This document shows, piece after piece, positions 1 through 64,000 of a stretch of DNA of 64,000 nucleotides. The notes under the pieces are model-generated. The model ran no database searches and was not told the DNA's origin. It was given only the letters and a program-made list of their open reading frames with translations. Position 1 is the first letter of the stretch, and each line of letters starts with the position of its first letter. Made by a program: the position numbers and the translations under genes. The stretch comes from Candidatus Palauibacter rhopaloidicola (GTDB taxonomy: Bacteria > Gemmatimonadota > Gemmatimonadetes > Palauibacterales > Palauibacteraceae), in NCBI GenBank assembly GCA_026914155.1, contig JAPPGH010000039.1, positions 186,001-250,000 of the forward strand. The letters run 5' to 3'.

Positions 1-1
1 G

Positions 2-2536
2 GGGCACGTCTCGCGGATCACCGCGCACGAGGACTTCCCGGTGCTGAACGCGTCGGCCGGCGGCGGCCGGATCGCCTACGAGCAGGCCGGGCGGCTGCAC
101 CTGCTCGATCCCGGCTCGGGCGCGAGCGACCCGGTGCCGGTGCGGATCGCGACGGATCTCCTGGAAGTGCGGCCCCGCTACGCCGGCGGCGAGAACTTCG
201 TCCGCAACGCGAGCCTCTCGCCTTCCGGCGCCCGCGCCGTCTTCGAGTTCCGGGGCGAAATCGTCACGTTGCCGCGGGACAAGGGGGACGACCGCAACCT
301 CACGCAGTCGACCGCGGCCCATGAGCGGAGCCCCGCCTGGTCGCCCGACGGAGAGTCGATCGCCTGGTTCTCCGACGCCTCGGGCGAATACCGGCTGTAC
401 GTGGCTCCGCCATCGGGTGCATCGGGCGCGGGAGAAGCGCGCGGCTACCCGCTGGATGGCGCCGGGTTCTACGGGGACCCGGTGTGGTCGCCCGACGGCA
501 CGAAGATCAGCTACACGGACAACTCGCGCGCCGTGTACTGGATCGACCTCGCCTCCGGGGACACGCACCGCGTGGATGCCGACGCGATGTACGGGCCGCT
601 GCCCCCGCCCTCGCACGCCTGGTCGCCGGACTCCCGCTGGCTCGTCTACACGCGCAACAACGAGACCAATATCCGCACGGCCTACGTCCACCTCCTTGAA
701 ACGGGCGAGACGAAGGCCGTCACGGACGGACTCAGCGATGTCTCCGAGGCCGTCTTCGACGCCGGCGGCAAGTACCTCTACCTCACGTCCTCCACCGACG
801 CAGGCCCCGTCGTGCAGTGGTTCGCCCAGTCGAACAACGACTTCGAGATGACCAACGCGATCTATCTCGCGGTGCTCGAGAAGGGCACGCCGTCCCCGCT
901 CGCGAGGGAAAGCGACGAAGAGGCCGGGGACGAGGCCGAACCGGAGGCGGAGGGAGCCGGCGATGCGGACGAGGTCACGGTCCGCATCGACTTCGAGGGG
1001 CTCGACCAGCGGATCCTCGCCCTGCCGTTGCCCGAAGCCGGCTACGCGAATCTGCAGCCCGGCGACCCGGGCCAGCTCTTCTACGTCCGCAGCGAGACGG
1101 CCAGCGGGTTCGGAAGCCCCGGTGCCGGCCCCAGCCTCCACCGCTTTTCCCTCGCCGACCGCGAGGCGGCGACCGTGGTCGGCGGCACGCGCTTCTACGA
1201 CCTGTCCGCGGACCGCAGGAGCGTGCTGTACGCGACGTCCGGCGGGTGGTTCATCGGCAACGCCGGCGGGACCGACATCGGATCCGGCGCGGACCGGCTC
1301 CGCGTCGCCGACGTGCAGGTGAGGATCGACCCGCGCGCGGAATGGCGTCAGATCTACGATGAGGCTTGGCGGATCAACCGCGACTACTTCTACGACCCCA
1401 ACATGCACGGCGCGGACTGGCCCGCCATGAAGGAGAAGTACGCCGTGTTCCTGCCCCACCTCACCTCGAGGGCCGACCTCAACCGGCTCATGACGTGGCT
1501 CCATTCCGAGATTGCGGTTGGGCACCACCGTGGCGGCGGCGGCGACTTCCTGCATGAGACGGACGACGTGCCGGGCGGCCTTCTGGGCGCGGACTTCGTC
1601 GTCGAAGAGCGGCGGTACCGGTTCGAGAAGATCTACGGCGGTCTCAACTGGAATCCCGGACTCCGATCCCCGCTCACGGAGCCGGGGGTCGAGGTCGAAG
1701 CGGGCGAATACCTGCTGGCGGTCGAAGGGGCCGCGCTCTCCGCGCCGGAGAACCTCTACAGCCGGTTCGAGAACACGGCGGGCCGGATCGTCTCCATCAC
1801 CGTCGGCCCGTCGCCGGACGGGACAGGGTCACGCACCGTCGACGTCGTGCCGGTGGCGAACGAGGGCGCGCTGCGGAACCGGGATTGGGTGGAGGGCAAC
1901 CTCGCGCGGGTCGACGAAGCCACCGACGGGCGCGTGGCATACGTATACGTGCCCAACACGGCCGGCGCGGGACACGAATACTTCAAGCGCTACTTCTTCC
2001 CGCAGACGAACCGGGAGGCCGTGATCATCGACGAGCGGCACAATGGGGGCGGCCAGATCGCGGACTACTACATCAACATCCTCCGGCGGCCCTACATGTC
2101 GCATTGGGCGATGCGCTACGGGGCCGACCTCGTGACGCCGCAGGGCGCGATCCCGGGCCCGAAGGTGATGCTGATCGACGAGACCGCCGGTTCCGGCGGG
2201 GACATGCTGCCGTGGATGTTCCGCAAGCTCGAGATGGGCACGCTCATCGGGCGCCGCACCTGGGGCGGGCTCGTCGGCGTCCTGGGCTTCCCGATCCTGA
2301 TGGACGGCGGGTCGATCACGGCGCCGAACCTTGCGATCTGGACCGAGGACGGGTTCATCGTCGAGAACGTGGGCGTGCCGCCGGACATCGAAGTGGAACA
2401 GTGGCCGGCCGACGTGATCGCGGGCGTCGACCCGCAACTGGAGAAGGCGATCGAGGTCGTACTGCAGCAACTCGAGGCGTCACCGGTGGCGACACCCGAA
2501 CGGCCGCCCTTCCCGATCCGCGTGCGGCGACCCTGA
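2..2536 (+). CDS. tricorn-like S41 protease, 5' end outside the window
   Basis: The open frame runs in from the left edge, so only about 844 C-terminal residues are present. The N-terminal half has WD40-like propeller repeats (SPAWSPDGESIAWFSD, DPVWSPDGTKISYTDN). These are followed by an acidic linker, a tricorn C1-like helical segment (EAWRINRDYFYDPNMHG), a PDZ-like region and an S41 catalytic domain. The probable nucleophile is the Ser of AGSGGD (codon at 2192); NGGGQIADYY and RRTWGGLVG are typical of the fold. Family knowledge: tricorn-type proteases degrade oligopeptides, and many bacterial forms are exported. The signal peptide cannot be judged. It ends convergently with the gene at 2591-3331, with an inverted repeat between. 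Family assignment is firm; substrate is unknown. Confidence 0.93.
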   Translation, partial: GHVSRITAHEDFPVLNASAGGGRIAYEQAGRLHLLDPGSGASDPVPVRIATDLLEVRPRYAGGENFVRNASLSPSGARAVFEFRGEIVTLPRDKGDDRNLTQSTAAHERSPAWSPDGESIAWFSDASGEYRLYVAPPSGASGAGEARGYPLDGAGFYGDPVWSPDGTKISYTDNSRAVYWIDLASGDTHRVDADAMYGPLPPPSHAWSPDSRWLVYTRNNETNIRTAYVHLLETGETKAVTDGLSDVSEAVFDAGGKYLYLTSSTDAGPVVQWFAQSNNDFEMTNAIYLAVLEKGTPSPLARESDEEAGDEAEPEAEGAGDADEVTVRIDFEGLDQRILALPLPEAGYANLQPGDPGQLFYVRSETASGFGSPGAGPSLHRFSLADREAATVVGGTRFYDLSADRRSVLYATSGGWFIGNAGGTDIGSGADRLRVADVQVRIDPRAEWRQIYDEAWRINRDYFYDPNMHGADWPAMKEKYAVFLPHLTSRADLNRLMTWLHSEIAVGHHRGGGGDFLHETDDVPGGLLGADFVVEERRYRFEKIYGGLNWNPGLRSPLTEPGVEVEAGEYLLAVEGAALSAPENLYSRFENTAGRIVSITVGPSPDGTGSRTVDVVPVANEGALRNRDWVEGNLARVDEATDGRVAYVYVPNTAGAGHEYFKRYFFPQTNREAVIIDERHNGGGQIADYYINILRRPYMSHWAMRYGADLVTPQGAIPGPKVMLIDETAGSGGDMLPWMFRKLEMGTLIGRRTWGGLVGVLGFPILMDGGSITAPNLAIWTEDGFIVENVGVPPDIEVEQWPADVIAGVDPQLEKAIEVVLQQLEASPVATPERPPFPIRVRRP

Positions 2537-2543
2537 CCGAGGC

Positions 2544-2581
2544 CGCCGGCGCGGACCACTCACCGTGGGCCCGCGCCGGCG
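2544..2581. terminator. inverted repeat between convergent genes, possible bidirectional terminator
   Basis: Perfect 11-base arms (2544-2554 and 2571-2581) are separated by 16 bases that can form a further CCAC/GTGG pair. It lies exactly between two convergent stop codons. There is no T-tract, so an intrinsic terminator is only inferred. Confidence 0.45.
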
Positions 2582-2590
2582 CGCCCAGCG

Positions 2591-3331
2591 TCAACGGCAG
2601 GTGGCGGGATCGACCGAGATGGTGACGGCTTCGGCGGTCACCGAATTTCGGTTCATGCGCCAATTGATCAACGCGTTCGCCCCCAGCCGTCTGGCGTCGG
2701 CGATGACCTTCTCGAGGGCTCCGCGGAGTTCAAGGCTCCCGGCCCGCCTGCCTCCTTCCACGGCCATCGTATCCGACGTGACGGAGTACATGGAAACTGT
2801 CGCCTGCACCTGGCCGTGTTCCTCTTCCTTCGGGCAGCGGTCGATCCCGCCCCACCCCGGGTCGCACCGAAGGAGCCGCGAATTCTGGAGGTTGATCTGG
2901 TTATCCGTGGTGCCGCCGAAGCAGGCCCAGATGCGGTCGTCGCCCGTGCCGACGCCAGTGAGAGAGAAGCCGAGGTCCAGCCGTGTGATCTCCTCCGTGA
3001 GATTCGCGGCGACGGCAGCGCTGGCAGTACCCAGGAAAACCGGTTGCACCGAGATCTCGATGCCGAGCGGCACGTAGCACAGCGTGTAGCTGCCGTCCAG
3101 CGCCGTCTGTCCCTCCCTTCGCCCCTCCTGGCCGTCGTGCCCCCAACTGGCGATGACGGTCGCGCCGGGGAGTCCCATCTGCGTGGCTCCGTCCGAGACC
3201 AGTCCCCACAGCGCGCCCGTCATCTCCGGCGAGTCCGGGCATACCTCGTCGACTTCCTGAGCAACCGCCGCAGGTCCCACGAAAGCGAGCGCCGCCGCCC
3301 CCGCGACGATCCCCGCGGCGATCCTTCCCAT
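2591..3331 (-). CDS. secreted Cys-containing protein, second of a tandem pair
   Basis: The 246-residue product begins with a signal peptide (MGRIAAGIVAGAAALAF, cleavage near AVAQ). An N-terminal beta-sandwich resembles carboxypeptidase-regulatory-like domains (GATVIASW, GSYTLCYVPLG). A central Cys-containing stretch includes IWACFGG, LLRCDPGW and DRCPKE, and the C-terminal segment ADARRLGANALINWR recalls YbjQ-type folds. It is a clear paralogue of the gene at 3331-4041. The ATG shares one base with the upstream TGA (TGATG), so translation is probably coupled. Conserved cysteines suggest disulfides in the periplasm or outside the cell. I do not recognise a named family or function. Confidence 0.8.
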   Translation of the reverse strand: MGRIAAGIVAGAAALAFVGPAAVAQEVDEVCPDSPEMTGALWGLVSDGATQMGLPGATVIASWGHDGQEGRREGQTALDGSYTLCYVPLGIEISVQPVFLGTASAAVAANLTEEITRLDLGFSLTGVGTGDDRIWACFGGTTDNQINLQNSRLLRCDPGWGGIDRCPKEEEHGQVQATVSMYSVTSDTMAVEGGRRAGSLELRGALEKVIADARRLGANALINWRMNRNSVTAEAVTISVDPATCR

Positions 3332-4041
3332 CAGCGGCAGCTGGTGGGATCGACCGAGATCGTGACCGCCTCGGCGGTGAGCGAGTTTCCGCTCCGCCGC
3401 CAGTTGATGAGTGCGTTGGCGCCCGTCCGTTTCGCGTCGGTTACGAGCCTCTCGAGCGCTTCGCGGAACTGCCCGCTCCCGCCGCCCGCCATCTGCGCCT
3501 GCACCTGGCCGTGTTCCGTCTCCTTGGGACAGCGGTCGATACCCTCCCAGCCGGGGTCGCAGCGAATGAGCCGCGAATTCTGGAGGTTGATCTGATTGTC
3601 GGTGGTGCCGCCGAAGCAGGCCCAGATGCGGTCGTCGTCCCCGCCGCCTCCTCCGCTACCGACGGCGGAGAGGGAAAACGTGAGGTCCATGCGGGTGATC
3701 TGCTCCGTCAGACTGGCCGTTGCCGCGGCCCCTCCCGTGCCCATGAACACCGGCTGAACCGAGATCTCGACGCCGAGCGGCACGTAGCACAGCGTGTAGC
3801 CGCCGTCCAACGCGGTCTGTCCCTCCATCTGTCCTGACTCGCCGTCCTTCTCCCAGGTGGCGATGACGGTGGCGCTGGGCAGCCCCATTTGCGTGTCTCC
3901 GTCCGAGACCAGCCCCCATAGCGCTCCCGTCATGTCCGGCGAATCCGGACACACTTCGTTGAGTTCCTGGGCGACCGCGGCGGGCCCCGAGAAGGCCAAG
4001 GCCAGCGCGCCCGCAACGATCCCCGTGCCGAATCGTCTCAT
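3331..4041 (-). CDS. secreted Cys-containing protein, first of a tandem pair
   Basis: The 236-residue product has a signal peptide (MRRFGTGIVAGALALAF, cleavage near AVAQ), the same regulatory-like beta-sandwich as its neighbour, the same cysteines (LCYVPLG, IWACFGG, IRCDPGW, DRCPKE, TSCR) and the same C-terminal ANALINWR segment. It differs mainly in a Gly/Asp-rich linker and lacks the neighbour's extra stretch before the C-terminal domain. I chose ATG 4041 because AGGAG lies 9 bases upstream; an in-frame ATG at 4062 would place that ribosome site inside the gene. Nucleotide identity to 2591-3331 is high at both ends, indicating recent tandem duplication. Function unknown. Confidence 0.82.
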   Translation of the reverse strand: MRRFGTGIVAGALALAFSGPAAVAQELNEVCPDSPDMTGALWGLVSDGDTQMGLPSATVIATWEKDGESGQMEGQTALDGGYTLCYVPLGVEISVQPVFMGTGGAAATASLTEQITRMDLTFSLSAVGSGGGGGDDDRIWACFGGTTDNQINLQNSRLIRCDPGWEGIDRCPKETEHGQVQAQMAGGGSGQFREALERLVTDAKRTGANALINWRRSGNSLTAEAVTISVDPTSCR

Positions 4042-4104
4042 CGTCTCTCTCTCCTGTAGCATCCCTGCATCAATCCCGCATCCAGCGTCGTGCTGCGTGT
4101 CTCG

Positions 4105-5226
4105 CTAGTTGCGCGTGTACTTCGTGATTCCGCCCTCGGCGGCGGCTCGCGAGTTCGGTCCCTCGGCGGCGTAGACGTTCCCGTCCGCGTCGACCGCGAC
4201 CCCCTCGCCGGCCTCACCCTGCGGATCGTCCGACTCGTGCGGCGGGATGAAGGCCGTGACGACATCCTCCGAGGCGTGCCCGATGCGGACACCGGTCAGC
4301 CAGTCGGAGTGCGTGTTGGGGTTCGACTCCGAGTCGATCGCGTACACGTTGTCCTCGTCGTCGATGAACAGTCCGCTCACCCGGCCGTACTGGTAATGGG
4401 TATCGAGCAGGTTCCCTTCCTGGTCGAAGATCTGGATGCGGTGGTTGCCGCGATCTGCTACCCACAGCCGCCCCTGCGAATCGAACTCCAGCGCGTGCGG
4501 CGTCCGGAATTCGCCCGGTCCGTCTCCGATCACGCCCCACTCCATGATGTACTCCCCCTCGGGCGAGAACTTGATAACGCGGCCGGTGGAGCCCTCCGGC
4601 GGGTTCGCGTTCTGCCCGCTGTGACCGTCCGAGACGAAGATGGAGCCGTCGGGGGCGGTGATCACATCGCACGGTCCGTTGAAGTAGCCCGGTTCGATGC
4701 CCACCCGGCCCGGCACGCCGAGCGTCATCAGCACCTCCCCCTCGGGCGAGAACTTCACCACCGTGTGCCCCTTGTCGAGCGTGCCCATGGAGTCGGTGAT
4801 CCACACGTTGCCGTCGTCGTCCACGTGGATCCCGTGCGGAAGCACGAAGAGGTTGGCACCGAAGCTGGCCAGGACCTCGCCCGTCTCGCGGTGGAACTTG
4901 ACGACGGGGTCGACGAGGTTCTCCGCGCACCCGCCCGCGAGCGCGATGCCGCCGCAGCGGTCGTAGGCCCAGATGTGGCCGTCGATGGGGTCGATGTCGA
5001 TGCCCGCCGTGGAGCCCCATTCGCGCCCATCCGGGAGCTGGGCCCAGTCCTTGATGACATTTGGCGTGGGGTTCGGGAGACCCGCTGCCGCCGGATCCGT
5101 GACCTCCTCGGCCGGATCCATCATCTCTTCTTCCGCGGCGTCCTCCGCGCCGCAGGCCGCGATGCCGAGGCATGCGACCCCCAGTGCGGTGAGGTGTGCC
5201 AGTCCGGTTACGCGCGGGTTTTTCAT
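4105..5226 (-). CDS. NHL-type beta-propeller lipoprotein
   Basis: The 373-residue product has a lipoprotein signal (CLGIAAC lipobox), an acidic Pro-rich linker, then NHL/SMP-30-like propeller repeats: FVLPHGIHVDDDGNVWITD, GPCDVITAPDGSIFVSDGH, HALEFDSQGRLWVADRGNH. These blades resemble peptidyl-alpha-hydroxyglycine lyase-type propellers, but no catalytic assignment is possible. ATG 5226 was chosen over an upstream in-frame start because GGGAGGAGAC precedes it and the lipobox follows directly. It is divergent from 5403 across about 176 bases in which I see no clear promoter consensus. It is probably anchored in the periplasm or outer membrane. Confidence 0.87.
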   Translation of the reverse strand: MKNPRVTGLAHLTALGVACLGIAACGAEDAAEEEMMDPAEEVTDPAAAGLPNPTPNVIKDWAQLPDGREWGSTAGIDIDPIDGHIWAYDRCGGIALAGGCAENLVDPVVKFHRETGEVLASFGANLFVLPHGIHVDDDGNVWITDSMGTLDKGHTVVKFSPEGEVLMTLGVPGRVGIEPGYFNGPCDVITAPDGSIFVSDGHSGQNANPPEGSTGRVIKFSPEGEYIMEWGVIGDGPGEFRTPHALEFDSQGRLWVADRGNHRIQIFDQEGNLLDTHYQYGRVSGLFIDDEDNVYAIDSESNPNTHSDWLTGVRIGHASEDVVTAFIPPHESDDPQGEAGEGVAVDADGNVYAAEGPNSRAAAEGGITKYTRN

Positions 5227-5402
5227 GTCTCCTCCCGGTCGTTCAGTGTTGCGCAACCCGTCCCCCGCCCTGCGTCGCCACCGGCGGTGCGTCGCACCGC
5301 CTCTCAAAATGTGCCTCCGAGCGGTCGATCTGGCCAGAGAATGGGGCGGGTCGCAGTTTCGACCCGACGCGCACGGAACGGACAAAACGGAGGTCGATGC
5401 CG

Positions 5403-6290
5403 ATGGCGAACTTCCCGAGGAGGCGCGAGCGGTGTCGCGCGCAGCGAAATCCCCGGCGCGGGAGGCGTGTCTCGAGCGCCCTTCTCATCCTGGGGCTGGG
5501 GACGGCTGCCGCCTGCGCGCCGAGCGACGACATCCCGCGAACGGCCTCGGGGCGTCCCGACTTCAACGGCATCTGGGCGGCGCTCGGAAACGCGTACTGG
5601 GACATCGAGCCGCACATGGCGCGTCCCGCGCTCGCCATGCAGGACGGCCCCGTCGTGCCCGTCCCCGCCAACGAGGTCGTGGCACTCGGCGCCGTGGGAT
5701 CCGTGCCGTCCGGGCAGGGGATCGTGGTCGGCGGGAGCATCCCCTACCTGCCGGAAGCTCTGGAGCGGCGCGACGAGAACCGCGAGCGCTGGCTCGAGCG
5801 CGACCCCGAGATCCGCTGCTACCTGCCCGGCGTCCCGCGCGCGAACTACATGCATCTCCCGTTCCAGATCTTCCAGAGCGAGTCGAAGTTCTTCATCGCC
5901 TACGAGTACGCCGGGGCGGTCCGTGACGTCTACCTGGAGGATCCCGGCCCCCCGCAGGTGGATTCCTGGATGGGCCAGTCGGTGGGGCGCTGGGAGGAGG
6001 ACACCTTCGTCGTCACCGTGAACGGGTTCAACGGCCAGACCTGGTTCGACCGGGCCGGGAACCACCACAGCTACCGGCTCACGGTCACCGAACGGTGGAC
6101 GATGCTTGGGCCCGACCATCTCCTGTACGAGGCGACGATGGAGGACCCCGAGACGTTCTCGGAGCCGTGGACGATCCGCCTGCCGCTCTACCGAAGCGTC
6201 GATCCGGACGCGCGGCTGGGGCAGTTCAAGTGCGTCCCCTTCGTGGAGGAGCTGATGTACGGCCACCTCCGCAGGAACCCGATCCGGTAG
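5403..6290 (+). CDS. secreted lipoprotein of a conserved uncharacterised family, copy 1
   Basis: The 295-residue product has a basic N-terminus, hydrophobic stretch and lipobox (GTAAAC). The family signature follows: RPDFNGIWAA near the start, then GRWEEDTFVVTVNGFN, LTVTERWTM and YEATMEDPETFSEPW. The gene at 6318 shares this plan (HPDLQGDW, GRWAGDTLVVRTTN, MTVTERF, EFTVEDPDTF), so the two are paralogues. Such proteins are common in Acidobacteriota and Gemmatimonadota and often lie near DUF6152 genes, as here; their role is unknown. ATG 5403 has GGAGG nine bases upstream; ATG 5397 is possible but too close to it. Confidence 0.8.
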   Translation: MANFPRRRERCRAQRNPRRGRRVSSALLILGLGTAAACAPSDDIPRTASGRPDFNGIWAALGNAYWDIEPHMARPALAMQDGPVVPVPANEVVALGAVGSVPSGQGIVVGGSIPYLPEALERRDENRERWLERDPEIRCYLPGVPRANYMHLPFQIFQSESKFFIAYEYAGAVRDVYLEDPGPPQVDSWMGQSVGRWEEDTFVVTVNGFNGQTWFDRAGNHHSYRLTVTERWTMLGPDHLLYEATMEDPETFSEPWTIRLPLYRSVDPDARLGQFKCVPFVEELMYGHLRRNPIR

Positions 6291-6317
6291 CCGGGGGACC
6301 AGGCCCTGTCCGCGCCG

Positions 6318-7388
6318 ATGAGGTCCGCGAATCGTCGACCGTGCCCGCGGGGGCTCCGCGCCGCGCTGCCGCTGGGGGCCCTGCTCGGGGTTGTCGCGCT
6401 TGGCGCCTGCGACGGGAACGGCGGCGTGCCGGGGGAAAGCGGGGATGGGTGGGTCGTTCCGCGGACCGCGGACGGACATCCCGATCTGCAGGGTGACTGG
6501 ACGAACGGAACCATGACGCCGCTGCAGCGCCCCGAGGGCGAGGCGCTCGTACTCACGGCGGAAGAGGTCGCGGTCCGCGAGGGGCGGCGCCAGGAGTACA
6601 TCGACGACCGAAACGCGCCCAGCGACCCGGACCGCGAGGCTCCGCCGGTCGGAGGCGACGGTTCCACGGGCGCGGCCGGCGGCGTCGGCGGCTACAACTA
6701 CTTCTGGATCGACGCGGGCGACCGGGTCGCGGTGGTCAACGGCGAGCCCCGCAGTTCGCTCCTCACGCACCCGGAAGACGGTCGCATCCCGGCGCTCACC
6801 CCCGAAGGCCGGCGGCGGCGACTCCAGGCCTACGGGCGGCTGGCTGGCGAGTTCGACAACCCCGAAAACCGCCCCATCGGCGAGCGCTGCATCCTCTCCT
6901 TCGGCTCCAACGCCGGCCCGCCGATGCTGCCGAACTACTTCTACAACAACAACTACACGGTCGTGCAGACGTCCGACCACATCATGATCCTGACGGAGAT
7001 GGTGCACGACGTGCGCATCATCCGCATGGGCGAGCCCAAGCCGGTCCGCGATGGCGTGCGCCCGTGGTTCGGCGAGTCATGGGGCCGCTGGGCCGGCGAC
7101 ACGCTCGTCGTCCGCACGACGAACCTGAATCCGGACCAGATGGCCGCCTACGTTTACCTGTTCGGTCCCGGCTCGGAGCGGATGACCGTGACGGAGCGCT
7201 TCACGCGCGCGAACGAACACACGATCCACTACGAGTTCACCGTCGAAGACCCGGACACCTTCGTCGAGAGCTGGGGCGGGGAAGTGCCCTTCACGCGCCT
7301 CGACGGCCAGCTCTACGAGTACGCCTGCCACGAGGGCAACTACGCCCTCTCCAACGTCCTCAGCGGCGCCCGCGCCCAGGAGCGCTAG
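6318..7388 (+). CDS. secreted lipoprotein of a conserved uncharacterised family, copy 2
   Basis: The 356-residue product has a lipobox (VALGAC) after a 30-residue leader. It repeats the plan of the gene 27 bases upstream: ADGHPDLQGDW near the N-terminus, NNNYTVVQTSDHIMILTEM in the middle, then WGRWAGDTLVVRTTNLN and HYEFTVEDPDTFVESWGGE. It is about 60 residues longer than copy 1, mostly a Gly-rich insert around residue 110. The pair is probably co-transcribed. Next downstream is the MazEF module, then the DUF6152 gene. Function unknown; a periplasmic role beside the DUF6152 protein is inference. Confidence 0.8.
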   Translation: MRSANRRPCPRGLRAALPLGALLGVVALGACDGNGGVPGESGDGWVVPRTADGHPDLQGDWTNGTMTPLQRPEGEALVLTAEEVAVREGRRQEYIDDRNAPSDPDREAPPVGGDGSTGAAGGVGGYNYFWIDAGDRVAVVNGEPRSSLLTHPEDGRIPALTPEGRRRRLQAYGRLAGEFDNPENRPIGERCILSFGSNAGPPMLPNYFYNNNYTVVQTSDHIMILTEMVHDVRIIRMGEPKPVRDGVRPWFGESWGRWAGDTLVVRTTNLNPDQMAAYVYLFGPGSERMTVTERFTRANEHTIHYEFTVEDPDTFVESWGGEVPFTRLDGQLYEYACHEGNYALSNVLSGARAQER

Positions 7389-7419
7389 CCGACCGCGGGC
7401 AGTTTAGCGCACATCGCCG

Positions 7420-7445
7420 AATGTGATTACTTTGTACATACGATC
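7420..7445 (+). promoter_or_regulatory. AT-rich patch upstream of mazEF, possible promoter/operator
   Basis: This short stretch is clearly richer in A+T than its surroundings (TTACTTTGTACATACGATC) and ends about 40 bases before the antitoxin start. Type II toxin-antitoxin operons usually repress themselves from such a site. No strict -35/-10 pair can be assigned. Confidence 0.3.
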
Positions 7446-7485
7446 ACGAACTGCCCACGCGGTGACATGGTGGAGATACGGCGAA

Positions 7486-7737
7486 ATGGAGACGCGGCTC
7501 ATTCAGATCGGAAACTCGCGCGGGATTCGAATCCCGAAAGCCCTGGTCGAGGCAGCCGGACTCGATACGCCGCTGCGACTGAGGGTTGTGGATTCGGGTC
7601 TGCTCATCGAACGCGCGGACAACCCCAGGGAGGGTTGGGCGGAGGCGGCGAGGGAACTACGGGACCGTGGTGAGGGCGGACTCCTGGATGACCCCTCGCC
7701 GACCGCCTTCGATGCTTCCGAATGGGAATGGGAGTGA
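7486..7737 (+). CDS. mazE: MazE-type antitoxin (AbrB fold)
   Basis: The 83-residue product carries an N-terminal AbrB/SpoVT swapped-hairpin domain (residues 1-45) with the hallmark IQIGNSRGIRIPKALVE. It has an acidic Trp-containing tail (FDASEWEWE) of the kind that wraps MazF. Family knowledge: MazE neutralises MazF and autoregulates the operon by binding its promoter. ATG 7486 has GGAG 10 bases upstream and starts directly at the AbrB domain; an in-frame GTG at 7423 would add an unlikely 21 residues. It overlaps the downstream toxin gene, as usual for such pairs. The pair sits between two members of a secreted-protein cluster, which suggests insertion. Confidence 0.92.
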   Translation: METRLIQIGNSRGIRIPKALVEAAGLDTPLRLRVVDSGLLIERADNPREGWAEAARELRDRGEGGLLDDPSPTAFDASEWEWE

Positions 7738-8060
7738 CGGAACCGCGACGGGGGGATGTATATCTGGTTGCGCTCGATCCTACCCTTGGCTCGGAAATCA
7801 GGAAGACTCGCCCATGCGTCATCGTCTCCCCCGATGACCTGAATCCGGCCCTCGGCACCTATCTCGTGGCGCCGATGACCACCGGCGGTCGCGCATATGC
7901 TTTCCGTGTCGCTTGCCGGTTCAGGGATAGAGACAGCTTCGTCGTGGCCGATCAGTTGCGCACGGTCGACCGCGTCCGCCTGATGCAGCGACTCGGCCGG
8001 CTATCTTCCGGCGTCATGACGGACGTTCTCAACGTGCTCCAGCGCATGTTCGCCCCGTAA
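7722..8060 (+). CDS. mazF: MazF-type endoribonuclease toxin
   Basis: The product is 112 residues from ATG 7722, or 108 from GTG 7734, which overlaps the antitoxin stop as GTGA. It has the PemK/MazF motifs: RRGDVYLVALDPTLGSEI, the RPCVIVS strand, and QLRTVDRVRLMQRLGRL containing conserved Gln, Arg and Asp. Family knowledge: MazF toxins cleave single-stranded RNA at short motifs and are released when the labile antitoxin is degraded. The family length is usually 105-120, so the gene looks intact. The cut sequence cannot be read from the protein. The exact start among 7722, 7728 and 7734 is undecided. Confidence 0.92.
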   Translation: MGMGVTEPRRGDVYLVALDPTLGSEIRKTRPCVIVSPDDLNPALGTYLVAPMTTGGRAYAFRVACRFRDRDSFVVADQLRTVDRVRLMQRLGRLSSGVMTDVLNVLQRMFAP

Positions 8061-8165
8061 CGTAGCCCGGTCGCGCAGAGTCGAGCGATCCTGTTACTCT
8101 GAATGAAATCGTGGAAGAACTGGCGTCGTGGCGCCGGATTGTGGGTTGAGACACGGGTGAGATCG

Positions 8166-8684
8166 ATGAGGAAGCTGCCTCTGTACCTCCTGGCGGGTGG
8201 GGTCGCGCTGGCCGCCGCGGCGCCGCTGATTGCGCACCACGCCTTCGGGGCGGAGTTCGACCGGAACGCCCCCATCCGGCTCCGGGGCGCCGTCGTGCGG
8301 CTCGAATGGGTGAACCCGCACACCTGGATTCACCTCGAGGTCGAGACCGATGCGGGATCCGAGGTCTGGATGGTCGAGGGCGGGACGCCGAACACGCTCC
8401 TGCGCCGCGGCCTCCAGCGCGACTGCCTCGCGCCCGGCACCGAACTCATCGTGGACGGCTACCAGGCCAAGGACCACTCCCTCAAGCGCGCCAACGGCCG
8501 CGACGTCACCTTTACCGACGGCAGCAAGTTCTTCATGGGCTCATCCGGCGCCGGCGCCCCTCCCGGCGGCGCGCCGCGGCCCAACGATCCCGGCTACGAC
8601 GCCAACCCCTGCCAGCCGCCTCCGGGCTGGGAAGGCGAGGTCGTGGAGGTCACGAGCCACAGCATCCTCGAGGAGCACGACTAG
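8166..8684 (+). CDS. DUF6152 family exported protein
   Basis: The 172-residue product has a signal peptide (MRKLPLYLLAGGVALAAAA) and then the DUF6152 hallmark: IAHHAFGAEFD, followed by VVRLEWVNPHTWIHLEV and PNTLLRRGL. The mature protein begins with an HHxF element that could bind a metal or haem; this is inference. ATG 8166 gives a clean signal peptide with GGTGAG upstream; an in-frame ATG at 8103 would prepend 21 polar residues. It follows the two secreted paralogues at 5403 and 6318, with MazEF intervening. DUF6152 proteins are widespread beside DUF6644 membrane proteins, two of which lie on the other strand at 10382-11436. Biochemical role unknown. Confidence 0.85.
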   Translation: MRKLPLYLLAGGVALAAAAPLIAHHAFGAEFDRNAPIRLRGAVVRLEWVNPHTWIHLEVETDAGSEVWMVEGGTPNTLLRRGLQRDCLAPGTELIVDGYQAKDHSLKRANGRDVTFTDGSKFFMGSSGAGAPPGGAPRPNDPGYDANPCQPPPGWEGEVVEVTSHSILEEHD

Positions 8685-8720
8685 CGGCCGCGGGCTGCTA
8701 ACCCGCGAGTTCGGCGCGCC

Positions 8721-10373
8721 ATGAAAGGACCACGTCGGATCGGTGCCGGGGTCGCCGTCTTCCTTGCCGGCTGCGGCGGGGGCGACACGCTGGACCCCGA
8801 GCCGCAGCCAATCCCTCCGGCGGCACCTCCGCCGGCGCCCATCGCGGCAAGCGTGGTCATCGAGACGCGAAAGATCATTCAGGACTACCTCAGCGGCGTC
8901 GAGCTCGACTTCAACGAGTGGGCGAACACGGACACCCTGATCATCCGTCCCGGCCTCACGTCCCCGGTAATCCGCGTCACGGCCAGACAGGAGGACGGGA
9001 GCCCCGTTACCGGTGTGGAACCGGCGGTGAGGTTCTCGACGGGCGCCGAGGAAGTGACGTATCGAACGCTGGTCGGCGACAGCCTGAGACAGATATGGCT
9101 GCAGCGGGAGAGTCCCCGGTTCTGGACCATCTTCGACCTGGGGACTCCCGCCGAGGCGCAGATTCTCACGGTTACCGCAAGGGTGGGGAGGGTGGCCGAC
9201 AGCCTCGTGGTGATTCTCCCCACCGCCCTGGACACCGCCGCGGCGCCAGGGAGGTTGCCTGAGGGCGTCATCCTGGACGACATAGGGGAGCGTGTGTCCA
9301 CGCCGCTCAACTGGTTCACCTCGCGCGCGGGCGCCGACATCTCCTACGAATTCCACTTGGGCGCCTTCCCGGTCGACGAGTTCCATGTGGGCGAAATCCC
9401 GGTCAGTGGTCCCCCCAACCTCGACCTCAGGCAGAACGACAGCGGTGAGTTGGAGATCACGGCGGTTGGGCGCGGGCGGCGGTATCTGCATTATCGGGCG
9501 CTGTCGTCCGCCTTCGAGCTGAGCACGGGGCGAATGCTGACGGCGGTCGATGACTGCTACGCGCCGGAACTGGAGGACCGTCCCCTATACGATCGCGCCT
9601 CGACGGGATTTCGGGTCACGCTGGCGTACGATGAACCGGACGATTGGTCGCGCTGCGCCAGACTGATGTTCGATCACGCGGCGGGCTTCTACGAAGCCGC
9701 CTTGAAGGACAACACCGAGCCCCTGGACTTCACGGTCTTCGTGTTCGACGGGGAGGAGGACTGCGGGGGCCTCGCGTGCGGCGGCCCGCGCGGACCCCGC
9801 GTGAACCGAGCAGGAGGTGGCGGGTTCTACCATCCCGGCGGCGGGGTCTACTGGACCCGGGACCGTCCGTACGTCGCGCCGTTCGGCCGCGTCCCGGACA
9901 ACTTCACATACGAGGTGATCCTGCACGAACTGGGCCACGTGTTCGGCATCGGCACGTACTGGTACTCCGGCGATGTGCGGCTCGTGAACCTCCCGAACAG
10001 TGCGAGGAGAGTGGATACCCATTTCCCCGGGCCGAAGGCCGTTGCCGCGTTCGATGAGGCCGGCGGGAGCGGTTACGCCGGGGGGAAGGTGCCGGTGACG
10101 AACGACCCCGCCGAGGACGCCGACGCCGGCGGGCATTGGCGGAGTGTGTTGTGCGGCGAAATCATGACGCGGGGGAACTGCCCGGGAGAGGAAGTGACCG
10201 TCGTTTCCGCCATCACGCTGGGTGCGCTCGCCGACTTGGGGTGGGTCGTGGACATGTCCGTGGCCGAGGACTACATGCTACCCGCCAGGTACATGGCCGC
10301 GTCGGTTCCGCCCGATGCGGCCAGCGGTTACGCCGACATACTGATGCGAGTAGAGCGCCCGGACAGGCGCTGA
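8721..10373 (+). CDS. leishmanolysin-like zinc metalloprotease lipoprotein
   Basis: The 550-residue product is a lipoprotein (FLAGC) with a Pro-rich linker and beta-rich Ig-like segments (residues about 45-260). The C-terminal zincin domain has zinc motif HELGHVFGIG at about residue 402. Downstream HW (near residue 474) and CGEIMTRG, where IMT is a likely Met-turn, followed by LGALADLGWVVD, match bacterial leishmanolysin-like (M8-type) peptidases. It probably cleaves proteins at the cell surface. It starts 36 bases after the DUF6152 gene on the same strand and ends convergently with 10382. All expected zinc ligands are present; substrate unknown. Confidence 0.84.
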   Translation: MKGPRRIGAGVAVFLAGCGGGDTLDPEPQPIPPAAPPPAPIAASVVIETRKIIQDYLSGVELDFNEWANTDTLIIRPGLTSPVIRVTARQEDGSPVTGVEPAVRFSTGAEEVTYRTLVGDSLRQIWLQRESPRFWTIFDLGTPAEAQILTVTARVGRVADSLVVILPTALDTAAAPGRLPEGVILDDIGERVSTPLNWFTSRAGADISYEFHLGAFPVDEFHVGEIPVSGPPNLDLRQNDSGELEITAVGRGRRYLHYRALSSAFELSTGRMLTAVDDCYAPELEDRPLYDRASTGFRVTLAYDEPDDWSRCARLMFDHAAGFYEAALKDNTEPLDFTVFVFDGEEDCGGLACGGPRGPRVNRAGGGGFYHPGGGVYWTRDRPYVAPFGRVPDNFTYEVILHELGHVFGIGTYWYSGDVRLVNLPNSARRVDTHFPGPKAVAAFDEAGGSGYAGGKVPVTNDPAEDADAGGHWRSVLCGEIMTRGNCPGEEVTVVSAITLGALADLGWVVDMSVAEDYMLPARYMAASVPPDAASGYADILMRVERPDRR

Positions 10374-10381
10374 GGCGCGCT

Positions 10382-10882
10382 TCAGGCGGAGAAGCCGATC
10401 CAGCGTCCGGCCGCGGCCACGGTGAACCAGAGCCCCAGCGAGATCGCGGCGATGAGCCGGGTCCGCCAGTTCGCGCGACTCGGGGCGGCTGCGACCACCC
10501 ACTTCCGGGCCCCGAAGGTGAACGCGAGCGCGAAGGGTAGGGAGATCATCTTCACCCAGAAGGATGTGTTGTAGTAGCACTTCACGGCTTCCGAGAGGAA
10601 CAGCGGGATCCCGGTCAGGAACATCAGCGCCACCCCCGCCACGAGCCACGGCTGCGCGTGCCGCACGACGTTCGCGATCGGCTGCCGCGTGAGCCCCGTC
10701 CCCAGGAGCCGGAGATCGGCGAGCAGCACCGCCCCGCCCAGGAGCCCCAGCCCCAGCAGGTGGACCGCCTCGATGATGGGGAAGGCCCAGATCGATTCAC
10801 GCACGGCCGTCCCGATGGCCGTGGTCTCCAGCCGCTCGAAGAAGGGGAGCCACGCTTCCGGCGCGAACTGACGCCCGCCCAT
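10382..10882 (-). CDS. DUF6644-like four-helix membrane protein, second copy
   Basis: The 166-residue product has about four transmembrane helices: FPIIEAVHLLGLGLLGGAVL, PWLVAGVALMFLTGIPLFL, MISLPFALAFTFG and AISLGLWFTVAAAG. The conserved WxFPxIEAxH and LLADLRLLG elements match DUF6644 proteins. The His in the first helix is shared with the upstream paralogue (PLIESSHVL) and could ligate haem b, although this is unproven. Its ATG shares a base with the upstream TGA (TGATG). The preceding genes in the same direction include a c-type haem lipoprotein, which supports a membrane electron-transfer role as inference. Confidence 0.78.
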   Translation of the reverse strand: MGGRQFAPEAWLPFFERLETTAIGTAVRESIWAFPIIEAVHLLGLGLLGGAVLLADLRLLGTGLTRQPIANVVRHAQPWLVAGVALMFLTGIPLFLSEAVKCYYNTSFWVKMISLPFALAFTFGARKWVVAAAPSRANWRTRLIAAISLGLWFTVAAAGRWIGFSA

Positions 10883-11436
10883 CAGTCCCCCGCCACGGGG
10901 CAGCCCGCCGCCCAGTTCACCCAGCCCGGCTGCCCCGGGATGTCACAGTCGAACCAGTTGTAGGCGATGAGTCGGCCCGCCACGATGATGAGCGCCCACG
11001 CCGCGAGCGAGATGGCGCCCGCCGCCCGCGCCCGGCCCGGAAGAACGGGCAGGCGTTCCCACTCCATCACGCGGCGGTGGATCCCCCGGTGAAAGAGGAA
11101 GGCGTTGAGCCCCGCCACCACGAACAGGATCACCTTCAGTCGAAAGAAGATGTTGTGGTAGTAGCGGACCGGGTTCGAGTAGAAGATGAGAAGCCCCGTG
11201 ACGACCATGATCGTGAAGCCGAGCCGGGTCCACGGGAGCAGCCGGCCCGTGACCTCCGACACCGGCACGCGGCGCATCGTCCAGCCCAGCAGCCGGAGGT
11301 CGTTCATCATCACGGTGCCGAAGAAGAGGGCCACGGCCAGGACGTGGGAGGATTCGATGAGCGGCCATGCGAGGGTGGATTCCAGCAGGGCCACGCTCCA
11401 GGGGGTGTTCCCCAACCACTCGAGGAATCGTTCCAT
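10882..11436 (-). CDS. DUF6644-like four-helix membrane protein, first copy
   Basis: The 184-residue product resembles the next gene: an amphipathic start (MERFLEWLGNTPWSVALLES), then WPLIESSHVLAVALFFGTVM, NDLRLLGW, LGFTIMVVTGLLIFYS, VILFVVAGLNAFLF and LAAWALIIVAGRLIAY. The C-terminal tail has two Cys (FDCDIPG, AAGCPVAG), which the second copy lacks. The ATG is 12 bases after the stop of the haem lipoprotein gene at 11449-12003, so the three genes are likely one transcript. Two non-identical copies in tandem suggest a heterodimer. Biochemical function is unknown. Confidence 0.78.
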   Translation of the reverse strand: MERFLEWLGNTPWSVALLESTLAWPLIESSHVLAVALFFGTVMMNDLRLLGWTMRRVPVSEVTGRLLPWTRLGFTIMVVTGLLIFYSNPVRYYHNIFFRLKVILFVVAGLNAFLFHRGIHRRVMEWERLPVLPGRARAAGAISLAAWALIIVAGRLIAYNWFDCDIPGQPGWVNWAAGCPVAGD

Positions 11437-11448
11437 GGGCCGGCGGGT

Positions 11449-12003
11449 CTAGCGTCCGTCCCCGCCGTCCGTCGCGTCCGTCGCGGGCGCGCCGGAATCC
11501 TGAGCCTCTTCGGGTCCCGGAGCGCTGTGGGGATCGCTCGGCCTGAGCGTCTCCGCCGCGTACCGGGCGTGGCAGTCGCGACAGGCGTAGTAGACCTCCG
11601 CGCCGGCGTCGAACACGGCGTCCGGGTTGCGGCGGTCCACGGCGTCCAGCGCCAGGCGGCCCGCCTCGACCATCGTCCGCGAGTGGGCCATCCAGTCGCC
11701 GCGGTCGCGCGCGCGGCCGTCCATCATCATCAGGTTGCCGGACTCGGCGAGGACGAAGGCGGCGTTGCGGAGCGAGGTCCAGTCCTCCTCGGTCAGGGGT
11801 CGGAACTGGTGGACGCCCTCCTCGGTGAGGACCTCGCCCACGCCATCCCAGTAGGCCTCCGCCGCCGGCTCCATCACAGAGACCATCAGTTCCTGCATGT
11901 CCGCGACGGGGATCGGGCGCTCCGGCGTCTCCCCGGTGCAGCCGGCGGCGACCGGGAGGGCGAGGAGCGGCAGCGTGAAGCGCGACAGCCTGGAGTTCTT
12001 CAT
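11449..12003 (-). CDS. c-type haem lipoprotein (cytochrome c-prime-like)
   Basis: The 184-residue product has a lipobox (PVAAGC, Cys22), a helical body, and a C-terminal haem site YYACRDCHARY (Cys141, Cys144, His145) near the end of a helix, as in class II cytochromes c. A disordered Pro/Asp/Gly tail follows. Haem would be covalently attached in the periplasm. I chose ATG 12003 because it yields the lipoprotein signal. A longer frame extends upstream, but that part lies antisense to the hydrolase gene and has shadow-like composition. No clear ribosome site is visible. It probably passes electrons to or from the DUF6644 membrane proteins encoded immediately downstream (inference). Confidence 0.83.
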   Translation of the reverse strand: MKNSRLSRFTLPLLALPVAAGCTGETPERPIPVADMQELMVSVMEPAAEAYWDGVGEVLTEEGVHQFRPLTEEDWTSLRNAAFVLAESGNLMMMDGRARDRGDWMAHSRTMVEAGRLALDAVDRRNPDAVFDAGAEVYYACRDCHARYAAETLRPSDPHSAPGPEEAQDSGAPATDATDGGDGR

Positions 12004-12038
12004 GGCGGAGGAACCTATTCGCGCCGTCGGCGCCCGCG

Positions 12039-13157
12039 CTACGAACCCGGCCGTCGGCCGACGTCCGTTTCCCGCCACGACGGATCGGCGGGCTCGTTCG
12101 GGTCGGAGCGCAGGAACCTGATCAACTCCGCGTGGAAGCGCTCCGGGATCTCGAACTGCGGAGAATGTCCGACCTCCGGGAAGAGGAAGAGCTCCGCGTT
12201 CTGCAGTTCTTCGGCGACATGGCGCGCCCGCGCCGGATAGTCGGCCACGAGGCGATCGTCCGCGCCCCCGATGACGAGCGCTTTCGTGGCGATGTGCTGC
12301 CACTCGTAGACGACGGGATCCTCGTAGAGAATCGCGCGCTGCGCCGCCCGCACCCGCGCCATGCGCGGCCAGTCTCCGCTCAGCGTGAGGCCGTACTGGA
12401 CCTTCACCCACTCGAGGTACTCCGGGCGCCAGCCGTTCGGATAGTACCGCATGTGCCCGCGCAGAACCGACTGATACGTCGTCCCGTTGAGCACCGAAGC
12501 GTAGTTCTCATCCGCGTCGGTCCACCCCCGGCCGGGACGCGAGTCGGTGAGGCCGATCTGGTTCACCATGGCGACGTGCGTCGTCGTCTCGGGATACGTC
12601 GAGGCGAACCGCGTCGCCACCATTCCGCCCATCGAGTGTCCGACGATCGCGGCGCGCTCGACTCCGAGCGCGTCGAGCAGCCGCTTCGCGTTCCGCGCGG
12701 GGATGTGGAGGTTGTAGTGGATGATGGGTTTCGAGGAGCGGCCGAAGCCCAGCCGGTCGATCGCGATCACCCGGAACCCCGCGTTCCGCAGCGCCTCGAT
12801 CGTGGGCCGGAACCCCGCCGCGAAGAAGTTCATCCCGTGAAAGAGGACGACCGTCTGTCCGTTCGGGGCGCCCGCCGGAGCCACATCCATGTACGCGAGC
12901 CGATAGTCCTTCCCATAGACCTCGACGTCGAGGTACGACACCGGGTGCGGATAGGGGACGTTGCTGTAGTCGATCGCCGTCGCCTCCCAGTCGGCCGGCG
13001 GCTCCGCGGGCGGCTCGCTCTGCGCCGAGACGGGTCCGGCGGCGGCAAGGACGGTCGCGGCCGCTACGACCGTCGTGGCGGCGAGAACCCGGCGGCCGCT
13101 CCGCGCCCGGCTCACACGGGCCGATGAACGGATTCCGTCGTGGCGAATGATCGGCAT
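12039..13157 (-). CDS. exported alpha/beta hydrolase
   Basis: The 372-residue product has a long signal peptide cut near VSAQ (residue 46) and then an alpha/beta-hydrolase fold. It shows the oxyanion strand VVLFHGMNF, IAIDRLGFGRS, nucleophile elbow GHSMGG (Ser175), the acid region VIGGADDRLV and the catalytic His in EVGHSPQFE. The catalytic triad appears complete. The family covers esterases, haloalkane dehalogenases and epoxide hydrolases; the GFGRSSKP segment is common in 2-hydroxymuconate-semialdehyde hydrolase-like members, so substrate is open. GGGAGGACCGCC precedes ATG 13157. It is 35 bases upstream of the haem lipoprotein gene in the same direction and may lead that transcript. Confidence 0.88.
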   Translation of the reverse strand: MPIIRHDGIRSSARVSRARSGRRVLAATTVVAAATVLAAAGPVSAQSEPPAEPPADWEATAIDYSNVPYPHPVSYLDVEVYGKDYRLAYMDVAPAGAPNGQTVVLFHGMNFFAAGFRPTIEALRNAGFRVIAIDRLGFGRSSKPIIHYNLHIPARNAKRLLDALGVERAAIVGHSMGGMVATRFASTYPETTTHVAMVNQIGLTDSRPGRGWTDADENYASVLNGTTYQSVLRGHMRYYPNGWRPEYLEWVKVQYGLTLSGDWPRMARVRAAQRAILYEDPVVYEWQHIATKALVIGGADDRLVADYPARARHVAEELQNAELFLFPEVGHSPQFEIPERFHAELIRFLRSDPNEPADPSWRETDVGRRPGS

Positions 13158-13319
13158 GGCGGTCCTCCCTTCCGATGGTTGCGGCTTCCCCGGGGCACGA
13201 ACCTACAGTGGGCGACACGGGCTGTCCCCTCGTTGCGGGTCCGCCAGCGAGTCGGCCTCGCTGCACCGGTCGCCGCAGAGCCGTAACTTCCGGGGACGGA
13301 GAACCCAGGAGGAACCACC

Positions 13320-13532
13320 ATGGCGTCCACCGAGATCATTTTCGAAGTGACGGAGGCTGCCGAAGGCGGCTACGATGCCCGAGCCCTCGGCCACAGTATT
13401 TTCACGCAGGGAAAAGACTGGACGGACCTCAAGGCGATGGTCAGAGACGCCGTGCTTTGCCACTTCGATACGGACGCCCGACCCAAGATCATCCGGCTCC
13501 ACCTCGTCAAGGACGAAGCCATGGCGGTATGA
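13320..13532 (+). CDS. hicB: HicB-like short antitoxin
   Basis: The 70-residue product is a partial RNase H-like HicB fold: IIFEVTEAAEGGYDARALG, HSIFTQGKDWTDLKAMVRDA and a terminal beta strand. It lacks the C-terminal DNA-binding segment found in longer HicB proteins, so it may not bind DNA alone. AGGAGG lies 7 bases before ATG 13320. Its last codons overlap the toxin start as ATGA. Short HicB-like proteins of this type are often misnamed as 2-oxoisovalerate dehydrogenase subunits; the adjacent HicA settles the matter. It would neutralise HicA by covering its active site. Confidence 0.86.
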   Translation: MASTEIIFEVTEAAEGGYDARALGHSIFTQGKDWTDLKAMVRDAVLCHFDTDARPKIIRLHLVKDEAMAV

Positions 13533-13780
13533 AGCTGCCGCGCGACCTGTCGGGCGAACGCTTCAGCCGATTGCTCCGCCGTCAGTTCGGCTACCGTCTG
13601 ATCCGACAGAGCGGCAGCCACATGACGCTGACCGCCATGATCGAAGGCCGATCTCACCGCGTGACCGTTCCGCGGCATCGTAACCTGAGCGTAGGTACCC
13701 TGAGCGCAATCGTGTCCGACGTTGCCGAAGCCCTTGATTCGGATACGCACGAGGTCCGGAAGAGGCTGTTCGAGAGATAG
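13529..13780 (+). CDS. hicA: HicA mRNA interferase toxin
   Basis: The 83-residue product is a small double-stranded-RNA-binding-like toxin: KLPRDLSGERFSRLLRRQFG, then the family signature RQSGSHMTL with the catalytic His31, and HRVTVPRHRNLSVGTL. Family knowledge: HicA cleaves mRNA ribosome-independently and is blocked by HicB. The ATG overlaps the antitoxin stop by four bases (ATGA), so expression is coupled with antitoxin first. Length is normal for the family and all key residues are present, so it should be active. Confidence 0.9.
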   Translation: MKLPRDLSGERFSRLLRRQFGYRLIRQSGSHMTLTAMIEGRSHRVTVPRHRNLSVGTLSAIVSDVAEALDSDTHEVRKRLFER

Positions 13781-13814
13781 AGCTAGCGGCTTCGACAGGA
13801 CCGTGTACCGCTGG

Positions 13815-13839
13815 TGGGCCTAATAACAGGCTAGGCCCA
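13815..13839 (+). promoter_or_regulatory. hairpin just upstream of a ribosome binding site
   Basis: Eight-base perfect arms (TGGGCCTA at 13815-13822 and TAGGCCCA at 13832-13839) flank a 9-base loop. The hairpin ends 6 bases before the AGGAGG of the next gene and follows hicA by 34 bases. It has no T-tract. It could be a weak terminator after hicA or an RNA element controlling the next gene. Confidence 0.45.
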
Positions 13840-13856
13840 TTCCGCAGGAGGATCCC

Positions 13857-14939
13857 ATCTACAAGACGTGCCTGTTCTGCAACCGGTCGCTCCGCACCAA
13901 TGAAGTGGTGGAAGCCTTTCCGGTGGGGCGGCGGCTCGCCTTCGATGCCGCCAAGGGCCGCCTTTGGGTCGTGTGCCGGCATTGCCAGCGCTGGAACCTG
14001 ACGCCGCTGGAAGAGCGATGGGAGGCGGTCGAGACGTGCGAGGAGCTCTTCCGCTCCACACGCGTACGGACGTCAACGGACAACATCGGGTTGGCCAGAC
14101 ACGCCGAGGGGCTGGAACTGGTGCGGATCGGGGAGCCGCTACGCCCCGAGTTCGCCGCTTGGCGCTACGGCGATCAGTTCGGGCGGAGGCGCCGTAACCG
14201 GATCATCAAGGTCACAGCTGTGGGGGCGGCGGTGATCGGTGCGTCGGTACTTACACCGAGCCTTGGTATGGTGGGGTTCGCGGGCAGTTTAGTGGGAGGG
14301 GCCCCGGCACTGATCATCCAGATTTGGGACCAGCGGAAACAGGTCGCCCGTTTCACTCATTCAGATGGCCATCGGCGGGAGCTGGTTGGGCCGGCCGTGC
14401 GCGACGCGACCAGGGTCGTCCCTGCGGACGACGAGTTTGGTTTCCGGGTGGAGACTCACCTCGGAAAGCACTTGCGACTCGGGGAGGGTCGGTTCTGGGC
14501 CGACAAGAGGGAGTGGTTCGAAGGCGAAGACGCGCGGCGCGCCATGAACGCCATCCTCTACTTGGTCAATTTCGGTGGCGGGTGGTCTCCGGAAGTGGCG
14601 GACGCGGTCTCCCGGATCGAAGACCATGGGCACCCGCGGCGGTTCCTGAACGCCACGGTGGCAGAGCAGCAACGTTACGCGTCGAAGGGGACTCCGGGCT
14701 GGATCCACAAGATGCCCAAGCCGACCCGGCTGGCCCTTGAAATGGCCGTCCACGAGGAGGATGAACGCCGCGCGCTGGAGGGCGAGCTGTGGCGGCTGGA
14801 GCGGGCTTGGCGCGACGCCGAAGAGATCGCGACGATCGCGGACAACCTGTTGCTGCCAGAGAGCGTCAGGGAAACCGAGGCCGGTCTCAGAGCGGCGGAG
14901 GGAGACGAACCCGAAGTCCCCGCCGCGTCGGAGGACTAG
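13857..14939 (+). CDS. zinc-ribbon membrane protein with apparent ATC start
   Basis: Read from ATC 13857, the 360-residue product starts YKTCLFCNRSL and has a second pair CRHCQRWNL, making a four-Cys zinc ribbon over residues 4-45. A hydrophobic region follows (AVGAAVIGASVLTPSLGMVG and GSLVGGAPALI), then a soluble domain with an acidic, coiled-coil-like C-terminus. AGGAGG lies 5 bases before ATC. No ATG, GTG or TTG exists in frame between the stop at 13824 and GTG 13905, and starting at 13905 would delete the first Cys pair. I have seen similar proteins beginning MYKTC in related bacteria, so this ATC is an unusual start or a changed ATG. Function unknown. Confidence 0.75.
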   Translation: MYKTCLFCNRSLRTNEVVEAFPVGRRLAFDAAKGRLWVVCRHCQRWNLTPLEERWEAVETCEELFRSTRVRTSTDNIGLARHAEGLELVRIGEPLRPEFAAWRYGDQFGRRRRNRIIKVTAVGAAVIGASVLTPSLGMVGFAGSLVGGAPALIIQIWDQRKQVARFTHSDGHRRELVGPAVRDATRVVPADDEFGFRVETHLGKHLRLGEGRFWADKREWFEGEDARRAMNAILYLVNFGGGWSPEVADAVSRIEDHGHPRRFLNATVAEQQRYASKGTPGWIHKMPKPTRLALEMAVHEEDERRALEGELWRLERAWRDAEEIATIADNLLLPESVRETEAGLRAAEGDEPEVPAASED

Positions 14940-14960
14940 CCTGGGTAAGGGCTTCGGCTA

Positions 14961-15572
14961 CTACTTGCGGTATGCTCTCGTGATTCGGACGGGTGGGGTG
15001 AGTTGTTGCGCGTCGTGGGGGGCGCGGTGGATCGCGCGTACCACGTCCATGCCGGCCACGATGCGTCCGAAGGCGGCGAAGCCCTGGCCGTCGGGGTTGC
15101 GCATGCCGCCGAAGTCGAGCGAGGGCTGGTCGCCGATGCAGATGAAGAAGCTCTGCGTCGCGGTGTCGGGGCCGCCGCGCGCCATCGAGATCGTCCCGTT
15201 CTCGTGCAGGAGTCCCGTCTCTGAGGTGCGCTCCAGCGGGATCGGCGGGAAGGACTCGGCGTCCATCTCCGGGTTCCGCCCGCCCTGGACGACGGCGATC
15301 CGGATGGAGTCGTTGGGCTGGTTGTCCGCGTGCACGGTCCGGAAGAAGGTGCCGCCGTCGTAGAACCCGCCGTCGACGTAGCGGAGGAAGTTGGCCCCGG
15401 TGACCGGCGCGCGGTCGATGTCCACTTCGAGTTCGAAGCCGCCCATCTCCGTCTCGACGGCGACGAGGACGGGGTCCCCGGACGCGGCCGGGACGGAAGC
15501 GACGCCCGCAACTCCCGCACTGAGCGGCACGATGGTGGCCACAATCATCCATCGAGCCCAACGTGTTCGCAC
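14961..15572 (-). CDS. periplasmic cyclophilin-type peptidyl-prolyl isomerase
   Basis: The 203-residue product has an N-terminal signal (WMIVATIVPLSAGVAGVAS) and a single cyclophilin domain: VAVETEMGGFELEVDIDRAP, ANFLRYVDGGFYDGGTFFR, ISMARGGPDTATQSFFI, FAAFGRIVAGMDVV. The catalytic FFR arginine and the Gln of TQSFFI are present. The usual Trp is absent, which predicts weak cyclosporin binding. It catalyses cis-trans isomerisation of X-Pro bonds during folding of exported proteins. GTG 15572 was chosen because AGGAGG lies six bases upstream. It converges with the zinc-ribbon gene and is divergent from the oxidoreductase at 15673. Confidence 0.9.
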   Translation of the reverse strand: MRTRWARWMIVATIVPLSAGVAGVASVPAASGDPVLVAVETEMGGFELEVDIDRAPVTGANFLRYVDGGFYDGGTFFRTVHADNQPNDSIRIAVVQGGRNPEMDAESFPPIPLERTSETGLLHENGTISMARGGPDTATQSFFICIGDQPSLDFGGMRNPDGQGFAAFGRIVAGMDVVRAIHRAPHDAQQLTPPVRITRAYRK

Positions 15573-15672
15573 GCCTGCCCTCCTTTTGCTGACGGGATCG
15601 ACACAACCTTACGTTTTCGAGCCAGCCCCGGGCGAATCGCCCTCGAACCCACGGGATGAATGTGTATCCGAC

Positions 15673-17064
15673 ATGAGCGAAGAAAAGAGAGACCGCCGGA
15701 GCTTCGTCAAATCCGTGGCCGCCGGCACCGTGCTGGCCGCGGGCGCGCCGTCGCTCCTGGCCGGAGCGGAGCCCGGCCCCCGGAGCGGACCCGCCGTCCG
15801 CCGCACGCTCACGCGGGAGCCGGAACCCCGTCTGACGGTACCTTCGGACGACGTCGGCCTGGCCGTGATCGGGGCCGGAGGGATGGGCATGGCGGACGTC
15901 GCGACCGCACTCCGCATTCCGGGCGTGAGCCTGGTGGCCGCCTGCGATGTATTCGACGGCCGGCTCGAAGCCGCGCGCGAGCGGCACGGGGACATCTTCA
16001 CGACGCGCGACTACCGGGAGGTGCTCGCCCGTGACGATGTCGATGCGGTCATCGTGGGCACGCCCGACCACTGGCACCAGCCGATCTCCGTCGATGCGCT
16101 CCGCGCCGGCAAGGCCGTCTACTGTGAGAAGCCGATGGTCCACCGGATCGAGGAGGGGCACGATCTGATCGCGGCCGAGCAGGAATCCGGGTCGGTCTTC
16201 CAGGTGGGAAGCCAGGGGATGAGTTCGCTCGGCAACGAGAAGGCGAAGGAATTGTATGAGGAAGGGGCCATCGGCGAACTCAACTACGCCGAGGGATTCT
16301 GGGCGCGGAACGATCCCATCGGGGCGTGGCAGTACCCGATCCCCGCCGGGGCTTCCGAGGAGACGGTCGACTGGAAGGGCTTCCTCGGACCCGCCCCGGA
16401 CCTTCCGTACGACCCGCTGCGGATCTTCCGCTGGCGGAACTACCGCGACTACGGGACCGGCGTGGCGGGCGACCTCTTCGTCCACCTCTTCTCCAGCCTC
16501 CACTTCGTCGTGAGTTCGCGTGGCCCGACCCGGATCCAGGCCGCGGGGGGGCTCCGCTACTGGAAGGACGGGCGCGAGGTGCCGGACGTGCTCCTGGGGG
16601 TCTTCGACTATCCCGAGACGGAGACGCACCCGGGGTTCAACCTCTCCCTGCGCGTGAACTTCGTGGATGGGACCTCGGGCAGCACCTTCCTGCGATTGGT
16701 GGGAAGCGAAGGGGCGATGGACGTGACGTGGACCGAGGTCATCCTCCGGAAGAACGTCGCCGTCGACCCGATGGACGCCTTCTCCCAGGAGAAGATGGCC
16801 GAGGCCGCGGCGTCGGCGGACGGGCTCCCGCCACGGGTCCGGATGCTTCCCCCGGCCGAAGTCCGGTACGAGGTGGAGCGAGGATATCGCGGCGCACACG
16901 TCGACCACTTCTTCAACTGGTTCGAGGCGGTTCGCGGCGGCCCGGCCGTGCGCGAGGACGCGACCTTCGGGCTGCGCGCGGCCGCCCCCGCGCTTGCCTG
17001 CAACCTCTCCTACTTCGAGGACCGCATCGTGCACTGGGACCCCGACGCCATGAGGCTCGTCTGA
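15673..17064 (+). CDS. Tat-exported Gfo/Idh/MocA family oxidoreductase
   Basis: The 463-residue product begins with a twin-arginine signal (DRRSFVKSVAAGTVLAAGAP). A Rossmann domain follows, with VIGAGGMGMADVATAL, GTPDHWHQP and the family motif CEKPMVH, then the C-terminal alpha/beta dimerisation domain with THPGFNLSLRVNF. Family knowledge: these NAD(P)-dependent enzymes oxidise or reduce sugar-like substrates, and Tat forms fold with cofactor before export. Its stop overlaps the start of the DUF1080 gene (TGATG); this pairing is frequent and points to 3-keto-sugar metabolism. ATG 15673 was chosen as the only start directly before the Tat motif; no good ribosome site is visible. Confidence 0.9.
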   Translation: MSEEKRDRRSFVKSVAAGTVLAAGAPSLLAGAEPGPRSGPAVRRTLTREPEPRLTVPSDDVGLAVIGAGGMGMADVATALRIPGVSLVAACDVFDGRLEAARERHGDIFTTRDYREVLARDDVDAVIVGTPDHWHQPISVDALRAGKAVYCEKPMVHRIEEGHDLIAAEQESGSVFQVGSQGMSSLGNEKAKELYEEGAIGELNYAEGFWARNDPIGAWQYPIPAGASEETVDWKGFLGPAPDLPYDPLRIFRWRNYRDYGTGVAGDLFVHLFSSLHFVVSSRGPTRIQAAGGLRYWKDGREVPDVLLGVFDYPETETHPGFNLSLRVNFVDGTSGSTFLRLVGSEGAMDVTWTEVILRKNVAVDPMDAFSQEKMAEAAASADGLPPRVRMLPPAEVRYEVERGYRGAHVDHFFNWFEAVRGGPAVREDATFGLRAAAPALACNLSYFEDRIVHWDPDAMRLV

Positions 17065-18428
17065 TGCGCGCACCGCGACGGCTCCGGCTCCGCGTGCGGC
17101 CCGCACCCCGCGTCCCGCTCCTCACCGCGCTAGCGGCGGGCCTGACCCTCGGCTGCGCGCAGGCCCCCGATCCCCCGCCGGACACCGGGGAGGCGGAAGC
17201 GGCGGAGACGACGCCCAACACCCTCACGGAGGCCGAGCGCGAAGCCGGCTGGCGCCTCCTCTTCGATGGCGAGACGACGGCCGGCTGGCGTGGCTACAAC
17301 CTGGAGACGTTCCCGGACACGGGCTGGGCGGTGATCGACGGCGCCCTCGTCGTGGGCGCGACCGCGACCGACCCCGACGTGGCGATCGGCGGGGACATCG
17401 TCACCACCGAATCGTTCTCCGACTTCGACCTCAGGTTCGAGTTCATGCTGTCGGAGGTCGCGAACAGCGGCGTGCTCTACCGCGTGATCGAGGAAGAGGG
17501 CGCCGCGATCTGGTACAACGCGCCCGAGTACCAGGTGCTCGACGACCCGGCGTACATCGAGATGGGGACGATGGACATGCACACGCACCTGACCGGGGAC
17601 AACTACGACCTCCATGCCTCCGGCGAGAAGACGCTCCGCGGGCCGGGAGAGTGGAACGAGGGCCGGATCCGCATCCAGAACGACCTCGTCGAGCACTGGC
17701 TGAACGGGACGAAGACGGTCGAGTACGAACTGGGGTCGCCCGAGTGGGAGGCGCTCGTCGTGGCCAGCAAGTTCGCCCCGTATCCCCTCTACGGGCGGGC
17801 CGCGTCGGGGCCGATCGGCCTCCAGGACCACGGGCGCAACGTCTGGTACCGCAACATCCGGATCCGTCCCCTTGAACCCGTCTCCCTGTTCAACGGCGAG
17901 AACCTCGACGGCTGGCGTGTGCACGGGACCGAGCGGTGGTACGTGGAGGATGGAGAGCAGGGCGGGGAAATCGTGTGCGAGAGCGGCCCGGACGCCGAGT
18001 ACGGCTACCTCGTGACCGAGGCGACGTACCGCGACTTCGACCTCACCGTCGAGTTCAAGCAGGAGGCGGACGGCAACAGCGGCGTCTTCCTGCGCTCCAG
18101 CGTGGAGGGGACGACCGTGAGCGGCTGGCAGGCCGAAGTCGCGCCCCCGGGCCTCTTCACCGGCGGCATCTACGAGTCGTACGGCCGCGGCTGGCTCGTG
18201 CAGCCCGACCCGGAACTCGACGCCGCGCTCCGCATGGGGGACTGGAACACGATGCGAATCCGGGCCGACGGCGACCGTGTTGAGACGTGGTTGAACGGCA
18301 CGAAGATGGTGGACCTGGAGGACGAGCAGATCGGAGAGGCCGAGGGTTCTATCGCGCTCCAGATCCACGACGGCGGTGGCATCAAGGTCCGCTGGCGCAA
18401 CCTGAGGCTGACGAACCTCGGCAATTGA
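17064..18428 (+). CDS. two-domain DUF1080 (3-keto-disaccharide hydrolase-like) lipoprotein
   Basis: The 454-residue product has a lipobox (LTLGC) followed by two DUF1080 jelly-roll domains. Domain 1 (about 55-280) has WRLLFDGETTAGWRGYN, SDFDLRFEFMLSEVANSGV and EWNEGRIRIQNDLVEHWLNG. Domain 2 (about 280-454) repeats SLFNGENLDGWRVHG, FDLTVEFKQEADGNSGVF and WNTMRIRADGDRVETWLNG. Family knowledge: such proteins hydrolyse or bind 3-keto-glycosides at the cell surface. The start shares a base with the upstream oxidoreductase stop, so the two are co-translated. The internal duplication is complete in both halves. Confidence 0.9.
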   Translation: MRAPRRLRLRVRPAPRVPLLTALAAGLTLGCAQAPDPPPDTGEAEAAETTPNTLTEAEREAGWRLLFDGETTAGWRGYNLETFPDTGWAVIDGALVVGATATDPDVAIGGDIVTTESFSDFDLRFEFMLSEVANSGVLYRVIEEEGAAIWYNAPEYQVLDDPAYIEMGTMDMHTHLTGDNYDLHASGEKTLRGPGEWNEGRIRIQNDLVEHWLNGTKTVEYELGSPEWEALVVASKFAPYPLYGRAASGPIGLQDHGRNVWYRNIRIRPLEPVSLFNGENLDGWRVHGTERWYVEDGEQGGEIVCESGPDAEYGYLVTEATYRDFDLTVEFKQEADGNSGVFLRSSVEGTTVSGWQAEVAPPGLFTGGIYESYGRGWLVQPDPELDAALRMGDWNTMRIRADGDRVETWLNGTKMVDLEDEQIGEAEGSIALQIHDGGGIKVRWRNLRLTNLGN

Positions 18429-18459
18429 TTTGAACCGGCGCGTCGTCGGAGGAGACGAG

Positions 18460-19854
18460 ATGAGATTCTGCTGTGCGGCATTGATCGCGTTGCTGGCGGG
18501 TTGTGGGGGCGAGACCGGGGGGTCGGCCGCTCCGCCTCCCGACGAGGACCGGCCGCTCGCGGCCGATTTCGAGGACGTGTACCGGATCGGAGGGATCGCG
18601 GCCGAGGGGTGGGACGCGTTCACGGAGATCGCGGACCTGGACTTCGATGCGGGCGGCCGGCTCTACATCCGCGACGAAGCCGGGTCCTCGACGCGCATCG
18701 TGGTCGTGGACGGGGTCGGGGACCTGGTGGCGGAGTTCGGGCGCAGGGGGGACGGGCCGGGCGAGCTGCGCGATGTGGGGCACATGGTGGCTCGACCCGA
18801 GGGAGGGGTCGTGATCGTCGACGACGGTCACCGCGCCTATCTCCTGTTCGGCCCCGATGGGTCGTTCGAACGTGCGGTCCGCTTCGCGATCGAGGGCGCC
18901 TCGGAGACCGCTTCGGCGGAGGCCGTGCGCGCCGCCCGCGAGGGGGAGTCGCTGTTCCTGACCCGAGGTGCGGACGCGCGCTTCAGCAACGGGGAAGTGT
19001 CGGTCGAGGCCGGCGACCGCACCATCTACCGCACGTCGTTCGCCGGCGCGGACGAGGCCGCCGCGACGCCCTTCGCGGAAGGGTGGGAGGCGCAGCCGGA
19101 GCAGGAGATCACGATGGAGGCGGCGGATCCATCGGACATGTTCGACGCTTTCGGCGACGCGTTCACGGGGTTCGTGCCGGATCTTGTGTTCGATGTCCTG
19201 CCGGGCGGCGGTGTGGCGTATTCGGATTCCTCCGCCTACGCGATCAAGATCCAGCCGGCCCCGGGGGCTCCGGTCCGGGTCGTGGGCCGCCCCCTCCACC
19301 CCGAGCCCGTCACGGAGTCGCTGCGGGAGCGCGCCCGGGCCCGGCTGGTCGAAGCCGTGGAATCCTCGGCGAGGGTACAGGTAGACGGCCAGTCGGCGGA
19401 CGACCTTCCGCCGGCCATTCGCGCGCAGATGTCGGCCATGTTGGAGGAGATGATGTCCGGCATGCGCGACGCGGTGGCGAACGCGGGTTTCATGCCCGAG
19501 GTACCCATCGTGCGGGACGTGCGGACGACCTGGGAGGGGGCCATCTGGGTTCAACGCTGGGGGAGCGACCCCTTGGCGCAGATCGATCGGCAGGCCGCAT
19601 TCGCGAGCAGAGGCCCGGAAGAAGGGGAGGCCGCCGCCGGCTGGATCGATGTCTTCTCGCCGGAGGGCGAGTACGTGGGCACCCTGGCGCTGGAGGAGAC
19701 GCCGATGCCCGACGCGTTCGGGCCCGGCGGTCTCGTCGCCTTCGTCGAGACGGACGAATTCGATGTCCCGACGATCATCCTGAAGCGGCTGCCGCCGACC
19801 ATCCCCCTGGAGTTGGGGTCGCCGGCTTCGGGTGCCTCAGGCGGTGGCGGTTAG
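18460..19854 (+). CDS. 6-bladed beta-propeller lipoprotein
   Basis: The 464-residue product has a lipoprotein signal (MRFCCAALIALLAGC) and propeller blades such as FTEIADLDFDAGGRLYIRD and DLVAEFGRRGDGPGEL. The phrase RRGDGPGEL and the C-terminal PDAFGPGGLVAFVETDEFD match the plan of the three tandem propellers at 54000-58134 ([23 protein letters not shown]), making this a distant fourth paralogue. ATG 18460 follows GGAGGAGACGAG and is preferred to an in-frame TTG at 18430. It starts 31 bases after the DUF1080 gene and may be in the same transcript. No catalytic residues are recognised; a binding or scaffold role outside the cell is inferred. Confidence 0.83.
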   Translation: MRFCCAALIALLAGCGGETGGSAAPPPDEDRPLAADFEDVYRIGGIAAEGWDAFTEIADLDFDAGGRLYIRDEAGSSTRIVVVDGVGDLVAEFGRRGDGPGELRDVGHMVARPEGGVVIVDDGHRAYLLFGPDGSFERAVRFAIEGASETASAEAVRAAREGESLFLTRGADARFSNGEVSVEAGDRTIYRTSFAGADEAAATPFAEGWEAQPEQEITMEAADPSDMFDAFGDAFTGFVPDLVFDVLPGGGVAYSDSSAYAIKIQPAPGAPVRVVGRPLHPEPVTESLRERARARLVEAVESSARVQVDGQSADDLPPAIRAQMSAMLEEMMSGMRDAVANAGFMPEVPIVRDVRTTWEGAIWVQRWGSDPLAQIDRQAAFASRGPEEGEAAAGWIDVFSPEGEYVGTLALEETPMPDAFGPGGLVAFVETDEFDVPTIILKRLPPTIPLELGSPASGASGGGG

Positions 19855-19938
19855 CGCAGTGGTTGGCGCGGCGTTTGACCGGGCCTTCGCCCGTTGCGTA
19901 CCCTTTTGCGAACGAGTCCTCCCGCAAGGAGCGCTGTG

Positions 19939-21543
19939 ATGCCGCACGCGACGCGGATCGTGTCTTTCGTCCGGAGATCTTCCGTCTTGCCCGTCCTCAT
20001 GTTGCTCTACGCCACCGGAATGGCGGCGCAGGACGGCGGGCCTGCCGCGACGGCGCGCCATGCCGCCACGGATGTGCCGGGGGCCGAGGCGGACGACGTG
20101 ACCTTCAGCCGCGACGTGGCGCCGATCCTGCAGAGGGCCTGCGTCCGCTGCCACCGCGACAACGGCGTCGCCCCGATGCCGCTCGTCACGTACGACGACG
20201 TCGAGCCCTACGCGAGCATGATCGCCCGCCGGACCCAGATCCGGGACCGGGCCGGCGCCATGCCCCCGTGGTACGTGGAGCGGGACATCGGCATCCAGCA
20301 CTTCAAGGACGACATGTCGCTCGATGAGTGGGAGATCGAGGCGCTCGACGCCTGGCGGCGGGCGGGCGCTCCCGAGGGCGACCCGGCGGACCTGCCGCCG
20401 CCGCTCGAGTTCGACGACGATGTCGTGTGGGCCGCGGGCGAGCCGGACCTGATCGTCAAGCTCCCCGAGGTGCTCGTGAAGGGCGATGCGCCCGACTGGT
20501 GGGGCGACATCGAGAGCGTGCCCACGGGTCTCACCGAGGACCGCTACGTGAAGTCCGTCGAGATCCGCGAGGTGAACGACGTGCCCCAGCGCAGGGACGG
20601 GGAGCACGCCGGTCGCCACACGGTCGGCGGCCGCTTCGTCGTGCACCACATGATCTGGAGCACGCGCGTGCTCGAGGGCCAGGAGACGGGTCCCGGCTCG
20701 CGCCGCGCCTCTACGGACACGGGCTGGCCGGTGCACGAGGTCGGCCGCGAGCCCGACCTCTTCGACGAGGAGGCGGGCCGCCTGCTCCGGGCGGGCTCCT
20801 CGGTGGTGTCGAACTCCGTCCACCTCCATTCGAACGGCCGCGACACGCGCGCCCACCTCGAGATCAGCTTCCGCTTCCATCCGGAGGACTACGAGCCGAA
20901 GTACCGGCGGAGCGTCTTCGGGCTCGGCAACGGAAGCGACATCGACATCCGGCCCGGGGTGGCGGGGCAGGAATTGCACGCCTACAAGGTGCTGAACCAG
21001 CACACCAAGCTCGTGACCTTCGAGCCGCACTTGCACGCGCCCGGCATGCGCATGTGCCTCGAGGCGATCTGGGGGTTCAACGTCGAGACGCTGAACTGCG
21101 TCGGCTACGACCACAACTGGGTGCGCGGATACACCTACGCGCAGGACCACCAGCCGCTCCTCCCGAAGGGGACGGTCCTCCACATCATCGGGTACATGGA
21201 CACCTCCGACGCGAACCGGAACGTGCCGGACACGCGCAACTGGCAGGGCTCCGGGAACCGCTCGGTCGCGAACATGTTCATCGACCTCGGCATGCGCGTG
21301 GAGATGTCGGATGAACAGTTCGTGGAGGAGATGGCCATGCGCCGACACCGGCTCGCGCTCGGCCCCAACGACCACGTCGTCGGCTGCCCGCTGTGCATGG
21401 TCATCCCCGCGAACGGGGACATGAGCTACTTCGCGGACGCCGAGTGGGCGCAGCCCGCAGCCGCCACCGAAGCCGAATCTTCCGGCGACGGCGAGACGGG
21501 ATCCGGGGACGGCCGCGACCCCGGCGGGCGCCGGGAACGATAG
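19939..21543 (+). CDS. cytochrome c domain fused to copper monooxygenase-like domain
   Basis: The 534-residue product has a signal anchor, then a short cytochrome c domain with haem site RACVRCHRDNGVAPMPL (Cys68, Cys71, His72). The larger C-terminal region is rich in paired histidines: FVVHHMIW, NSVHLHSNG, FEPHLHAPGMRM and GYDHNW. This pattern resembles the Cu type II ascorbate-dependent monooxygenase (PHM-like) fold, in which HxH and His/Met ligands hold two coppers. The haem could supply electrons directly; this is inference. AAGGAG lies 7 bases before ATG 19939. It is followed 2 bases later by the gene at 21546, probably a partner. Substrate unknown. Confidence 0.8.
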   Translation: MPHATRIVSFVRRSSVLPVLMLLYATGMAAQDGGPAATARHAATDVPGAEADDVTFSRDVAPILQRACVRCHRDNGVAPMPLVTYDDVEPYASMIARRTQIRDRAGAMPPWYVERDIGIQHFKDDMSLDEWEIEALDAWRRAGAPEGDPADLPPPLEFDDDVVWAAGEPDLIVKLPEVLVKGDAPDWWGDIESVPTGLTEDRYVKSVEIREVNDVPQRRDGEHAGRHTVGGRFVVHHMIWSTRVLEGQETGPGSRRASTDTGWPVHEVGREPDLFDEEAGRLLRAGSSVVSNSVHLHSNGRDTRAHLEISFRFHPEDYEPKYRRSVFGLGNGSDIDIRPGVAGQELHAYKVLNQHTKLVTFEPHLHAPGMRMCLEAIWGFNVETLNCVGYDHNWVRGYTYAQDHQPLLPKGTVLHIIGYMDTSDANRNVPDTRNWQGSGNRSVANMFIDLGMRVEMSDEQFVEEMAMRRHRLALGPNDHVVGCPLCMVIPANGDMSYFADAEWAQPAAATEAESSGDGETGSGDGRDPGGRRER

Positions 21544-21545
21544 CA

Positions 21546-22556
21546 GTGTCCGAACCCGCCTCCATGCCCCGGGTCGCGCGGCCCGGGGCGCCGGCCGTGC
21601 CGCTTCTGGCGCTGATTCTCGCCGCCGCCGCGTTCCCCGCCGCGGCGGACGCCCAGACCTATGCGCGGGGTCAGAACGTGGCCCCGGCCTTCGAGGGCTG
21701 GGAGCAGAACGAGGACGGGTCGTTCAACTTCCTGTTCGGGTACATGAACCGGAACTGGCTCGAGGAGATCGACGTCCCCGTGGGGGAGGACAACATGTTC
21801 TCGCCGGGACTCGCCGACCGGGGGCAGCCGACCCACTTCCTCCCGCGCCGCAACCGCTTCGTGTTCAAGGTCCGCGTCCCCGCCGACTGGGGCGACCGGG
21901 AACTCGTGTGGACGCTGACGAGCCACGGCGTCACCGAGCACGCCTACGCGTCGCTGCGGCCGGACTACATCGTCGACAACACCGTGGTCATGTCGGAGAC
22001 GGGCGCGCTCGGCGCGGGTTCGAGCAACGCCGAGATGCGGTCCAACGCACCGCCGACCATCACGCTCGAGGGGGAACGGACGCGCGAGGCGATCGTCGGC
22101 CAGCCGGTGACGGTGAGCGTCATCGTCGAGGACGACGGCTGGCTGCGGGCGTTCCGCCAGGGGCCGCCAGATCCGCCGGAGACCGCGGAGGACTCCGCAC
22201 GCGTCGACTCGATCGCGAACGCCTTCCCCAGCTTCAGCGGCCGCCAACTCCGGCCCCCGTCGCGCGTGACGGTGCAGAAGGTGAACGGCCTCTTCATGTC
22301 GTGGTTCGTCTATCGCGGCGAAGGGGAGGTGACGTTCGACCCGCCGCAGGTGAAGGTGTGGGAGGACACGCGCACGGGCGCGAATTCGCCGTGGTCGCCG
22401 CTCTGGCGCCCCCCGGACCTGCCGGAAGACGACCGCTGGACCGTCACCGTGACCTTCTCGCGGCCCGGCACCTACATCCTCCGCGGCCGCGCCGACGACG
22501 GCGGCCTCTTCGCCGACGAGGAAATCACGATCGTGGTGCGCCCCGCCGCCAGCTGA
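21546..22556 (+). CDS. exported protein of unknown function
   Basis: The 336-residue product has a signal peptide (LLALILAAAAFPAAADA, cut near DAQ). The mature protein is beta-rich and opens with YARGQNVAPAFEGWEQNEDGSF and GYMNRNWLEEIDVP. Later segments such as FVFKVRVPADWGDRELVWTL and WTVTVTFSRPGTYILRGRA look like Ig-like domains. I do not recognise a named family. GTG 21546 lies 2 bases after the stop of the cytochrome/copper gene; ATG 21564 is an alternative. The tight spacing suggests that the two proteins work together in the periplasm. It converges with the small membrane protein gene at 22576. Confidence 0.8.
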   Translation: MSEPASMPRVARPGAPAVPLLALILAAAAFPAAADAQTYARGQNVAPAFEGWEQNEDGSFNFLFGYMNRNWLEEIDVPVGEDNMFSPGLADRGQPTHFLPRRNRFVFKVRVPADWGDRELVWTLTSHGVTEHAYASLRPDYIVDNTVVMSETGALGAGSSNAEMRSNAPPTITLEGERTREAIVGQPVTVSVIVEDDGWLRAFRQGPPDPPETAEDSARVDSIANAFPSFSGRQLRPPSRVTVQKVNGLFMSWFVYRGEGEVTFDPPQVKVWEDTRTGANSPWSPLWRPPDLPEDDRWTVTVTFSRPGTYILRGRADDGGLFADEEITIVVRPAAS

Positions 22557-22575
22557 CGGCGCCCTGGAAGGCCAG

Positions 22576-22812
22576 TTACCGCCGTGCGTGCTCCGCGGCT
22601 TCGAGGGCCTGGAATACGTGGACGGCCGCGCAGACGATGGAGCACATCAAGTCGAGCGGCTCGCCGTCCGCGAGCCAATGGGTGATCGCATACACCAGCA
22701 AGGCGGCGTTGGCCAGCGAGACGCCCGTCGCGCGGATTCGACGCTGCAGGAGTTGGCCGAGACCCGGGATGACGAAGCTCGCGAAGCCCGCGACCGGCGG
22801 CGTCAGCTTCAT
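22576..22812 (-). CDS. small membrane protein, about 78 residues
   Basis: The product has two probable transmembrane helices: a first one including FASFVIPGLGQLL, and VSLANAALLVYAITHWLA. A third amphipathic or membrane stretch follows (CSIVCAAVHVFQALEAAEH). The IPGLGQL motif is seen in TM2-like small membrane proteins. ATG 22812 overlaps the TGA of the upstream hydrolase gene by four bases (ATGA), so it is very likely translated as the last member of a three-gene group. Function unknown. Confidence 0.7.
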   Translation of the reverse strand: MKLTPPVAGFASFVIPGLGQLLQRRIRATGVSLANAALLVYAITHWLADGEPLDLMCSIVCAAVHVFQALEAAEHARR

Positions 22813-23753
22813 GCAGCCGTGGCTCGCTTGCGCCAGTAGCGGGCGAGGCCCCACCACGAGTCGCGCGCGCCGAACGCGTTGACGTAGGTGTCCACCGGCT
22901 CGGCCGGCATCCGCCCGCGCAGGTCTTCCTCCACCCAGGCCGCGAAGGCCCGCGCCCGGGCGGGGTCGGCCGACGTATCCGGCTCCGCCGGATCCTCGTT
23001 CGCCAGCGACTCGCGCACGGTGCGGGCCCAGCGCGCGAGGTGGTCGCGGAGTTCGGTGAAATGGGCGGCCGGATCCTCGACCGCTCCGAAGTGGGTCGGG
23101 ACGATGCGGCCGGGATCCCACGCCATGACGCGCTCCATGCTCGCGTTCCAGGCTTCGACGTCGATGTCGGGCACCGGGGTGACCGGGATCACGCCCCCCG
23201 GCGGGATGCGAATGCCGCCCACATCGCCCACCCACGCCGTCCCCCCGTCCTCCTCGAAATAGACGACGTGGTGCTTCGCGTGGCCCGGCGTGTAGGCGAC
23301 GCTCAGCGTCCGGTCGCCGAGTTGCACCGTGTCTCCCTCGTCCACCTCGGTCACGGACTCCGCGGGCACGGGGAGGAACTCTCCCCACAGTGTCTCCATC
23401 AGGTCGCCGTAGATGCGGCCGGCGGAGGCGAGGAGACGTTCGGGCCGGATCATGTGGATCGCCCCCACGGGGTGGACGTACACCCGCGCTGCGGGCACCC
23501 GGCGCACGATCGTCCCGGCGGCCGTGGCGTGATCGAGGTGGATGTGCGTGAGCAGGACGGCGCGCACGTCGGCGAGGCCGAACCCGGCTTCCCCGAGCCC
23601 GGCCTCCAGCGCCGGGAGACAGGTCGTGGGCCCGGGGTCGACGAGCGCGACGCCGTCCCCGGTCTCCAGCACGCCGGTTCCGATCGCGAGATCGAAGCCC
23701 TGGAACTTCAGATCGACGATGGAAGTCCGAGCGTCGAGCGTATGGAGCGTCAT
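22809..23753 (-). CDS. metallo-beta-lactamase-fold hydrolase
   Basis: The 314-residue product has the MBL metal motif THIHLDHA (His70, His72, Asp74, His75), a downstream metal His in TPGHAKHHVV, the bridging Asp in WVGDVGG, and a final His in VPTHFGA. There is no signal peptide, so it is probably cytoplasmic. The family covers glyoxalase II-like, lactonase and other hydrolases; the order of motifs fits a general hydrolase of about 300 residues. ATG 23753 overlaps the upstream VOC gene stop (ATGA), replacing a longer frame that would start inside that gene. The VOC neighbour hints at a linked pathway, but substrate is unknown. Confidence 0.88.
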   Translation of the reverse strand: MTLHTLDARTSIVDLKFQGFDLAIGTGVLETGDGVALVDPGPTTCLPALEAGLGEAGFGLADVRAVLLTHIHLDHATAAGTIVRRVPAARVYVHPVGAIHMIRPERLLASAGRIYGDLMETLWGEFLPVPAESVTEVDEGDTVQLGDRTLSVAYTPGHAKHHVVYFEEDGGTAWVGDVGGIRIPPGGVIPVTPVPDIDVEAWNASMERVMAWDPGRIVPTHFGAVEDPAAHFTELRDHLARWARTVRESLANEDPAEPDTSADPARARAFAAWVEEDLRGRMPAEPVDTYVNAFGARDSWWGLARYWRKRATAA

Positions 23754-24655
23754 TCGTTCTCCTCGGAGGGGCGCAGTTCGATCCAGAGCCCGCCGGCGTT
23801 TCCGAGTACGATGTTGTCGGAGATGGACTCGGGGCCGCCGTGTACGGTCAGCGACACCACCGGCGCCGAGCCGGGGTCGGCCATCCAAAGGCGCGCGTCG
23901 ACCACGTACACGGTCCCGCCCCGGATCCCGACGGCGCGGCCGTACAGGTGCTCCGGGTGGCGGGACGGGCCGCAGTCGCGGGCCCCGAAGGCGAGCAGGA
24001 AGCGGGTGAGGCGCTCCGGGTCTTCCGCCATGACCCAGACGGCCTGCAGACCCCGCGCGCCGTTGGGGTGTTCGGGGGCCCCCGACAGGTTCCGCGGCTC
24101 TTGAGCACCCGAATCAGCGTCGACGAAGAACACCGGGTGCAGGGGATGGTTCGGAGGGAAGGCCGCCCGTCGTCCCGCCCCGGAACCGACGACCTCGAGA
24201 TCCGGTTCGACGTCACGGACAACGGCGAGAAGGTCATCCACGCCGGTCCCGTCAGTGCCGGAGAGAGCCAGGTAGGCCCCGCCCCCGCCATCGGCGATCA
24301 GCTCCGCGTAGCGCCTCACCTCGGTGGCGCCGGAGGCGTCCGGATCGTCCGAGCCGCTGAGGGTCCGGAGTTCGAGCCGGGTCCCGTCGCCGAACCCGAT
24401 CGCCGCCGTCTCCAGTCCGTTTGCGTCGCGCCGTCTGTCCTGGACGTGGAAGCCGAACTCGTCGGTGAGCCGCCGTGACAGGGCCTCAAGGTCGCCGACG
24501 GCGACGGGTACGTGATCGAGGCGCAGCAAGGAGCCCGGCGCCACGCATTCGGCCCGCGTTTCCTGCGCCAGCGCGGTCGCCGCCGTTGCGCCCAGCGCAC
24601 AGGCGCTTGCGGCGAGGATGCGCCACGCCGAGCCCCACACTTTCTTGTGCATCAT
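23750..24655 (-). CDS. exported VOC (glyoxalase-like) domain protein
   Basis: The 301-residue product has a signal peptide (ILAASACALGATAATALAQ) and a glyoxalase-like fold: LLRLDHVPVAVGDLEALSRR for the first betaalphabetabetabeta unit and AVWVMAEDPERLTRFLLAFG for the second. The first His (LDHV) is a typical metal ligand, and a late Glu (LWIELRP) fits the last ligand. VOC proteins include glyoxalases, dioxygenases and binding proteins. ATG 24655 was chosen because it gives a compact signal peptide; an in-frame start at 24703 would overlap the divergent DinB gene. No ribosome site is visible, so leaderless translation is possible. First gene of the ATGA-linked trio. Confidence 0.82.
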   Translation of the reverse strand: MMHKKVWGSAWRILAASACALGATAATALAQETRAECVAPGSLLRLDHVPVAVGDLEALSRRLTDEFGFHVQDRRRDANGLETAAIGFGDGTRLELRTLSGSDDPDASGATEVRRYAELIADGGGGAYLALSGTDGTGVDDLLAVVRDVEPDLEVVGSGAGRRAAFPPNHPLHPVFFVDADSGAQEPRNLSGAPEHPNGARGLQAVWVMAEDPERLTRFLLAFGARDCGPSRHPEHLYGRAVGIRGGTVYVVDARLWMADPGSAPVVSLTVHGGPESISDNIVLGNAGGLWIELRPSEENE

Positions 24656-24701
24656 GCGCACAAGCTGTCGCCGTGGCGGCGACGTCGATAGTCTGCCCGC
24701 C

Positions 24702-25214
24702 ATGAAACGACCCCGACCCGACGAGCACGGCGACTACTACGCCGTCTACATCGACCGCGTGCCGGACGACCGGCCGCTCGTCGACGTCCTCGCCGAGGCG
24801 CCCGACGCGCTCGACGCGCTTCTCGGGGACCTCCCGGCCGAGCGCGAGGACTTCGCCTACGAACCCGGGAAGTGGACGTGCCGCGAGGTCTTGGGGCACG
24901 TGATCGATGCCGAGCGGCTCTTCTCCTACCGCGCGCTTCACATCGCGCGCGCGGATGCGGCGGAGCTGCCGGGGATGGATCAGGACGAATGGGCCGCGGC
25001 CTCGAACGCGGGCGGCCGTCCCATCCCGGAACTGCTGCGTGAATTCCGGGCGCTGCGCACCGCGAACGCGGCCTTCTTCGGCTCGCTCGACGAAGACACG
25101 CTCTCGCGCCGAGGCGTCGCGAGCGGTGCCGAGTGCACGGTACGGGCGCTCATCCATATCATCGCCGGTCACGAGCTTCACCACCGGGACATGCTGCGGA
25201 AGCGATACCTGTGA
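24702..25214 (+). CDS. DinB family protein
   Basis: The 170-residue product is a four-helix DinB-like protein: DALDALLGDLPAEREDFAY, KWTCREVLGHVIDAERLFSY, and a C-terminal HIIAGHELHHRDMLRKRY. The three metal His positions expected for the fold are present (GHVIDAE, and two in GHELHH). Family knowledge: DinB/YfiT proteins include thiol-dependent transferases using bacillithiol or mycothiol, and many are uncharacterised. ATG 24702 is only 46 bases from the divergent VOC start. The next gene, the ArsC-like one with the in-frame TGA, follows after 10 bases; a thiol/redox pairing would be consistent. Confidence 0.87.
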   Translation: MKRPRPDEHGDYYAVYIDRVPDDRPLVDVLAEAPDALDALLGDLPAEREDFAYEPGKWTCREVLGHVIDAERLFSYRALHIARADAAELPGMDQDEWAAASNAGGRPIPELLREFRALRTANAAFFGSLDEDTLSRRGVASGAECTVRALIHIIAGHELHHRDMLRKRYL

Positions 25215-25224
25215 GGAGATCGAG

Positions 25225-25548
25225 ATGACGGACGTTGCGCTCTTCTACCAGCGCCCCGGCTGAACGAGCTGCAAACGCACCCGTGCGGTGTTCGAAGAGA
25301 TCGGCGCGACGATCGCGGAGGAACGATCCGCCACGAAGGCGCCGTTGACGGATGATGACGTGCGGGAGCTCCTCGCGGCCGCCGAGCGGGTGGTCATCGC
25401 CCGCGGGAGGAGTCGGCGCGACCTGGATCCCGGTGAGACCGAACTCGACGCGCTGAAGGGGCCCACGGGGAAGTACCGCGCGCCGATCGTGCTGGCGGGG
25501 ACCACGCTGCTGGTCGGTTTCAACGCCGAGGCGCTCGCCGAACTGTAA
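25225..25548 (+). CDS. ArsC/glutaredoxin-like protein with in-frame TGA, candidate selenoprotein
   Basis: AGGAG precedes ATG 25225. Translation gives MTDVALFYQRPG, then TGA at 25261, then TSCKRTRAVFEE and a clean frame to 25548 (107 codons including TGA). The TGA falls exactly where ArsC/Spx/glutaredoxin-fold proteins carry the first Cys of CxxC; the second Cys (position 16) is kept. The rest fits the fold, including the late strand YRAPIVLAGTTLLVGF. TGA is an ordinary stop for many genes here, so code reassignment is unlikely. Either TGA is read as selenocysteine (UxxC) or a Cys codon has mutated very recently. Selenocysteine-containing ArsC/Grx-like proteins are known from marine metagenomes. 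The selenocysteine machinery is not in this window. Confidence 0.72.
25261..25314 (+). promoter_or_regulatory. possible bacterial SECIS region after TGA
   Basis: Two hairpins can be drawn downstream of the TGA. One has arms CGCA (25276-25279) and TGCG (25284-25287) around loop CCCG, 16 bases after the TGA, with an outer GAAC/GTTC pair (25262-25265, 25290-25293). The other has arms GATCG (25299-25303) and CGATC (25310-25314) around GCGCGA, 40 bases after the TGA, with G first in the loop. The first has the right distance but no early loop G; the second has the G but is slightly far. Support is therefore partial. Confidence 0.3.
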
Positions 25549-25599
25549 CCGACCCCTGGCGCTCGCCGCAGCCGGAATAGCGCGGCCGCCGGCCGGGAT

Positions 25600-25983
25600 T
25601 CAGCGGGCGGTCTGCACCGTGAAGCCGAAGTCGCCCCGGATGGTGTGGCCGTCCTGCGCCATGGCCCGCCACATGACCTCGTAGTCGCCATCCGCGAGCG
25701 TCTCGCTCACGTCCAGCACGACGACGCTCGAATCGTCCTCTTGGGCGGTCGCCGGCTCCAGGTCGAGGGGTTCGCCCCCTTTCGGCAGGAGGCGGACGGA
25801 CGTCCCGGCCATCTGCGGCGCTTCCGTGAACCACAACGTGACGGTCGGGGGGCTGATCGACACCGTCTCATCCTTCTTCGGAAAGGAAGCCTCGAGAGAG
25901 AGGTGGGCACAGACGAAGACGCCCGCCGTCGTCAACGTAGCGGTCGCCAGCACGACCGCCCGGTCTCGAATCCAGCCAGCCAT
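25600..25983 (-). CDS. CopC-domain exported protein
   Basis: The 127-residue product has a signal anchor (VVLATATLTTAGVFVCAHL) and a CopC-type beta-barrel. It shows SFPKKDETVSISPPTVTLWF, TSVRLLPKGG and the terminal YEVMWRAMAQDGHTIRGDFG, where the DGH element is a family hallmark. Family knowledge: CopC proteins bind copper in the periplasm, often beside CopD. Here no CopD is adjacent and the usual N-terminal ligand is less clear, since the only His near the mature start is in CAHLSLE. ATG 25983 gives the expected length. It is divergent from the metal-uptake genes starting at 26226. Confidence 0.82.
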   Translation of the reverse strand: MAGWIRDRAVVLATATLTTAGVFVCAHLSLEASFPKKDETVSISPPTVTLWFTEAPQMAGTSVRLLPKGGEPLDLEPATAQEDDSSVVVLDVSETLADGDYEVMWRAMAQDGHTIRGDFGFTVQTAR

Positions 25984-26225
25984 CAGATTTCGTCCCGAGT
26001 CCCGGTTAGCTCCCGTGTCGATCTGAGGTCGGACGACTGCGCGTCCACCGCTTCCGCTCCCGAATACACCTTCAAAGAGTTGTCCGTTTAGCCGGGTGCG
26101 GCAACCGCCGGGGACCGAAAGTACTGCTGCGTCGCCAACTTGACTCGTTTGGCCCCCGAACGCAGCTTGATGCCCTGATCCGGCGCGCCCTGTGGCGGCG
26201 CCCGGAATACTCTGGCGGCATCGCT

Positions 26226-26588
26226 GTGAACCGCACTTTTCCTCAACAGCCGCGGGATCTTCGCCGGTTCGGCGTTCGGGCCATCGTCCTCCTTCAGGCA
26301 GCGGCGTTCGCCGTGCTGCCGGCGGTGGATGCGGTACTTGAGGCCGGAGCACCAAACGCCGTCGCGCACGTTGAAATTGAAGGGGAGTCCAGCGAGTACG
26401 GAGACTCCGGGCACAACCACCTGCTGTGCCACCTGTCTCGCACGGTGTCGCTGGGTTTCCCCCTCCTGATTCCGATCGATCTGTCTCTGGTAGCCGAAAC
26501 CAGCCCCGGCACCCCGACCGCGAACGCCTGGCAACGCCGCCCCATCCCGCCCGGCGGGAGCGGTCCGAGAGCTCCCCCTCCCGCCTGA
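26226..26588 (+). CDS. small exported His/Cys-containing protein (DUF2946-like)
   Basis: The 120-residue product starts with GTG 26226 and has a hydrophobic leader (FGVRAIVLLQAAAFAVLPAV). The mature part has HVEIEGESSEYGDSGHNH followed by LLCHLSRTV and a hydrophobic stretch, and ends RAPPPA. This outline (His cluster, CxxC-like site, late hydrophobic segment, RAPP end) resembles small DUF2946-type proteins encoded before metal TonB receptors. The second Cys usual in such proteins is missing (LLCHLS). It precedes the TonB receptor by 158 bases. Real gene probable but not certain; a metal-related role is inferred. Confidence 0.6.
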   Translation: MNRTFPQQPRDLRRFGVRAIVLLQAAAFAVLPAVDAVLEAGAPNAVAHVEIEGESSEYGDSGHNHLLCHLSRTVSLGFPLLIPIDLSLVAETSPGTPTANAWQRRPIPPGGSGPRAPPPA

Positions 26589-26746
26589 CCCGCTGCCGGG
26601 CCCTCGTCCCGGAAGCCCCCGACCGCCCCGCGGGAGGCGGACCGCAAGCCTCCCGAAACACCCGTTACCCGCTGAAGCATCTCGGCGAGGCGCACGGCGC
26701 TCTTCGAGGAAGAGCGGTCGCCGGCGCGTCTCGAAGAAGGCTGTCC

Positions 26747-28963
26747 ATGGCGATAAGGCGTCTGGCCGGTCTCATCACGGCCACATTGGCAATGGCTGTC
26801 GGAGCCACCGGCTCGTCCGCGCAGGTCGAACACCCGGGCGAGATCGAGGGCGTCGTGCGCGATGCCGACTCCGACGAGCCTCTCGCCGGCGCCCTGGTCT
26901 CCATCGTTGCGTCGGGTCGGACGGCGGTCTCGCACGGCGACGGCACGTTCCATGTCCCGGTGCCGGGCCCGCGCGTCTACACGGTGCGGGTCGAACGCCT
27001 GGGTTACCGCACGGTGTCGCTGGAAGTCAATGCGTCGCGGGAGGAGGTTGTGGTGGTGGAGATGGAAGCCCATCCCATCTCCCTGCCGGATCTCGTGGTC
27101 ACGGGGTCCGTCGTGGCCCGCGCGGCCAACGAAGTGCTGCGTCCGACCAGCGTATTCGCGGGGGAGGATCTGCAGCGTCGGCTGGCCGGAACCCTGGCGG
27201 AAACGCTGGCCTCCGAGCCTGGACTGGCGGTGAGCAGCATGGGGCCCAGCTCGGTGCATCCCGTGATCCGAGGCCTCAGCGGAGATCGCATCCTGATGCT
27301 CGAGGACGGGGAACGGGTCGGCGACGAGTTTGCGAGCGGTCCCGACCACGCCACGGCGATCGATCCATCGTCGGCGCGCCGCGTCGAGGTGATCCGCGGG
27401 CCGGGTGCGATTCTCTACGGAAGCAACGCGCTGGGCGGCGTCATCAACGTCGTCCGGGATGACGTGCCCTCATCCGTACCGCACCACCTTACGGGCGCGT
27501 TCACCCTGCACGGACAGAGCGTTAGCAACGCGGCGAGCGGGAGCCTGAATCTCACGTATGGCCTGACGGACCGCATTCCCGTGCGGCTGGAACTCGGGCT
27601 CCGCAGCAGCGGCGACCTGGAGACGCCGGTCGGGCCCCTGCAGAACACGAGCACGGACATCCGCGAGATTTCCGGCGGGACCTCCTGGGTGGACGATTGG
27701 GGCCATGCCGGCGCGACCTTCCGCTACTACGGCAACGACTACGGCATTCCCGGGGGGTTCGTCGGAGGTCACGAGGCGGGGGTCCGCGTCGAGATGGAGC
27801 GGATCGCGACCAGGCTGCGCAGCGTGCTGCGGCCGCGGGGGATCGTAGAGAGCATCGAGGTCGATGCGGGACACACCTGGTACGAGCACAGGGAGATCGA
27901 GCCCCCCGACATCCTGGGAACGCTCTTCGAGCGCCAGACGGTGAGCGGCGAGGTTCTCGCCCGCCACGGCGGCTGGGGCCCTTTTTCCTCGGGAGGCGTC
28001 GGAACGCGGGCTTCATGGGAAGACTTCGGATTCGGAGGCAGCCTCTTCACGCCGAACTCCACGCAGACGTCCCTCGCCGTATTCGCGCTGGAAGAGGTCG
28101 ATCTGAGTCCGATACGCCTGGAAGCGGGCCTCCGCTACGACTGGGTACGCGTGCGACCCGACCAGGAGGACCCTTCCTCCGACATCGGCCACATCCGGGA
28201 GAGGTCGTTCGGCGCGGCATCCGGATCACTGGGGGCCCTGGCACAGCTCACGCAGGGCTTCACGGTGGGCGCTTCCGTCGCCCGGGCCTTCCGCACCCCG
28301 AGCGTCAACGAACTCTTCTCGGAAGGTCCCCACCTGGCGGCCTACGCCTTCGAGGTGGGGAACCCGTCGCTCGAGACGGAGCGCGGGATCGGGATCGACC
28401 TGTTCGCGCGCCTTACGGGAGACCGGCTGAACGCCGAGCTGACGTGGTTCCGCAACGCCATCGCGGACTACGTCTTCCCGCTCGAGACGGGAGAGCTGAG
28501 CCGCGTGCGGCTGCCGATCTTCCAGTTCCAGGGAGAAGACGCCGTGCTCACGGGATTCGAGAGCGCGCTCGAGTGGGCGCCGTTCGGAGCTCTGACCGTG
28601 GAGGCCGTGGCTTCGTACGTCCAGGGCAGGATCGAAGCGACGGACGAACCGCTTCCGCTGATCCCGCCGCTGCAGGGGCGCTTCGCCGTTGGCTACGCGC
28701 CGCGCACCTGGTTCGTCGAAGCCGAAACGCGGGTTGCGGCTCGACAGGACCGGATCGGGCCCTTCGAGGACCCCACCGATGGGTATGCCGTTTTCGATCT
28801 CTCCGCCGGACTGCGGATCACGGTCATGGGGCGGCTGAACGTGATCACCGTGCGGGGAGAGAACCTTGGCAATGCAGTGTACAGAAACCACCTGTCGCGC
28901 GTGAAGGAGATCATGCCCGAAGCCGGGAGATCCATCAGCGTGGCCTATCGCGTTGTCTTCTAG
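26747..28963 (+). CDS. TonB-dependent outer membrane receptor, ZnuD-like
   Basis: The 738-residue product has a signal peptide, an N-terminal carboxypeptidase-regulatory-like domain (IEGVVRDADSDEPLAGALVS), a plug, and a 22-strand-type barrel ending in aromatic SVAYRVVF. The plug has HPVIRGLSGDRILMLEDGER, the segment SGPDHATAIDPSSARRVEV and GPGAILYGSNALGGVINVV. These resemble zinc or copper receptors of the ZnuD type. It imports a ligand using TonB energy across the outer membrane. AAGG lies 6-7 bases before ATG 26747. Flanking CopC-like and His-rich proteins support a metal ligand; which metal is unknown. Confidence 0.9.
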   Translation: MAIRRLAGLITATLAMAVGATGSSAQVEHPGEIEGVVRDADSDEPLAGALVSIVASGRTAVSHGDGTFHVPVPGPRVYTVRVERLGYRTVSLEVNASREEVVVVEMEAHPISLPDLVVTGSVVARAANEVLRPTSVFAGEDLQRRLAGTLAETLASEPGLAVSSMGPSSVHPVIRGLSGDRILMLEDGERVGDEFASGPDHATAIDPSSARRVEVIRGPGAILYGSNALGGVINVVRDDVPSSVPHHLTGAFTLHGQSVSNAASGSLNLTYGLTDRIPVRLELGLRSSGDLETPVGPLQNTSTDIREISGGTSWVDDWGHAGATFRYYGNDYGIPGGFVGGHEAGVRVEMERIATRLRSVLRPRGIVESIEVDAGHTWYEHREIEPPDILGTLFERQTVSGEVLARHGGWGPFSSGGVGTRASWEDFGFGGSLFTPNSTQTSLAVFALEEVDLSPIRLEAGLRYDWVRVRPDQEDPSSDIGHIRERSFGAASGSLGALAQLTQGFTVGASVARAFRTPSVNELFSEGPHLAAYAFEVGNPSLETERGIGIDLFARLTGDRLNAELTWFRNAIADYVFPLETGELSRVRLPIFQFQGEDAVLTGFESALEWAPFGALTVEAVASYVQGRIEATDEPLPLIPPLQGRFAVGYAPRTWFVEAETRVAARQDRIGPFEDPTDGYAVFDLSAGLRITVMGRLNVITVRGENLGNAVYRNHLSRVKEIMPEAGRSISVAYRVVF

Positions 28964-29041
28964 CAGGAGCCATCCGCGCTGAACGCGGAAATGCTTCGTG
29001 ACGGGAGCGACCGGAACATCAACACAACGAGGTAAACAAGA

Positions 29042-29521
29042 ATGAGACATCATCAGCCGAAACTGCCACTCGCCCTGGCGACCGCGGGACTGCTGGTCCT
29101 TGCCGCCTGCGGCGGCGACGATCCCATGGACCCCGGGCACGACGATCACGCCGGAGAAGTCGAGGGCGTAGTCCTGTCGCTGAGCGGCCAGACCGTCGCG
29201 TCCTATGATGGAGAAGACGGAGCGTGGACCGGAGAACTGGAGGTCGAGCCGGGCGAGGAAACCGCTCACATCCAGGTCGTGTTCGTAGACCACAACCAGC
29301 AGGCGGTGGCGCTCGACGACGACTTCTATCTTCGGGTGGACGTCGCGAACGAGTCCATCGCCGAGTTCGAGCAGGACACCCCCGGTGAGTTCGGGGGACA
29401 CCTGCACGGAGTGGCGGAGGGCGACACCGAGGTCACCTTCAGCCTCATGCACGGCGCCGTCGGGTCGGGGCACGCGGATTTCGTCACCGCACCCCTCCAC
29501 GTGCACGTGCACGAGCACTAA
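29042..29521 (+). CDS. His-rich lipoprotein
   Basis: The 159-residue product is a lipoprotein (LVLAAC) with a histidine cluster right after the lipid anchor (PGHDDHAGE), an internal HLHG and a His-alternating C-terminus (HVHVHEH). The core looks like an Ig-like beta sandwich (AHIQVVFVDHNQQAVALD, DDFYLRVDVANESIAEF). It follows the TonB receptor by 78 bases and is followed by a strong terminator, so it is probably the last gene of that unit. Its role may be to bind metal and pass it to or from the receptor (inference from composition and location). No family name recognised. Confidence 0.84.
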   Translation: MRHHQPKLPLALATAGLLVLAACGGDDPMDPGHDDHAGEVEGVVLSLSGQTVASYDGEDGAWTGELEVEPGEETAHIQVVFVDHNQQAVALDDDFYLRVDVANESIAEFEQDTPGEFGGHLHGVAEGDTEVTFSLMHGAVGSGHADFVTAPLHVHVHEH

Positions 29522-29583
29522 GCACACCGCGCATCAGCACGGCGACGGCTGACGGGCCTCAGCCGTTCGCTGCGGTGCCGCAA

Positions 29584-29613
29584 GCCCTCCCCGGAGCGAT
29601 TCCCGGGGAGGGC
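29584..29613 (+). terminator. strong rho-independent-type terminator
   Basis: Perfect 11-base arms (29584-29594 and 29603-29613) enclose an 8-base loop and are followed by a pyrimidine-rich tail with T runs (CTGTCTTTCCTC). It lies 63 bases after the His-rich lipoprotein stop and closes the metal locus. Confidence 0.8.
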
Positions 29614-29731
29614 CTGTCTTTCCTCGCTTGACCACCGGATCGGGTGCGGCTCAGGTTCACCACTCGTGTGCCGCCGCCCCTGCACGGCCGCGTCGACTGT
29701 CGACGGTCCTAATCCTATTGAGAGGTTTTCG

Positions 29732-31747
29732 ATGAGCAGAGCGCGCTCCACATGCCATGCGCCGCCGTCCACGTTCCGCCTCGGCTCCCTCCTGCTCGCA
29801 CTCGCCGCCGCCGCCGCGGGTTGCGCGGAAGGCGGTGGAAGCGCCGCGAACGGCACGGAGTGGAAGAACATCGCCGGCAACGACATGGGCCAGCGCTACT
29901 CGTCTCTCGACCAGATCGACGCGGAGAACTTCGAGAGTCTCGAGGTCGCATGGGTGTGGGATGGGTCGGACTACCCGGCGGTGAACGCGCGCGCCACGCC
30001 GATCTACGTGGACGGGATGCTGATCTCCGTGGCGGGCGAGAAGCGGCACACCTACGCGATCGACGCCGGCACCGGTGAGAAGATCTGGGAGTACGTGGAG
30101 CCCGAAACCTTCCGCTGGGAGTACTCGATGCGGAAGAACCACGGGAAGGGCGTCGCGTACGGCGAAATCGACGGCCGCGCGGTCGTCTACATGGTGAGTC
30201 CCGCCTTCTTCCTGCACGCGCTGTGGGCCGACACGGGCGAGCACGTGGACGGCTTCGGCGGGCCCGTCGACGTGCCGGGCTTCCCGGAGTCCGGGGTCGT
30301 CGACCTGCTCGCGGGACTCGGGCACGAGTTCGACCCGTACTACGGCATCCCGCTCGAGACCGGCTACATCACGAGTTCGTCGCCCCCGATCGTCGTGAAC
30401 GGCGTGATCGTGGTCGGGAACTCCGCGGAGCAGGGCTACAACCAGTCGCGGCGCGAGAACGTGCCGGGAGACATCCTCGGCTACGACGCCCGCACGGGCG
30501 ACTTCATGTGGAAGTTCAACGTCCTCCCGGGGCCGGGCGAGTTCGGTCACGAGACGTGGGAGAACGACGCCTGGGAGTGGACCGGCGACATCTCCTCGTG
30601 GGCGCCGCTCTCGGCGGACGAGGAGCGGGGGATCGTCTACATCCCCACGAACGGGGCCACGATGGACTTCTGGGGCGGGTTCCGGCCGGGAGACAACCTG
30701 TTCTCGACGAGCCTGATCGCGCTCGATGTGCAGACGGGAGAACGGGTTTGGCACTTCCAGCTCGTGCACCACGACATCTGGAACTACGACACGCCGCAGA
30801 TCCCCGTGCTGATGGATGTGACGGTGGATGGAGAGGACATTCCGGCGGTCGTGCAGGTCACGAAACAGGCTTTCGCGTACGCATTCAACCGGGCCACGGG
30901 CGAGCCGATCTGGCCGATCGAGGAGCGACCGGTGCCGGAGGGGCTCATGCCGGGCGAGGCGCTCTCGCCGACGCAGCCGTTCCCGACCTGGCCGGCGCCC
31001 TACGACATGCAGGGGCTGACGCACGACGACCTGATCGACTTCACGCCGGAGCTGCGGGAAGCCGCGATCGAGGCGCTCGACGCCTATGTGATCGGGCCGC
31101 TGTTCACGCCGCCGCTGCACCGGGGCAACGAACTCGGCAAGATGGCCTCGATGTGGTGTCCGGGAGATGTAGGGGGGACGAACATCGACGGGACGCCGGC
31201 GGCGGATCCGGAGACGGGGATCCTGTACGTGACGTCGCAGAAGGGGTGCGGGTCGCGGATCATGGTGCCGGGAGAGGAGCGCGATGCGCGGGAGCCGGCG
31301 CAAACCGGGACCACGATCACGAAGTTCGCGGTCGGCGGGTTCGCGGGGGTTCGGCGGGTGCAGGGTCTCCCGCTCTTCAAGCCTCCGTACAGCCGGATCA
31401 CCGCGATCGACATGAACACGGGCGAGCACCTGTGGTGGATTCCGGTGGGCGACACGCCGAACAGCGTGCTCGAGCACGACGCGCTCCTGGGCATGGACAT
31501 CCCGAACACGGGCACGGGGCGGCAGGCGGCACAGATCGTCACGAGCACCCTGCTCATGTACACGGGGGAGGGGAGCGATGGGACGTCGTTCCTGTTCGCC
31601 GTGAACAAGGCGACGGGCGAGCGGCTCGGGCAGGTCGAGCTTCCGGCGCTGCCGCGGTACGGGATGATGACGTACATGCACGAAGGCCGTCAGCACGTCG
31701 TGGTCCAGGCTCCCAACACGCTGGTGGCGCTGCGCCTCGCCGACTGA
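29732..31747 (+). CDS. PQQ-dependent dehydrogenase-type lipoprotein
   Basis: The 671-residue product is a lipoprotein (AAAAAGC) with an 8-bladed quinoprotein propeller: GQRYSSLDQIDAENFESLEV, TYAIDAGTGEKIWEY, LIALDVQTGERVWHFQLV and ITAIDMNTGEHLWW. HHDIWNYDTPQIPVL is the active-site region of membrane glucose dehydrogenase-like enzymes, with the catalytic-type Asp present. There is no cytochrome domain and no CxxCH, so electrons must go to a separate acceptor or quinone. It oxidises an alcohol or sugar in the periplasm. GAGAGG precedes ATG 29732. The substrate cannot be read from the sequence. Confidence 0.88.
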   Translation: MSRARSTCHAPPSTFRLGSLLLALAAAAAGCAEGGGSAANGTEWKNIAGNDMGQRYSSLDQIDAENFESLEVAWVWDGSDYPAVNARATPIYVDGMLISVAGEKRHTYAIDAGTGEKIWEYVEPETFRWEYSMRKNHGKGVAYGEIDGRAVVYMVSPAFFLHALWADTGEHVDGFGGPVDVPGFPESGVVDLLAGLGHEFDPYYGIPLETGYITSSSPPIVVNGVIVVGNSAEQGYNQSRRENVPGDILGYDARTGDFMWKFNVLPGPGEFGHETWENDAWEWTGDISSWAPLSADEERGIVYIPTNGATMDFWGGFRPGDNLFSTSLIALDVQTGERVWHFQLVHHDIWNYDTPQIPVLMDVTVDGEDIPAVVQVTKQAFAYAFNRATGEPIWPIEERPVPEGLMPGEALSPTQPFPTWPAPYDMQGLTHDDLIDFTPELREAAIEALDAYVIGPLFTPPLHRGNELGKMASMWCPGDVGGTNIDGTPAADPETGILYVTSQKGCGSRIMVPGEERDAREPAQTGTTITKFAVGGFAGVRRVQGLPLFKPPYSRITAIDMNTGEHLWWIPVGDTPNSVLEHDALLGMDIPNTGTGRQAAQIVTSTLLMYTGEGSDGTSFLFAVNKATGERLGQVELPALPRYGMMTYMHEGRQHVVVQAPNTLVALRLAD

Positions 31748-31754
31748 TGCCCGC

Positions 31755-33488
31755 ATGAGTCGTCGCCTGCTCGTCGGACTCGCGGTGGCCGCGCTCGCGG
31801 CCGGGGTCGCGGCTCCGGCTGCGGCCCAGCGGATCAGCGGGACCGTGCGCGAAACCGACGGCGGCCGGCCCATCGCGGGCGGCTTCATCAGCCTGCTGGA
31901 CGGCGAGGGCGACGCCGTGCAAGCCGATTTCACGGCGGCCGACGGCATCTTCTCGTTCACGGCGCCCGGCCCGGGCCGGTATCGGATCCGGGTGGAGCGT
32001 ATCGGATACGTCAACTGGGTCACGGAGCCCTACGAGGTGGCGGCCGGGCAGCCGCTCACGATCACCGTGGAAGTCCCGCCGGATCCCGTCCGGCTCGGCG
32101 AGCTGCGCGTCGAAGTCACCGGATCCTGCCTGGACGATCCGAGCGAGGGGGCCGCCCTCGCCACGGTCTGGGAGGAGGCGCGCAAGGCGCTCGAGACCGC
32201 GGTGTGGGCGGAGGGCCGCGGTGAACTCACGTTCACCCTCAGGGAGTACCGGCGCACACTCGATCCACGCCATCTGACGACGCTGGAGACGGAGAGCCGC
32301 ACGCGGCCGCACGTGCGACTGCCCCCGTTCCGGAGCCTGCCGGCCCGCCAGCTCACGACGTCCGGCTACGCGCGCCTGGACGCGGACTCCGCCGTCTTCT
32401 ACGCGCCGGACGCGACGGTGCTGCTGTCGTCGGAGTTCCGAGACACCCAGTGCTTCGGGTTGGAACGAGACGAGGTCGACGGCGAACCGTTGCTCGGCAT
32501 CACGTTCCGCCCCCGGCGGCGGCGCGACGTGATCGACATTGAGGGCACGCTCTGGCTCGACGAGGAGAGTGCGGAACTGCGGCGCGTGCAGATCCGGTAT
32601 CGCAACCTCCCGCTGCCGCGAAACGCGCAACGGCGGTACATCGGCGCCGATCTCACGTTCGACCGCCTGCCGGACGGCCCGTTCTACGTCCGCGACTGGT
32701 GGGTGCGGTTTCCGATCGGGAGCCGAAACACACGCTTCAGGGCGGGTCTGTCCGCTCGCCCGGATCCGGTACTCGTCGCCTATCACCAGGTGGGCGGCAC
32801 GGTGACGGACGCCTTCGCGGGCGGCGTTTCGTTCGACGTGGGCGAGGGTGCGGTCACGGGCGTGCTGCGGGACAGTGTGAGCGGCGAGCCGCTCGCGGGC
32901 GCGGAAATCGTCGTCCGCGACTGGGACGACGCCGCGGCCTTCCTGCCCCGGCCGCAGGCCGCGGACGTCCCGTTCAGCGCGGTCACGGACCAGGCGGGCG
33001 GCTTCCACGTGGCCGGGCTGCCGGATGGCGTCTACGCGCTGGGCGTGGACCACCCGAAACTCCAGGCCGCGGGAGTGCGGCTCAACGAGACCCGCGTCGT
33101 CGTCGAGGATCGGACGAGCGATCCGCTGGAGTTGTGGACGCCGTCCGGGGACGCGCTCTTCGCGCGTATCTGCCCGGGTTCGTCGTCCTACGGGAGCGCG
33201 GGCGCCGTGGTCGGGTTCGCGCGCGATGCCCAAACGGGGCTCCCGGTGCCGGAGATCGAGGTCGAAGTCGTGTGGCGGGTGCGCCGCCTCCAGGGCACGG
33301 CGCGGGCCGCCGCCGTGTTTGAACAGTCGGAATACGCCGGCGGGGTGTCGGACGAGCGGGGCAGGTTCGCGATTTGCGGCGTCCCCCTCGGCGAGCCGGC
33401 CGTGCTGAGAGTACGAGGCGTTGACGAGGGCGTGGAACTCGAACTTGTGACGCGCCTCGCGTGGCGCGACGTATTCGTCGAACCGTAA
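31755..33488 (+). CDS. exported carboxypeptidase-regulatory-like domain protein
   Basis: The 577-residue product has a signal peptide (VGLAVAALAAGVAAPAAAQ). Domain 1 (residues 25-115) is a CarboxypepD_reg-like sandwich, ISGTVRETDGGRPIAGGFIS. A middle region with RRRRDVIDIEGTLWLDEES is a beta-rich uncharacterised domain. Two further sandwich domains follow, one opening VTGVLRDSVSGEPLAGAEIV and one with VVGFARDAQTGLPVPEIEVE. Such proteins resemble TonB-receptor N-termini without a barrel and probably sit in the periplasm. It starts 7 bases after the PQQ gene, so co-transcription is likely. Function unknown. Confidence 0.83.
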   Translation: MSRRLLVGLAVAALAAGVAAPAAAQRISGTVRETDGGRPIAGGFISLLDGEGDAVQADFTAADGIFSFTAPGPGRYRIRVERIGYVNWVTEPYEVAAGQPLTITVEVPPDPVRLGELRVEVTGSCLDDPSEGAALATVWEEARKALETAVWAEGRGELTFTLREYRRTLDPRHLTTLETESRTRPHVRLPPFRSLPARQLTTSGYARLDADSAVFYAPDATVLLSSEFRDTQCFGLERDEVDGEPLLGITFRPRRRRDVIDIEGTLWLDEESAELRRVQIRYRNLPLPRNAQRRYIGADLTFDRLPDGPFYVRDWWVRFPIGSRNTRFRAGLSARPDPVLVAYHQVGGTVTDAFAGGVSFDVGEGAVTGVLRDSVSGEPLAGAEIVVRDWDDAAAFLPRPQAADVPFSAVTDQAGGFHVAGLPDGVYALGVDHPKLQAAGVRLNETRVVVEDRTSDPLELWTPSGDALFARICPGSSSYGSAGAVVGFARDAQTGLPVPEIEVEVVWRVRRLQGTARAAAVFEQSEYAGGVSDERGRFAICGVPLGEPAVLRVRGVDEGVELELVTRLAWRDVFVEP

Positions 33489-33523
33489 CCCCCGCCGCGC
33501 CTGGCTTCCCGCGGCCGCGAACG

Positions 33524-34828
33524 TCAGTCCGTCGAGGGGCGCCGCAACTTCAGGTAGTCGAGGAGCAGGTTCGACATCGCCCGCATGCCGATCGGGATCG
33601 AGGCGTCATCCGCCCGAAAATCGGGCGTGTGATGCCCTCCCGAGCCCAGTTCCGGGTTCACCGAACCCAGCCGGTAGTAGAACCCCGGCACCTCGTTCGC
33701 GAAGTAGGCGAAGTCCTCGCCGCCCATCGTGGGATCGATCACGAGGACGTTCTCCTCGCCGACGATCTTCGCGAGCGTCGGCGCCATCTCCGTGGTGAGG
33801 TCCCGGTCGTTGATCGTCGCGGGCGTGCCGCGGTCGTAGTCGAGGACGTAGCTGCCGCCACCGGCCGTGGTGATGCCGTCGAGGATCTCGTCCATCCGCC
33901 GCTCGACGGCGTCCCGCACGTCGGGGTTGTACGTCCGGACCGTGCCCTCCAGCCACATCTCCATCGGGATGATGTTGAAGCGCTCGCCGCCCCGCATGAC
34001 GCCGACGGTGATCACGCTGGGCTCGAGCGGCGAGAGGTTGCGCGAGCGGATGGTCTGGAAGGCGGTCACGGCCTGCGAGGCCATCACGACGGGGTCGATG
34101 CTCGTCTGCGGCTGCGCGCCGTGCGCCTGCCGTCCGATGATCCGGATCTTGAAGTGGTCGACGGCCGCGAAGGCGGGGCCGGGCGTGTAGCCCAGCTTCC
34201 CCACGTCCATCGAGGAAAAGGTGTGAAGCCCGAAGATGGCGGACGGAACGACGCCCTCCAGGGCGCCCTCCTGCACCATCAGGTCGGCGCCGCCTTCTTC
34301 GCCGGGGGGCGGGCCCTCCTCCGCGGGCTGGAAGATGAACTTGATCGTGCCCGGGATTTCGTCGCGCATGGACGCGAGGACCGACGCCACGCCGAGTTGC
34401 ACGGCGGTGTGTACGTCGTGGCCGCAGGCGTGCGACACGCCGACCTCCTGGCCGCCGTACTCGGTGCGGACCGTGGAGGCGAAGGAATACCCCGTGTTCT
34501 CGGTGACCGGGAGCGCGTCCATGTCGGCCCGCACCGCGACCACGTCGCCGGGGAGGCCCCCCTTCAGGATCCCGATGACTCCGGTGTGCGCGACCCCCTC
34601 GATGACTTCGTCAAAGCCGAGTTCGCGCAGATGGGCCGCGACCATGGCGGCGGTCTCGAACTCGCGGTTGCCGAGTTCGGGGAACTGGTGGATTTGATGG
34701 CGCATCTCCACGATCCGGTCGATCACGCGGTCGACCGCCGCGTCCACGGCGGGATCCTGCCCCGCCAGCGGAGTGACGAACGTTCCGGCGAGCCACGCGA
34801 GGGCAAACGAAGTTCGGGTCGTACGCAT
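33524..34828 (-). CDS. exported M20-family amidohydrolase
   Basis: The 434-residue product has a signal peptide (FALAWLAGTFVTPLAGQ) and an M20D peptidase fold: RHQIHQFPELGNREFETA, the metal motif SHACGHDVHTA, FIFQPAEEG, the dimerisation-domain RQAHGAQPQTSIDPV and GGEDFAYFANEVPGFYYRLG. Metal ligands expected for IAA-amino-acid or hippurate hydrolase-like enzymes (Cys and His, Glu-Glu, His) are all present. It would release acyl or amino acid groups from N-acyl amino acids outside the cytoplasm. AGGA lies before ATG 34828. The 255 bases upstream, before 35084, contain no gene that I can support. Confidence 0.92.
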   Translation of the reverse strand: MRTTRTSFALAWLAGTFVTPLAGQDPAVDAAVDRVIDRIVEMRHQIHQFPELGNREFETAAMVAAHLRELGFDEVIEGVAHTGVIGILKGGLPGDVVAVRADMDALPVTENTGYSFASTVRTEYGGQEVGVSHACGHDVHTAVQLGVASVLASMRDEIPGTIKFIFQPAEEGPPPGEEGGADLMVQEGALEGVVPSAIFGLHTFSSMDVGKLGYTPGPAFAAVDHFKIRIIGRQAHGAQPQTSIDPVVMASQAVTAFQTIRSRNLSPLEPSVITVGVMRGGERFNIIPMEMWLEGTVRTYNPDVRDAVERRMDEILDGITTAGGGSYVLDYDRGTPATINDRDLTTEMAPTLAKIVGEENVLVIDPTMGGEDFAYFANEVPGFYYRLGSVNPELGSGGHHTPDFRADDASIPIGMRAMSNLLLDYLKLRRPSTD

Positions 34829-35083
34829 GCTTTTTCCTGGTCGCGGATTCACACGAAGGACCGCCGCAGCGACGGTCCGCACCGGGCACGGAACGTGGGC
34901 CGGCGGGGTCCGTGTGGGCAACGGTGAGCAACCGGCGACATCGGCTGGCGGCGGCGGCGGGTGGAGGCGAGACTTCGACTCGTTGCGTCCTTTCGCCGTC
35001 TCGTTCGTCTAACGGGATGAGAAGGCGAAGTGGAGGACCCCAACGAGCCATGAAACCGGCCATGAGACCGGGAGGAGTGATCC

Positions 35084-35527
35084 ATGCGACTGCAACTTGC
35101 CCTCAACGTGCGGGACATCGACGAAGCGGTGGAATACTACACGAAGTTCTTCGGCGAGACCCCGCACAAGCGCCGGCCCGGCTACGCCAACTTCGCGATC
35201 GACGCACCGCCCCTGAAGCTCGTCCTGTTGGAGAACCCGGATGCGTCGGAGCGCATCAACCACCTGGGCGTGGAGGTGTTCGATGACGCGTCGGTACGCA
35301 GGGCCGGGGCGAGGCTGGAGGCGGCCGACATACTGACGGCGGTGGAGGAAGAGACGGTGTGCTGTCACGCGGCCCAGACGAAGGTCTGGTCCGACGAGCC
35401 GCAGGGTCTCCGCTGGGAGTGGTACGTGGTCACGGACGACGCGCCGGATGAGGAGGCGCCGGCCGTAACGTGCCTGCCCGACGGCGGGTGTGAGACCGAG
35501 GCTCACGCCGAGGCCTGCTGTGCCTGA
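35084..35527 (+). CDS. ArsI/CadI family metalloenzyme (VOC fold)
   Basis: The 147-residue product is a VOC protein: RLQLALNVRDIDEAVEYYTK, PLKLVLLENP, HLGVEVFDD and the vicinal Cys pair TVCCHAAQTKVWSDEP, which in ArsI binds trivalent organoarsenicals before C-As bond cleavage. The C-terminal tail adds more Cys (TCLPDGGCE, EACCA). Family knowledge: ArsI and CadI-like proteins give resistance to organoarsenicals or cadmium. The ribosome site GGGAGGAG lies 5-7 bases before the ATG. The sigma factor gene overlaps its stop codon, so the two are co-translated. Which metal or metalloid is handled is not settled. Confidence 0.88.
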   Translation: MRLQLALNVRDIDEAVEYYTKFFGETPHKRRPGYANFAIDAPPLKLVLLENPDASERINHLGVEVFDDASVRRAGARLEAADILTAVEEETVCCHAAQTKVWSDEPQGLRWEWYVVTDDAPDEEAPAVTCLPDGGCETEAHAEACCA

Positions 35528-36128
35528 TGAATCAGGCGCCGCAGGCGCTGAGCCCGCGTGGTCGGACTTTCGGAGCCGCCTGCGGCGCTACGTCGCCGGG
35601 CGCGTGGACGCCGCCTGGGCGGATGATGTCACGGGCGACATCCTCGTTCGCCTGCTCGAGCGGCAGGCAGATCTCGCAGCGGCTCGGGATCCGCTCGCCT
35701 GGGCCTATCGCGTCGCGACGAATGTCATCACCGATCACTATCGGCGCCGCGCCGTCGAGTCGCGGGCGCTGGCCCGGGCGGGCCGTGAGGCCGGCGGGCG
35801 GGAGCGGACTCCTGACACGGAGGGCCACGAGGCCGTGCGGCGGGACCTGGCGGCGTGTCTCCTTCCGTTTGCCCGGGAGTTGCCGCCGAAGTACTCGGAG
35901 GCGCTCATCCTCACGACCTACGGCGGGCTCACGCAGGTCGAGGCGGCGCGCCGGCTCGGACTCAGCACCTCGGGCATGAAGTCACGGGTCCAGCGGGCGC
36001 GCGCGCTGTTGAGGCGGCGACTCCTGGAGTGCTGCGACTTCGAAATGGACCGTCGCGGGGGCGTGATCGACATGCGGCCGCGACGAACGTGCACCACCGA
36101 CGCCCGGCAACCGGCGGCGCTTGCGTGA
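35520..36128 (+). CDS. sigZ: SigZ-like ECF sigma factor
   Basis: The 202-residue product has sigma region 2 (DVTGDILVRLLERQADL, DPLAWAYRVATNVITDHYRR) and region 4 (LPPKYSEALILTTYGGLTQV, ARRLGLSTSGMKSRVQRARA). The C-terminal tail LLECCDFEMDRRGG with a later Cys (RRTCTT) is typical of SigZ-type factors and could bind a metal ion. GTG 35520 overlaps the ArsI stop; GTG 35490 is an alternative. No anti-sigma gene is adjacent. Location right after a metalloid-resistance gene suggests that it controls a metal or redox stress response (inference). The next gene overlaps its stop as GTGA. Confidence 0.85.
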   Translation: MPDESGAAGAEPAWSDFRSRLRRYVAGRVDAAWADDVTGDILVRLLERQADLAAARDPLAWAYRVATNVITDHYRRRAVESRALARAGREAGGRERTPDTEGHEAVRRDLAACLLPFARELPPKYSEALILTTYGGLTQVEAARRLGLSTSGMKSRVQRARALLRRRLLECCDFEMDRRGGVIDMRPRRTCTTDARQPAALA

Positions 36129-37393
36129 GAGTCGCGGTCATCGGCGGCGGCGTCATCGGATTGTGCGTCGCCCACTATCTCGAGCGTCGCGGAGCCGAGG
36201 TCGTCCTCGTGGAGCGGGACGAGATCGGCGGCGGGTGTTCGAAGGGCAATGGCGGATGGGTCTGTCCGTCGATCTCCCGCCCGCTGCCGGCGCCGGGGCT
36301 GACGCTGACCTCCCTCCGCTGGATGCTCCGCTCCGACAGCCCCCTCTACATCAAGCCGTCGGCCATGCCCCGACTCATGGGTTGGCTGTGGGCCTTTCGC
36401 CGTCACTGTAACGCCGAGAGCTACCGGGCGGGCGTCGCCGCCCTCGCGGCGCTGAACGCCGCGACGGACCGGCTGTACCGGGGGCTCGCGCAAGAGGGCA
36501 TGGCCTTCGAGCGCGCCGAGAGCGGGACCATCCTCGCCTACGACGATGAGCGCGAACTCGAACAGACGAAGGCGTTGCTGGCGAGACTGGGAGAGGAACG
36601 CGTGGGGCCGGTGGAGGTCCTCGACCGCGAGGCTCTCGCGGAGGCGGAGCCGCATCTGCGGGGCGGCCTGATCGGCCTCCGCATGCGCGGGGACACGCAC
36701 GTGCGTCCGGAGTCGCTGTGCGCTCAGCTTGCCGCGAGCCTGGAGGCGCGCGGCGTCGAGATCAGGACGGGAGAACGTGTCGTCGGCTTCACGGGGAAAG
36801 GCGACCGCGTCCGGACGGCGATCACCTGGGTTCCCGCCAGCGACCCCGCAGCGCTCGGGGAACCGGCGAGGATCGGCGCGGATGCCTTCGTGCTTGCCGC
36901 GGGCGCCGAGACCCCCGCTCTGGCGGAGCCTCTGAAGGGGAAGCTCCCGGTGCAGGCGGGGAAGGGCTACAGCATCACCGTCAGGGACGCGCGGGTCGGG
37001 CTCTCGCAGCCCCTGCACGTGACGCCGGCGAGGATCGGCTTCACGCCGTTTCGCGGGGCGGTGCGCACCATCGGGACGATGGAGTTCTCCGGCATCAACC
37101 TGCGCCTCGACGGGCGCCGCATCGCGATCCTCGAGCGGGCCGCGCGGCGCTACCTGCCCGGGGCGCTGGAAGGAACGGAGCGCGTCGACTGGGTGGGCAT
37201 GCGCCCCGTGACGCCGGACGGCCTCCCCGCCATCGGCCGGCTGCCCGGTCTCCCCAACGTGTACGTCGCCACGGGACACCAGATGCTCGGGGTCACGCTG
37301 GCCCCCTCGACCGGCCACGCGCTCGCGCAACTCATGCTCGATGGCGGATCGGACATCGACCTCGCCCCCTTCGACCCCGCCCGCTTCGCCTGA
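36125..37393 (+). CDS. DadA-like FAD-dependent amino acid oxidoreductase
   Basis: The 422-residue product has an N-terminal FAD-binding motif (VAVIGGGVIGLCVAHYLERR), a basic GGGCSKGNGGWVCPS segment typical of D-amino acid dehydrogenases, and the C-terminal MRPVTPDGLPAIGRLPGLPN and YVATGHQMLGVTL that close around FAD. Family knowledge: DadA oxidatively deaminates D-amino acids and passes electrons to the respiratory chain; sarcosine or glycine oxidases are alternatives. GTG 36125 overlaps the sigma factor stop as GTGA. Translational linkage to a sigma factor and ArsI is unusual. The D-aminoacylase at 62301 could feed it, but that is speculative. Confidence 0.87.
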   Translation: MRVAVIGGGVIGLCVAHYLERRGAEVVLVERDEIGGGCSKGNGGWVCPSISRPLPAPGLTLTSLRWMLRSDSPLYIKPSAMPRLMGWLWAFRRHCNAESYRAGVAALAALNAATDRLYRGLAQEGMAFERAESGTILAYDDERELEQTKALLARLGEERVGPVEVLDREALAEAEPHLRGGLIGLRMRGDTHVRPESLCAQLAASLEARGVEIRTGERVVGFTGKGDRVRTAITWVPASDPAALGEPARIGADAFVLAAGAETPALAEPLKGKLPVQAGKGYSITVRDARVGLSQPLHVTPARIGFTPFRGAVRTIGTMEFSGINLRLDGRRIAILERAARRYLPGALEGTERVDWVGMRPVTPDGLPAIGRLPGLPNVYVATGHQMLGVTLAPSTGHALAQLMLDGGSDIDLAPFDPARFA

Positions 37394-37531
37394 CGCCGCC
37401 GAAACGTCACTTCGGGCACCGCACGAAAGGGTGTTCTCCGGCCACTAAATGAGCGATTGCAGCCCGGCATCGGCGACCGCATCGTGGTGCGCGTCGCCCA
37501 TGGTGGTCGACCACACGGGGCTGGATGGACG

Positions 37532-39250
37532 ATGGCACCTCTTCGACTCCGCGCGCAGCCCGGGGCGCGAGCCCCGCATCCTCACCGTTGCCGCGTTCTG
37601 CTTCTCGCGCCGCTGCTGGCTCTGGGGTGTGGCGACGGCGAACCCGGAACCGCACCGCCGGGAGCGCCCGTACCCACCACACTGGCGATCACCCCCTCGT
37701 CCGCGGTTCTGGCCGCCCTGGGCCAGACGGTGCAACTGACGGCGACCGTTCGCGATCAGACCGGCACGGTCATGTCCGGCATCGGCGTGAACTGGGCGAG
37801 CAGCGACGGCGGAATCGTGACGGTCGATCCCGCCGGGCTGGTTACGGCGGTAGGCAACGGAGCCACGAACATCACGGCCACCGTGCGGGGCGGCGGCGCC
37901 TCCGGAGGCGCCGCCATCACGGTTTCGCAGGCGGTCACCGCGCTGACGGTGTCACCCGATCAGGCCGCGATCGACGCACTGGAAACGCTCCAGCTGACCG
38001 CGCAGGCTCTGGACGCGAACGAAAATCCGGTCGCCGGGGTGGACTTCTCGTGGCGCTCCGACGACGAGTCGGTGGCTACGGTAAGCCCCGCCGGCCTGGT
38101 GACCGCTGTAGCACCGGGATCGGTGGCGATATCCGTGCAGGCGTCCGAAACCGGCCTCATCGCGACCGCGCGGATCGTCGTGAACGTGTCCGAGAGGTTT
38201 GCCCTGGTGACGCTGTACAACGCCACCGGGGGCTCGCGCTGGACGAGACGCGACAACTGGCTGACGGACGCGCCGACCGGCCAATGGCATGGAGTGACCG
38301 CCGATGCGGAAGGCCGGGTAACCGGACTGGATCTCTCGGGCATCGGGCTCGAGGGCCGCTTGCCGGAGGAGTTCGCGCACCTCACGAACCTCCGGCGTCT
38401 CAACCTGTCATACAACCAGTTGACCGGTGAAATCCCGGCATACTTGGCGGGGTTCACGGAGCTCGAAGAACTCAGCCTCGCCGTAAACGCGCTCACGGGC
38501 CCGATTCCCGTCGAGCTGTCCGGCCTCACCGGCCTGAGAGTACTGGACCTCTCCAACGATCTGTTCGCGGGTCGGAACCGGCTCACTGGACCGGTTCCGC
38601 TCGAACTCGCCCAACTGAGCGATCTCGAAGTGCTGAACCTCGCCTTCAACAGCCTGACCGGACCGATTCCGGCGGAACTCGCAGGCCTGCGGAGCCTCAC
38701 GGTTCTCGACATTGAGCAGAATGACCTGAGCGGCCCGATTCCACCGGATCTGGTCAGCCTCTCGGGTCTTGAGGTTCTCTCCCTCGCCGGCAATCGCATC
38801 ACCGGCGCCATTCCGTCGGGGCTCGGAGACCTCTCCAATCTCCGCGACCTCAAGCTCCACATGAATCAACTGTCCGGGCCGATCCCGTCCAGTCTGGGGA
38901 ACCTGCGGCACCTGGTCCGGTTGTCCCTGTGCTGCAATGCGTTGACCGGCCCGATTCCGCCCGAGTTGGGCAACATCTCGGCCGTCCAGTTTCTCGGACT
39001 CCAGGTAAACGAACTGTCCGGGTCCGTGCCTTCCGAGTTCGGACAGCTCTCCGCGCTGCGGCACCTGTACCTCTTCACCAACGCGGATCTGCGCGGGCCG
39101 CTTCCGCAGGAACTCGTGAACCTGCGACTCACTACGTTCGACTGGATACTCACCGGCTTGTGTTCTCCCCCCAACGCAGAATTCCAGGATTGGCTCCGGA
39201 GCATTCCCCGCCACCAGGGCAAAGGCGTGTGCTCGAGTTCGGAGCCGTAA
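37532..39250 (+). CDS. Ig-like and leucine-rich-repeat lipoprotein
   Basis: The 572-residue product has a basic leader and lipobox (LLALGC), two bacterial Ig-like (BIG2) domains (about 45-120 and 125-215: WASSDGGIVTVDPAGLVTAV and WRSDDESVATVSPAGLVTAV), and a cap ALVTLYNATGGSRWTRRDNW. About eleven plant-type leucine-rich repeats follow, with the LTGPIPxEL consensus (NLAFNSLTGPIPAELAGL). The fourth repeat has a small insertion (NDLFAGRNRL). Such repeats are rare outside plants but known in several bacteria. It is probably a cell-surface binding protein. ATG 37532 was chosen since the lipobox follows properly. Confidence 0.86.
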   Translation: MAPLRLRAQPGARAPHPHRCRVLLLAPLLALGCGDGEPGTAPPGAPVPTTLAITPSSAVLAALGQTVQLTATVRDQTGTVMSGIGVNWASSDGGIVTVDPAGLVTAVGNGATNITATVRGGGASGGAAITVSQAVTALTVSPDQAAIDALETLQLTAQALDANENPVAGVDFSWRSDDESVATVSPAGLVTAVAPGSVAISVQASETGLIATARIVVNVSERFALVTLYNATGGSRWTRRDNWLTDAPTGQWHGVTADAEGRVTGLDLSGIGLEGRLPEEFAHLTNLRRLNLSYNQLTGEIPAYLAGFTELEELSLAVNALTGPIPVELSGLTGLRVLDLSNDLFAGRNRLTGPVPLELAQLSDLEVLNLAFNSLTGPIPAELAGLRSLTVLDIEQNDLSGPIPPDLVSLSGLEVLSLAGNRITGAIPSGLGDLSNLRDLKLHMNQLSGPIPSSLGNLRHLVRLSLCCNALTGPIPPELGNISAVQFLGLQVNELSGSVPSEFGQLSALRHLYLFTNADLRGPLPQELVNLRLTTFDWILTGLCSPPNAEFQDWLRSIPRHQGKGVCSSSEP

Positions 39251-39359
39251 ACCCTCCCGCGCGCCTCGCCTGACGCCACGATCCGCGATCCGGGTTGACC
39301 GTTCGCGTCGCTCCACGGACACTGTGGGCACTCGAATTTCCCGTACCGAGGCCAGCCGA

Positions 39360-40055
39360 GTGAGCAAATTCGACGACCTTCGCGCCCACCTGCGGGCGAT
39401 CCGTACGCTCACCAGCGGCGTGACGCGCGGTCTGCCGGTCCTCGAGGCGGCGGCGGACCCGTACGATCTGTTCCGCGACTGGTTCCGGGATGCGGAGGCC
39501 TCGGGGTTGCTCCTGCCCGAGTCGATGGCGCTCGCGACGGCGACCGGCGACGGGCGGCCTTCGGTGCGGATGGTCCTCCTTAAGGGCGTCGGCCCCGACG
39601 GCTTCCGCTTCTTCACCAACTACGGCAGCCGCAAAGCCGGGGAACTGGACGACAATCCGCAGGCCTCGCTCTGCTGCTACTGGTCGGTGCTCGAGCGGCA
39701 GGTGCGCATTGAAGGGCGTGTCGAGCGCCTCTCGGCGGAAGACTCGGCGGCGTACTTCGCGACGCGCGACCGCGGGAGCCGGATCGGCGCGTGGGCTTCC
39801 GCACAGAGCCGCCCGATCGCCGATCGCGCCGGGCTCGAGGCTCAGGTGGCGGAGGCGGAGGCCCGGTTCGAGGGGAGGGACGTGCCACTCCCCGACTTCT
39901 GGGGCGGATACATCCTCGTTCCCGACCGGATCGAGTTCTGGCAGGGTCGCGCCAACCGGCTGCACGACCGCCTCGAGTACACGCCGCGCGAAGGGAGCCG
40001 CGAGGGGAAGGACGAAGCGGGCGGCGAATGGGCGATCACCCGACTCCAGCCGTGA
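39360..40055 (+). CDS. pdxH: pyridoxamine 5'-phosphate oxidase
   Basis: The 231-residue product is PdxH: DPYDLFRDWFRDAEASG, SVRMVLLKGVGPDGFRFFTN, YGSRKAGELDDNPQASLCCY, RQVRIEGRVERLSAEDSAAY and the C-terminal FWQGRANRLHDRLEY. FMN- and PLP-contacting residues typical of the family are present. It oxidises pyridoxine or pyridoxamine phosphate to pyridoxal 5'-phosphate in the cytoplasm. GTG 39360 was preferred (GAGG eight bases upstream); an in-frame GTG at 39324 is the alternative. It converges with the transporter gene at 40086. No nearby vitamin B6 gene is seen. Confidence 0.95.
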   Translation: MSKFDDLRAHLRAIRTLTSGVTRGLPVLEAAADPYDLFRDWFRDAEASGLLLPESMALATATGDGRPSVRMVLLKGVGPDGFRFFTNYGSRKAGELDDNPQASLCCYWSVLERQVRIEGRVERLSAEDSAAYFATRDRGSRIGAWASAQSRPIADRAGLEAQVAEAEARFEGRDVPLPDFWGGYILVPDRIEFWQGRANRLHDRLEYTPREGSREGKDEAGGEWAITRLQP

Positions 40056-40085
40056 GCGCGTGGCCGGCCGGGTGCGGATCCGCGG

Positions 40086-41435
40086 CTAGCCCAGGAGGCC
40101 GAGTCCGGCCAGCACGACGAGCCCCACCGCCACGGGCACGACGAAACGCATCACCGGACCCCAGGCGGCGGTGATCCGGAAGCGCCCCGCCCCCTGGTTC
40201 GTCTCCGCGCGGAACCGTTCGAACCCCCAAACGAAGGCGACGTAGAGGGAGATCGCGAGCCCGCCCACGGTGAGGAAGATGTTCCCCGACACGTAGTCGG
40301 CGAGTTCGAACAGCCCGCGGCCGCCGATCTGCACCGCGGCCCAGGGCCCGCCGCCGAGCGCGAGCGGGACCCCCGCGAGGAGGAGGACCGCGAGCACGGT
40401 CCACAGCGATCGCCGGCGACTCCAGCCCAGCGAATCCATGGCGCTTGCCGTGAGGGCTTCGAGCAGCGCAAGACACGAGGTGAGCCCCGCGATGAACACG
40501 AAGAAGAAGAAGAACGCCGCGGCCACCTCGCCCGCCGGCAGACGGCCGAAGAGACCCGCCATCGTGATGAAGAGGAGGCCCGCGCCCTGGTCCGGCTCCA
40601 TGCCGAAGGCGAACAGGGCGGGGAACATGACGAACCCGGCGAGGACCGCGGCGAGCGTGTCGCAGGCCACGATGGAGGCGGCGCTTCCGGGGATGTCGCT
40701 CCGGCGCGGATGCAGAAAGCTTCCGAACACGAATGCGCCCATCATCCCGACCCCGATGGAGTAGAAGGCCTGCCCGAGCGCCGCGAGCCACGTCTCCGGA
40801 CCGACGGCCGAGAAGTCGGGCGCGAGGTACCACCGGACGCCCTCCCACGCCCCGTCGAACTGGAGCGAGACGATCCCGAGTCCGATGAGGAAGAAGAAGA
40901 GGATGGGAATCAGGAGTCGTGCCGCGCGCTCGATCCCCCGCCGCAACCCGCGGGTGATGATGAGCCCGGCCAGCAGCATCACCGGGATGGTGTAGGCGAG
41001 AACTTCGCCCGGGCGCGCGGTGAAGGCCGCGAACGACTCCGCCGCGGCCTGCACGCTTCCGGCGTCGTAACCGCCCCGGAAGGCGCGGACGAAGTAGGCC
41101 GCGATCCAGCCCATGATGAGCTGGTAGTAGGACATGATGAGGAACGCGGCGCCCACGCCGAGCCAGGCGATCGCGCGGAAGGGGCTTCGTCCAGCGAGCT
41201 TCCGCATCCCGGCCAGCGGCGTCGCCTGCGCGCGCCGCCCGAGGCTGATTTCGGCCGTGAACAGCGGGATCCCGATCAGGACCGCCAGCAGGACGTAGAT
41301 GAGGAGGAACGCGCCTCCCCCGTTCTCGCCCGCCAGGTAGGGGAACCTCCAGATATTGCCGAGTCCCACCGAGAATCCGGTCGTGGCGAGGATGAAGCCC
41401 AGCGGGCTTCCCCAGCGTTCGCGGGTTGCGTTCAT
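40086..41435 (-). CDS. neurotransmitter:sodium symporter (SNF family)
   Basis: The 449-residue product has about 12 membrane helices. The N-terminal hallmark GFILATTGFSVGLGNIWRFP and YLAGENGGGAFLLIYVLLAV match LeuT-like transporters, with sodium-site residues in the unwound first helix. Later SFAAFTARPGEVLAYTIPVM, GQAFYSIGVGMMGAFVFGSF and AGLTSCLALLEALTAS fit helices 5, 6 and 8. It imports an amino acid or related amine with sodium. Length is slightly short of eukaryotic members but normal for bacterial ones. It is divergent from the SulP gene across about 160 bases. Confidence 0.93.
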   Translation of the reverse strand: MNATRERWGSPLGFILATTGFSVGLGNIWRFPYLAGENGGGAFLLIYVLLAVLIGIPLFTAEISLGRRAQATPLAGMRKLAGRSPFRAIAWLGVGAAFLIMSYYQLIMGWIAAYFVRAFRGGYDAGSVQAAAESFAAFTARPGEVLAYTIPVMLLAGLIITRGLRRGIERAARLLIPILFFFLIGLGIVSLQFDGAWEGVRWYLAPDFSAVGPETWLAALGQAFYSIGVGMMGAFVFGSFLHPRRSDIPGSAASIVACDTLAAVLAGFVMFPALFAFGMEPDQGAGLLFITMAGLFGRLPAGEVAAAFFFFFVFIAGLTSCLALLEALTASAMDSLGWSRRRSLWTVLAVLLLAGVPLALGGGPWAAVQIGGRGLFELADYVSGNIFLTVGGLAISLYVAFVWGFERFRAETNQGAGRFRITAAWGPVMRFVVPVAVGLVVLAGLGLLG

Positions 41436-41598
41436 TCCTTACCCTGGCAGTCCCTGGCAAAAGCCCTGCGTCGGCGTCGCTGCCGAGAGCGAGGCGGCAG
41501 TTGCTCGCCCTCCGAGGCGTTCGCAGAGTAACCTGTCCCCGATCGAATGTGCGATACCGGGACGGACTGAGGGGCGGACGGCCGGAAAGGAGCGGCGC

Positions 41599-43212
41599 CT
41601 GAAGTACGATCTCCCTACGCTGCGCGGGGACCTGTTCGGCGGCGTCACGTCGGCGGTAATCGCCCTGCCGGTGTCCCTGGCCTTCGGCGTCGCCTCGGGG
41701 CTCGGCGCCGCCGCCGGCCTGTACGGCGCGATTGCGGTCGGCTTCTTCGCATCCGTATTCGGCGGCAACCGGTTCCAGATATCCGGGCCCACGCCGGCCA
41801 TGACCGTCGCCATGGCGGTCATCGTGACGACGCATGCTTCGACGCTTGGCGAAGCCTTCACTGTCGTCGTGCTGGCGGGGCTGCTGCAGACCGCGCTGGG
41901 CCTGTTACGGACGGGCCGATTCGTCGTGTACACGCCTTACGCCGTGATCTCCGGGTTCATGTCCGGGATCGGCATCATCGTCATGTTGATCCAGATCCTG
42001 CCCTTCCTCGGCGCGCCCACGGCGGCGGGCGGTCCCATGGACGCGGTGCGGGCGCTCCCGGAAGCCCTGGCGAACCTGAACGGCGGCGCCCTCATCATCG
42101 GCGCGGCGACCCTTGCGGTGAGCATCTTCTGGCCGCAGCGGCTGTCCCGCCTGCTCCCCGGCCCGCTCGTCGCTCTGATCGCGGGCACCGCCCTGGGCAT
42201 TTTCTGGCTTACCGATGTGCCGACCATCGGCGCGATCCCCACCGGTCTGCCGGAACTGCAGTTGAGTCTGCCCTCCGCGAGCTTCCTGGCCCGCGCCTTC
42301 CATCCGGCGCTCGTCCTCGCCCTACTCGGATCCGTCGACAGCCTCCTCACGTCGCTCGTGGCCGACTCGCTGACCGGCACGCAGCACGACTCGAACCGCG
42401 AACTGGTCGGCCAGGGCATCGGCAACACGATCGCGGGTCTGTTCGGCGGGTTGCCGGGCGCGGGGGCCACGATGGGGACGGTCGTCAACATCCGCGCCGG
42501 CGGTCTCACGCGCATGTCCGGTGCTCTGCGGGCGATCCTCCTGCTGGGAGTCCTGCTGGGACTGGGTCCGTTCCTGGAGCCGATCCCCCATGCGGTACTC
42601 GCGGGCATCCTGATCAAGGTCGGGTGGGACATCATCGACTGGCCCCTCCTGGCCCACCTTCACCGCATTCGGCGCGACCACCTGTTCGTGCTGGTGCTGA
42701 CGCTCGCCCTGACGGTGTTCGTCGACCTCGTGACGGCCGTGGCCATCGGCCTCATCGTCGCGGGCATGGCGCACGCGCGGCAGATCGAGAGCCTCGAGCT
42801 CGACAACGTGCTCTCCGTGCCGCTGCTGGACCGGGTGTTCTTCGAGGGTGCCGAAGGCGCGGACGCGGTGGACGAGTACTCGGCCCGGGTCGGCCTCGTC
42901 GCGCTCCGAGGCGCGTTCACCGTCGCGTCGTCCCACAAGCTGGTGAGCGTGATCGGGAAGGACATCAAGGACCACGAAATCGTCATCTTCGACTTCTCCG
43001 AGGCCAAGTATCTCGACGACAGCGCCGCCATGGTCATCCGCCAACTGCTGGGCGTTGCCGAGAAGAGCCGCACTCAGGTGATCGTGATGGCGGTGTCCGG
43101 TTCCGTCGAAAAAACGCTGGGCACTCTCAACATCCTCGCGGGGCTGCCCGACGGCCATGTCGTCGACACCATGGACGAGGCGCGCGAAGTCGCCCTCGAC
43201 CTGTTGAACTAG
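41599..43212 (+). CDS. SulP family anion transporter, probable CTG start
   Basis: Read from CTG 41599, the 537-residue product begins KYDLPTLRGDLFGGVTSAVI, the usual SulP start, and has about 11-14 helices (GVASGLGAAAGLYGAIAVGF, FQISGPTPAMTVAMAVIV). A STAS domain follows from about residue 420 (YSARVGLVALRGAFTVASS, IVIFDFSEAKYLDDSAAMVI). It probably exchanges sulfate, bicarbonate or a similar anion with sodium or protons. AAGGAG lies 6 bases before the CTG. No ATG, GTG or TTG lies in frame between 41393 and this point, so a CTG start is likely. Its stop overlaps that of the convergent barrel gene on CTAG. Confidence 0.88.
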   Translation: MKYDLPTLRGDLFGGVTSAVIALPVSLAFGVASGLGAAAGLYGAIAVGFFASVFGGNRFQISGPTPAMTVAMAVIVTTHASTLGEAFTVVVLAGLLQTALGLLRTGRFVVYTPYAVISGFMSGIGIIVMLIQILPFLGAPTAAGGPMDAVRALPEALANLNGGALIIGAATLAVSIFWPQRLSRLLPGPLVALIAGTALGIFWLTDVPTIGAIPTGLPELQLSLPSASFLARAFHPALVLALLGSVDSLLTSLVADSLTGTQHDSNRELVGQGIGNTIAGLFGGLPGAGATMGTVVNIRAGGLTRMSGALRAILLLGVLLGLGPFLEPIPHAVLAGILIKVGWDIIDWPLLAHLHRIRRDHLFVLVLTLALTVFVDLVTAVAIGLIVAGMAHARQIESLELDNVLSVPLLDRVFFEGAEGADAVDEYSARVGLVALRGAFTVASSHKLVSVIGKDIKDHEIVIFDFSEAKYLDDSAAMVIRQLLGVAEKSRTQVIVMAVSGSVEKTLGTLNILAGLPDGHVVDTMDEAREVALDLLN

Positions 43213-43913
43213 CGGGGCGGGCCGATGCCAAGAGACAGCGTGACGGCGCTCGCCGAGTATCCGTAGTCGAGCAGAACGCCGGGGATCTCCACCGTCCACT
43301 CCGTGAGCGACCGCGAGTAGGCCAGGCGCAGGTCGATGAGCCAACGGCGGTTCAGCGTCAGGCCGATGCCGACGGATGACGGCCAGCGGGCGCGCTGCTC
43401 GCGCCGTTCCCCGACCTCATCCGTCTCCGGGTTGACGCCGCTCGTCGCGAACTCGCTCCACATCCGGCGGATCCCGCCGAACACATAGCCGTGTGTCGAG
43501 CCGGTTCCGGGACCGAGTCCGAGGAGTACGTTGACCCCGAGGCCGAACCGGTCGCGGAGGTCCCATGCGCCGGGCCATACATCGTGCGGTTCGCCGTTCG
43601 GGGTGGGTTCGATCGTTCCCTCGATCTTCCCCCGGCCGACGAGCACCCCCTCGAACTCCATGCCCGCGAGCAGGCCGCCGAGAACGCGCGTGCGCAGTCC
43701 GAGAGATGGGTTGACGGCGAGCGTGAGGCCCGAAGCCGTCGTCGCGCTCTCGCTCGATCCGCCTCCCGCCGTCACGCGCTTGGAGTGTTCCCCCGAAAGC
43801 CAGCCCGCTTCGGGCGCCAGCCGAAACAACACCTCGGACTGGGCGCCGGCCGGCCGTGCGGCCAGCAGGGAGAGGCAGATGACGAGAGTTGTGGGTGCGG
43901 CGAACCGAATCAC
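43209..43913 (-). CDS. outer-membrane beta-barrel protein
   Basis: The 234-residue product has a signal peptide (LVICLSLLAARPAGAQ) and alternating amphipathic strands ending in a C-terminal aromatic-light strand (YSASAVTLSLGIGPP). Segments such as FRLAPEAGWLSGEHSKRV, GYVFGGIRRMWSEF and WLIDLRLAYSRSLTEW fit an 8-stranded barrel like those in the OmpA-like transmembrane class. GTG 43913 overlaps the upstream lipoprotein stop as GTGA, so the two are co-translated. Function unknown; it may anchor or report on the partner lipoprotein. Confidence 0.78.
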   Translation of the reverse strand: MIRFAAPTTLVICLSLLAARPAGAQSEVLFRLAPEAGWLSGEHSKRVTAGGGSSESATTASGLTLAVNPSLGLRTRVLGGLLAGMEFEGVLVGRGKIEGTIEPTPNGEPHDVWPGAWDLRDRFGLGVNVLLGLGPGTGSTHGYVFGGIRRMWSEFATSGVNPETDEVGERREQRARWPSSVGIGLTLNRRWLIDLRLAYSRSLTEWTVEIPGVLLDYGYSASAVTLSLGIGPPR

Positions 43914-44386
43914 TGCGGCGCCGGTCCTCCGGTCGCCGCGACCACGCCGCAGTTGGTGAGCAGACGCTGCGCGTCCGCCTTGCCGGAGTCGGACGGCCCG
44001 AGCCGGTTCTCGCCCTGTTCCTCGTCGTCGTCGAGCCCGGCCACGAGCCCGATGTCGTGATCCGCGACCCGCGAAGCGACGACGCGAATGTGCGTGTTGC
44101 CGGTGGCGGGATTGTCGAACACGCTTGCCGTGAGGATGTCGTGGTGGGAAGCCCCGGTGAAGAGTTCCTGTACGACGCCGGATGTCTGCCGGCGACCCCG
44201 CACGAACCCGGCCTCGAGGTTCCCGTCCTCGATCGTGTAGTCCATGAGGTTCAACTGCGCGACCGCGCACTGGTAGGCGGTTTCCAGCCCCGGCGGCGCG
44301 ACGCCCTGGAAGGAGACGGGCGCGGTGGCGCAGCCCGCGAGCAGTAGCGCAAGGAGCGGAGCGAGACGGCGGGTGGCTCGATTCAT
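43910..44386 (-). CDS. lipoprotein of unknown function
   Basis: The 158-residue product is a lipoprotein (LLALLLAGC). The mature domain has AYQCAVAQLNLMDYTIEDGN, a later TGASHHDILTASVFDNPATG and a final LLTNCGVV; the two Cys could form a disulfide. It looks like a compact alpha/beta fold of about 120 residues. GGAG precedes ATG 44386, which I chose over longer frames. It is followed by the barrel gene with GTGA overlap and is divergent from the phosphodiesterase at 44480. No family recognised. Confidence 0.76.
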   Translation of the reverse strand: MNRATRRLAPLLALLLAGCATAPVSFQGVAPPGLETAYQCAVAQLNLMDYTIEDGNLEAGFVRGRRQTSGVVQELFTGASHHDILTASVFDNPATGNTHIRVVASRVADHDIGLVAGLDDDEEQGENRLGPSDSGKADAQRLLTNCGVVAATGGPAPQ

Positions 44387-44479
44387 GGTTCTCCAATCTT
44401 CGCGGAAGACGTTCGGCGCGCCAGCGGAATGTACACACCCGGGTTGCAGAAGGTCCGGAGTCCGGGCGACCATGGGAGC

Positions 44480-45451
44480 ATGGTGCCCCGAACGCGTCCC
44501 GCGATTCTCCGCCCGGCCGCCACGCTCGCCGTGGTGCTTTCGGGCCTGCTGGCCGCGAGCGCCTGCGGGCCGCAGACCGATCCGATCCCGCGTCGAGGGA
44601 TCCCCAAGGTGCTGGTGATCGGGATCGACGGAGTGCGGCCGGACGTGCTGGCCGAGGTGCCGACGCCGGTCATGGACTCGCTCGCTGCCGGCGGCTGGTA
44701 CACCGCGTCGGCGCGCACGACGACGCCCTCGGTGAGCGGGCCGGCATGGTCCTCGATGCTGACCGGCGTCTGGCCCGAAAAGCACGGCGTGCTGGACAAC
44801 GGCTTCGAAGGACGCCGGTACTCGGAATATCCGGATTTTCTCACGCTCGCCGAGCGGGAGCGTCCCGCCCTCGCCACGTTCGCGGCCCTCGACTGGATGC
44901 CGCTCGCCTCGCTCGAGGGGGGCGGCCCCGCGCTCTCAGACGCGATCGACACGCTGGTCGCCGTGGATGGGTACGAACTCGGCTGGGCGGAGGCGGACAG
45001 CGTGGTCGCCGCACGCGCGGCGCGACATCTTGCCACGGGAGACACGGATGCCGCGTTCGTCTACCTCGGGAATCCGGACGAGACGAGCCACCGGCACGGA
45101 TCGATCGGGATCGAGTACCGTCACGCGATCTCCCTCTCGGACCGCCACGTCGGCTGGTTGCTCGAGGCGCTGCAGACCCGGCCCACGTACGCGGATGAGG
45201 ACTGGCTCGTGCTCATCAGCACGGACCACGGCCGGCGGGAAGACGGCGGCCACGGCGGAGATTCGCCGGAAGAAATGACGATCTTCATCCTTGCCGGCGG
45301 ACCCGCGACCCGGAGTTGGGCGGCAGCCGGCTCCGCGGCGGAATACATCGTCGATGTCCCGGCCACGGCGCTGGAGCACCTCGGTATCGCGGTCGCCGCC
45401 GACGCCGGACTCGACGGGGAACCACTCGCCCGGGGCCGCGGCGACCCATAG
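44480..45451 (+). CDS. alkaline phosphatase-superfamily phosphodiesterase lipoprotein
   Basis: The 323-residue product has a lipobox (LLAASAC) and the nucleotide pyrophosphatase/phosphodiesterase fold. The first metal Asp is in LVIGIDGVRPDVL, and the nucleophile region is TTTPSVSGPAWSSMLTGVWP. Later metal ligands are in YLGNPDETSHRHG and ISTDHGRREDGGHGGDSPEE. A Ser or Thr nucleophile within TTPSVS is expected; the exact residue is not clear. It cleaves phosphodiester or pyrophosphate bonds outside the cytoplasm. It ends in a small tandem repeat covering the stop codon. Confidence 0.88.
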   Translation: MVPRTRPAILRPAATLAVVLSGLLAASACGPQTDPIPRRGIPKVLVIGIDGVRPDVLAEVPTPVMDSLAAGGWYTASARTTTPSVSGPAWSSMLTGVWPEKHGVLDNGFEGRRYSEYPDFLTLAERERPALATFAALDWMPLASLEGGGPALSDAIDTLVAVDGYELGWAEADSVVAARAARHLATGDTDAAFVYLGNPDETSHRHGSIGIEYRHAISLSDRHVGWLLEALQTRPTYADEDWLVLISTDHGRREDGGHGGDSPEEMTIFILAGGPATRSWAAAGSAAEYIVDVPATALEHLGIAVAADAGLDGEPLARGRGDP

Positions 45452-45474
45452 GCGACCCATAGTCGGGCGACCCA
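45441..45474 (+). repeat. 11-base tandem repeat across a stop codon
   Basis: The unit GCGACCCATAG occurs at 45441-45451 and 45452-45462, with a partial third copy GCGACCCA at 45467-45474. The first copy contains the stop codon of the phosphodiesterase gene, so expansion or contraction would not change the protein. Confidence 0.7.
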
Positions 45475-45551
45475 CCCGACGCTGGCGTGAGCAGCGGATC
45501 TCGCATCAGTTTGGGGCGAGGTGAGACTCACACCAGGAAACGGGGGATGAG

Positions 45552-46718
45552 ATGTCCGAGATGAATCGTCGCGGTTTCATCGGTCGAGGCCTGAGCCTGG
45601 GCGCGGCAGCCGCCGTCGCGGGAGCCGTACCCGCGCCAGCGTCGGCGAGCGGATCCAGACCGTCTCTGTCGTCGAGCGGACGGGCGACGACGCCGATGAT
45701 GATCACCAGCCACACGAACGACACGGGCCGCCGTGCGGCCGCGGCGTCGTGGCAGATCCTGTCGGGTGGCGGCACGGCGATGGACGCGGTCGAGCGCGGC
45801 GCGAACATCATCGAACTCGACCCCGATGAGACGAGCGTCGGCTGGGGCGGCCTTCCGAACGCGGAAGGGATCGTGCAACTCGATGCGTCCGTCATGGACG
45901 GAGCGACGTACAACGCGGGCTCGGTCGCGGGCATCGAGGGGATCCGCACCCCCGCCTCGGTGGCCCGGCTCGTGATGGAGCGCACCGACCACGTCATGCT
46001 GATCGGCGACTACGCCCAGCGCTTCGCGGTGGGCTTCGGCTTCGAGGTCCAGGACCTGATGACGCCGAAGTCGCGCGAGATCTGGCTCCGCTGGCGCGAG
46101 CGCCTGTCCGACACGGACGACTGGGGACCTCCGGACCACCTGCGGCGCCCGCGTGGCGGCTCGGGAGACGGCGGGCTGGACGAGGCCGAGCAGTGGGCGG
46201 AACTGCTCGATCTGCCGGGCCGCGACGGCCCCGACCGGGACTACGTTCTGGCCGAGGCCCTCCTCCACCGCTACGGCACGACGAACGTGCTCGCGGTCGA
46301 CGCACAGGGGAACGTTTCGGGCATCACGACGACGAGCGGACTCGCATGGAAGGTCCCGGGCCGCGTGGGCGACTCGCCGATCATCGGCGCCGGGCTCTAC
46401 GTGGACAACGACATCGGCGCCGCCGCCGTGACGGGACGGGGCGAAGACGTGATCAAGTCGTGCGCCGGGTACTATGTCGTCTCGCGGATGGGTGCGGGGC
46501 GCACGCCGCAGCAGGCCTGCGAGGACGCGGTCGCGATGATCCGGCACAAGTACCGCAACGTGAATCCGGATTTCATCCCGTCCGAGAAGTTCGTCGCGAT
46601 CAACAAGGACGGCGACTACGGCTGCGCGTGGATGCCCTTCCGCGACACGCCGCCCCGCATGACGGTGGCGAACGTGGACGGGATCCAGACGTACGAGGGA
46701 GTGAGCGTCGCCGACTGA
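45552..46718 (+). CDS. Tat-exported Ntn-hydrolase glycosylasparaginase-type
   Basis: The 388-residue product has a Tat signal (NRRGFIGRGLSLGAAAAVAG) and the asparaginase-2 fold: SGGGTAMDAVERGANIIELD, SVGWGGLPNAEG, the autocleavage site RYGTTNVLAVD with the likely nucleophile Thr243, and the glycosylasparaginase motifs GRVGDSPIIGAGLYVDND and AAVTGRGEDVIKSC. It should split itself before the Thr into alpha and beta chains, then hydrolyse N4-glycosyl asparagine or isoaspartyl/aspartyl amides. All catalytic elements are present. It is not clearly tied to its neighbours. Confidence 0.92.
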   Translation: MSEMNRRGFIGRGLSLGAAAAVAGAVPAPASASGSRPSLSSSGRATTPMMITSHTNDTGRRAAAASWQILSGGGTAMDAVERGANIIELDPDETSVGWGGLPNAEGIVQLDASVMDGATYNAGSVAGIEGIRTPASVARLVMERTDHVMLIGDYAQRFAVGFGFEVQDLMTPKSREIWLRWRERLSDTDDWGPPDHLRRPRGGSGDGGLDEAEQWAELLDLPGRDGPDRDYVLAEALLHRYGTTNVLAVDAQGNVSGITTTSGLAWKVPGRVGDSPIIGAGLYVDNDIGAAAVTGRGEDVIKSCAGYYVVSRMGAGRTPQQACEDAVAMIRHKYRNVNPDFIPSEKFVAINKDGDYGCAWMPFRDTPPRMTVANVDGIQTYEGVSVAD

Positions 46719-46749
46719 CGAGGCGCCCGACCCGGACTGCGCGTCCGCC

Positions 46750-47205
46750 GTGTCCGAAGCGACCGTGATCGTCAGGGAAGCGGGCCTCGATGACGTCGAC
46801 CGCCTCGCGCCGCTGTTCGACGGGTACCGCCAGTTCTACCGGCAGCCGGCGGACCTGGAGGGCGCGCGCCGGTTTCTGGCCGAACGTCTCGGAGCCGGCG
46901 AGTCGCGCGTCTTCGTGGCGGAGACCGAGGACGGCTGGCCCCTGGGATTCGTGCAGTTGTTCCCGTCCTTCTCCTCCGTGTCGATGAAACGGCTCTGGAT
47001 CCTCAACGACCTCTTCGTCGCGCCGGACGCCCGCCGGTCCGGGGTCGCGCGCGTCCTCATGGACCGCGCGCGGGAGTTCGCGGTCGAAACCGGCGCCAAG
47101 GGCCTCATCCTCGAGACCGAGTCGCACAACGCGCCCGCGAAGAGGCTGTACGAGGACCTGGGCTGGGCGCTCGACGGCACCGACCACTACGAGTTGCTCG
47201 TGTGA
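46750..47205 (+). CDS. GNAT family N-acetyltransferase
   Basis: The 151-residue product is a single GNAT domain: IVREAGLDDVDRLAPLFDGY, VFVAETEDGWPLGFVQL, the acetyl-CoA loop LFVAPDARRSGVARVLMDRA and LETESHNAPAKRLYEDLGW. It transfers an acetyl group to an amine in the cytoplasm; substrate unknown. The GTG start 46750 is in a reasonable place, since the domain begins within 8 residues. The next gene overlaps its stop (GTGA). It opens a chain of six closely packed genes ending with the sodium:solute symporter at 51812. Confidence 0.9.
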   Translation: MSEATVIVREAGLDDVDRLAPLFDGYRQFYRQPADLEGARRFLAERLGAGESRVFVAETEDGWPLGFVQLFPSFSSVSMKRLWILNDLFVAPDARRSGVARVLMDRAREFAVETGAKGLILETESHNAPAKRLYEDLGWALDGTDHYELLV

Positions 47206-47708
47206 GCCCCCGGGTCAACACGTCGCTGCGCGCCCCGATGCGCGCCGTGGCGCCGGTCGTGCTGCTGCCCGCGCTGGCGGTCTTTGCGTGCGCCGCGGGA
47301 TCGGCGGATGGACCCGCGGATGAGGGGTCCGCGGACGACGGCGCGGCCCCGGAGTTGCGACTGTCCCTCTCGGCGGGCGATGAGGCGCCGACCGCCGCCA
47401 CCCCCGTCGTCCTCGAGCTGACCGGCACGAACGACGGTCAGGCCACGCTCATCCTTGATTTCCCCGACGGCCAGCGCTTCGACTTCGAGGTGATCTCGGA
47501 GGATGGGACGGTTGTCTGGCGGTGGGCGGAGGGCCGCTTCTTCGCCCAGGTGCTGGGGCGCGAGACGCTGGAGCCCGGCGCCTCGCTCCTCTGGACCGGC
47601 AGAATCGAAGCCGGCTTGCCGGCCGGCGTCTACCGCGTCATCGCCACACTCACGACGATGGAGCCTCTTGCCGTCGAGGCCACGCTCACCGTCCTTCCCC
47701 GGAGTTAG
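47202..47708 (+). CDS. BsuPI-like domain lipoprotein
   Basis: The 168-residue product is probably a lipoprotein (ALAVFAC). The mature domain matches BsuPI (intracellular proteinase inhibitor-like) folds: TPVVLELTGTNDGQATLILD, FPDGQRFDFEVISEDGTVVW, and LEPGASLLWTG. In BsuPI the Trp-Arg/Trp-Ala-rich beta strands bind subtilisin-type proteases; here an inhibitor role is not proven. GTG 47202 overlaps the GNAT stop as GTGA; ATG 47238 would shorten the leader without losing the lipobox. The next gene is an M28-type peptidase relative, which makes a protease-inhibitor pairing worth considering. Confidence 0.82.
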   Translation: MSPRVNTSLRAPMRAVAPVVLLPALAVFACAAGSADGPADEGSADDGAAPELRLSLSAGDEAPTAATPVVLELTGTNDGQATLILDFPDGQRFDFEVISEDGTVVWRWAEGRFFAQVLGRETLEPGASLLWTGRIEAGLPAGVYRVIATLTTMEPLAVEATLTVLPRS

Positions 47709-47714
47709 CGACCA

Positions 47715-49508
47715 TTGAACGACACGATTCTGGAGGGGCCCGCCGCGGACCCTGACGCACTTGAGCCCGACCTCCTGGGGGCCGTCTCCTTCGACGCGGG
47801 GTGGTCCCTGCTCGAACGCTTCTCGACCCTCGTGCGAGAGTCCGGGAGCGATGACGAGCACGTCGCGGCCGAGTACATCGCCGCCGAACTGAGCCGGATG
47901 GGCGTGCCGTTCGAAATGTACGAGCCCGACCTCTACCTCTCCCTTCCCCGCGAGTCCTCGGTGGAGTGGGGCGGCGAGTCGATGCGGGCCAAACCGCCGT
48001 CCTTCGCGGTCCCGACGTCTCAGGGCGGGCTCGAAGGCGAGCTCGTCTACGTCCCGGCGGCGGCCGCGACGGGGCAGCGGGACCTGTTCGCCAGACGGCT
48101 CGGCGACGACCTCCCCGACGTGGCCGGCAAGATCGTGCTCAGCGACGGATTCGCGATGCCGGGCATGGTCTCCGCCTTCGAGGCGGCGGGGGCGGCGGGG
48201 CAGATCTTCATCAATCCCGGACAGAACATCCACTGGGGGATCTGCACGTCGATCTGGGGCACGCCGACGACCCGGAACCTCGCCTCGAAGCCGGGGACGC
48301 CCGTGGTCGCGGTCAACCGTCCCGACGGAGAGCGGCTGAAACAGGCCGTGGGTGAATCCGTCCGGCTGGAGGTTCGGCTGGAGGAGGGCTGGTATCCGTG
48401 CAAACTGCCCGTGGCGCACATCGCCGGCGCTTCGGAGGAGTTCATGCTCGTGCACGGGCACTATGACTCGTGGGACGTCGGGATCGGCGACAACGCGGTC
48501 GGCGACGCGACGCTGCTCGAACTCGCCCGGATCTTCCACGCGGAGGCGGGGCGGCTGCGGCGCTCGCTGCGCATCGCCTGGTGGCCGGCGCACTCGACCG
48601 GGCGCTATGGCGGCTCCACCTGGTATGCCGACACGCACGCGCTGGAACTCCGCCGGCGCTGCGTGGGCGCGATCAACATCGACTCTCCGGGCTGCTGGCA
48701 CGCGACCGAGTACGACGACGTGATGTGGATGGCCGAGGCGGGGGCGCTGTGCGCCGGCGCGATCGCGGATGTCACGGGAAAGACGGCGAAACGGCTGCGT
48801 CCGCTGCGGGCCGGTGACTATGCCTTCAATCAGATCGGGCTGACGTCCTTCTACATGCTGCTCTCGAACATCCCGGCGGACGAACGGGCGGCGCTCGGCT
48901 TCTATCCCACGGGCGGCTGCGGGGGCAACATCGCGTGGCACACCGAAGACGACGTCATGGCCGTCGCGGAGCGGGAGAACCTCGAGCGCGACCTGGGCGT
49001 CTACGTCGCTTCGATCGCCCGCGTGCTCAACTCGCGCATCCTGCCGTACGACTTCCGCGAGACCGTCTCGGAACTGGCGGGGTTCGTGGACGGTTACGTG
49101 GAGGCCGCCGGGGACCTGCTCAATCTCGGTCCGGTCCGTGCCGAACTCGAAGCGCTGGGAGCCGCGCTGGACGACCTGTACGCCACGCTCGAGAGGAGTC
49201 GGCCGGATGCCGCCGGGACCGGCGCCGTGAACGCGCTGTTCCTCGAGTTGTCCCGCATCCTGGTGCCGATCGGCTACGCGGAGGGCGGGCCGTTCGACCA
49301 CGATCCGGCGTTGCCCCGGACGCCGATCCCCCGGCTGGCCCGGGCGGCCGAATTGCCGCGCCTCGCGGAGGCCGGCTCCGACGTGCTGCCCTTCCTGGTG
49401 AACGAAGTGCGTCGCGAGGCGAACCACGTGGCGAACGGGTTCCACGAGGCGGCGCGGGCGACGGGACGCGTGCTGGCGCAGTTGACGGCTTCGGCGCCGG
49501 CGGGCTGA
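47715..49508 (+). CDS. M28 peptidase relative lacking the usual Glu pair
   Basis: The 597-residue product starts with TTG 47715 and has no signal peptide. It has an M28 fold with an inserted PA-like domain (residues about 90-220). The first metal site is HGHYDSWDVGIGDNAVG (His249, Asp259). At the place of the catalytic/metal Glu pair of M28 enzymes (WGGEE) it has WWPAHSTGRYGG, with His293 and Ser294. The later INIDSPG Asp and AWHTEDD His are kept. A group with this HSTGRY motif occurs in other bacteria, so the change is probably functional rather than decay. The C-terminal 130 residues are helical. Activity unknown. Confidence 0.86.
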   Translation: MNDTILEGPAADPDALEPDLLGAVSFDAGWSLLERFSTLVRESGSDDEHVAAEYIAAELSRMGVPFEMYEPDLYLSLPRESSVEWGGESMRAKPPSFAVPTSQGGLEGELVYVPAAAATGQRDLFARRLGDDLPDVAGKIVLSDGFAMPGMVSAFEAAGAAGQIFINPGQNIHWGICTSIWGTPTTRNLASKPGTPVVAVNRPDGERLKQAVGESVRLEVRLEEGWYPCKLPVAHIAGASEEFMLVHGHYDSWDVGIGDNAVGDATLLELARIFHAEAGRLRRSLRIAWWPAHSTGRYGGSTWYADTHALELRRRCVGAINIDSPGCWHATEYDDVMWMAEAGALCAGAIADVTGKTAKRLRPLRAGDYAFNQIGLTSFYMLLSNIPADERAALGFYPTGGCGGNIAWHTEDDVMAVAERENLERDLGVYVASIARVLNSRILPYDFRETVSELAGFVDGYVEAAGDLLNLGPVRAELEALGAALDDLYATLERSRPDAAGTGAVNALFLELSRILVPIGYAEGGPFDHDPALPRTPIPRLARAAELPRLAEAGSDVLPFLVNEVRREANHVANGFHEAARATGRVLAQLTASAPAG

Positions 49509-50182
49509 TGACGGTGCGGCGCGCAGGGGGAGAAGCGGTGCGTGCGGCGGCGCTGGCGCTGTCGGCGGCGCTGGCCTGCCTGCCCGCGGCCGCGCCGGCG
49601 GCGGCGCAGACGACGGACACCGTGTTCGTCCGGCTGGATGCCGACGGCGCGGCGCACGTTCGACAGGAGCTCATGCCGGAGGACGGCGCGGTGCAGGCGT
49701 TCGCACTCCGGATCGAGCACCAGACGCTCTCCCTGCCTGACACCGATGCCGCGCTCACCCAGGTCGACGGGGCGTACCGCATCGATGCGGTCTCGGACGC
49801 GCCGGTCGTCGTCTCCTACACCGTCCGGAATCCGGTGCGCGGACGGCTGGACCGGATTCCCCTCTTCGTAGCCGGCCGGGAGGCCGAGGAGACGGTGGTG
49901 CAGGAGGTCACGGCGCCGTGGCTGATCCGGCTGGAGGGGGACCCGGACGTGCTCGATGCGCTGGACCTGTCGACCACTCTGCCGCGCTTCGTCCGGGTCG
50001 GCGATGACCTCGTGACGGCCACCCTGTCGAGCGTGCCGGGGCTGCTCCGGCTGTCCCGCGGGGGCGCGCTCTCGTTCGCGCGCATCGCCGACGCCGTCGT
50101 CCTCGCGCTGCTGCTGGCCGGTGCGATCTGGACGTGGCGGAACGCGCGGGTCCGCCGCGAAGGCGCAGGGGCCGCGCGATGA
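49508..50182 (+). CDS. exported single-pass membrane protein
   Basis: The 224-residue product has a signal peptide (ALALSAALACLPAAAPAAAQ), a beta-rich extracytoplasmic domain (DTVFVRLDADGAAHVRQELM, PVVVSYTVRNPVRGRLDRIP) and one C-terminal transmembrane helix (IADAVVLALLLAGAIWTW) with a basic end (RNARVRREGAG). Its ATG shares a base with the stop of the M28 gene, and its stop overlaps the next ATG (ATGA). The tail-anchor layout suggests a membrane-bound receptor or accessory for the symporter encoded 182 bases later (inference). No family recognised. Confidence 0.78.
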   Translation: MTVRRAGGEAVRAAALALSAALACLPAAAPAAAQTTDTVFVRLDADGAAHVRQELMPEDGAVQAFALRIEHQTLSLPDTDAALTQVDGAYRIDAVSDAPVVVSYTVRNPVRGRLDRIPLFVAGREAEETVVQEVTAPWLIRLEGDPDVLDALDLSTTLPRFVRVGDDLVTATLSSVPGLLRLSRGGALSFARIADAVVLALLLAGAIWTWRNARVRREGAGAAR

Positions 50183-50367
50183 CGATCATCCTGATCGCGG
50201 CGGGCTTCTTCGCCCTCGGCCTCACCGTGGTCTTCCTCTTCCGGTCGACCATCCGCGCGGACGATGAGCTGGACCGCCGCTGGGCCGAGGTCGTCGCGCA
50301 GCGCTCCACGCGCGGCGCCCCGCCGGCCGCGCCCGACGAGACGGCCGAACCCGCCGAACCCACATGA
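50179..50367 (+). CDS. 62-residue single-helix membrane protein, likely symporter accessory
   Basis: The product begins MTIILIAAGFFALGLTVVFL, a single transmembrane helix, followed by an acidic/basic soluble tail ending in a Pro/Glu-rich segment (APPAAPDETAEPAEP). Its ATG overlaps the previous stop and its stop overlaps the symporter ATG (both ATGA). Known sodium:solute symporters often have a small partner subunit encoded immediately upstream (for example DUF4212 and YhdT-PanF types). This protein is smaller than those and is not obviously related, so it may be a distinct accessory type. Confidence 0.72.
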   Translation: MTIILIAAGFFALGLTVVFLFRSTIRADDELDRRWAEVVAQRSTRGAPPAAPDETAEPAEPT

Positions 50368-51812
50368 GCGACATCTTCTTCGTCGTGCTCGGCGTCTACG
50401 TGGCCATCATCATGGGCATCGCGATCTGGAGCTACTTCCGGACCGAGACCGAAGTCGACTTCCTCGCCGCCGGCCGCTCGATCGGCCCCATCGTCGGGGG
50501 GGCGGTCCTCGCCGCGACGCAGATCTCGGCCGGCACCTTCGTCGGCACCGCCGGCCGCCACTACCTGGCCGGCGTCTCCTGGGTCTTCCCGTGGCTCGGC
50601 CTCTGGACGGGGTGGCTCGTGTGCGCCTTCTTCGTCGCCCCGAAGCTGCGCCGGCTCGGCGCGCTCACCGTCCCCGACTACATCTCGGCCCGCTACGGGA
50701 GCGCGAAGGCGGGAGCGCTCGCGGGCATCCTCATCGTCGTCGCCTACACGATCTACCTCGTGGCGCAGTTCCAGGCCGGCGGCGAGATCGCGGAGGTCGT
50801 GTTCGGGATCCGCCCGCTCACGGCGATGCTCATCATCGTCGCCTCGACCGCGCTCTACACGCTCCTCGGCGGGGTCCGTTCCAGTTCCTACATCGATTTC
50901 CTGCAGACGCTGATCATGGTTGCGGCGCTGATCGTGGCAGTGCCCGTTCTCCTCAACCAGGTCGGCGGCGGCAGCCCCGTCGCGGCGGTCGAGCGGTCAC
51001 TCGACTTCCTCGACACGCTCGACGACCGTCTCGTGGGCTGGTACTACTCGCCGCGCGAACTCCTCGCCTTCGCGATCGCGTTCGGGCTCTCGATCGCGGC
51101 CGCGCCGTACGAACTCACCCGCTTCTACTCGATGCGGGACGAGCGCACGGTGCGGAAGGCGATCTTCGTGGCGATCGGCTTCCAGGTGATCATCGCCACC
51201 AGCATCATGTCGATAGGCATGCTCATGCGGGTGCTGTTCCCGAACCTGCCGTCCCAGGATCAGGCCACCGCCACGATGGCGCTGCACGTGCTGCCTCCCG
51301 TGGTCGGCGCGCTGCTACTCGTGGCGATGCTGTCGGCGATCATGTCCACCGTGAACTCGATCCTCCTCGTCACCGGCGCGGGCGTCGCCCACGACCTGTA
51401 CGGGAAGTTCATCCGGCCCGACGCGAGCCAGAAGCACCTCGTGAACGCGAACCGGGTGGCGATCGTCGTCCTCGCGATCATTCCCCTCTTCTTCGCGCTC
51501 CAGAAGCTGGGGGACGTGCAGGGCATCGTGCTCGAGCAGGCAAAGTTCATCGCCTCCTTCTTCTTCGTCCCCATCGTCATCGGCCTCAACTGGCGGCGGG
51601 GGACGGCGAAGGGCGCGGTCGCATCCATGATCGGGGGTTTCCTCGCCTGTCTTGTGTGGACGCTCTGGTTCCAGGAACACTACTTCCCCCTGTACGGGAT
51701 CGACTCCGTCGAACTGGGTGTCGGCGCGAGCCTCATCCTCTTCATCATGGTTTCGCTGATGACGAAACCGAATCCCGGCCAGACGCTGGAGCCGTTCTTC
51801 GGAGACAAGTGA
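50364..51812 (+). CDS. sodium:solute symporter (SSS family)
   Basis: The 482-residue product has about 13 helices: IFFVVLGVYVAIIMGIAIW, AAGRSIGPIVGGAVLAATQI with the sodium-binding motif, GRHYLAGVSWVFPWLGLWTG, and TAMLIIVASTALYTLLGGVR. SAIMSTVNSILLVTGAG is the helix-8-like sodium site typical of the family. It imports a sugar, amino acid, vitamin or organic acid with sodium; the substrate cannot be read. ATG 50364 overlaps the 62-residue gene stop (ATGA). It is the last gene of the chain that began at 46750. Confidence 0.92.
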   Translation: MSDIFFVVLGVYVAIIMGIAIWSYFRTETEVDFLAAGRSIGPIVGGAVLAATQISAGTFVGTAGRHYLAGVSWVFPWLGLWTGWLVCAFFVAPKLRRLGALTVPDYISARYGSAKAGALAGILIVVAYTIYLVAQFQAGGEIAEVVFGIRPLTAMLIIVASTALYTLLGGVRSSSYIDFLQTLIMVAALIVAVPVLLNQVGGGSPVAAVERSLDFLDTLDDRLVGWYYSPRELLAFAIAFGLSIAAAPYELTRFYSMRDERTVRKAIFVAIGFQVIIATSIMSIGMLMRVLFPNLPSQDQATATMALHVLPPVVGALLLVAMLSAIMSTVNSILLVTGAGVAHDLYGKFIRPDASQKHLVNANRVAIVVLAIIPLFFALQKLGDVQGIVLEQAKFIASFFFVPIVIGLNWRRGTAKGAVASMIGGFLACLVWTLWFQEHYFPLYGIDSVELGVGASLILFIMVSLMTKPNPGQTLEPFFGDK

Positions 51813-51835
51813 CCCGCGGAATGCAACCCGCCTGC

Positions 51836-51867
51836 GGATCCGCCAATCATGTGGGTCCGCCAACCAT
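51836..51867 (+). repeat. imperfect 15-base direct repeat upstream of the cyclase gene
   Basis: GGATCCGCCAATCAT (51836-51850) and GGGTCCGCCAACCAT (51853-51867) differ at two positions and are spaced 17 bases start to start. The second copy ends 13 bases before the cyclase ATG. It could be a double binding site or a chance duplication. Confidence 0.4.
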
Positions 51868-51880
51868 AGGGAGACTTTGA

Positions 51881-52660
51881 ATGTCGGACGTACTGAACCG
51901 CCTCGTGGAGGCGTTGAACGCGGGTACGGTCCGGGTCGTGGACCTCACGATCCCTCTCGGGCCCGATACCGTGGTCATCGACCTCCCTCCGATGTTCGCG
52001 CCGTCGAAGGGGGTGACGATCGAGGAAATCTCGAGGTATGACGACGACGGGCCGGCCTGGTACTGGAACAACCTGATGCTCGGCGAGCACACCGGGACGC
52101 ACTTCGACGCCCCGATCCACTGGGTGACGGGGAAGGATGTGCCCAACGGGACGACGGACACGATCCCGCCCCGGAAGTTCGTCGGCCCGGCGTGCGTCAT
52201 CGACGTGGAGGCGGAGGTCGACGCGGATCCCGACTTCCTGCTCACGCCCGCCGGACTCGAGGCGTGGGAGGCCGAGCACGGGCGCGTGCCCGAGGGTGCC
52301 TGGGTCTTTCTGCGCACCGGGTGGAGCCGGAGGGAAGGGAAGGAGGCGTTTCTCAACGTGTCGGAAGACGGCCCGCACTCGCCGGGCTTTCACCAGGAGA
52401 CTTCGGCCCTGCTGGCGCATGACCGCGCGGTGCTCGGGGTCGGAGTGGAGACGGTCGGCACCGATGCGGGCCAGGCCGGAGGGTTCGATCCGCCGTTCCC
52501 GAACCACGGGATCATGCACGGGGCGGGGAGGTTCGGCCTCGCGAGCCTGTGCAACCTCGACCGGCTGCCCCCGACGGGCGCCGTGGCGATTGCCGCCCCG
52601 CTGAAGATCGTGGACGGGAGCGGGAGCCCGCTGCGCGTGATCGCGCTGGCCCCGGCGTAG
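51881..52660 (+). CDS. cyclase family protein (kynurenine formamidase-like)
   Basis: The 259-residue product has the cyclase fold: RVVDLTIPLGPDTVVIDLPP, EHTGTHFDAPIHW with the metal-binding HxGxxxDxP motif, GAWVFLRTGWS, and the late GVGVETVGTDAG and FPNHGIMHGAGRFG. Family knowledge: these metal-dependent enzymes hydrolyse aryl formamides such as N-formylkynurenine, or cyclise polyketides; several are isatin hydrolases. No signal peptide, so cytoplasmic. GGGAGACTTTGA precedes the ATG. It is not linked by overlap to its neighbours. Confidence 0.92.
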   Translation: MSDVLNRLVEALNAGTVRVVDLTIPLGPDTVVIDLPPMFAPSKGVTIEEISRYDDDGPAWYWNNLMLGEHTGTHFDAPIHWVTGKDVPNGTTDTIPPRKFVGPACVIDVEAEVDADPDFLLTPAGLEAWEAEHGRVPEGAWVFLRTGWSRREGKEAFLNVSEDGPHSPGFHQETSALLAHDRAVLGVGVETVGTDAGQAGGFDPPFPNHGIMHGAGRFGLASLCNLDRLPPTGAVAIAAPLKIVDGSGSPLRVIALAPA

Positions 52661-52682
52661 CGGGCGGGGAAGGGAGCGCGGG

Positions 52683-53489
52683 ATGGACGACGCCGAGCGG
52701 CAGCGATCCGCCTACCGGAGGGTCCTGAGGGCGCTGGACGAGGCGATCTTCTGCCTGGAGCCGGGGCCCTCGGAGGATTCGGATGACCTCGGCGGGGAGC
52801 AGCAAGGGACCTTCCGCCTCGGGGAAGCGGGCGGGATCGCGTTCTCCAGCCATCTGGCGGGGACCGACTCCGAGGCCCTCTGCGACGATATCTCCGACGC
52901 TGTCGAGGCCGAGGATCTGGACGGGGTCCGTCAGATCCGAAGCGGCGTCGAAGCGAGGCTGCGGTCGGGCGGGGACAACGCCGCCGGTGCTTCGGAAGAG
53001 GGTGCGGTCGACTGGGATGCGGGCTACCTGCAGTTCCTCGCCGTCCTGAACGAGTCGCGGCGAGCCCGGGAAGCGGGCGACGCGCATCGATACTGGATCA
53101 TGGCGGGCTTCCTCGCCGGCCTCCTTCAGCGGGATGGAACGCCGGGGCCAAACGAGCACGGATCGCTTCGCGGCCAAGTTATCGCCGCCTGCAACGAGGG
53201 GTGGGGAGAGACCCTGTGGACGGAATGGGAGGCGATCCGGGACGAGTGGTTGGCCGGCGACTCGCCGGAAGCCCCGGAGGACCCGGACCTCCTCCTCAGG
53301 TGGCTGGGTCTGCGGCTGGCCGCGGCCGAATCGATCGCGGACTCGCTTGTGTCCGGCCAGGTCGGCGGAACAGAGGACGGCCGAAGCGAGGGGGAGTCGG
53401 ACGACGGGGCGCGCTTCCTGCGCTGCGAACGCTCGACTCGCCGCGCGCAGAACTTCGGCGCCAGAATCGCGCGTCGCGCCGCGGACTAG
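52683..53489 (+). CDS. acidic protein of unknown function
   Basis: The 268-residue product is strongly acidic and mostly helical, with Trp/Leu-rich stretches (YLQFLAVLNESRRAREAGDA, YWIMAGFLAGLLQRDG, LLLRWLGLRLAAAESIADSL). It has no signal peptide and its last 30 residues become basic (SFT-like SRR AQNF). I recognise no family. A purine-rich ribosome site (GGGAAGGGAG) lies before ATG 52683, and the frame is open and unbroken, so it is probably real. It lies 22 bases after the cyclase gene and may be co-transcribed with it. Confidence 0.6.
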   Translation: MDDAERQRSAYRRVLRALDEAIFCLEPGPSEDSDDLGGEQQGTFRLGEAGGIAFSSHLAGTDSEALCDDISDAVEAEDLDGVRQIRSGVEARLRSGGDNAAGASEEGAVDWDAGYLQFLAVLNESRRAREAGDAHRYWIMAGFLAGLLQRDGTPGPNEHGSLRGQVIAACNEGWGETLWTEWEAIRDEWLAGDSPEAPEDPDLLLRWLGLRLAAAESIADSLVSGQVGGTEDGRSEGESDDGARFLRCERSTRRAQNFGARIARRAAD

Positions 53490-53600
53490 ACGCGGCGGCC
53501 CGCAAGCTGGCAGCCCGGCTCTGGCCGCAGGCCAGGGTTGGGCCAACGTTCAGGGATCGACGGGGAGCGGACCAGGTACCCGAAACGCGAGGAGTGTGCT

Positions 53601-53942
53601 GTGGCGGACAACGGAACTGCAGGCAAGGCCGTCAGCGTGGCGTCGATTCTGCTCGCGCTGCTCTTCCTTCTGAACGGCGGGATGAAGATCGCCGGGATGT
53701 TGGTCGACCAGTTTGCGGTGTGGGGTTATCCGGCGTGGTTCCAGTACTTGATCGGCGTCGTGGAGGCGCTGGCGGGGGTCGGATTCCTGAGGCGTCCGAC
53801 GCGGTTCCTGGCGGCGGTCATCGTAATCCCGATCATGGCCGGAGCGATCTTCACGCTCGTGAGGGCGGGAACGGCGCCGCAGGCCGCGGTTCCGGCCGTG
53901 GCGCTGCTGCTCGCGCTCTTCGTGGCGAAGAAGTCGCGCTAG
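53601..53942 (+). CDS. DoxX-like small membrane protein
   Basis: The 113-residue product has four probable helices: VSVASILLALLFLLNGGMKI, WFQYLIGVVEALAGVGFLR, LAAVIVIPIMAGAIFTLV and VPAVALLLALFVA. The first helix with GGMKI and the GxxxxxxW/Y-x-G pattern match DoxX/DUF4870-type proteins. Family knowledge: DoxX-like proteins occur with quinone or sulfur oxidation systems, but many are of unknown function. GTG 53601 has AGGAG six bases upstream. It converges with the propeller gene at 54000. Confidence 0.82.
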   Translation: MADNGTAGKAVSVASILLALLFLLNGGMKIAGMLVDQFAVWGYPAWFQYLIGVVEALAGVGFLRRPTRFLAAVIVIPIMAGAIFTLVRAGTAPQAAVPAVALLLALFVAKKSR

Positions 53943-53971
53943 ACCGGCCGGAGGTCCGCCCGGCGCCGGCG

Positions 53972-53998
53972 CGGACGTTCCCGCGGGAACGCCGTCCG
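53972..53998. terminator. terminator-like hairpin with CGTTCCCGCGGGAACG core
   Basis: A 16-base palindrome (53976-53991) has an outer pair CGGAC/GTCCG (53972-53976 with 53994-53998) across a 3-base bulge. It lies immediately after the stop of the propeller gene at 54000 and after the convergent DoxX gene. The same core occurs at 56798-56813 with different pairing arms. Confidence 0.55.
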
Positions 53999-53999
53999 G

Positions 54000-55325
54000 T
54001 CAGTCGCCTTCGGCGGTCTCCAGCAGCTGGTCGCCGACGAGGCGGACCACGCGGACGCGCTGGATGCCGAGTTCGTCGGACTCGATGTAGGCCAGCAGGC
54101 CGTCCGGCCCGAACGCGGCCGGGATGCGAACCCCGTCCGGGGCGATGGTGCCGAAGTACTGCCCGTCCGCCGTGAGGATGTCCGTGGGACCGGGCTCTCC
54201 GCGCAGGGCCGAGCGCTCGACCCAGATGCGGTCGCTCCGGTCCACGGCCAGCCTCGAGATGACCGGCGCCTCCTCCGGAAACACCATGTCCGCGATCCGG
54301 TCTTCCCTCATGCGGCGCATCGCCTCCGGATCGGGACCACTCGGCCTTCCGGAGCCGGCGCTTCCGCTGATCGAAATCGTCCGGGTCATGATGACGGTGC
54401 CCCCACCGCCTCCGCTCCCGCCTTCCGCCACGGCGGCGAGCTGGCGCTCGCGCTCCGAGTCCCGGATCTCGTCGGTGACCGTGACGGGGGAGATGGGCCG
54501 CTCAAGCGTCCCCGTCACCTGCCCCGAGGCGTCGAGGATCTTGACCCTGTAGCCGACGGAATCGGCGAGTGCGACGCGGCCATCCCGAAGCACGCCGAAG
54601 CTCAGGGGAAGGGGGAAGGCCTCCATCCGCGACATGACGATCCGCATGTTTCCGGTCTGCGTCTCGGCGTCTTCCACGGGCGGTCCCGCCCAGGCCAGGT
54701 GGAACTCCTCCTGTGTGCCATCGAGCCGGAACCGGCCGATGGGCCGGCCTTCGGGCTCCTCTTCTTCCTCCCCTCGCATGAGCGCGGTGAGCGATCGGCC
54801 GGCGAATCCCGCGGAGAGGAGGCTGTGGTCCGGCATGGCGTGCATCTCGGCACCGGGCATCCCGGTCTCGAAGGTGAACCCGGCTTCCTGGAGCGATTCG
54901 CCATCGCGGTTGAAGACCTTTATGCCGCGACCCATGTCGTTGACGGCGATCCGCCCGTCATCGAGCACGGTGAGCCCCAGCGGCTGGTTGAGTTCCCCGG
55001 GTCCCTCGCCCTTGTTGGAGATTGTGCGAACGAACTGACCGCCCGGGCCGACGACGACGACGTGGCCAGCGTCATTGTCGAGGATGAAGAGCGAGCCGTC
55101 CTCGTCGAAGGCGACGCCCATCACGCTGCCGAACATCTCCCACGCGGCCCCGTCCATCACGCCGACGGTGTACACCTCCTCCACGCTGGGCGCGAGGGAG
55201 ACGTCGGGACTGTCGAGTCCCGCGGCGCCCGGTTCGGCGTCTGCCCCGCAGCCGATGGTGGCAAACGGAAGGGCGAGCAGGGCGAGATGACGGGTACGGC
55301 GCGGGCGGCAAGGCAGCTTGCGCAT
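54000..55325 (-). CDS. 6-bladed beta-propeller lipoprotein, paralogue 3
   Basis: The 441-residue product has a lipobox (LPFATIGC) and the shared propeller plan: [60 protein letters not shown], and the C-terminal [20 protein letters not shown] Gly-rich stretch near residue 330 ([20 protein letters not shown]) is paralogue-specific. It is the last in the minus-strand array of three, about 99 bases after the second. A run of G precedes ATG 55325. The hairpin at 53972-53998 follows its stop. No catalytic residue is recognised; ligand binding at the cell surface is inferred. Confidence 0.85.
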
Positions 55326-55424
55326 GAGGTTCCCCCCCGGTTGAAGCGAACGATCAGCCGGACACCGCGTGCGACAATGGAGACCGGGACGACGGTTGCC
55401 CGCCGCGCGCGTTTGCACCCGTGC

Positions 55425-56735
55425 TCATCGCGCGCCCTCCAGTTGTTCGTCGGTCATGAGCCGGACGACCAGGACCCGCTGGATGTCGAGGTCGTCGCGC
55501 TCCACGTAGGCGAGCAGGCCGCCCGGACCGAAGGCTCTGGGGATTCGCAGGCCGTCCGTGGGGAGCGAGCCGAAATACCGCCCGTCGGCGCTCAGAATGT
55601 CGATCGTACCGGTCTCTCCGGGGAGGGCGGAGCGCTGCACCCAGATGCGGTCGCTCCAGTCCACGGAAAGATTCGTGATCACCGGCATCTCCTCCGGGAA
55701 CATCAGGTCCCGGATCTGGTCCTCGCGCATCCTCCGCATGGCCTCCTGCATCGCCTCGGAGTCCATCGGGTTCCCGCCGCCGCGCAAGCCAGCCGCCGCG
55801 GTGATGCTCAACGTCATGATGCCACCGCCTCCGCCGCCTCCACCGGACTCGAGGCTCGCGAGACGGCGTTCACGCTCGGCCGCCTCGATCGCGGGCGTCA
55901 CCGCCACCGGCGGCACCGGGCGCTCAAGGGTCGACACGAAGCCCCCAGCCGCATCGAGCAGCTTGACGCTGTAGCCGACCGAGTCGGCGACCGCGACGCG
56001 GCCGTCACTGAGCACGCCCAGCGCGAGCGGCAGCGGAAAGGCCTCTCCGGCCTCCATCTGTATCCGGATGTTCCCCGCCTCCGCTTCGTCGGTTCGGCTT
56101 TCGCGCGGCGGGGGCGCCCAGGCCTCATGGAACAGATCGGTGCTTCCGTCGAGCCGGAAGCGCGTGATCGGACGGCCCTCGTCACGGTCCATGATCCCTT
56201 CCGGCGAGAAGCTGACCCGGCGGGCCGGTGCGATGAGGCTGTGATCCGGCATGGCGCGGAGTCGCCCCGACGGCGTGGCTCCCTCCGGATCGATCCGGAC
56301 GTCCTCGAGGAACTCTCCCTCGCGGTCGAAGAGCGCGATGCCCCGGTTTCTGACGTCGCGCACACCGATCCGTCCGTCGCCAAACACGATGAGGCTGGTC
56401 GGGAAGCTGAGTTCGCCGGGTCCTTCTCCCTTGTTGGAGATGGTGCGGACGAACGCTCCCGCGGGGTCGATCACGACCACGTGTCCGGCGTCGCTGTCGA
56501 GGATGAAGAGAGTGCCATCCGCATCGAACGCGACATCCGCGACCCGGCCGAACATCTCCCACTCGGCCCCGTCCAGCACGCCGACGGCGTAGAGCGTGTC
56601 CGTCGCGGGCGAGATCGTGACGTCGGGACTGTCGAGCCCACGGGCGGCGGATCCCCCGTCTCCACCGCAGGCTGCGGCTGACAGGACGACGGAAACGAAT
56701 GCGGCATGGACGGTATGGCTGTGCGAGCGGCGCAT
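55425..56735 (-). CDS. 6-bladed beta-propeller lipoprotein, paralogue 2
   Basis: The 436-residue product has a signal and lipobox (VVLSAAAC) and propeller motifs nearly identical to its neighbours: [60 protein letters not shown]. The paralogue-specific insert is a long run of Gly (ESGGGGGGGGIMTLSITAAA). The C-terminus is AFGPGGLLAYVERDDLDIQR. Compared with paralogues 1 and 3 it lacks an associated palindromic hairpin at its 3' end. ATG 56735 is preceded by AAGGAG. Function unknown. Confidence 0.85.
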   Translation of the reverse strand: MRRSHSHTVHAAFVSVVLSAAACGGDGGSAARGLDSPDVTISPATDTLYAVGVLDGAEWEMFGRVADVAFDADGTLFILDSDAGHVVVIDPAGAFVRTISNKGEGPGELSFPTSLIVFGDGRIGVRDVRNRGIALFDREGEFLEDVRIDPEGATPSGRLRAMPDHSLIAPARRVSFSPEGIMDRDEGRPITRFRLDGSTDLFHEAWAPPPRESRTDEAEAGNIRIQMEAGEAFPLPLALGVLSDGRVAVADSVGYSVKLLDAAGGFVSTLERPVPPVAVTPAIEAAERERRLASLESGGGGGGGGIMTLSITAAAGLRGGGNPMDSEAMQEAMRRMREDQIRDLMFPEEMPVITNLSVDWSDRIWVQRSALPGETGTIDILSADGRYFGSLPTDGLRIPRAFGPGGLLAYVERDDLDIQRVLVVRLMTDEQLEGAR

Positions 56736-56791
56736 CGGCTGTTGCTCCTTGCGGGGGGGGAGTTGACGGGGTTCCGACTATGAAGATAGTT

Positions 56792-56818
56792 GAGGCGCGT
56801 TCCCGCGGGAACGTCCTC
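56792..56818 (-). terminator. second hairpin with CGTTCCCGCGGGAACG core
   Basis: The identical 16-base core (56798-56813) is flanked by different pairing arms, GAGG (56792-56795) and CCTC (56815-56818). It follows the stop of the propeller gene at 56821 and precedes the start of the next one. It has no T-tract, so termination is inferred. Confidence 0.5.
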
Positions 56819-56820
56819 GA

Positions 56821-58134
56821 TCATTCCGTGCCGGGAGTCTCCAGCAGCTGATCTCCGGCGAGGCGGATGACGCGGACGCGCTGGATGCCGAGTTGATCGG
56901 TCTCGATGTACGCCAGCAGTCCGTCCGGCCCGAAGGCGGCCGGGATGCGCAGCCCGCCGGGGGCATGCGTTCCCAGGTACCGGCCGTCCGCGGTGAGGAC
57001 ATCCGTGGGACCGCTCTCGCCCGGCAGCGCCGCGCGCTGGACCCAGATCCGGCCGCTCCAATCCACGGCGATCCTTTCGATGACCGGCATCTCCTCGGGG
57101 AAAACCAGGCGTTCGATCTGCCGCCGGTAGGTTCCCCGCAGGGCCGCTTCCATGGCGGCCGGATCGGGGGGGCCGGAAGCCCCGCTCGGTGGGCGGATGG
57201 CCATCATCGCAATGCCCTCCGTGAGCACGTCCTGCAGCGCCCCGCCTTCGGAGTCCAGCAGCGCCAGTCGCCGCGTACGTTCGGCGTCGCGGACCCGTTC
57301 CGTTACCCGGACGGGAGCCACCGGGCGCTCCAGCGTGGTGACTTGCTCCCCTTCCTCTCCCTCCGGGCCGACGATCTTGATCCGGTAGCCGACCGAGTCG
57401 ACGATGGCGACCCGGCCATCCCTGAATGCACCCAGTTCCAGCGGCGGCGGGAAGGCCTGGATCGGGCGCAGTTGCATGAAGATTCCTCCGGACTCCACGT
57501 CTTCCAGTCGCGTGTCGTCGGGCGGAGGGCCCTGCCACGCCGCGTGGAACAACGCGCCACTCCCGTCGGGACGGAAGCGAACGACGGGCCGGCTTGCGCC
57601 GGATCCATCCTCCTTCGAGGAGCGACGAAAGACCTCCGCCGTCACAACACTGTGGTCGGGCATCGCATGAAACGGAATCCCCGGGATCCCCGCCTCGGTC
57701 GCGAACCGGATCCCTTCCAGGAACGTGCCGTCGCGGGCGAACAGCTGAAGCCCGACCTTCGCGAAGTCCATGACACCGATGCGGCCGTCGGAGAACACCG
57801 CCAACCCTTGGGGCCGGCCCAGCTCGCCGGGGCCCTCGCCCTCGTTCGAGATCGTCCGCACGTGTCGGCCCGCCGTATCGACCACGACGATGTGGCCAGC
57901 GTCAGCATCGAGGATGAAGAGGGTCCCGTCCCCGTCGAACGCCAGACTGGAGACGCTCCCGAAGGTCTCCCACGCTTCACCCTCGATGACGCCCACGGTG
58001 TAGACCATCTCGACTCGTGGCTCGATCGAGAAATCGGGACTGTCGAGGCCGGCGGAGCGAGGCGGGCCATCGCCGGATTCGACGCCGCAACCCGCGACGC
58101 CGAAGAAAAGCACGGTCAGGCACCGCGGACGCAT
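56821..58134 (-). CDS. 6-bladed beta-propeller lipoprotein, paralogue 1
   Basis: The 437-residue product has a lipobox (FFGVAGC) and the same propeller plan: [60 protein letters not shown], and [20 protein letters not shown] at the C-terminus. In place of the Gly-rich insert of its neighbours it has a Met-rich stretch ([19 protein letters not shown]). GGAGGAATTCC before ATG 58134 is a strong ribosome site. It is the first gene of the three-gene array. Function unknown. Confidence 0.85.
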
Positions 58135-58188
58135 GGAATTCCTCCGGATTCGAGGCCCCGACCTCGAGCAGGCCGGATCGTGTGGTAA

Positions 58189-58210
58189 TTCTACTATCAA
58201 ACTAGTAGAA
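58189..58210 (-). promoter_or_regulatory. AT-rich hairpin between the propeller array and DUF1295
   Basis: TTCTACTA (58189-58196) and TAGTAGAA (58203-58210) are perfect 8-base arms with loop TCAAAC. The stretch is unusually AT-rich for this window. It lies 33 bases after the DUF1295 stop and 55 bases before the propeller start, so it could be a terminator, an operator or part of the array promoter (a TAGAAT-like -10 is visible on minus). Confidence 0.4.
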
Positions 58211-58242
58211 CGGGAAGCGTGGCAATCGGGGCCCTGCGGCCA

Positions 58243-59085
58243 TCACGCCTTGGACACAGGTCGGGGGATGAGCGCCGGGGTGGTGGCCTGGTAGTCGCGA
58301 TAGGCGGGGTACTTCGACGCGGAGATAGTCTCGGTGAGGCGCATGGACGGAATGATCAGCGCCGTGAGCAGGATGAAGCCGAGACCCGTCCAGTGGAGCC
58401 ACTGGCCGGAAGCCGAGACGGCGAACAGGTAGAACACCCACCACATGCCCAACTCGCAGAAAAAGTTGGGGTGACGACAATAGCGGAACAGGCCTGAAGT
58501 CATGAAGGGTTGTGCGACCTCTTCCCCTGCCGCGATGCGCCGCTTCTTGTCCTGCTGGAAGCGCCACATCTGCTCGTCGGCCGTGGCCTCGCCGACGAAG
58601 AGCACGAGGAACAGGGCGGCGGTCAGGAGATCCAGCCAGCCGAGCGGCGTCTCGCTCCACACCGCCGCCTGGTGCACCGGAGAGGTGAACCACCAGATGA
58701 GCAGCATCTGCCCGAAGCTGATGAACGTGAGGTTGAGAAGCTGAAACCGGACCGGCCCGAGCTTCTCCCGGACCGCGACCCAGCGGTAGTCCTCGTGTCC
58801 CGGCCGGAATATTCCCCTGCGCAGGCCATTGAAGGTCAGCCGCGCCGACCAGAGCACGACGAGCAGGGTCATCAGGTTGACGCGCGGCGAGGCGAAGTCC
58901 AGCCCGGCTGCCACGATCAGGCAGTAGACGGGCGGACACAGGCTCCAGAGCCGGTCCACCCACGAGTAGTCGCGCGTCGGGATAGCGACGACCAGGCACA
59001 CGGCGGCCAGTATCAGGCACAGGTCGAGCGCCGTGCCGAACGGCGTACCCGCCAGCGGGTGCGCGATGAGGTTGATGTCGAACAT
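58243..59085 (-). CDS. DUF1295 (steroid 5-alpha-reductase-like) membrane protein
   Basis: The 280-residue product has about 6 helices and the DUF1295 motifs: DYSWVDRLWSLCPPVYCLIV, LWSARLTFNGLRRGIF, EDYRWVAVREKLGP, and the C-terminal GLFRYCRHPNFFCELGMWWV and SKYPAYRDYQATTPALIP. Family knowledge: these resemble isoprenylcysteine methyltransferases and 5-alpha-reductases, with a nucleotide-binding RHPNFF motif. It is probably a membrane reductase or methyltransferase acting on a lipid; substrate unknown. It lies 19 bases after the BNR gene stop on the same strand. Confidence 0.88.
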   Translation of the reverse strand: MFDINLIAHPLAGTPFGTALDLCLILAAVCLVVAIPTRDYSWVDRLWSLCPPVYCLIVAAGLDFASPRVNLMTLLVVLWSARLTFNGLRRGIFRPGHEDYRWVAVREKLGPVRFQLLNLTFISFGQMLLIWWFTSPVHQAAVWSETPLGWLDLLTAALFLVLFVGEATADEQMWRFQQDKKRRIAAGEEVAQPFMTSGLFRYCRHPNFFCELGMWWVFYLFAVSASGQWLHWTGLGFILLTALIIPSMRLTETISASKYPAYRDYQATTPALIPRPVSKA

Positions 59086-59104
59086 CCGCTATCTCACGTC
59101 GCGG

Positions 59105-62100
59105 TCAGTCGGTGGCGGTCAGTCGTCGCACCAGCGTCTGCAACCAGTCGTTCACCTCCCGCACCTCCTCCTGCAGTTCCTCGTGCCGCTCGTAGGCGTC
59201 GGCGCCCGGCGCCTGGTCGGCCCGCCCGGTCATGCCGGCGAGATAGTTGAGCTGGCTCAGGAGCATGGGGCGCGGATAGCTGCCCTCCGCGTCGTTCACG
59301 TGGGCGTCGAGTTCGTCCAGCTCCGCGGCGAGTTCGTCGAGCGTCTCGTTGCGGCTGCCGCCCGCGTCCGCGCGCGCCTCCGCGATGCGCTCGCGCAGGT
59401 CTTCGATGCCGTCCGCGACCTCGCGGGCCTCCGCCATCGTCTCCCGCACGCCGAGGTTGAAGCGGTACTGCTCTTCGAGGTCGGCGACGGTCACCCCCTC
59501 CGCCGCCACCCGCGGGTCGATCCGCAGTTCGAGCCCCGACTCGGCCGTCACGTCGCCCGCCGAGAGGCGGACCGTGTACTCGCCCGGCGGCACGATCGGC
59601 CCGCCGCGGCCCTCGCCCTGAGAGCGCATGTCCCAGCGCAGCCGGTGCACGCCCGGCGCCGTCGAGACCCCGCGCGCGCCCCCGCCGCGCGGCGCCATGC
59701 GCTGCATCGCCGGTCCCCCCGCCCGGGCCGCGCCGCCGCCCCCGCCACTGGCGTAGGAGCGGATCGTCTCGCCGCCCGCGTCGAGGATCTCGATCTGCAC
59801 CGTCTCGTCGGCTCCCAGCTCCGGGGAGATCCAGTAGTTGATGTCCGCGCCCGCGCCGGGGTAGTCCGGCCGCGCCGTATTCGAGGCCCATTCGAAGCCC
59901 GAATTCCGTCCGGGCCGCGTGCGGTACTGCGGCCGCCCCTCGAACAGGTGCGCCCCGCCCCCCTCCGCGACCGATCCGTCCGCGCCGATCTCGTGCAACG
60001 GCGTGATGTCGTCGAGCACCCAGAACCCGCGGCCCATCGTCGAGAGCGCGAGGTCCTGCCGGTATACCTCAATGTCCGTCACCGGCGTCAGGGGTAGGTC
60101 GAGCTGGAACGACTGCCACGTCGCCCCGTCGTCGAAGGAGATGAAGAGCCCGAACTCCGTCCCCGCATACAGGAGCCCCGCGCGGTCCGGATCCTCGCGC
60201 ACGACCCGCACGGGAACGTCCGCCGGAATCCCGTTCGTCCCATCGGTGAGGAGCGTCCACGTCTCCCCCGCGTCCTCCGTCCGGTAGACGTAGGGCCGGA
60301 AATCGCCGAGCAGGAAGCGGTATCCGGCCACGTACACCTTGTCCGGATCGTGGCGGGAGATATCGATCGAGTTGATGCGGCCTTCGGGCGGCATGTCTCG
60401 CGGCGTCACGTTCTCCCAGGTCTCCGCGCCATCCAGCGTCACGTACACCGGGCCATCGTTCGCCCCCGTCCAGATCACGTCCGGGTCGTGCGGAGAGGCC
60501 TCGATCACGTAGAGCGTCGAATAGTGCTCCTCACCCGTCGCGTCGCGCGTGATCGGCCCGCCCGACACCATCTGCCGCTCGGGCGGGAACGCCGTGAGGT
60601 CGGGAGAGATCCGCTCCCATGAGCGCCCCCCGTCCGTCGTCCGGTGCACGTACTGCGAGCCGTGATAGACGAGGTTCGGGTCGTGCGGCGAGACCTCGAT
60701 GGGTACGACGCGCTGGAAGCGGTAGGGGAGGTTGGCGGGGTTCGTGCCGTACATGTTCACCGCGCCGACGTAGTACTGCTGCTCCTGCCCGGTGCGCTGG
60801 CTGTAGACGCCGAACCGCCCCTTGCAGTTCGCGTACACGACGTCGGGATCGCCCGGCTTCGGCACGGCGGGACCCGTCTCGCACCCGCCCGGCGAACGCC
60901 AGTACGCGTCGGGACCGCCCGGCGCGGAGAGCGAAGGCTGCCGGCTCGGTACCGCGACGGTGTAGGCATCGTCCTGCTGCCCCGCGTAGAGCCAGTACGG
61001 AAAGCGGTCGTCCACATCGACCTGGTAGAGTTCGGCGGTGGGCTGGTTGTTGACCGGCGACCACGTCTGCCCGCCGTCCAGCGTCACGACCCCGCCCCCG
61101 TCGCTCCCGTGCACCATGATCCGCGGGTCGTCCGGGTTGATCCACAGATCGTGGTCATCGCCGTGTACGTTCGGGATGGTGCTGAATGTCTCCCCTCCGT
61201 CCGTCGACTTCCAGGTGGACAGATTCAGGACATAGACGACGTCCCCGTCCGTCGGGTCGGCGATCACGTTCGCAAAGTAGAAGGGCCGGTGCATGAGCTG
61301 GTTGCGCGGGTCGTCGTTGATCAGCGCCCACGTCTCTCCGGCGTCGTCCGAACGGTACAGGCCCTCGATCGGCTCCGGCGCCTCGACCAGCGCATAGACT
61401 CGGTCCGGCATGTCCGGCGAGACGGAGAAGTCCACCTTGCCGATGAGGCCCTCCGGGAGCCCGGCCGTGATCCGCCTCCACGTGTTGCCGCCGTCCGTCG
61501 TCTTCCAGATCCCGTCTTCGTCGCGTGCCCCGGAGATGATCGACCACGGATACCGCTGCGCCCGCCACATCGCGGCGTAGATGATGTCGGGGTCCGCCGG
61601 ATGAAACTCGAGATCGACTGCCCCGACGGAGTCGGAAGTGAAGAGGATGCGCTCCCAGTCGAGACCGCCGTTCGAGGAGCGATAGACGCCCCGCGTCTCA
61701 TTGTTGATGAACGGGTTCCCCATCGCGGCCGCATACACGAGATCGGGATTGTCGGGATGGGCCTTCACGGACGGGATCTGGCCTCCGTCGTCGAGCCCGA
61801 CGTGGTCCCACGTCTCTCCCGCGTCCGTCGACTTATGGATGCCCTTTCCGATGATGATATTCGAGCGGATGCCGTCCGACCCCGTCCCCACGTAGATGAC
61901 ATTCGGATCCGAGTCGGCGACTTCGATATGGCCGATGGAGGGAGACCGGAAATACCCGTCGGAGATATTCTCCCACGTCATGCCGTAGTTCGTCGTCTTC
62001 CACACGCCGCCGCCGGTCGCCCCCTGGTAGAAGGTGTGGGGGTGGGAGCGGTGGCCCTCGACCGCCGTGACGCGGCCGCCGCGCGAGGGGCCGACGAAGC

Positions 62101-62287
62101 GGAAGGAGAGACCGCCGAAGAGACTTGGGTCGACGGTGTCCGCGGCCGGGGCCGGGTTCTGGACGCCGGCGGGGAGTTCGCCGACGCCAGCGCCGTCTTG
62201 CGCGGTGAGCGGCCACGCGACGGCGGCGACGGCCGCCAGGGGTGCGAGGACGGTTCGCGTTACGGACATCGGGGCGGGGAATTGCAT
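59105..62287 (-). CDS. large BNR/sortilin-like secreted propeller protein
   Basis: The 1060-residue product has a signal peptide (VLAPLAAVAAVAWPLTAQ) and multiple BNR/VPS10-type propeller blades: GATGGGVWKTTNYGMTWENI, KSTDAGETWDHVGLDDGGQI, GIWKTTDGGNTWRRI and GLYRSDDAGETWALINDD. The C-terminal 250 residues are different, with a Gly-rich spacer and a helical coiled region (DLEEQYRFNLGVRETMAEAR, TLDELAAELDELDAHVNDAE). It is probably exported and may bind ligands. AGGAG lies 5 bases before ATG 62287. It begins 13 bases after the D-aminoacylase gene and is likely co-transcribed. Confidence 0.9.
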   Translation of the reverse strand: MQFPAPMSVTRTVLAPLAAVAAVAWPLTAQDGAGVGELPAGVQNPAPAADTVDPSLFGGLSFRFVGPSRGGRVTAVEGHRSHPHTFYQGATGGGVWKTTNYGMTWENISDGYFRSPSIGHIEVADSDPNVIYVGTGSDGIRSNIIIGKGIHKSTDAGETWDHVGLDDGGQIPSVKAHPDNPDLVYAAAMGNPFINNETRGVYRSSNGGLDWERILFTSDSVGAVDLEFHPADPDIIYAAMWRAQRYPWSIISGARDEDGIWKTTDGGNTWRRITAGLPEGLIGKVDFSVSPDMPDRVYALVEAPEPIEGLYRSDDAGETWALINDDPRNQLMHRPFYFANVIADPTDGDVVYVLNLSTWKSTDGGETFSTIPNVHGDDHDLWINPDDPRIMVHGSDGGGVVTLDGGQTWSPVNNQPTAELYQVDVDDRFPYWLYAGQQDDAYTVAVPSRQPSLSAPGGPDAYWRSPGGCETGPAVPKPGDPDVVYANCKGRFGVYSQRTGQEQQYYVGAVNMYGTNPANLPYRFQRVVPIEVSPHDPNLVYHGSQYVHRTTDGGRSWERISPDLTAFPPERQMVSGGPITRDATGEEHYSTLYVIEASPHDPDVIWTGANDGPVYVTLDGAETWENVTPRDMPPEGRINSIDISRHDPDKVYVAGYRFLLGDFRPYVYRTEDAGETWTLLTDGTNGIPADVPVRVVREDPDRAGLLYAGTEFGLFISFDDGATWQSFQLDLPLTPVTDIEVYRQDLALSTMGRGFWVLDDITPLHEIGADGSVAEGGGAHLFEGRPQYRTRPGRNSGFEWASNTARPDYPGAGADINYWISPELGADETVQIEILDAGGETIRSYASGGGGGAARAGGPAMQRMAPRGGGARGVSTAPGVHRLRWDMRSQGEGRGGPIVPPGEYTVRLSAGDVTAESGLELRIDPRVAAEGVTVADLEEQYRFNLGVRETMAEAREVADGIEDLRERIAEARADAGGSRNETLDELAAELDELDAHVNDAEGSYPRPMLLSQLNYLAGMTGRADQAPGADAYERHEELQEEVREVNDWLQTLVRRLTATD

Positions 62288-62300
62288 GTCTGCTCCTGAG

Positions 62301-63929
62301 TTATTGCGTCTTGATGATCGCTTCGCCGGCGAGCGCATCCGTGAAGCGGCCCTCGTCGATCGCGAGCGTACCGTTGACGAGGGAGTACTCGACCCCCTCG
62401 GCGAGACCGTGCGGGTCGTCGTACTCGGCCGTGTCGCGGAACCGCTCGAGGTCCACGACGATCACATCGGCGACCGCGCCGGGTTCGAGCACGCCGCGGC
62501 CTTCGATCCCGTACACGCGGGCCGGGAGCGCCGTCATGGCGTGAATCGCCTGTTCCAGCGTGGTGACGCCCTCCTCCAGCACGTACTTGCGGATCCGCCG
62601 CGGGAAGGCGCCGAAACCGCGCGGGTGCGGATGGCCCTCGCCGGGCACCCAGAGCGAGCCGTCGGAGGACGTCATCATCCAGGGCTGTGACATGAAGCGC
62701 GCGATGTCCTCGTCGTTCATGTTGAACGAGGTGAGCCCGGTGCCGCCGCCTCCGTCCAGCGCCTCCACGAGGAGGGCGAGCGCCGTCTCGATCGCATCGA
62801 TCCCGCGATCGTCCGCCACATCCTGCAGGGTGCGGCCGCCGTAGGGGCCGCCCTGCAGCATGAGCCGGTCGGCGCCACCCCGGCGGTCGAGGTTCTCCCA
62901 CATCTCCGCCACGAGCCGAGGGCGCTCGGCGGGATCCTCCATGCGTTCGTACAGGTTGCCCCCCTCGCCCGCGAGGGCCCAGCGCGGGACGAGCGCGCCC
63001 ACGATGCTCGTCCCCGAGGCCCCGTACGGGTACTGGTCCGCGTAGATCGCGAGACCCTCCGCCCGTGCTTCCTCGATGCGGCGCACGACGTCGGCGGACT
63101 GGCCCCACACCCGGGGCCCGAGCGCCTTGATGTGCGTGACAACCCCCGTGATGCCGGAGCCGCGCGAGATCTCGACCACCTCGTCGACAGCGCCGAGGAG
63201 ACCGATCGAATAGTCCGACTCGTCGCGGATGTGGCTCTGGTACACGCCCCCGTACTCGGCGGCGATCTTCGCGAGTTCGACGACCTCGCCGGTCGGGGCG
63301 TATGAGCCCGGCGAGTAGTAGAGGCCGGAGGAGAGTCCGAAGGCGCCCTCGTCCATGCCCTCCCGGACGATCGTCCGCATGCGGTCGAGTTCCTCCGCCG
63401 TCGCCTCGCGGGCCTGCATCCCCAGCACGGCGCGCCTCACGCTTCCGTGCGGGACGAAGGCGCCCACGTTGACTCCGACGCCGGGATCTCGGATCCGCGC
63501 GCGCTGGTCGGCGAGGTCGACTGTGCCGCCGCCATCGGGGTTCGCGAAGATCGTCGTGATCCCCTGCGCGAGGAGTGGTTGCGCGGTGCGGAGTTCGTCG
63601 CGCAGCAGCGCCGGCATGGCGTGGGAGTGCGTGTCGATGAAGCCGGGGAAGACGTGGAGCCCGGTCGCGTCGATCGCCCGGCTGGCCGTCGCCGCGCCGA
63701 GGTCGCCCACGGCCGCGATCCGCCCGCCCTCGATCGCAACATCCCCCGCCCGGGCCGGACTCCCCGACCCGTCGACGAGGATGCCGCCCCGGATGATCAG
63801 ATCGTAGCTCTGCGCCGAAACCGGCCGTGTGGCGGCCGCCGCGCCAAGCAGGCCCGCCGCCACGAGGAGAGCCGGGAGCGCCCGCGCGGCGTGGCGGCGC
63901 GGGGTTGGGGAAAGCATGTTGTCGTCCAT
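62301..63929 (-). CDS. exported N-acyl-D-amino-acid deacylase family amidohydrolase
   Basis: The 542-residue product has a signal peptide (ALLVAAGLLGAAAATRPVSA) and the amidohydrolase fold: YDLIIRGGILVDGSGSPARA, VFPGFIDTHSHAMP with the HxH metal site, YQSHIRDESDYSIG, VVTHIKALGPRVWG and, late, MTALPARVYGIEGRGVLEPG. All metal and catalytic residues typical of D-aminoacylases appear present. It would release D-amino acids or related amides outside the cytoplasm; the DadA-like protein at 36125 could act on such products, but the two are far apart. ATG 63929 was chosen; ATG 63917 is an alternative. The last 70 bases of the window hold no gene that I can support. Confidence 0.92.
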   Translation of the reverse strand: MDDNMLSPTPRRHAARALPALLVAAGLLGAAAATRPVSAQSYDLIIRGGILVDGSGSPARAGDVAIEGGRIAAVGDLGAATASRAIDATGLHVFPGFIDTHSHAMPALLRDELRTAQPLLAQGITTIFANPDGGGTVDLADQRARIRDPGVGVNVGAFVPHGSVRRAVLGMQAREATAEELDRMRTIVREGMDEGAFGLSSGLYYSPGSYAPTGEVVELAKIAAEYGGVYQSHIRDESDYSIGLLGAVDEVVEISRGSGITGVVTHIKALGPRVWGQSADVVRRIEEARAEGLAIYADQYPYGASGTSIVGALVPRWALAGEGGNLYERMEDPAERPRLVAEMWENLDRRGGADRLMLQGGPYGGRTLQDVADDRGIDAIETALALLVEALDGGGGTGLTSFNMNDEDIARFMSQPWMMTSSDGSLWVPGEGHPHPRGFGAFPRRIRKYVLEEGVTTLEQAIHAMTALPARVYGIEGRGVLEPGAVADVIVVDLERFRDTAEYDDPHGLAEGVEYSLVNGTLAIDEGRFTDALAGEAIIKTQ

Positions 63930-64000
63930 GCGCTCGAATCTGTCGGATCGTACGCGACCCGCACAAGAAAGCGGCGCCCGAAGCGGGCCCGCACGAAGAA

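Follow-up and report, generated by a model that had tools for sequence, protein, structure and literature searches.

Selenoproteins related to arsenate reductase have been catalogued in several surveys: ArsC-like selenoproteins were tabulated in 2006 (PMC1794560), a 2008 table of the GOS marine metagenome includes 'Arsenate reductase 2' (cd03032, UxxC; PMC2398784), and an arsenate reductase-like UxxC entry is present in a 2022 paper (PMC9312934). Both NCBIfam, as NF041106 (ArsC_rel_Se_1, 'ArsC family (seleno)protein'), and the table of a 2026 review, as 'Arsenate reductase-like protein, UxxC', already list this family among selenoproteins; the functions of nearly all such proteins are described in the review as largely uncharacterised (PMC13188914). 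By sequence, the closest solved structures belong to Spx (PDB 1z3e, 3gfk, 7f75).

The window, which is the whole 64,000-nucleotide stretch of DNA analysed here, comes from a draft genome of Candidatus Palauibacter rhopaloidicola (4,116,161 bases in 63 contigs, 95.76% complete with 6.11% contamination). It carries a gene that is an added member of this known selenoprotein family and belongs to a less recognised branch of it. The encoded protein shares the UxxC motif and the superfamily with NF041106, whereas its branch lacks about six mid-protein residues and has a candidate hairpin loop 4 nt nearer the TGA. By its description, the GOS 'Arsenate reductase 2' appears to be the same kind of protein, with the same motif class and superfamily label. 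The superfamily fold and the position of the redox pair are common to Spx and the window protein. The Palauibacterales paper (PMC10469786) makes no mention of selenium, arsenic or ArsC; the only matching word is an author's name.

Reading frame and conservation of the TGA codon

The features of the locus are collected in Table 1. The elements that the preliminary description had listed, namely an AGGAG, an ATG, 12 codons, a TGA, T-S-C and a 94-codon frame, were all confirmed from the sequence: the start codon occupies 25225-25227, the TGA is codon 13, and the 94 sense codons opening with T-S-C are closed by a TAA at 25546-25548. As an antisense frame of 148 codons in the list of open reading frames overlaps the gene, the 94-codon open frame alone carries little weight, and chance is excluded because the TGA itself and both its flanks are conserved in many genomes.

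Table 1. Positions of the features at the locus, in window coordinates
Feature	Position	Strand	Basis
DinB_2/mycothiol-S-transferase-like gene, upstream	24702..25214	+	PF12867 75.3 bits, PF04978 27.4 bits
AGGAG ribosome-binding site, overlapping the upstream stop codon by one base (its first A)	25214..25218	+	by eye
Predicted selenoprotein gene, 107 residues and stop, UTSC motif, Spx/ArsC-like thioredoxin fold	25225..25548	+	frame reading, family profiles, alignment, model
In-frame TGA, residue 13, predicted selenocysteine codon; matches the first Cys of Spx CxxC in the alignment	25261..25263	+	conserved TGA and machinery
Candidate SECIS hairpin GCACC-CGTGC-GGTGT, 5 pairs, outermost G-U	25277..25291	+	branch conservation

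Relatives were sought in genome contigs with six peptide patterns, and since none of these spanned codon 13 the TGA was not selected for by the search. The 19 relatives belong to Gemmatimonadota, Acidobacteriota, Planctomycetota, Rokuibacteriota and Myxococcota, with one MAG labelled Deltaproteobacteria, and the closest named ones are MAGs titled Candidatus Palauibacter, Gemmatimonadales and Gemmatimonadetes; a TGA is located at the aligned codon in all 19, across several phyla. Among 298 Gemmatimonadota genomes, 76 match at E 1e-5, and 69 of the 76 have exactly one TGA, whereas the other seven (8 places) have none and hold distant Cys paralogues with motifs such as CTTC and CSTC, which score 22-31 bits; the full-length TGA members all reach at least 91. 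Two TGA members give partial matches, L110 with 45 bits over model positions 2-59 and L111 with 39 bits over positions 2-41. In Acidobacteriota, 27 of 297 genomes match at E 1e-10, a threshold so strict that distant Cys paralogues would go unlisted, and all 27 contain one TGA. The gene was found in 13 of the 14 genomes drawn from the genus (the present one included), with TGA in each of the 13, while the 14th gave no match. The TGA loci amount to 115, or about 106 genomes after the removal of repeats: the genomes of L021-L028 are also among the Gemmatimonadota set, seven of the eight with the same tRNA-Sec coordinates in both sets (L025 is inferred to be G210), and L119 lies in the genome of L029. 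Identical sequences were counted once wherever they are called distinct. UxxC is present in 114 of the 115 loci. The one exception, L123 in genome G539 of the Acidobacteriota search, has UxxS, with UTSS in place of UTSC; Cys16 is thus replaced by Ser in a single locus, which implies that the resolving Cys is not strictly required.

The main alternative named in the preliminary description was a recent Cys-to-stop mutation, and such a mutation or a sequencing error, leaving a pseudogene or a misread gene, would be in keeping with a lone TGA one base away from a Cys codon. However, every close relative found, in several phyla, has TGA at this codon with the protein conserved on both sides, and the probability of this explanation is negligible. 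If the TGA were a true stop followed by a downstream restart, for example at GTG 25288, where a listed open reading frame starts, the product would be a C-terminal protein devoid of selenocysteine. In the structural model, a protein begun at codon 22 lacks the active site together with the first strand and 8 of the 13 residues of the first helix; a restart is also contradicted by Y8, R10, residue 13 and C16, none of which varies among the 20 aligned relatives, and is very improbable. Pseudogene, sequencing error and downstream restart were rejected in view of the conservation of the TGA together with the flanking protein. A weak second match to the protein was also observed in the same genome (L002, C41:10195-10413, minus strand), stop-free and with 32% identity over residues 30-103 (E 7.2e-4), which is possibly a distant paralogue or a chance match.

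Selenocysteine machinery and the downstream hairpin

SelA, SelB, SelD and tRNA-Sec are all encoded in the genome that carries the gene, each above its family cut-off and each on a contig of the draft assembly other than that of the selenoprotein gene. Profile searches gave 500.7 bits for SelA, 369.7 bits for SelB and 369.3 bits for SelD, and the single tRNA-Sec, at 79.7 bits above the Rfam cut-off, was also called by ARAGORN (tRNA-SeC, anticodon tca) and shares a contig with SelB at a distance of about 5.4 kb. The SelD gene (L040, C7:90616-91542, minus strand) has an in-frame TGA within GUACK; SelD itself is probably a selenoprotein, and the genome would therefore probably make at least two.

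The distribution of the machinery was compared with that of the TGA across Gemmatimonadota, where 65 of 69 TGA genomes had a tRNA-Sec, as against 160 of the 229 others (odds ratio 7.0; Fisher p 6.9e-6, which is only indicative as the shared ancestry of the genomes means that their independence is overstated). All four TGA genomes with no tRNA-Sec match have SelB above the cut-off, and SelB is above the cut-off in none of the seven genomes whose sole matches are Cys paralogues, one of which has a tRNA-Sec match (E 2.8e-9). For the 19 named relatives, 8 of which repeat genomes already counted, tRNA-Sec was present in the genomes of 16 and was not found in those of L025, L034 and L038. The preliminary description had read the TGA as selenocysteine and had pointed to the machinery and to the homologues as the checks; all four components were found, and the codon is TGA in 13 of 13 gene-bearing genus genomes, 19 of 19 relatives and 27 of 27 Acidobacteriota, so that its reading is supported on both counts.

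Bacterial SECIS elements normally lie just downstream of the UGA and present a small apical loop with a G in its first two bases. The candidate hairpin agrees with this rule on the strength of conservation in its own branch and covariation elsewhere in the family, and not of the fold energy of the window. Its loop starts 18 nt after the TGA in the window sequence, and the five pairs remain standard in every one of the 17 distinct branch sequences, drawn from the genus and from seven Acidobacteriota loci, where the sole variation is G-C/G-U at the outermost pair; since the helix is otherwise invariant, this represents conservation and not covariation. Judged by fold energy, the window stretch does not surpass shuffled sequences (z 0.76, with 153 of 200 folding at least as well), and Rfam at the gathering threshold gave no match in the window. 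An alternative hairpin 5 nt further on was rejected, with 86% of cells paired in the genus branch against 100%.

Outside the window branch the loop begins 4 nt further from the TGA, and 55 distinct sequences from these other branches display changes on both sides of the helix: pair 21-35 is GC in 42, TA in 10 and CG in 3 and is never broken, pair 23-33 has AT in 45 and GC in 6 and is broken in 4, while the outermost pair, 19-37, fails in 52 of the 55 and pair 20-36 in 9. Of all cells in the seven pairs tested, 83% are paired, whereas 1000 shuffles gave a mean of 77% and never more than 80%, and none of six slid versions exceeded 56%; three pairs show two-sided change, a number equalled by one of the six slid versions. 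Across 70 distinct sequences and six pairs, 388 of 420 cells are standard, a count that includes Acidobacteriota sequences with a slightly shifted helix. Mean synonymous diversity among the 12 distinct genus sequences is 0.09 at codons 14-24 against 0.18 elsewhere, and the low values extend past the hairpin to about codon 33, with the lowest 11-codon windows starting at codons 16-23.

Because the machinery is present, the TGA is kept across phyla and the hairpin is conserved, the locus can with high confidence be considered the gene of a selenoprotein of 107 residues that has a thioredoxin fold and belongs to the Spx/ArsC superfamily, and whose UGA would be decoded as selenocysteine by SelB and tRNA-Sec with the aid of the hairpin just downstream.

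Family, fold and proposed chemistry

With the TGA read through, the protein scores 24.9 bits against the Pfam ArsC family (PF03960, gathering cut-off 24), and its best family match is NF041106 (77.3 bits, E 1.2e-21), where residues 7-103 cover positions 4-106 of the 107 in the model and the active site has UxxC, although this score is below the cut-off of 85. A scan of ten proteins with the same model placed six branch members between 72.9 and 92.1 bits, five of the six below 85, and four relatives from Planctomycetota, Myxococcota and Rokuibacteriota between 123 and 140, and the relatives above and below the cut-off share one alignment and tree. The best solved relative by sequence profile is Spx (E 7.6e-10), which outscores the ArsC-named entries, and residue 13 aligns with the first Cys of its CxxC, in agreement with the earlier placing of the TGA at the active-site Cys of a UxxC motif. 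An AlphaFold2 model from 20 sequences (mean pLDDT 89.3) was used in a Foldseek search, where Spx was best by E-value (2.8e-4) with TM-scores of 0.54-0.59 and rmsd of 5.7-7.1 angstrom, and the arsenate reductase 3f0i superposed slightly better (TM-score 0.62, rmsd 3.2 angstrom) with a poorer E-value (0.092). The fold search accordingly provides superfamily placement only, as the Spx rmsd is high, TM-scores are between 0.5 and 0.6 and 3f0i superposes slightly better. The earlier label 'ArsC/glutaredoxin-like' can now be sharpened to the Spx/ArsC superfamily, with Spx nearest by sequence.

The canonical ArsC motif is Cys-x3-Arg. A selenium-dependent arsenate reductase would be in line with the Pfam match, which is barely over its cut-off, with the better superposition of 3f0i, and with the 'arsenate reductase-like' name given to the family in the review table (PMC13188914). 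On the other hand, the motif of the family is UxxC, the Arg is absent in 20 of 20 aligned members, Spx entries outscore the ArsC-named ones by sequence, and no arsenic-resistance family was detected among the nine neighbouring proteins scanned, three of which matched nothing; arsenate reduction is thus an unlikely function. The proximity of Spx both in sequence and by Foldseek E-value, together with the alignment of UxxC on CxxC, might also point to a regulator of RNA polymerase that senses redox state as Spx does and has selenocysteine in its switch. In Spx, Gly52, and hence the contact with alphaCTD, is reported to be absolutely required for trxB activation, and Arg92 binds sulfate in one crystal form (PMC2801614). 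Where Spx has Cys, the Gly52 loop and Arg92, the window protein has a predicted Sec, no Gly52 loop and Ala in place of Arg92: the loop has four residues fewer, and no Gly, in 15 of 15 aligned members, Arg92 is likewise Ala in the aligned family members, and the NCBIfam Spx model yields 28 bits against a cut-off of 123. Spx-type regulation is disfavoured because of the shortened, Gly-less loop and the Arg92 to Ala replacement, and is quite improbable.

A thiol/selenol oxidoreductase is most likely, ahead of both the arsenate reductase and the Spx-type transcription factor, because Spx is nearest by sequence yet its polymerase-contact loop is missing. Three features of the family alignment would fit a thioredoxin-fold oxidoreductase, namely the UxxC pair, R85-A86-P87, which is conserved, and the stretch LLVGFNAE. 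In the chemistry that we consider fairly probable, the selenolate of Sec13 would attack an oxidised substrate, which may be a disulfide, a mixed disulfide with a low-molecular-weight thiol or another electrophile, Cys16 would resolve the adduct as a selenenylsulfide, and a cellular thiol system would then reduce the selenenylsulfide.

Origin, neighbourhood and meaning of the branch

Within the taxonomic family of the window organism, the 298-genome Gemmatimonadota search recovered the gene only in its own genus, in 13 of 14 genomes, and in none of the 8 genomes of other genera of the family or the 5 from elsewhere in the order. A phylogeny of 67 sequences (115 columns, midpoint rooting, with 18 of 51 other Gemmatimonadota sequences chosen by hand) resolves the genus as one group with support of 100/99, nested with Acidobacteriota and apart from other Gemmatimonadota; support is 98/87 for its grouping with L120, 98/82 with three more and 100/99 for the branch of 19. 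The partial matches L110 and L111, as well as L091, were excluded from the first tree. The nesting of the genus branch among Acidobacteriota sequences suggests horizontal acquisition by the genus from an Acidobacteriota-like donor.

The DinB_2 gene ends 10 nt before the ATG of the selenoprotein gene, and the two are likely co-transcribed. This neighbour is upstream in 21 of 21 genus loci (13 genomes) and only in the genus among the 88 loci searched; at L093, a second DinB-like frame was recognised by eye 545 nt past the start of the relative. A neighbour common to all lineages was not seen by eye in a GC3-based list of 21 of the 88 loci, chosen by hand, and the clustering of open reading frames in the neighbourhoods was spoiled by spurious frames. 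Downstream of the selenoprotein gene are a CopC-domain protein (25606-25983, minus strand) and a TonB-dependent receptor (26426-28960, plus strand), which possibly take part in copper handling. The bacillithiol synthesis enzyme BshA is encoded in the same genome (530.2 bits, cut-off 273.7), and this, with the DinB_2 neighbour in all 21 genus loci, makes a putative link to bacillithiol possible. A selenium-dependent, bacillithiol-linked redox enzyme may then be envisaged, in which an Acidobacteriota-type Sec protein was acquired by the genus ancestor and set beside a DinB/thiol-S-transferase-like gene, the pair removing or reducing low-molecular-weight thiol adducts; this proposal is tentative and rather unlikely.

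Gene calling with TGA as a stop would be predicted to miss or truncate the selenoprotein gene, and the NCBIfam cut-off meant for such proteins misses five of the six branch members scanned. The about 106 genomes with TGA at one codon offer a basis for refining the NF041106 model, and the protein is small and tractable, with an adjoining thiol-transferase-like gene that provides a first testable idea on its function.
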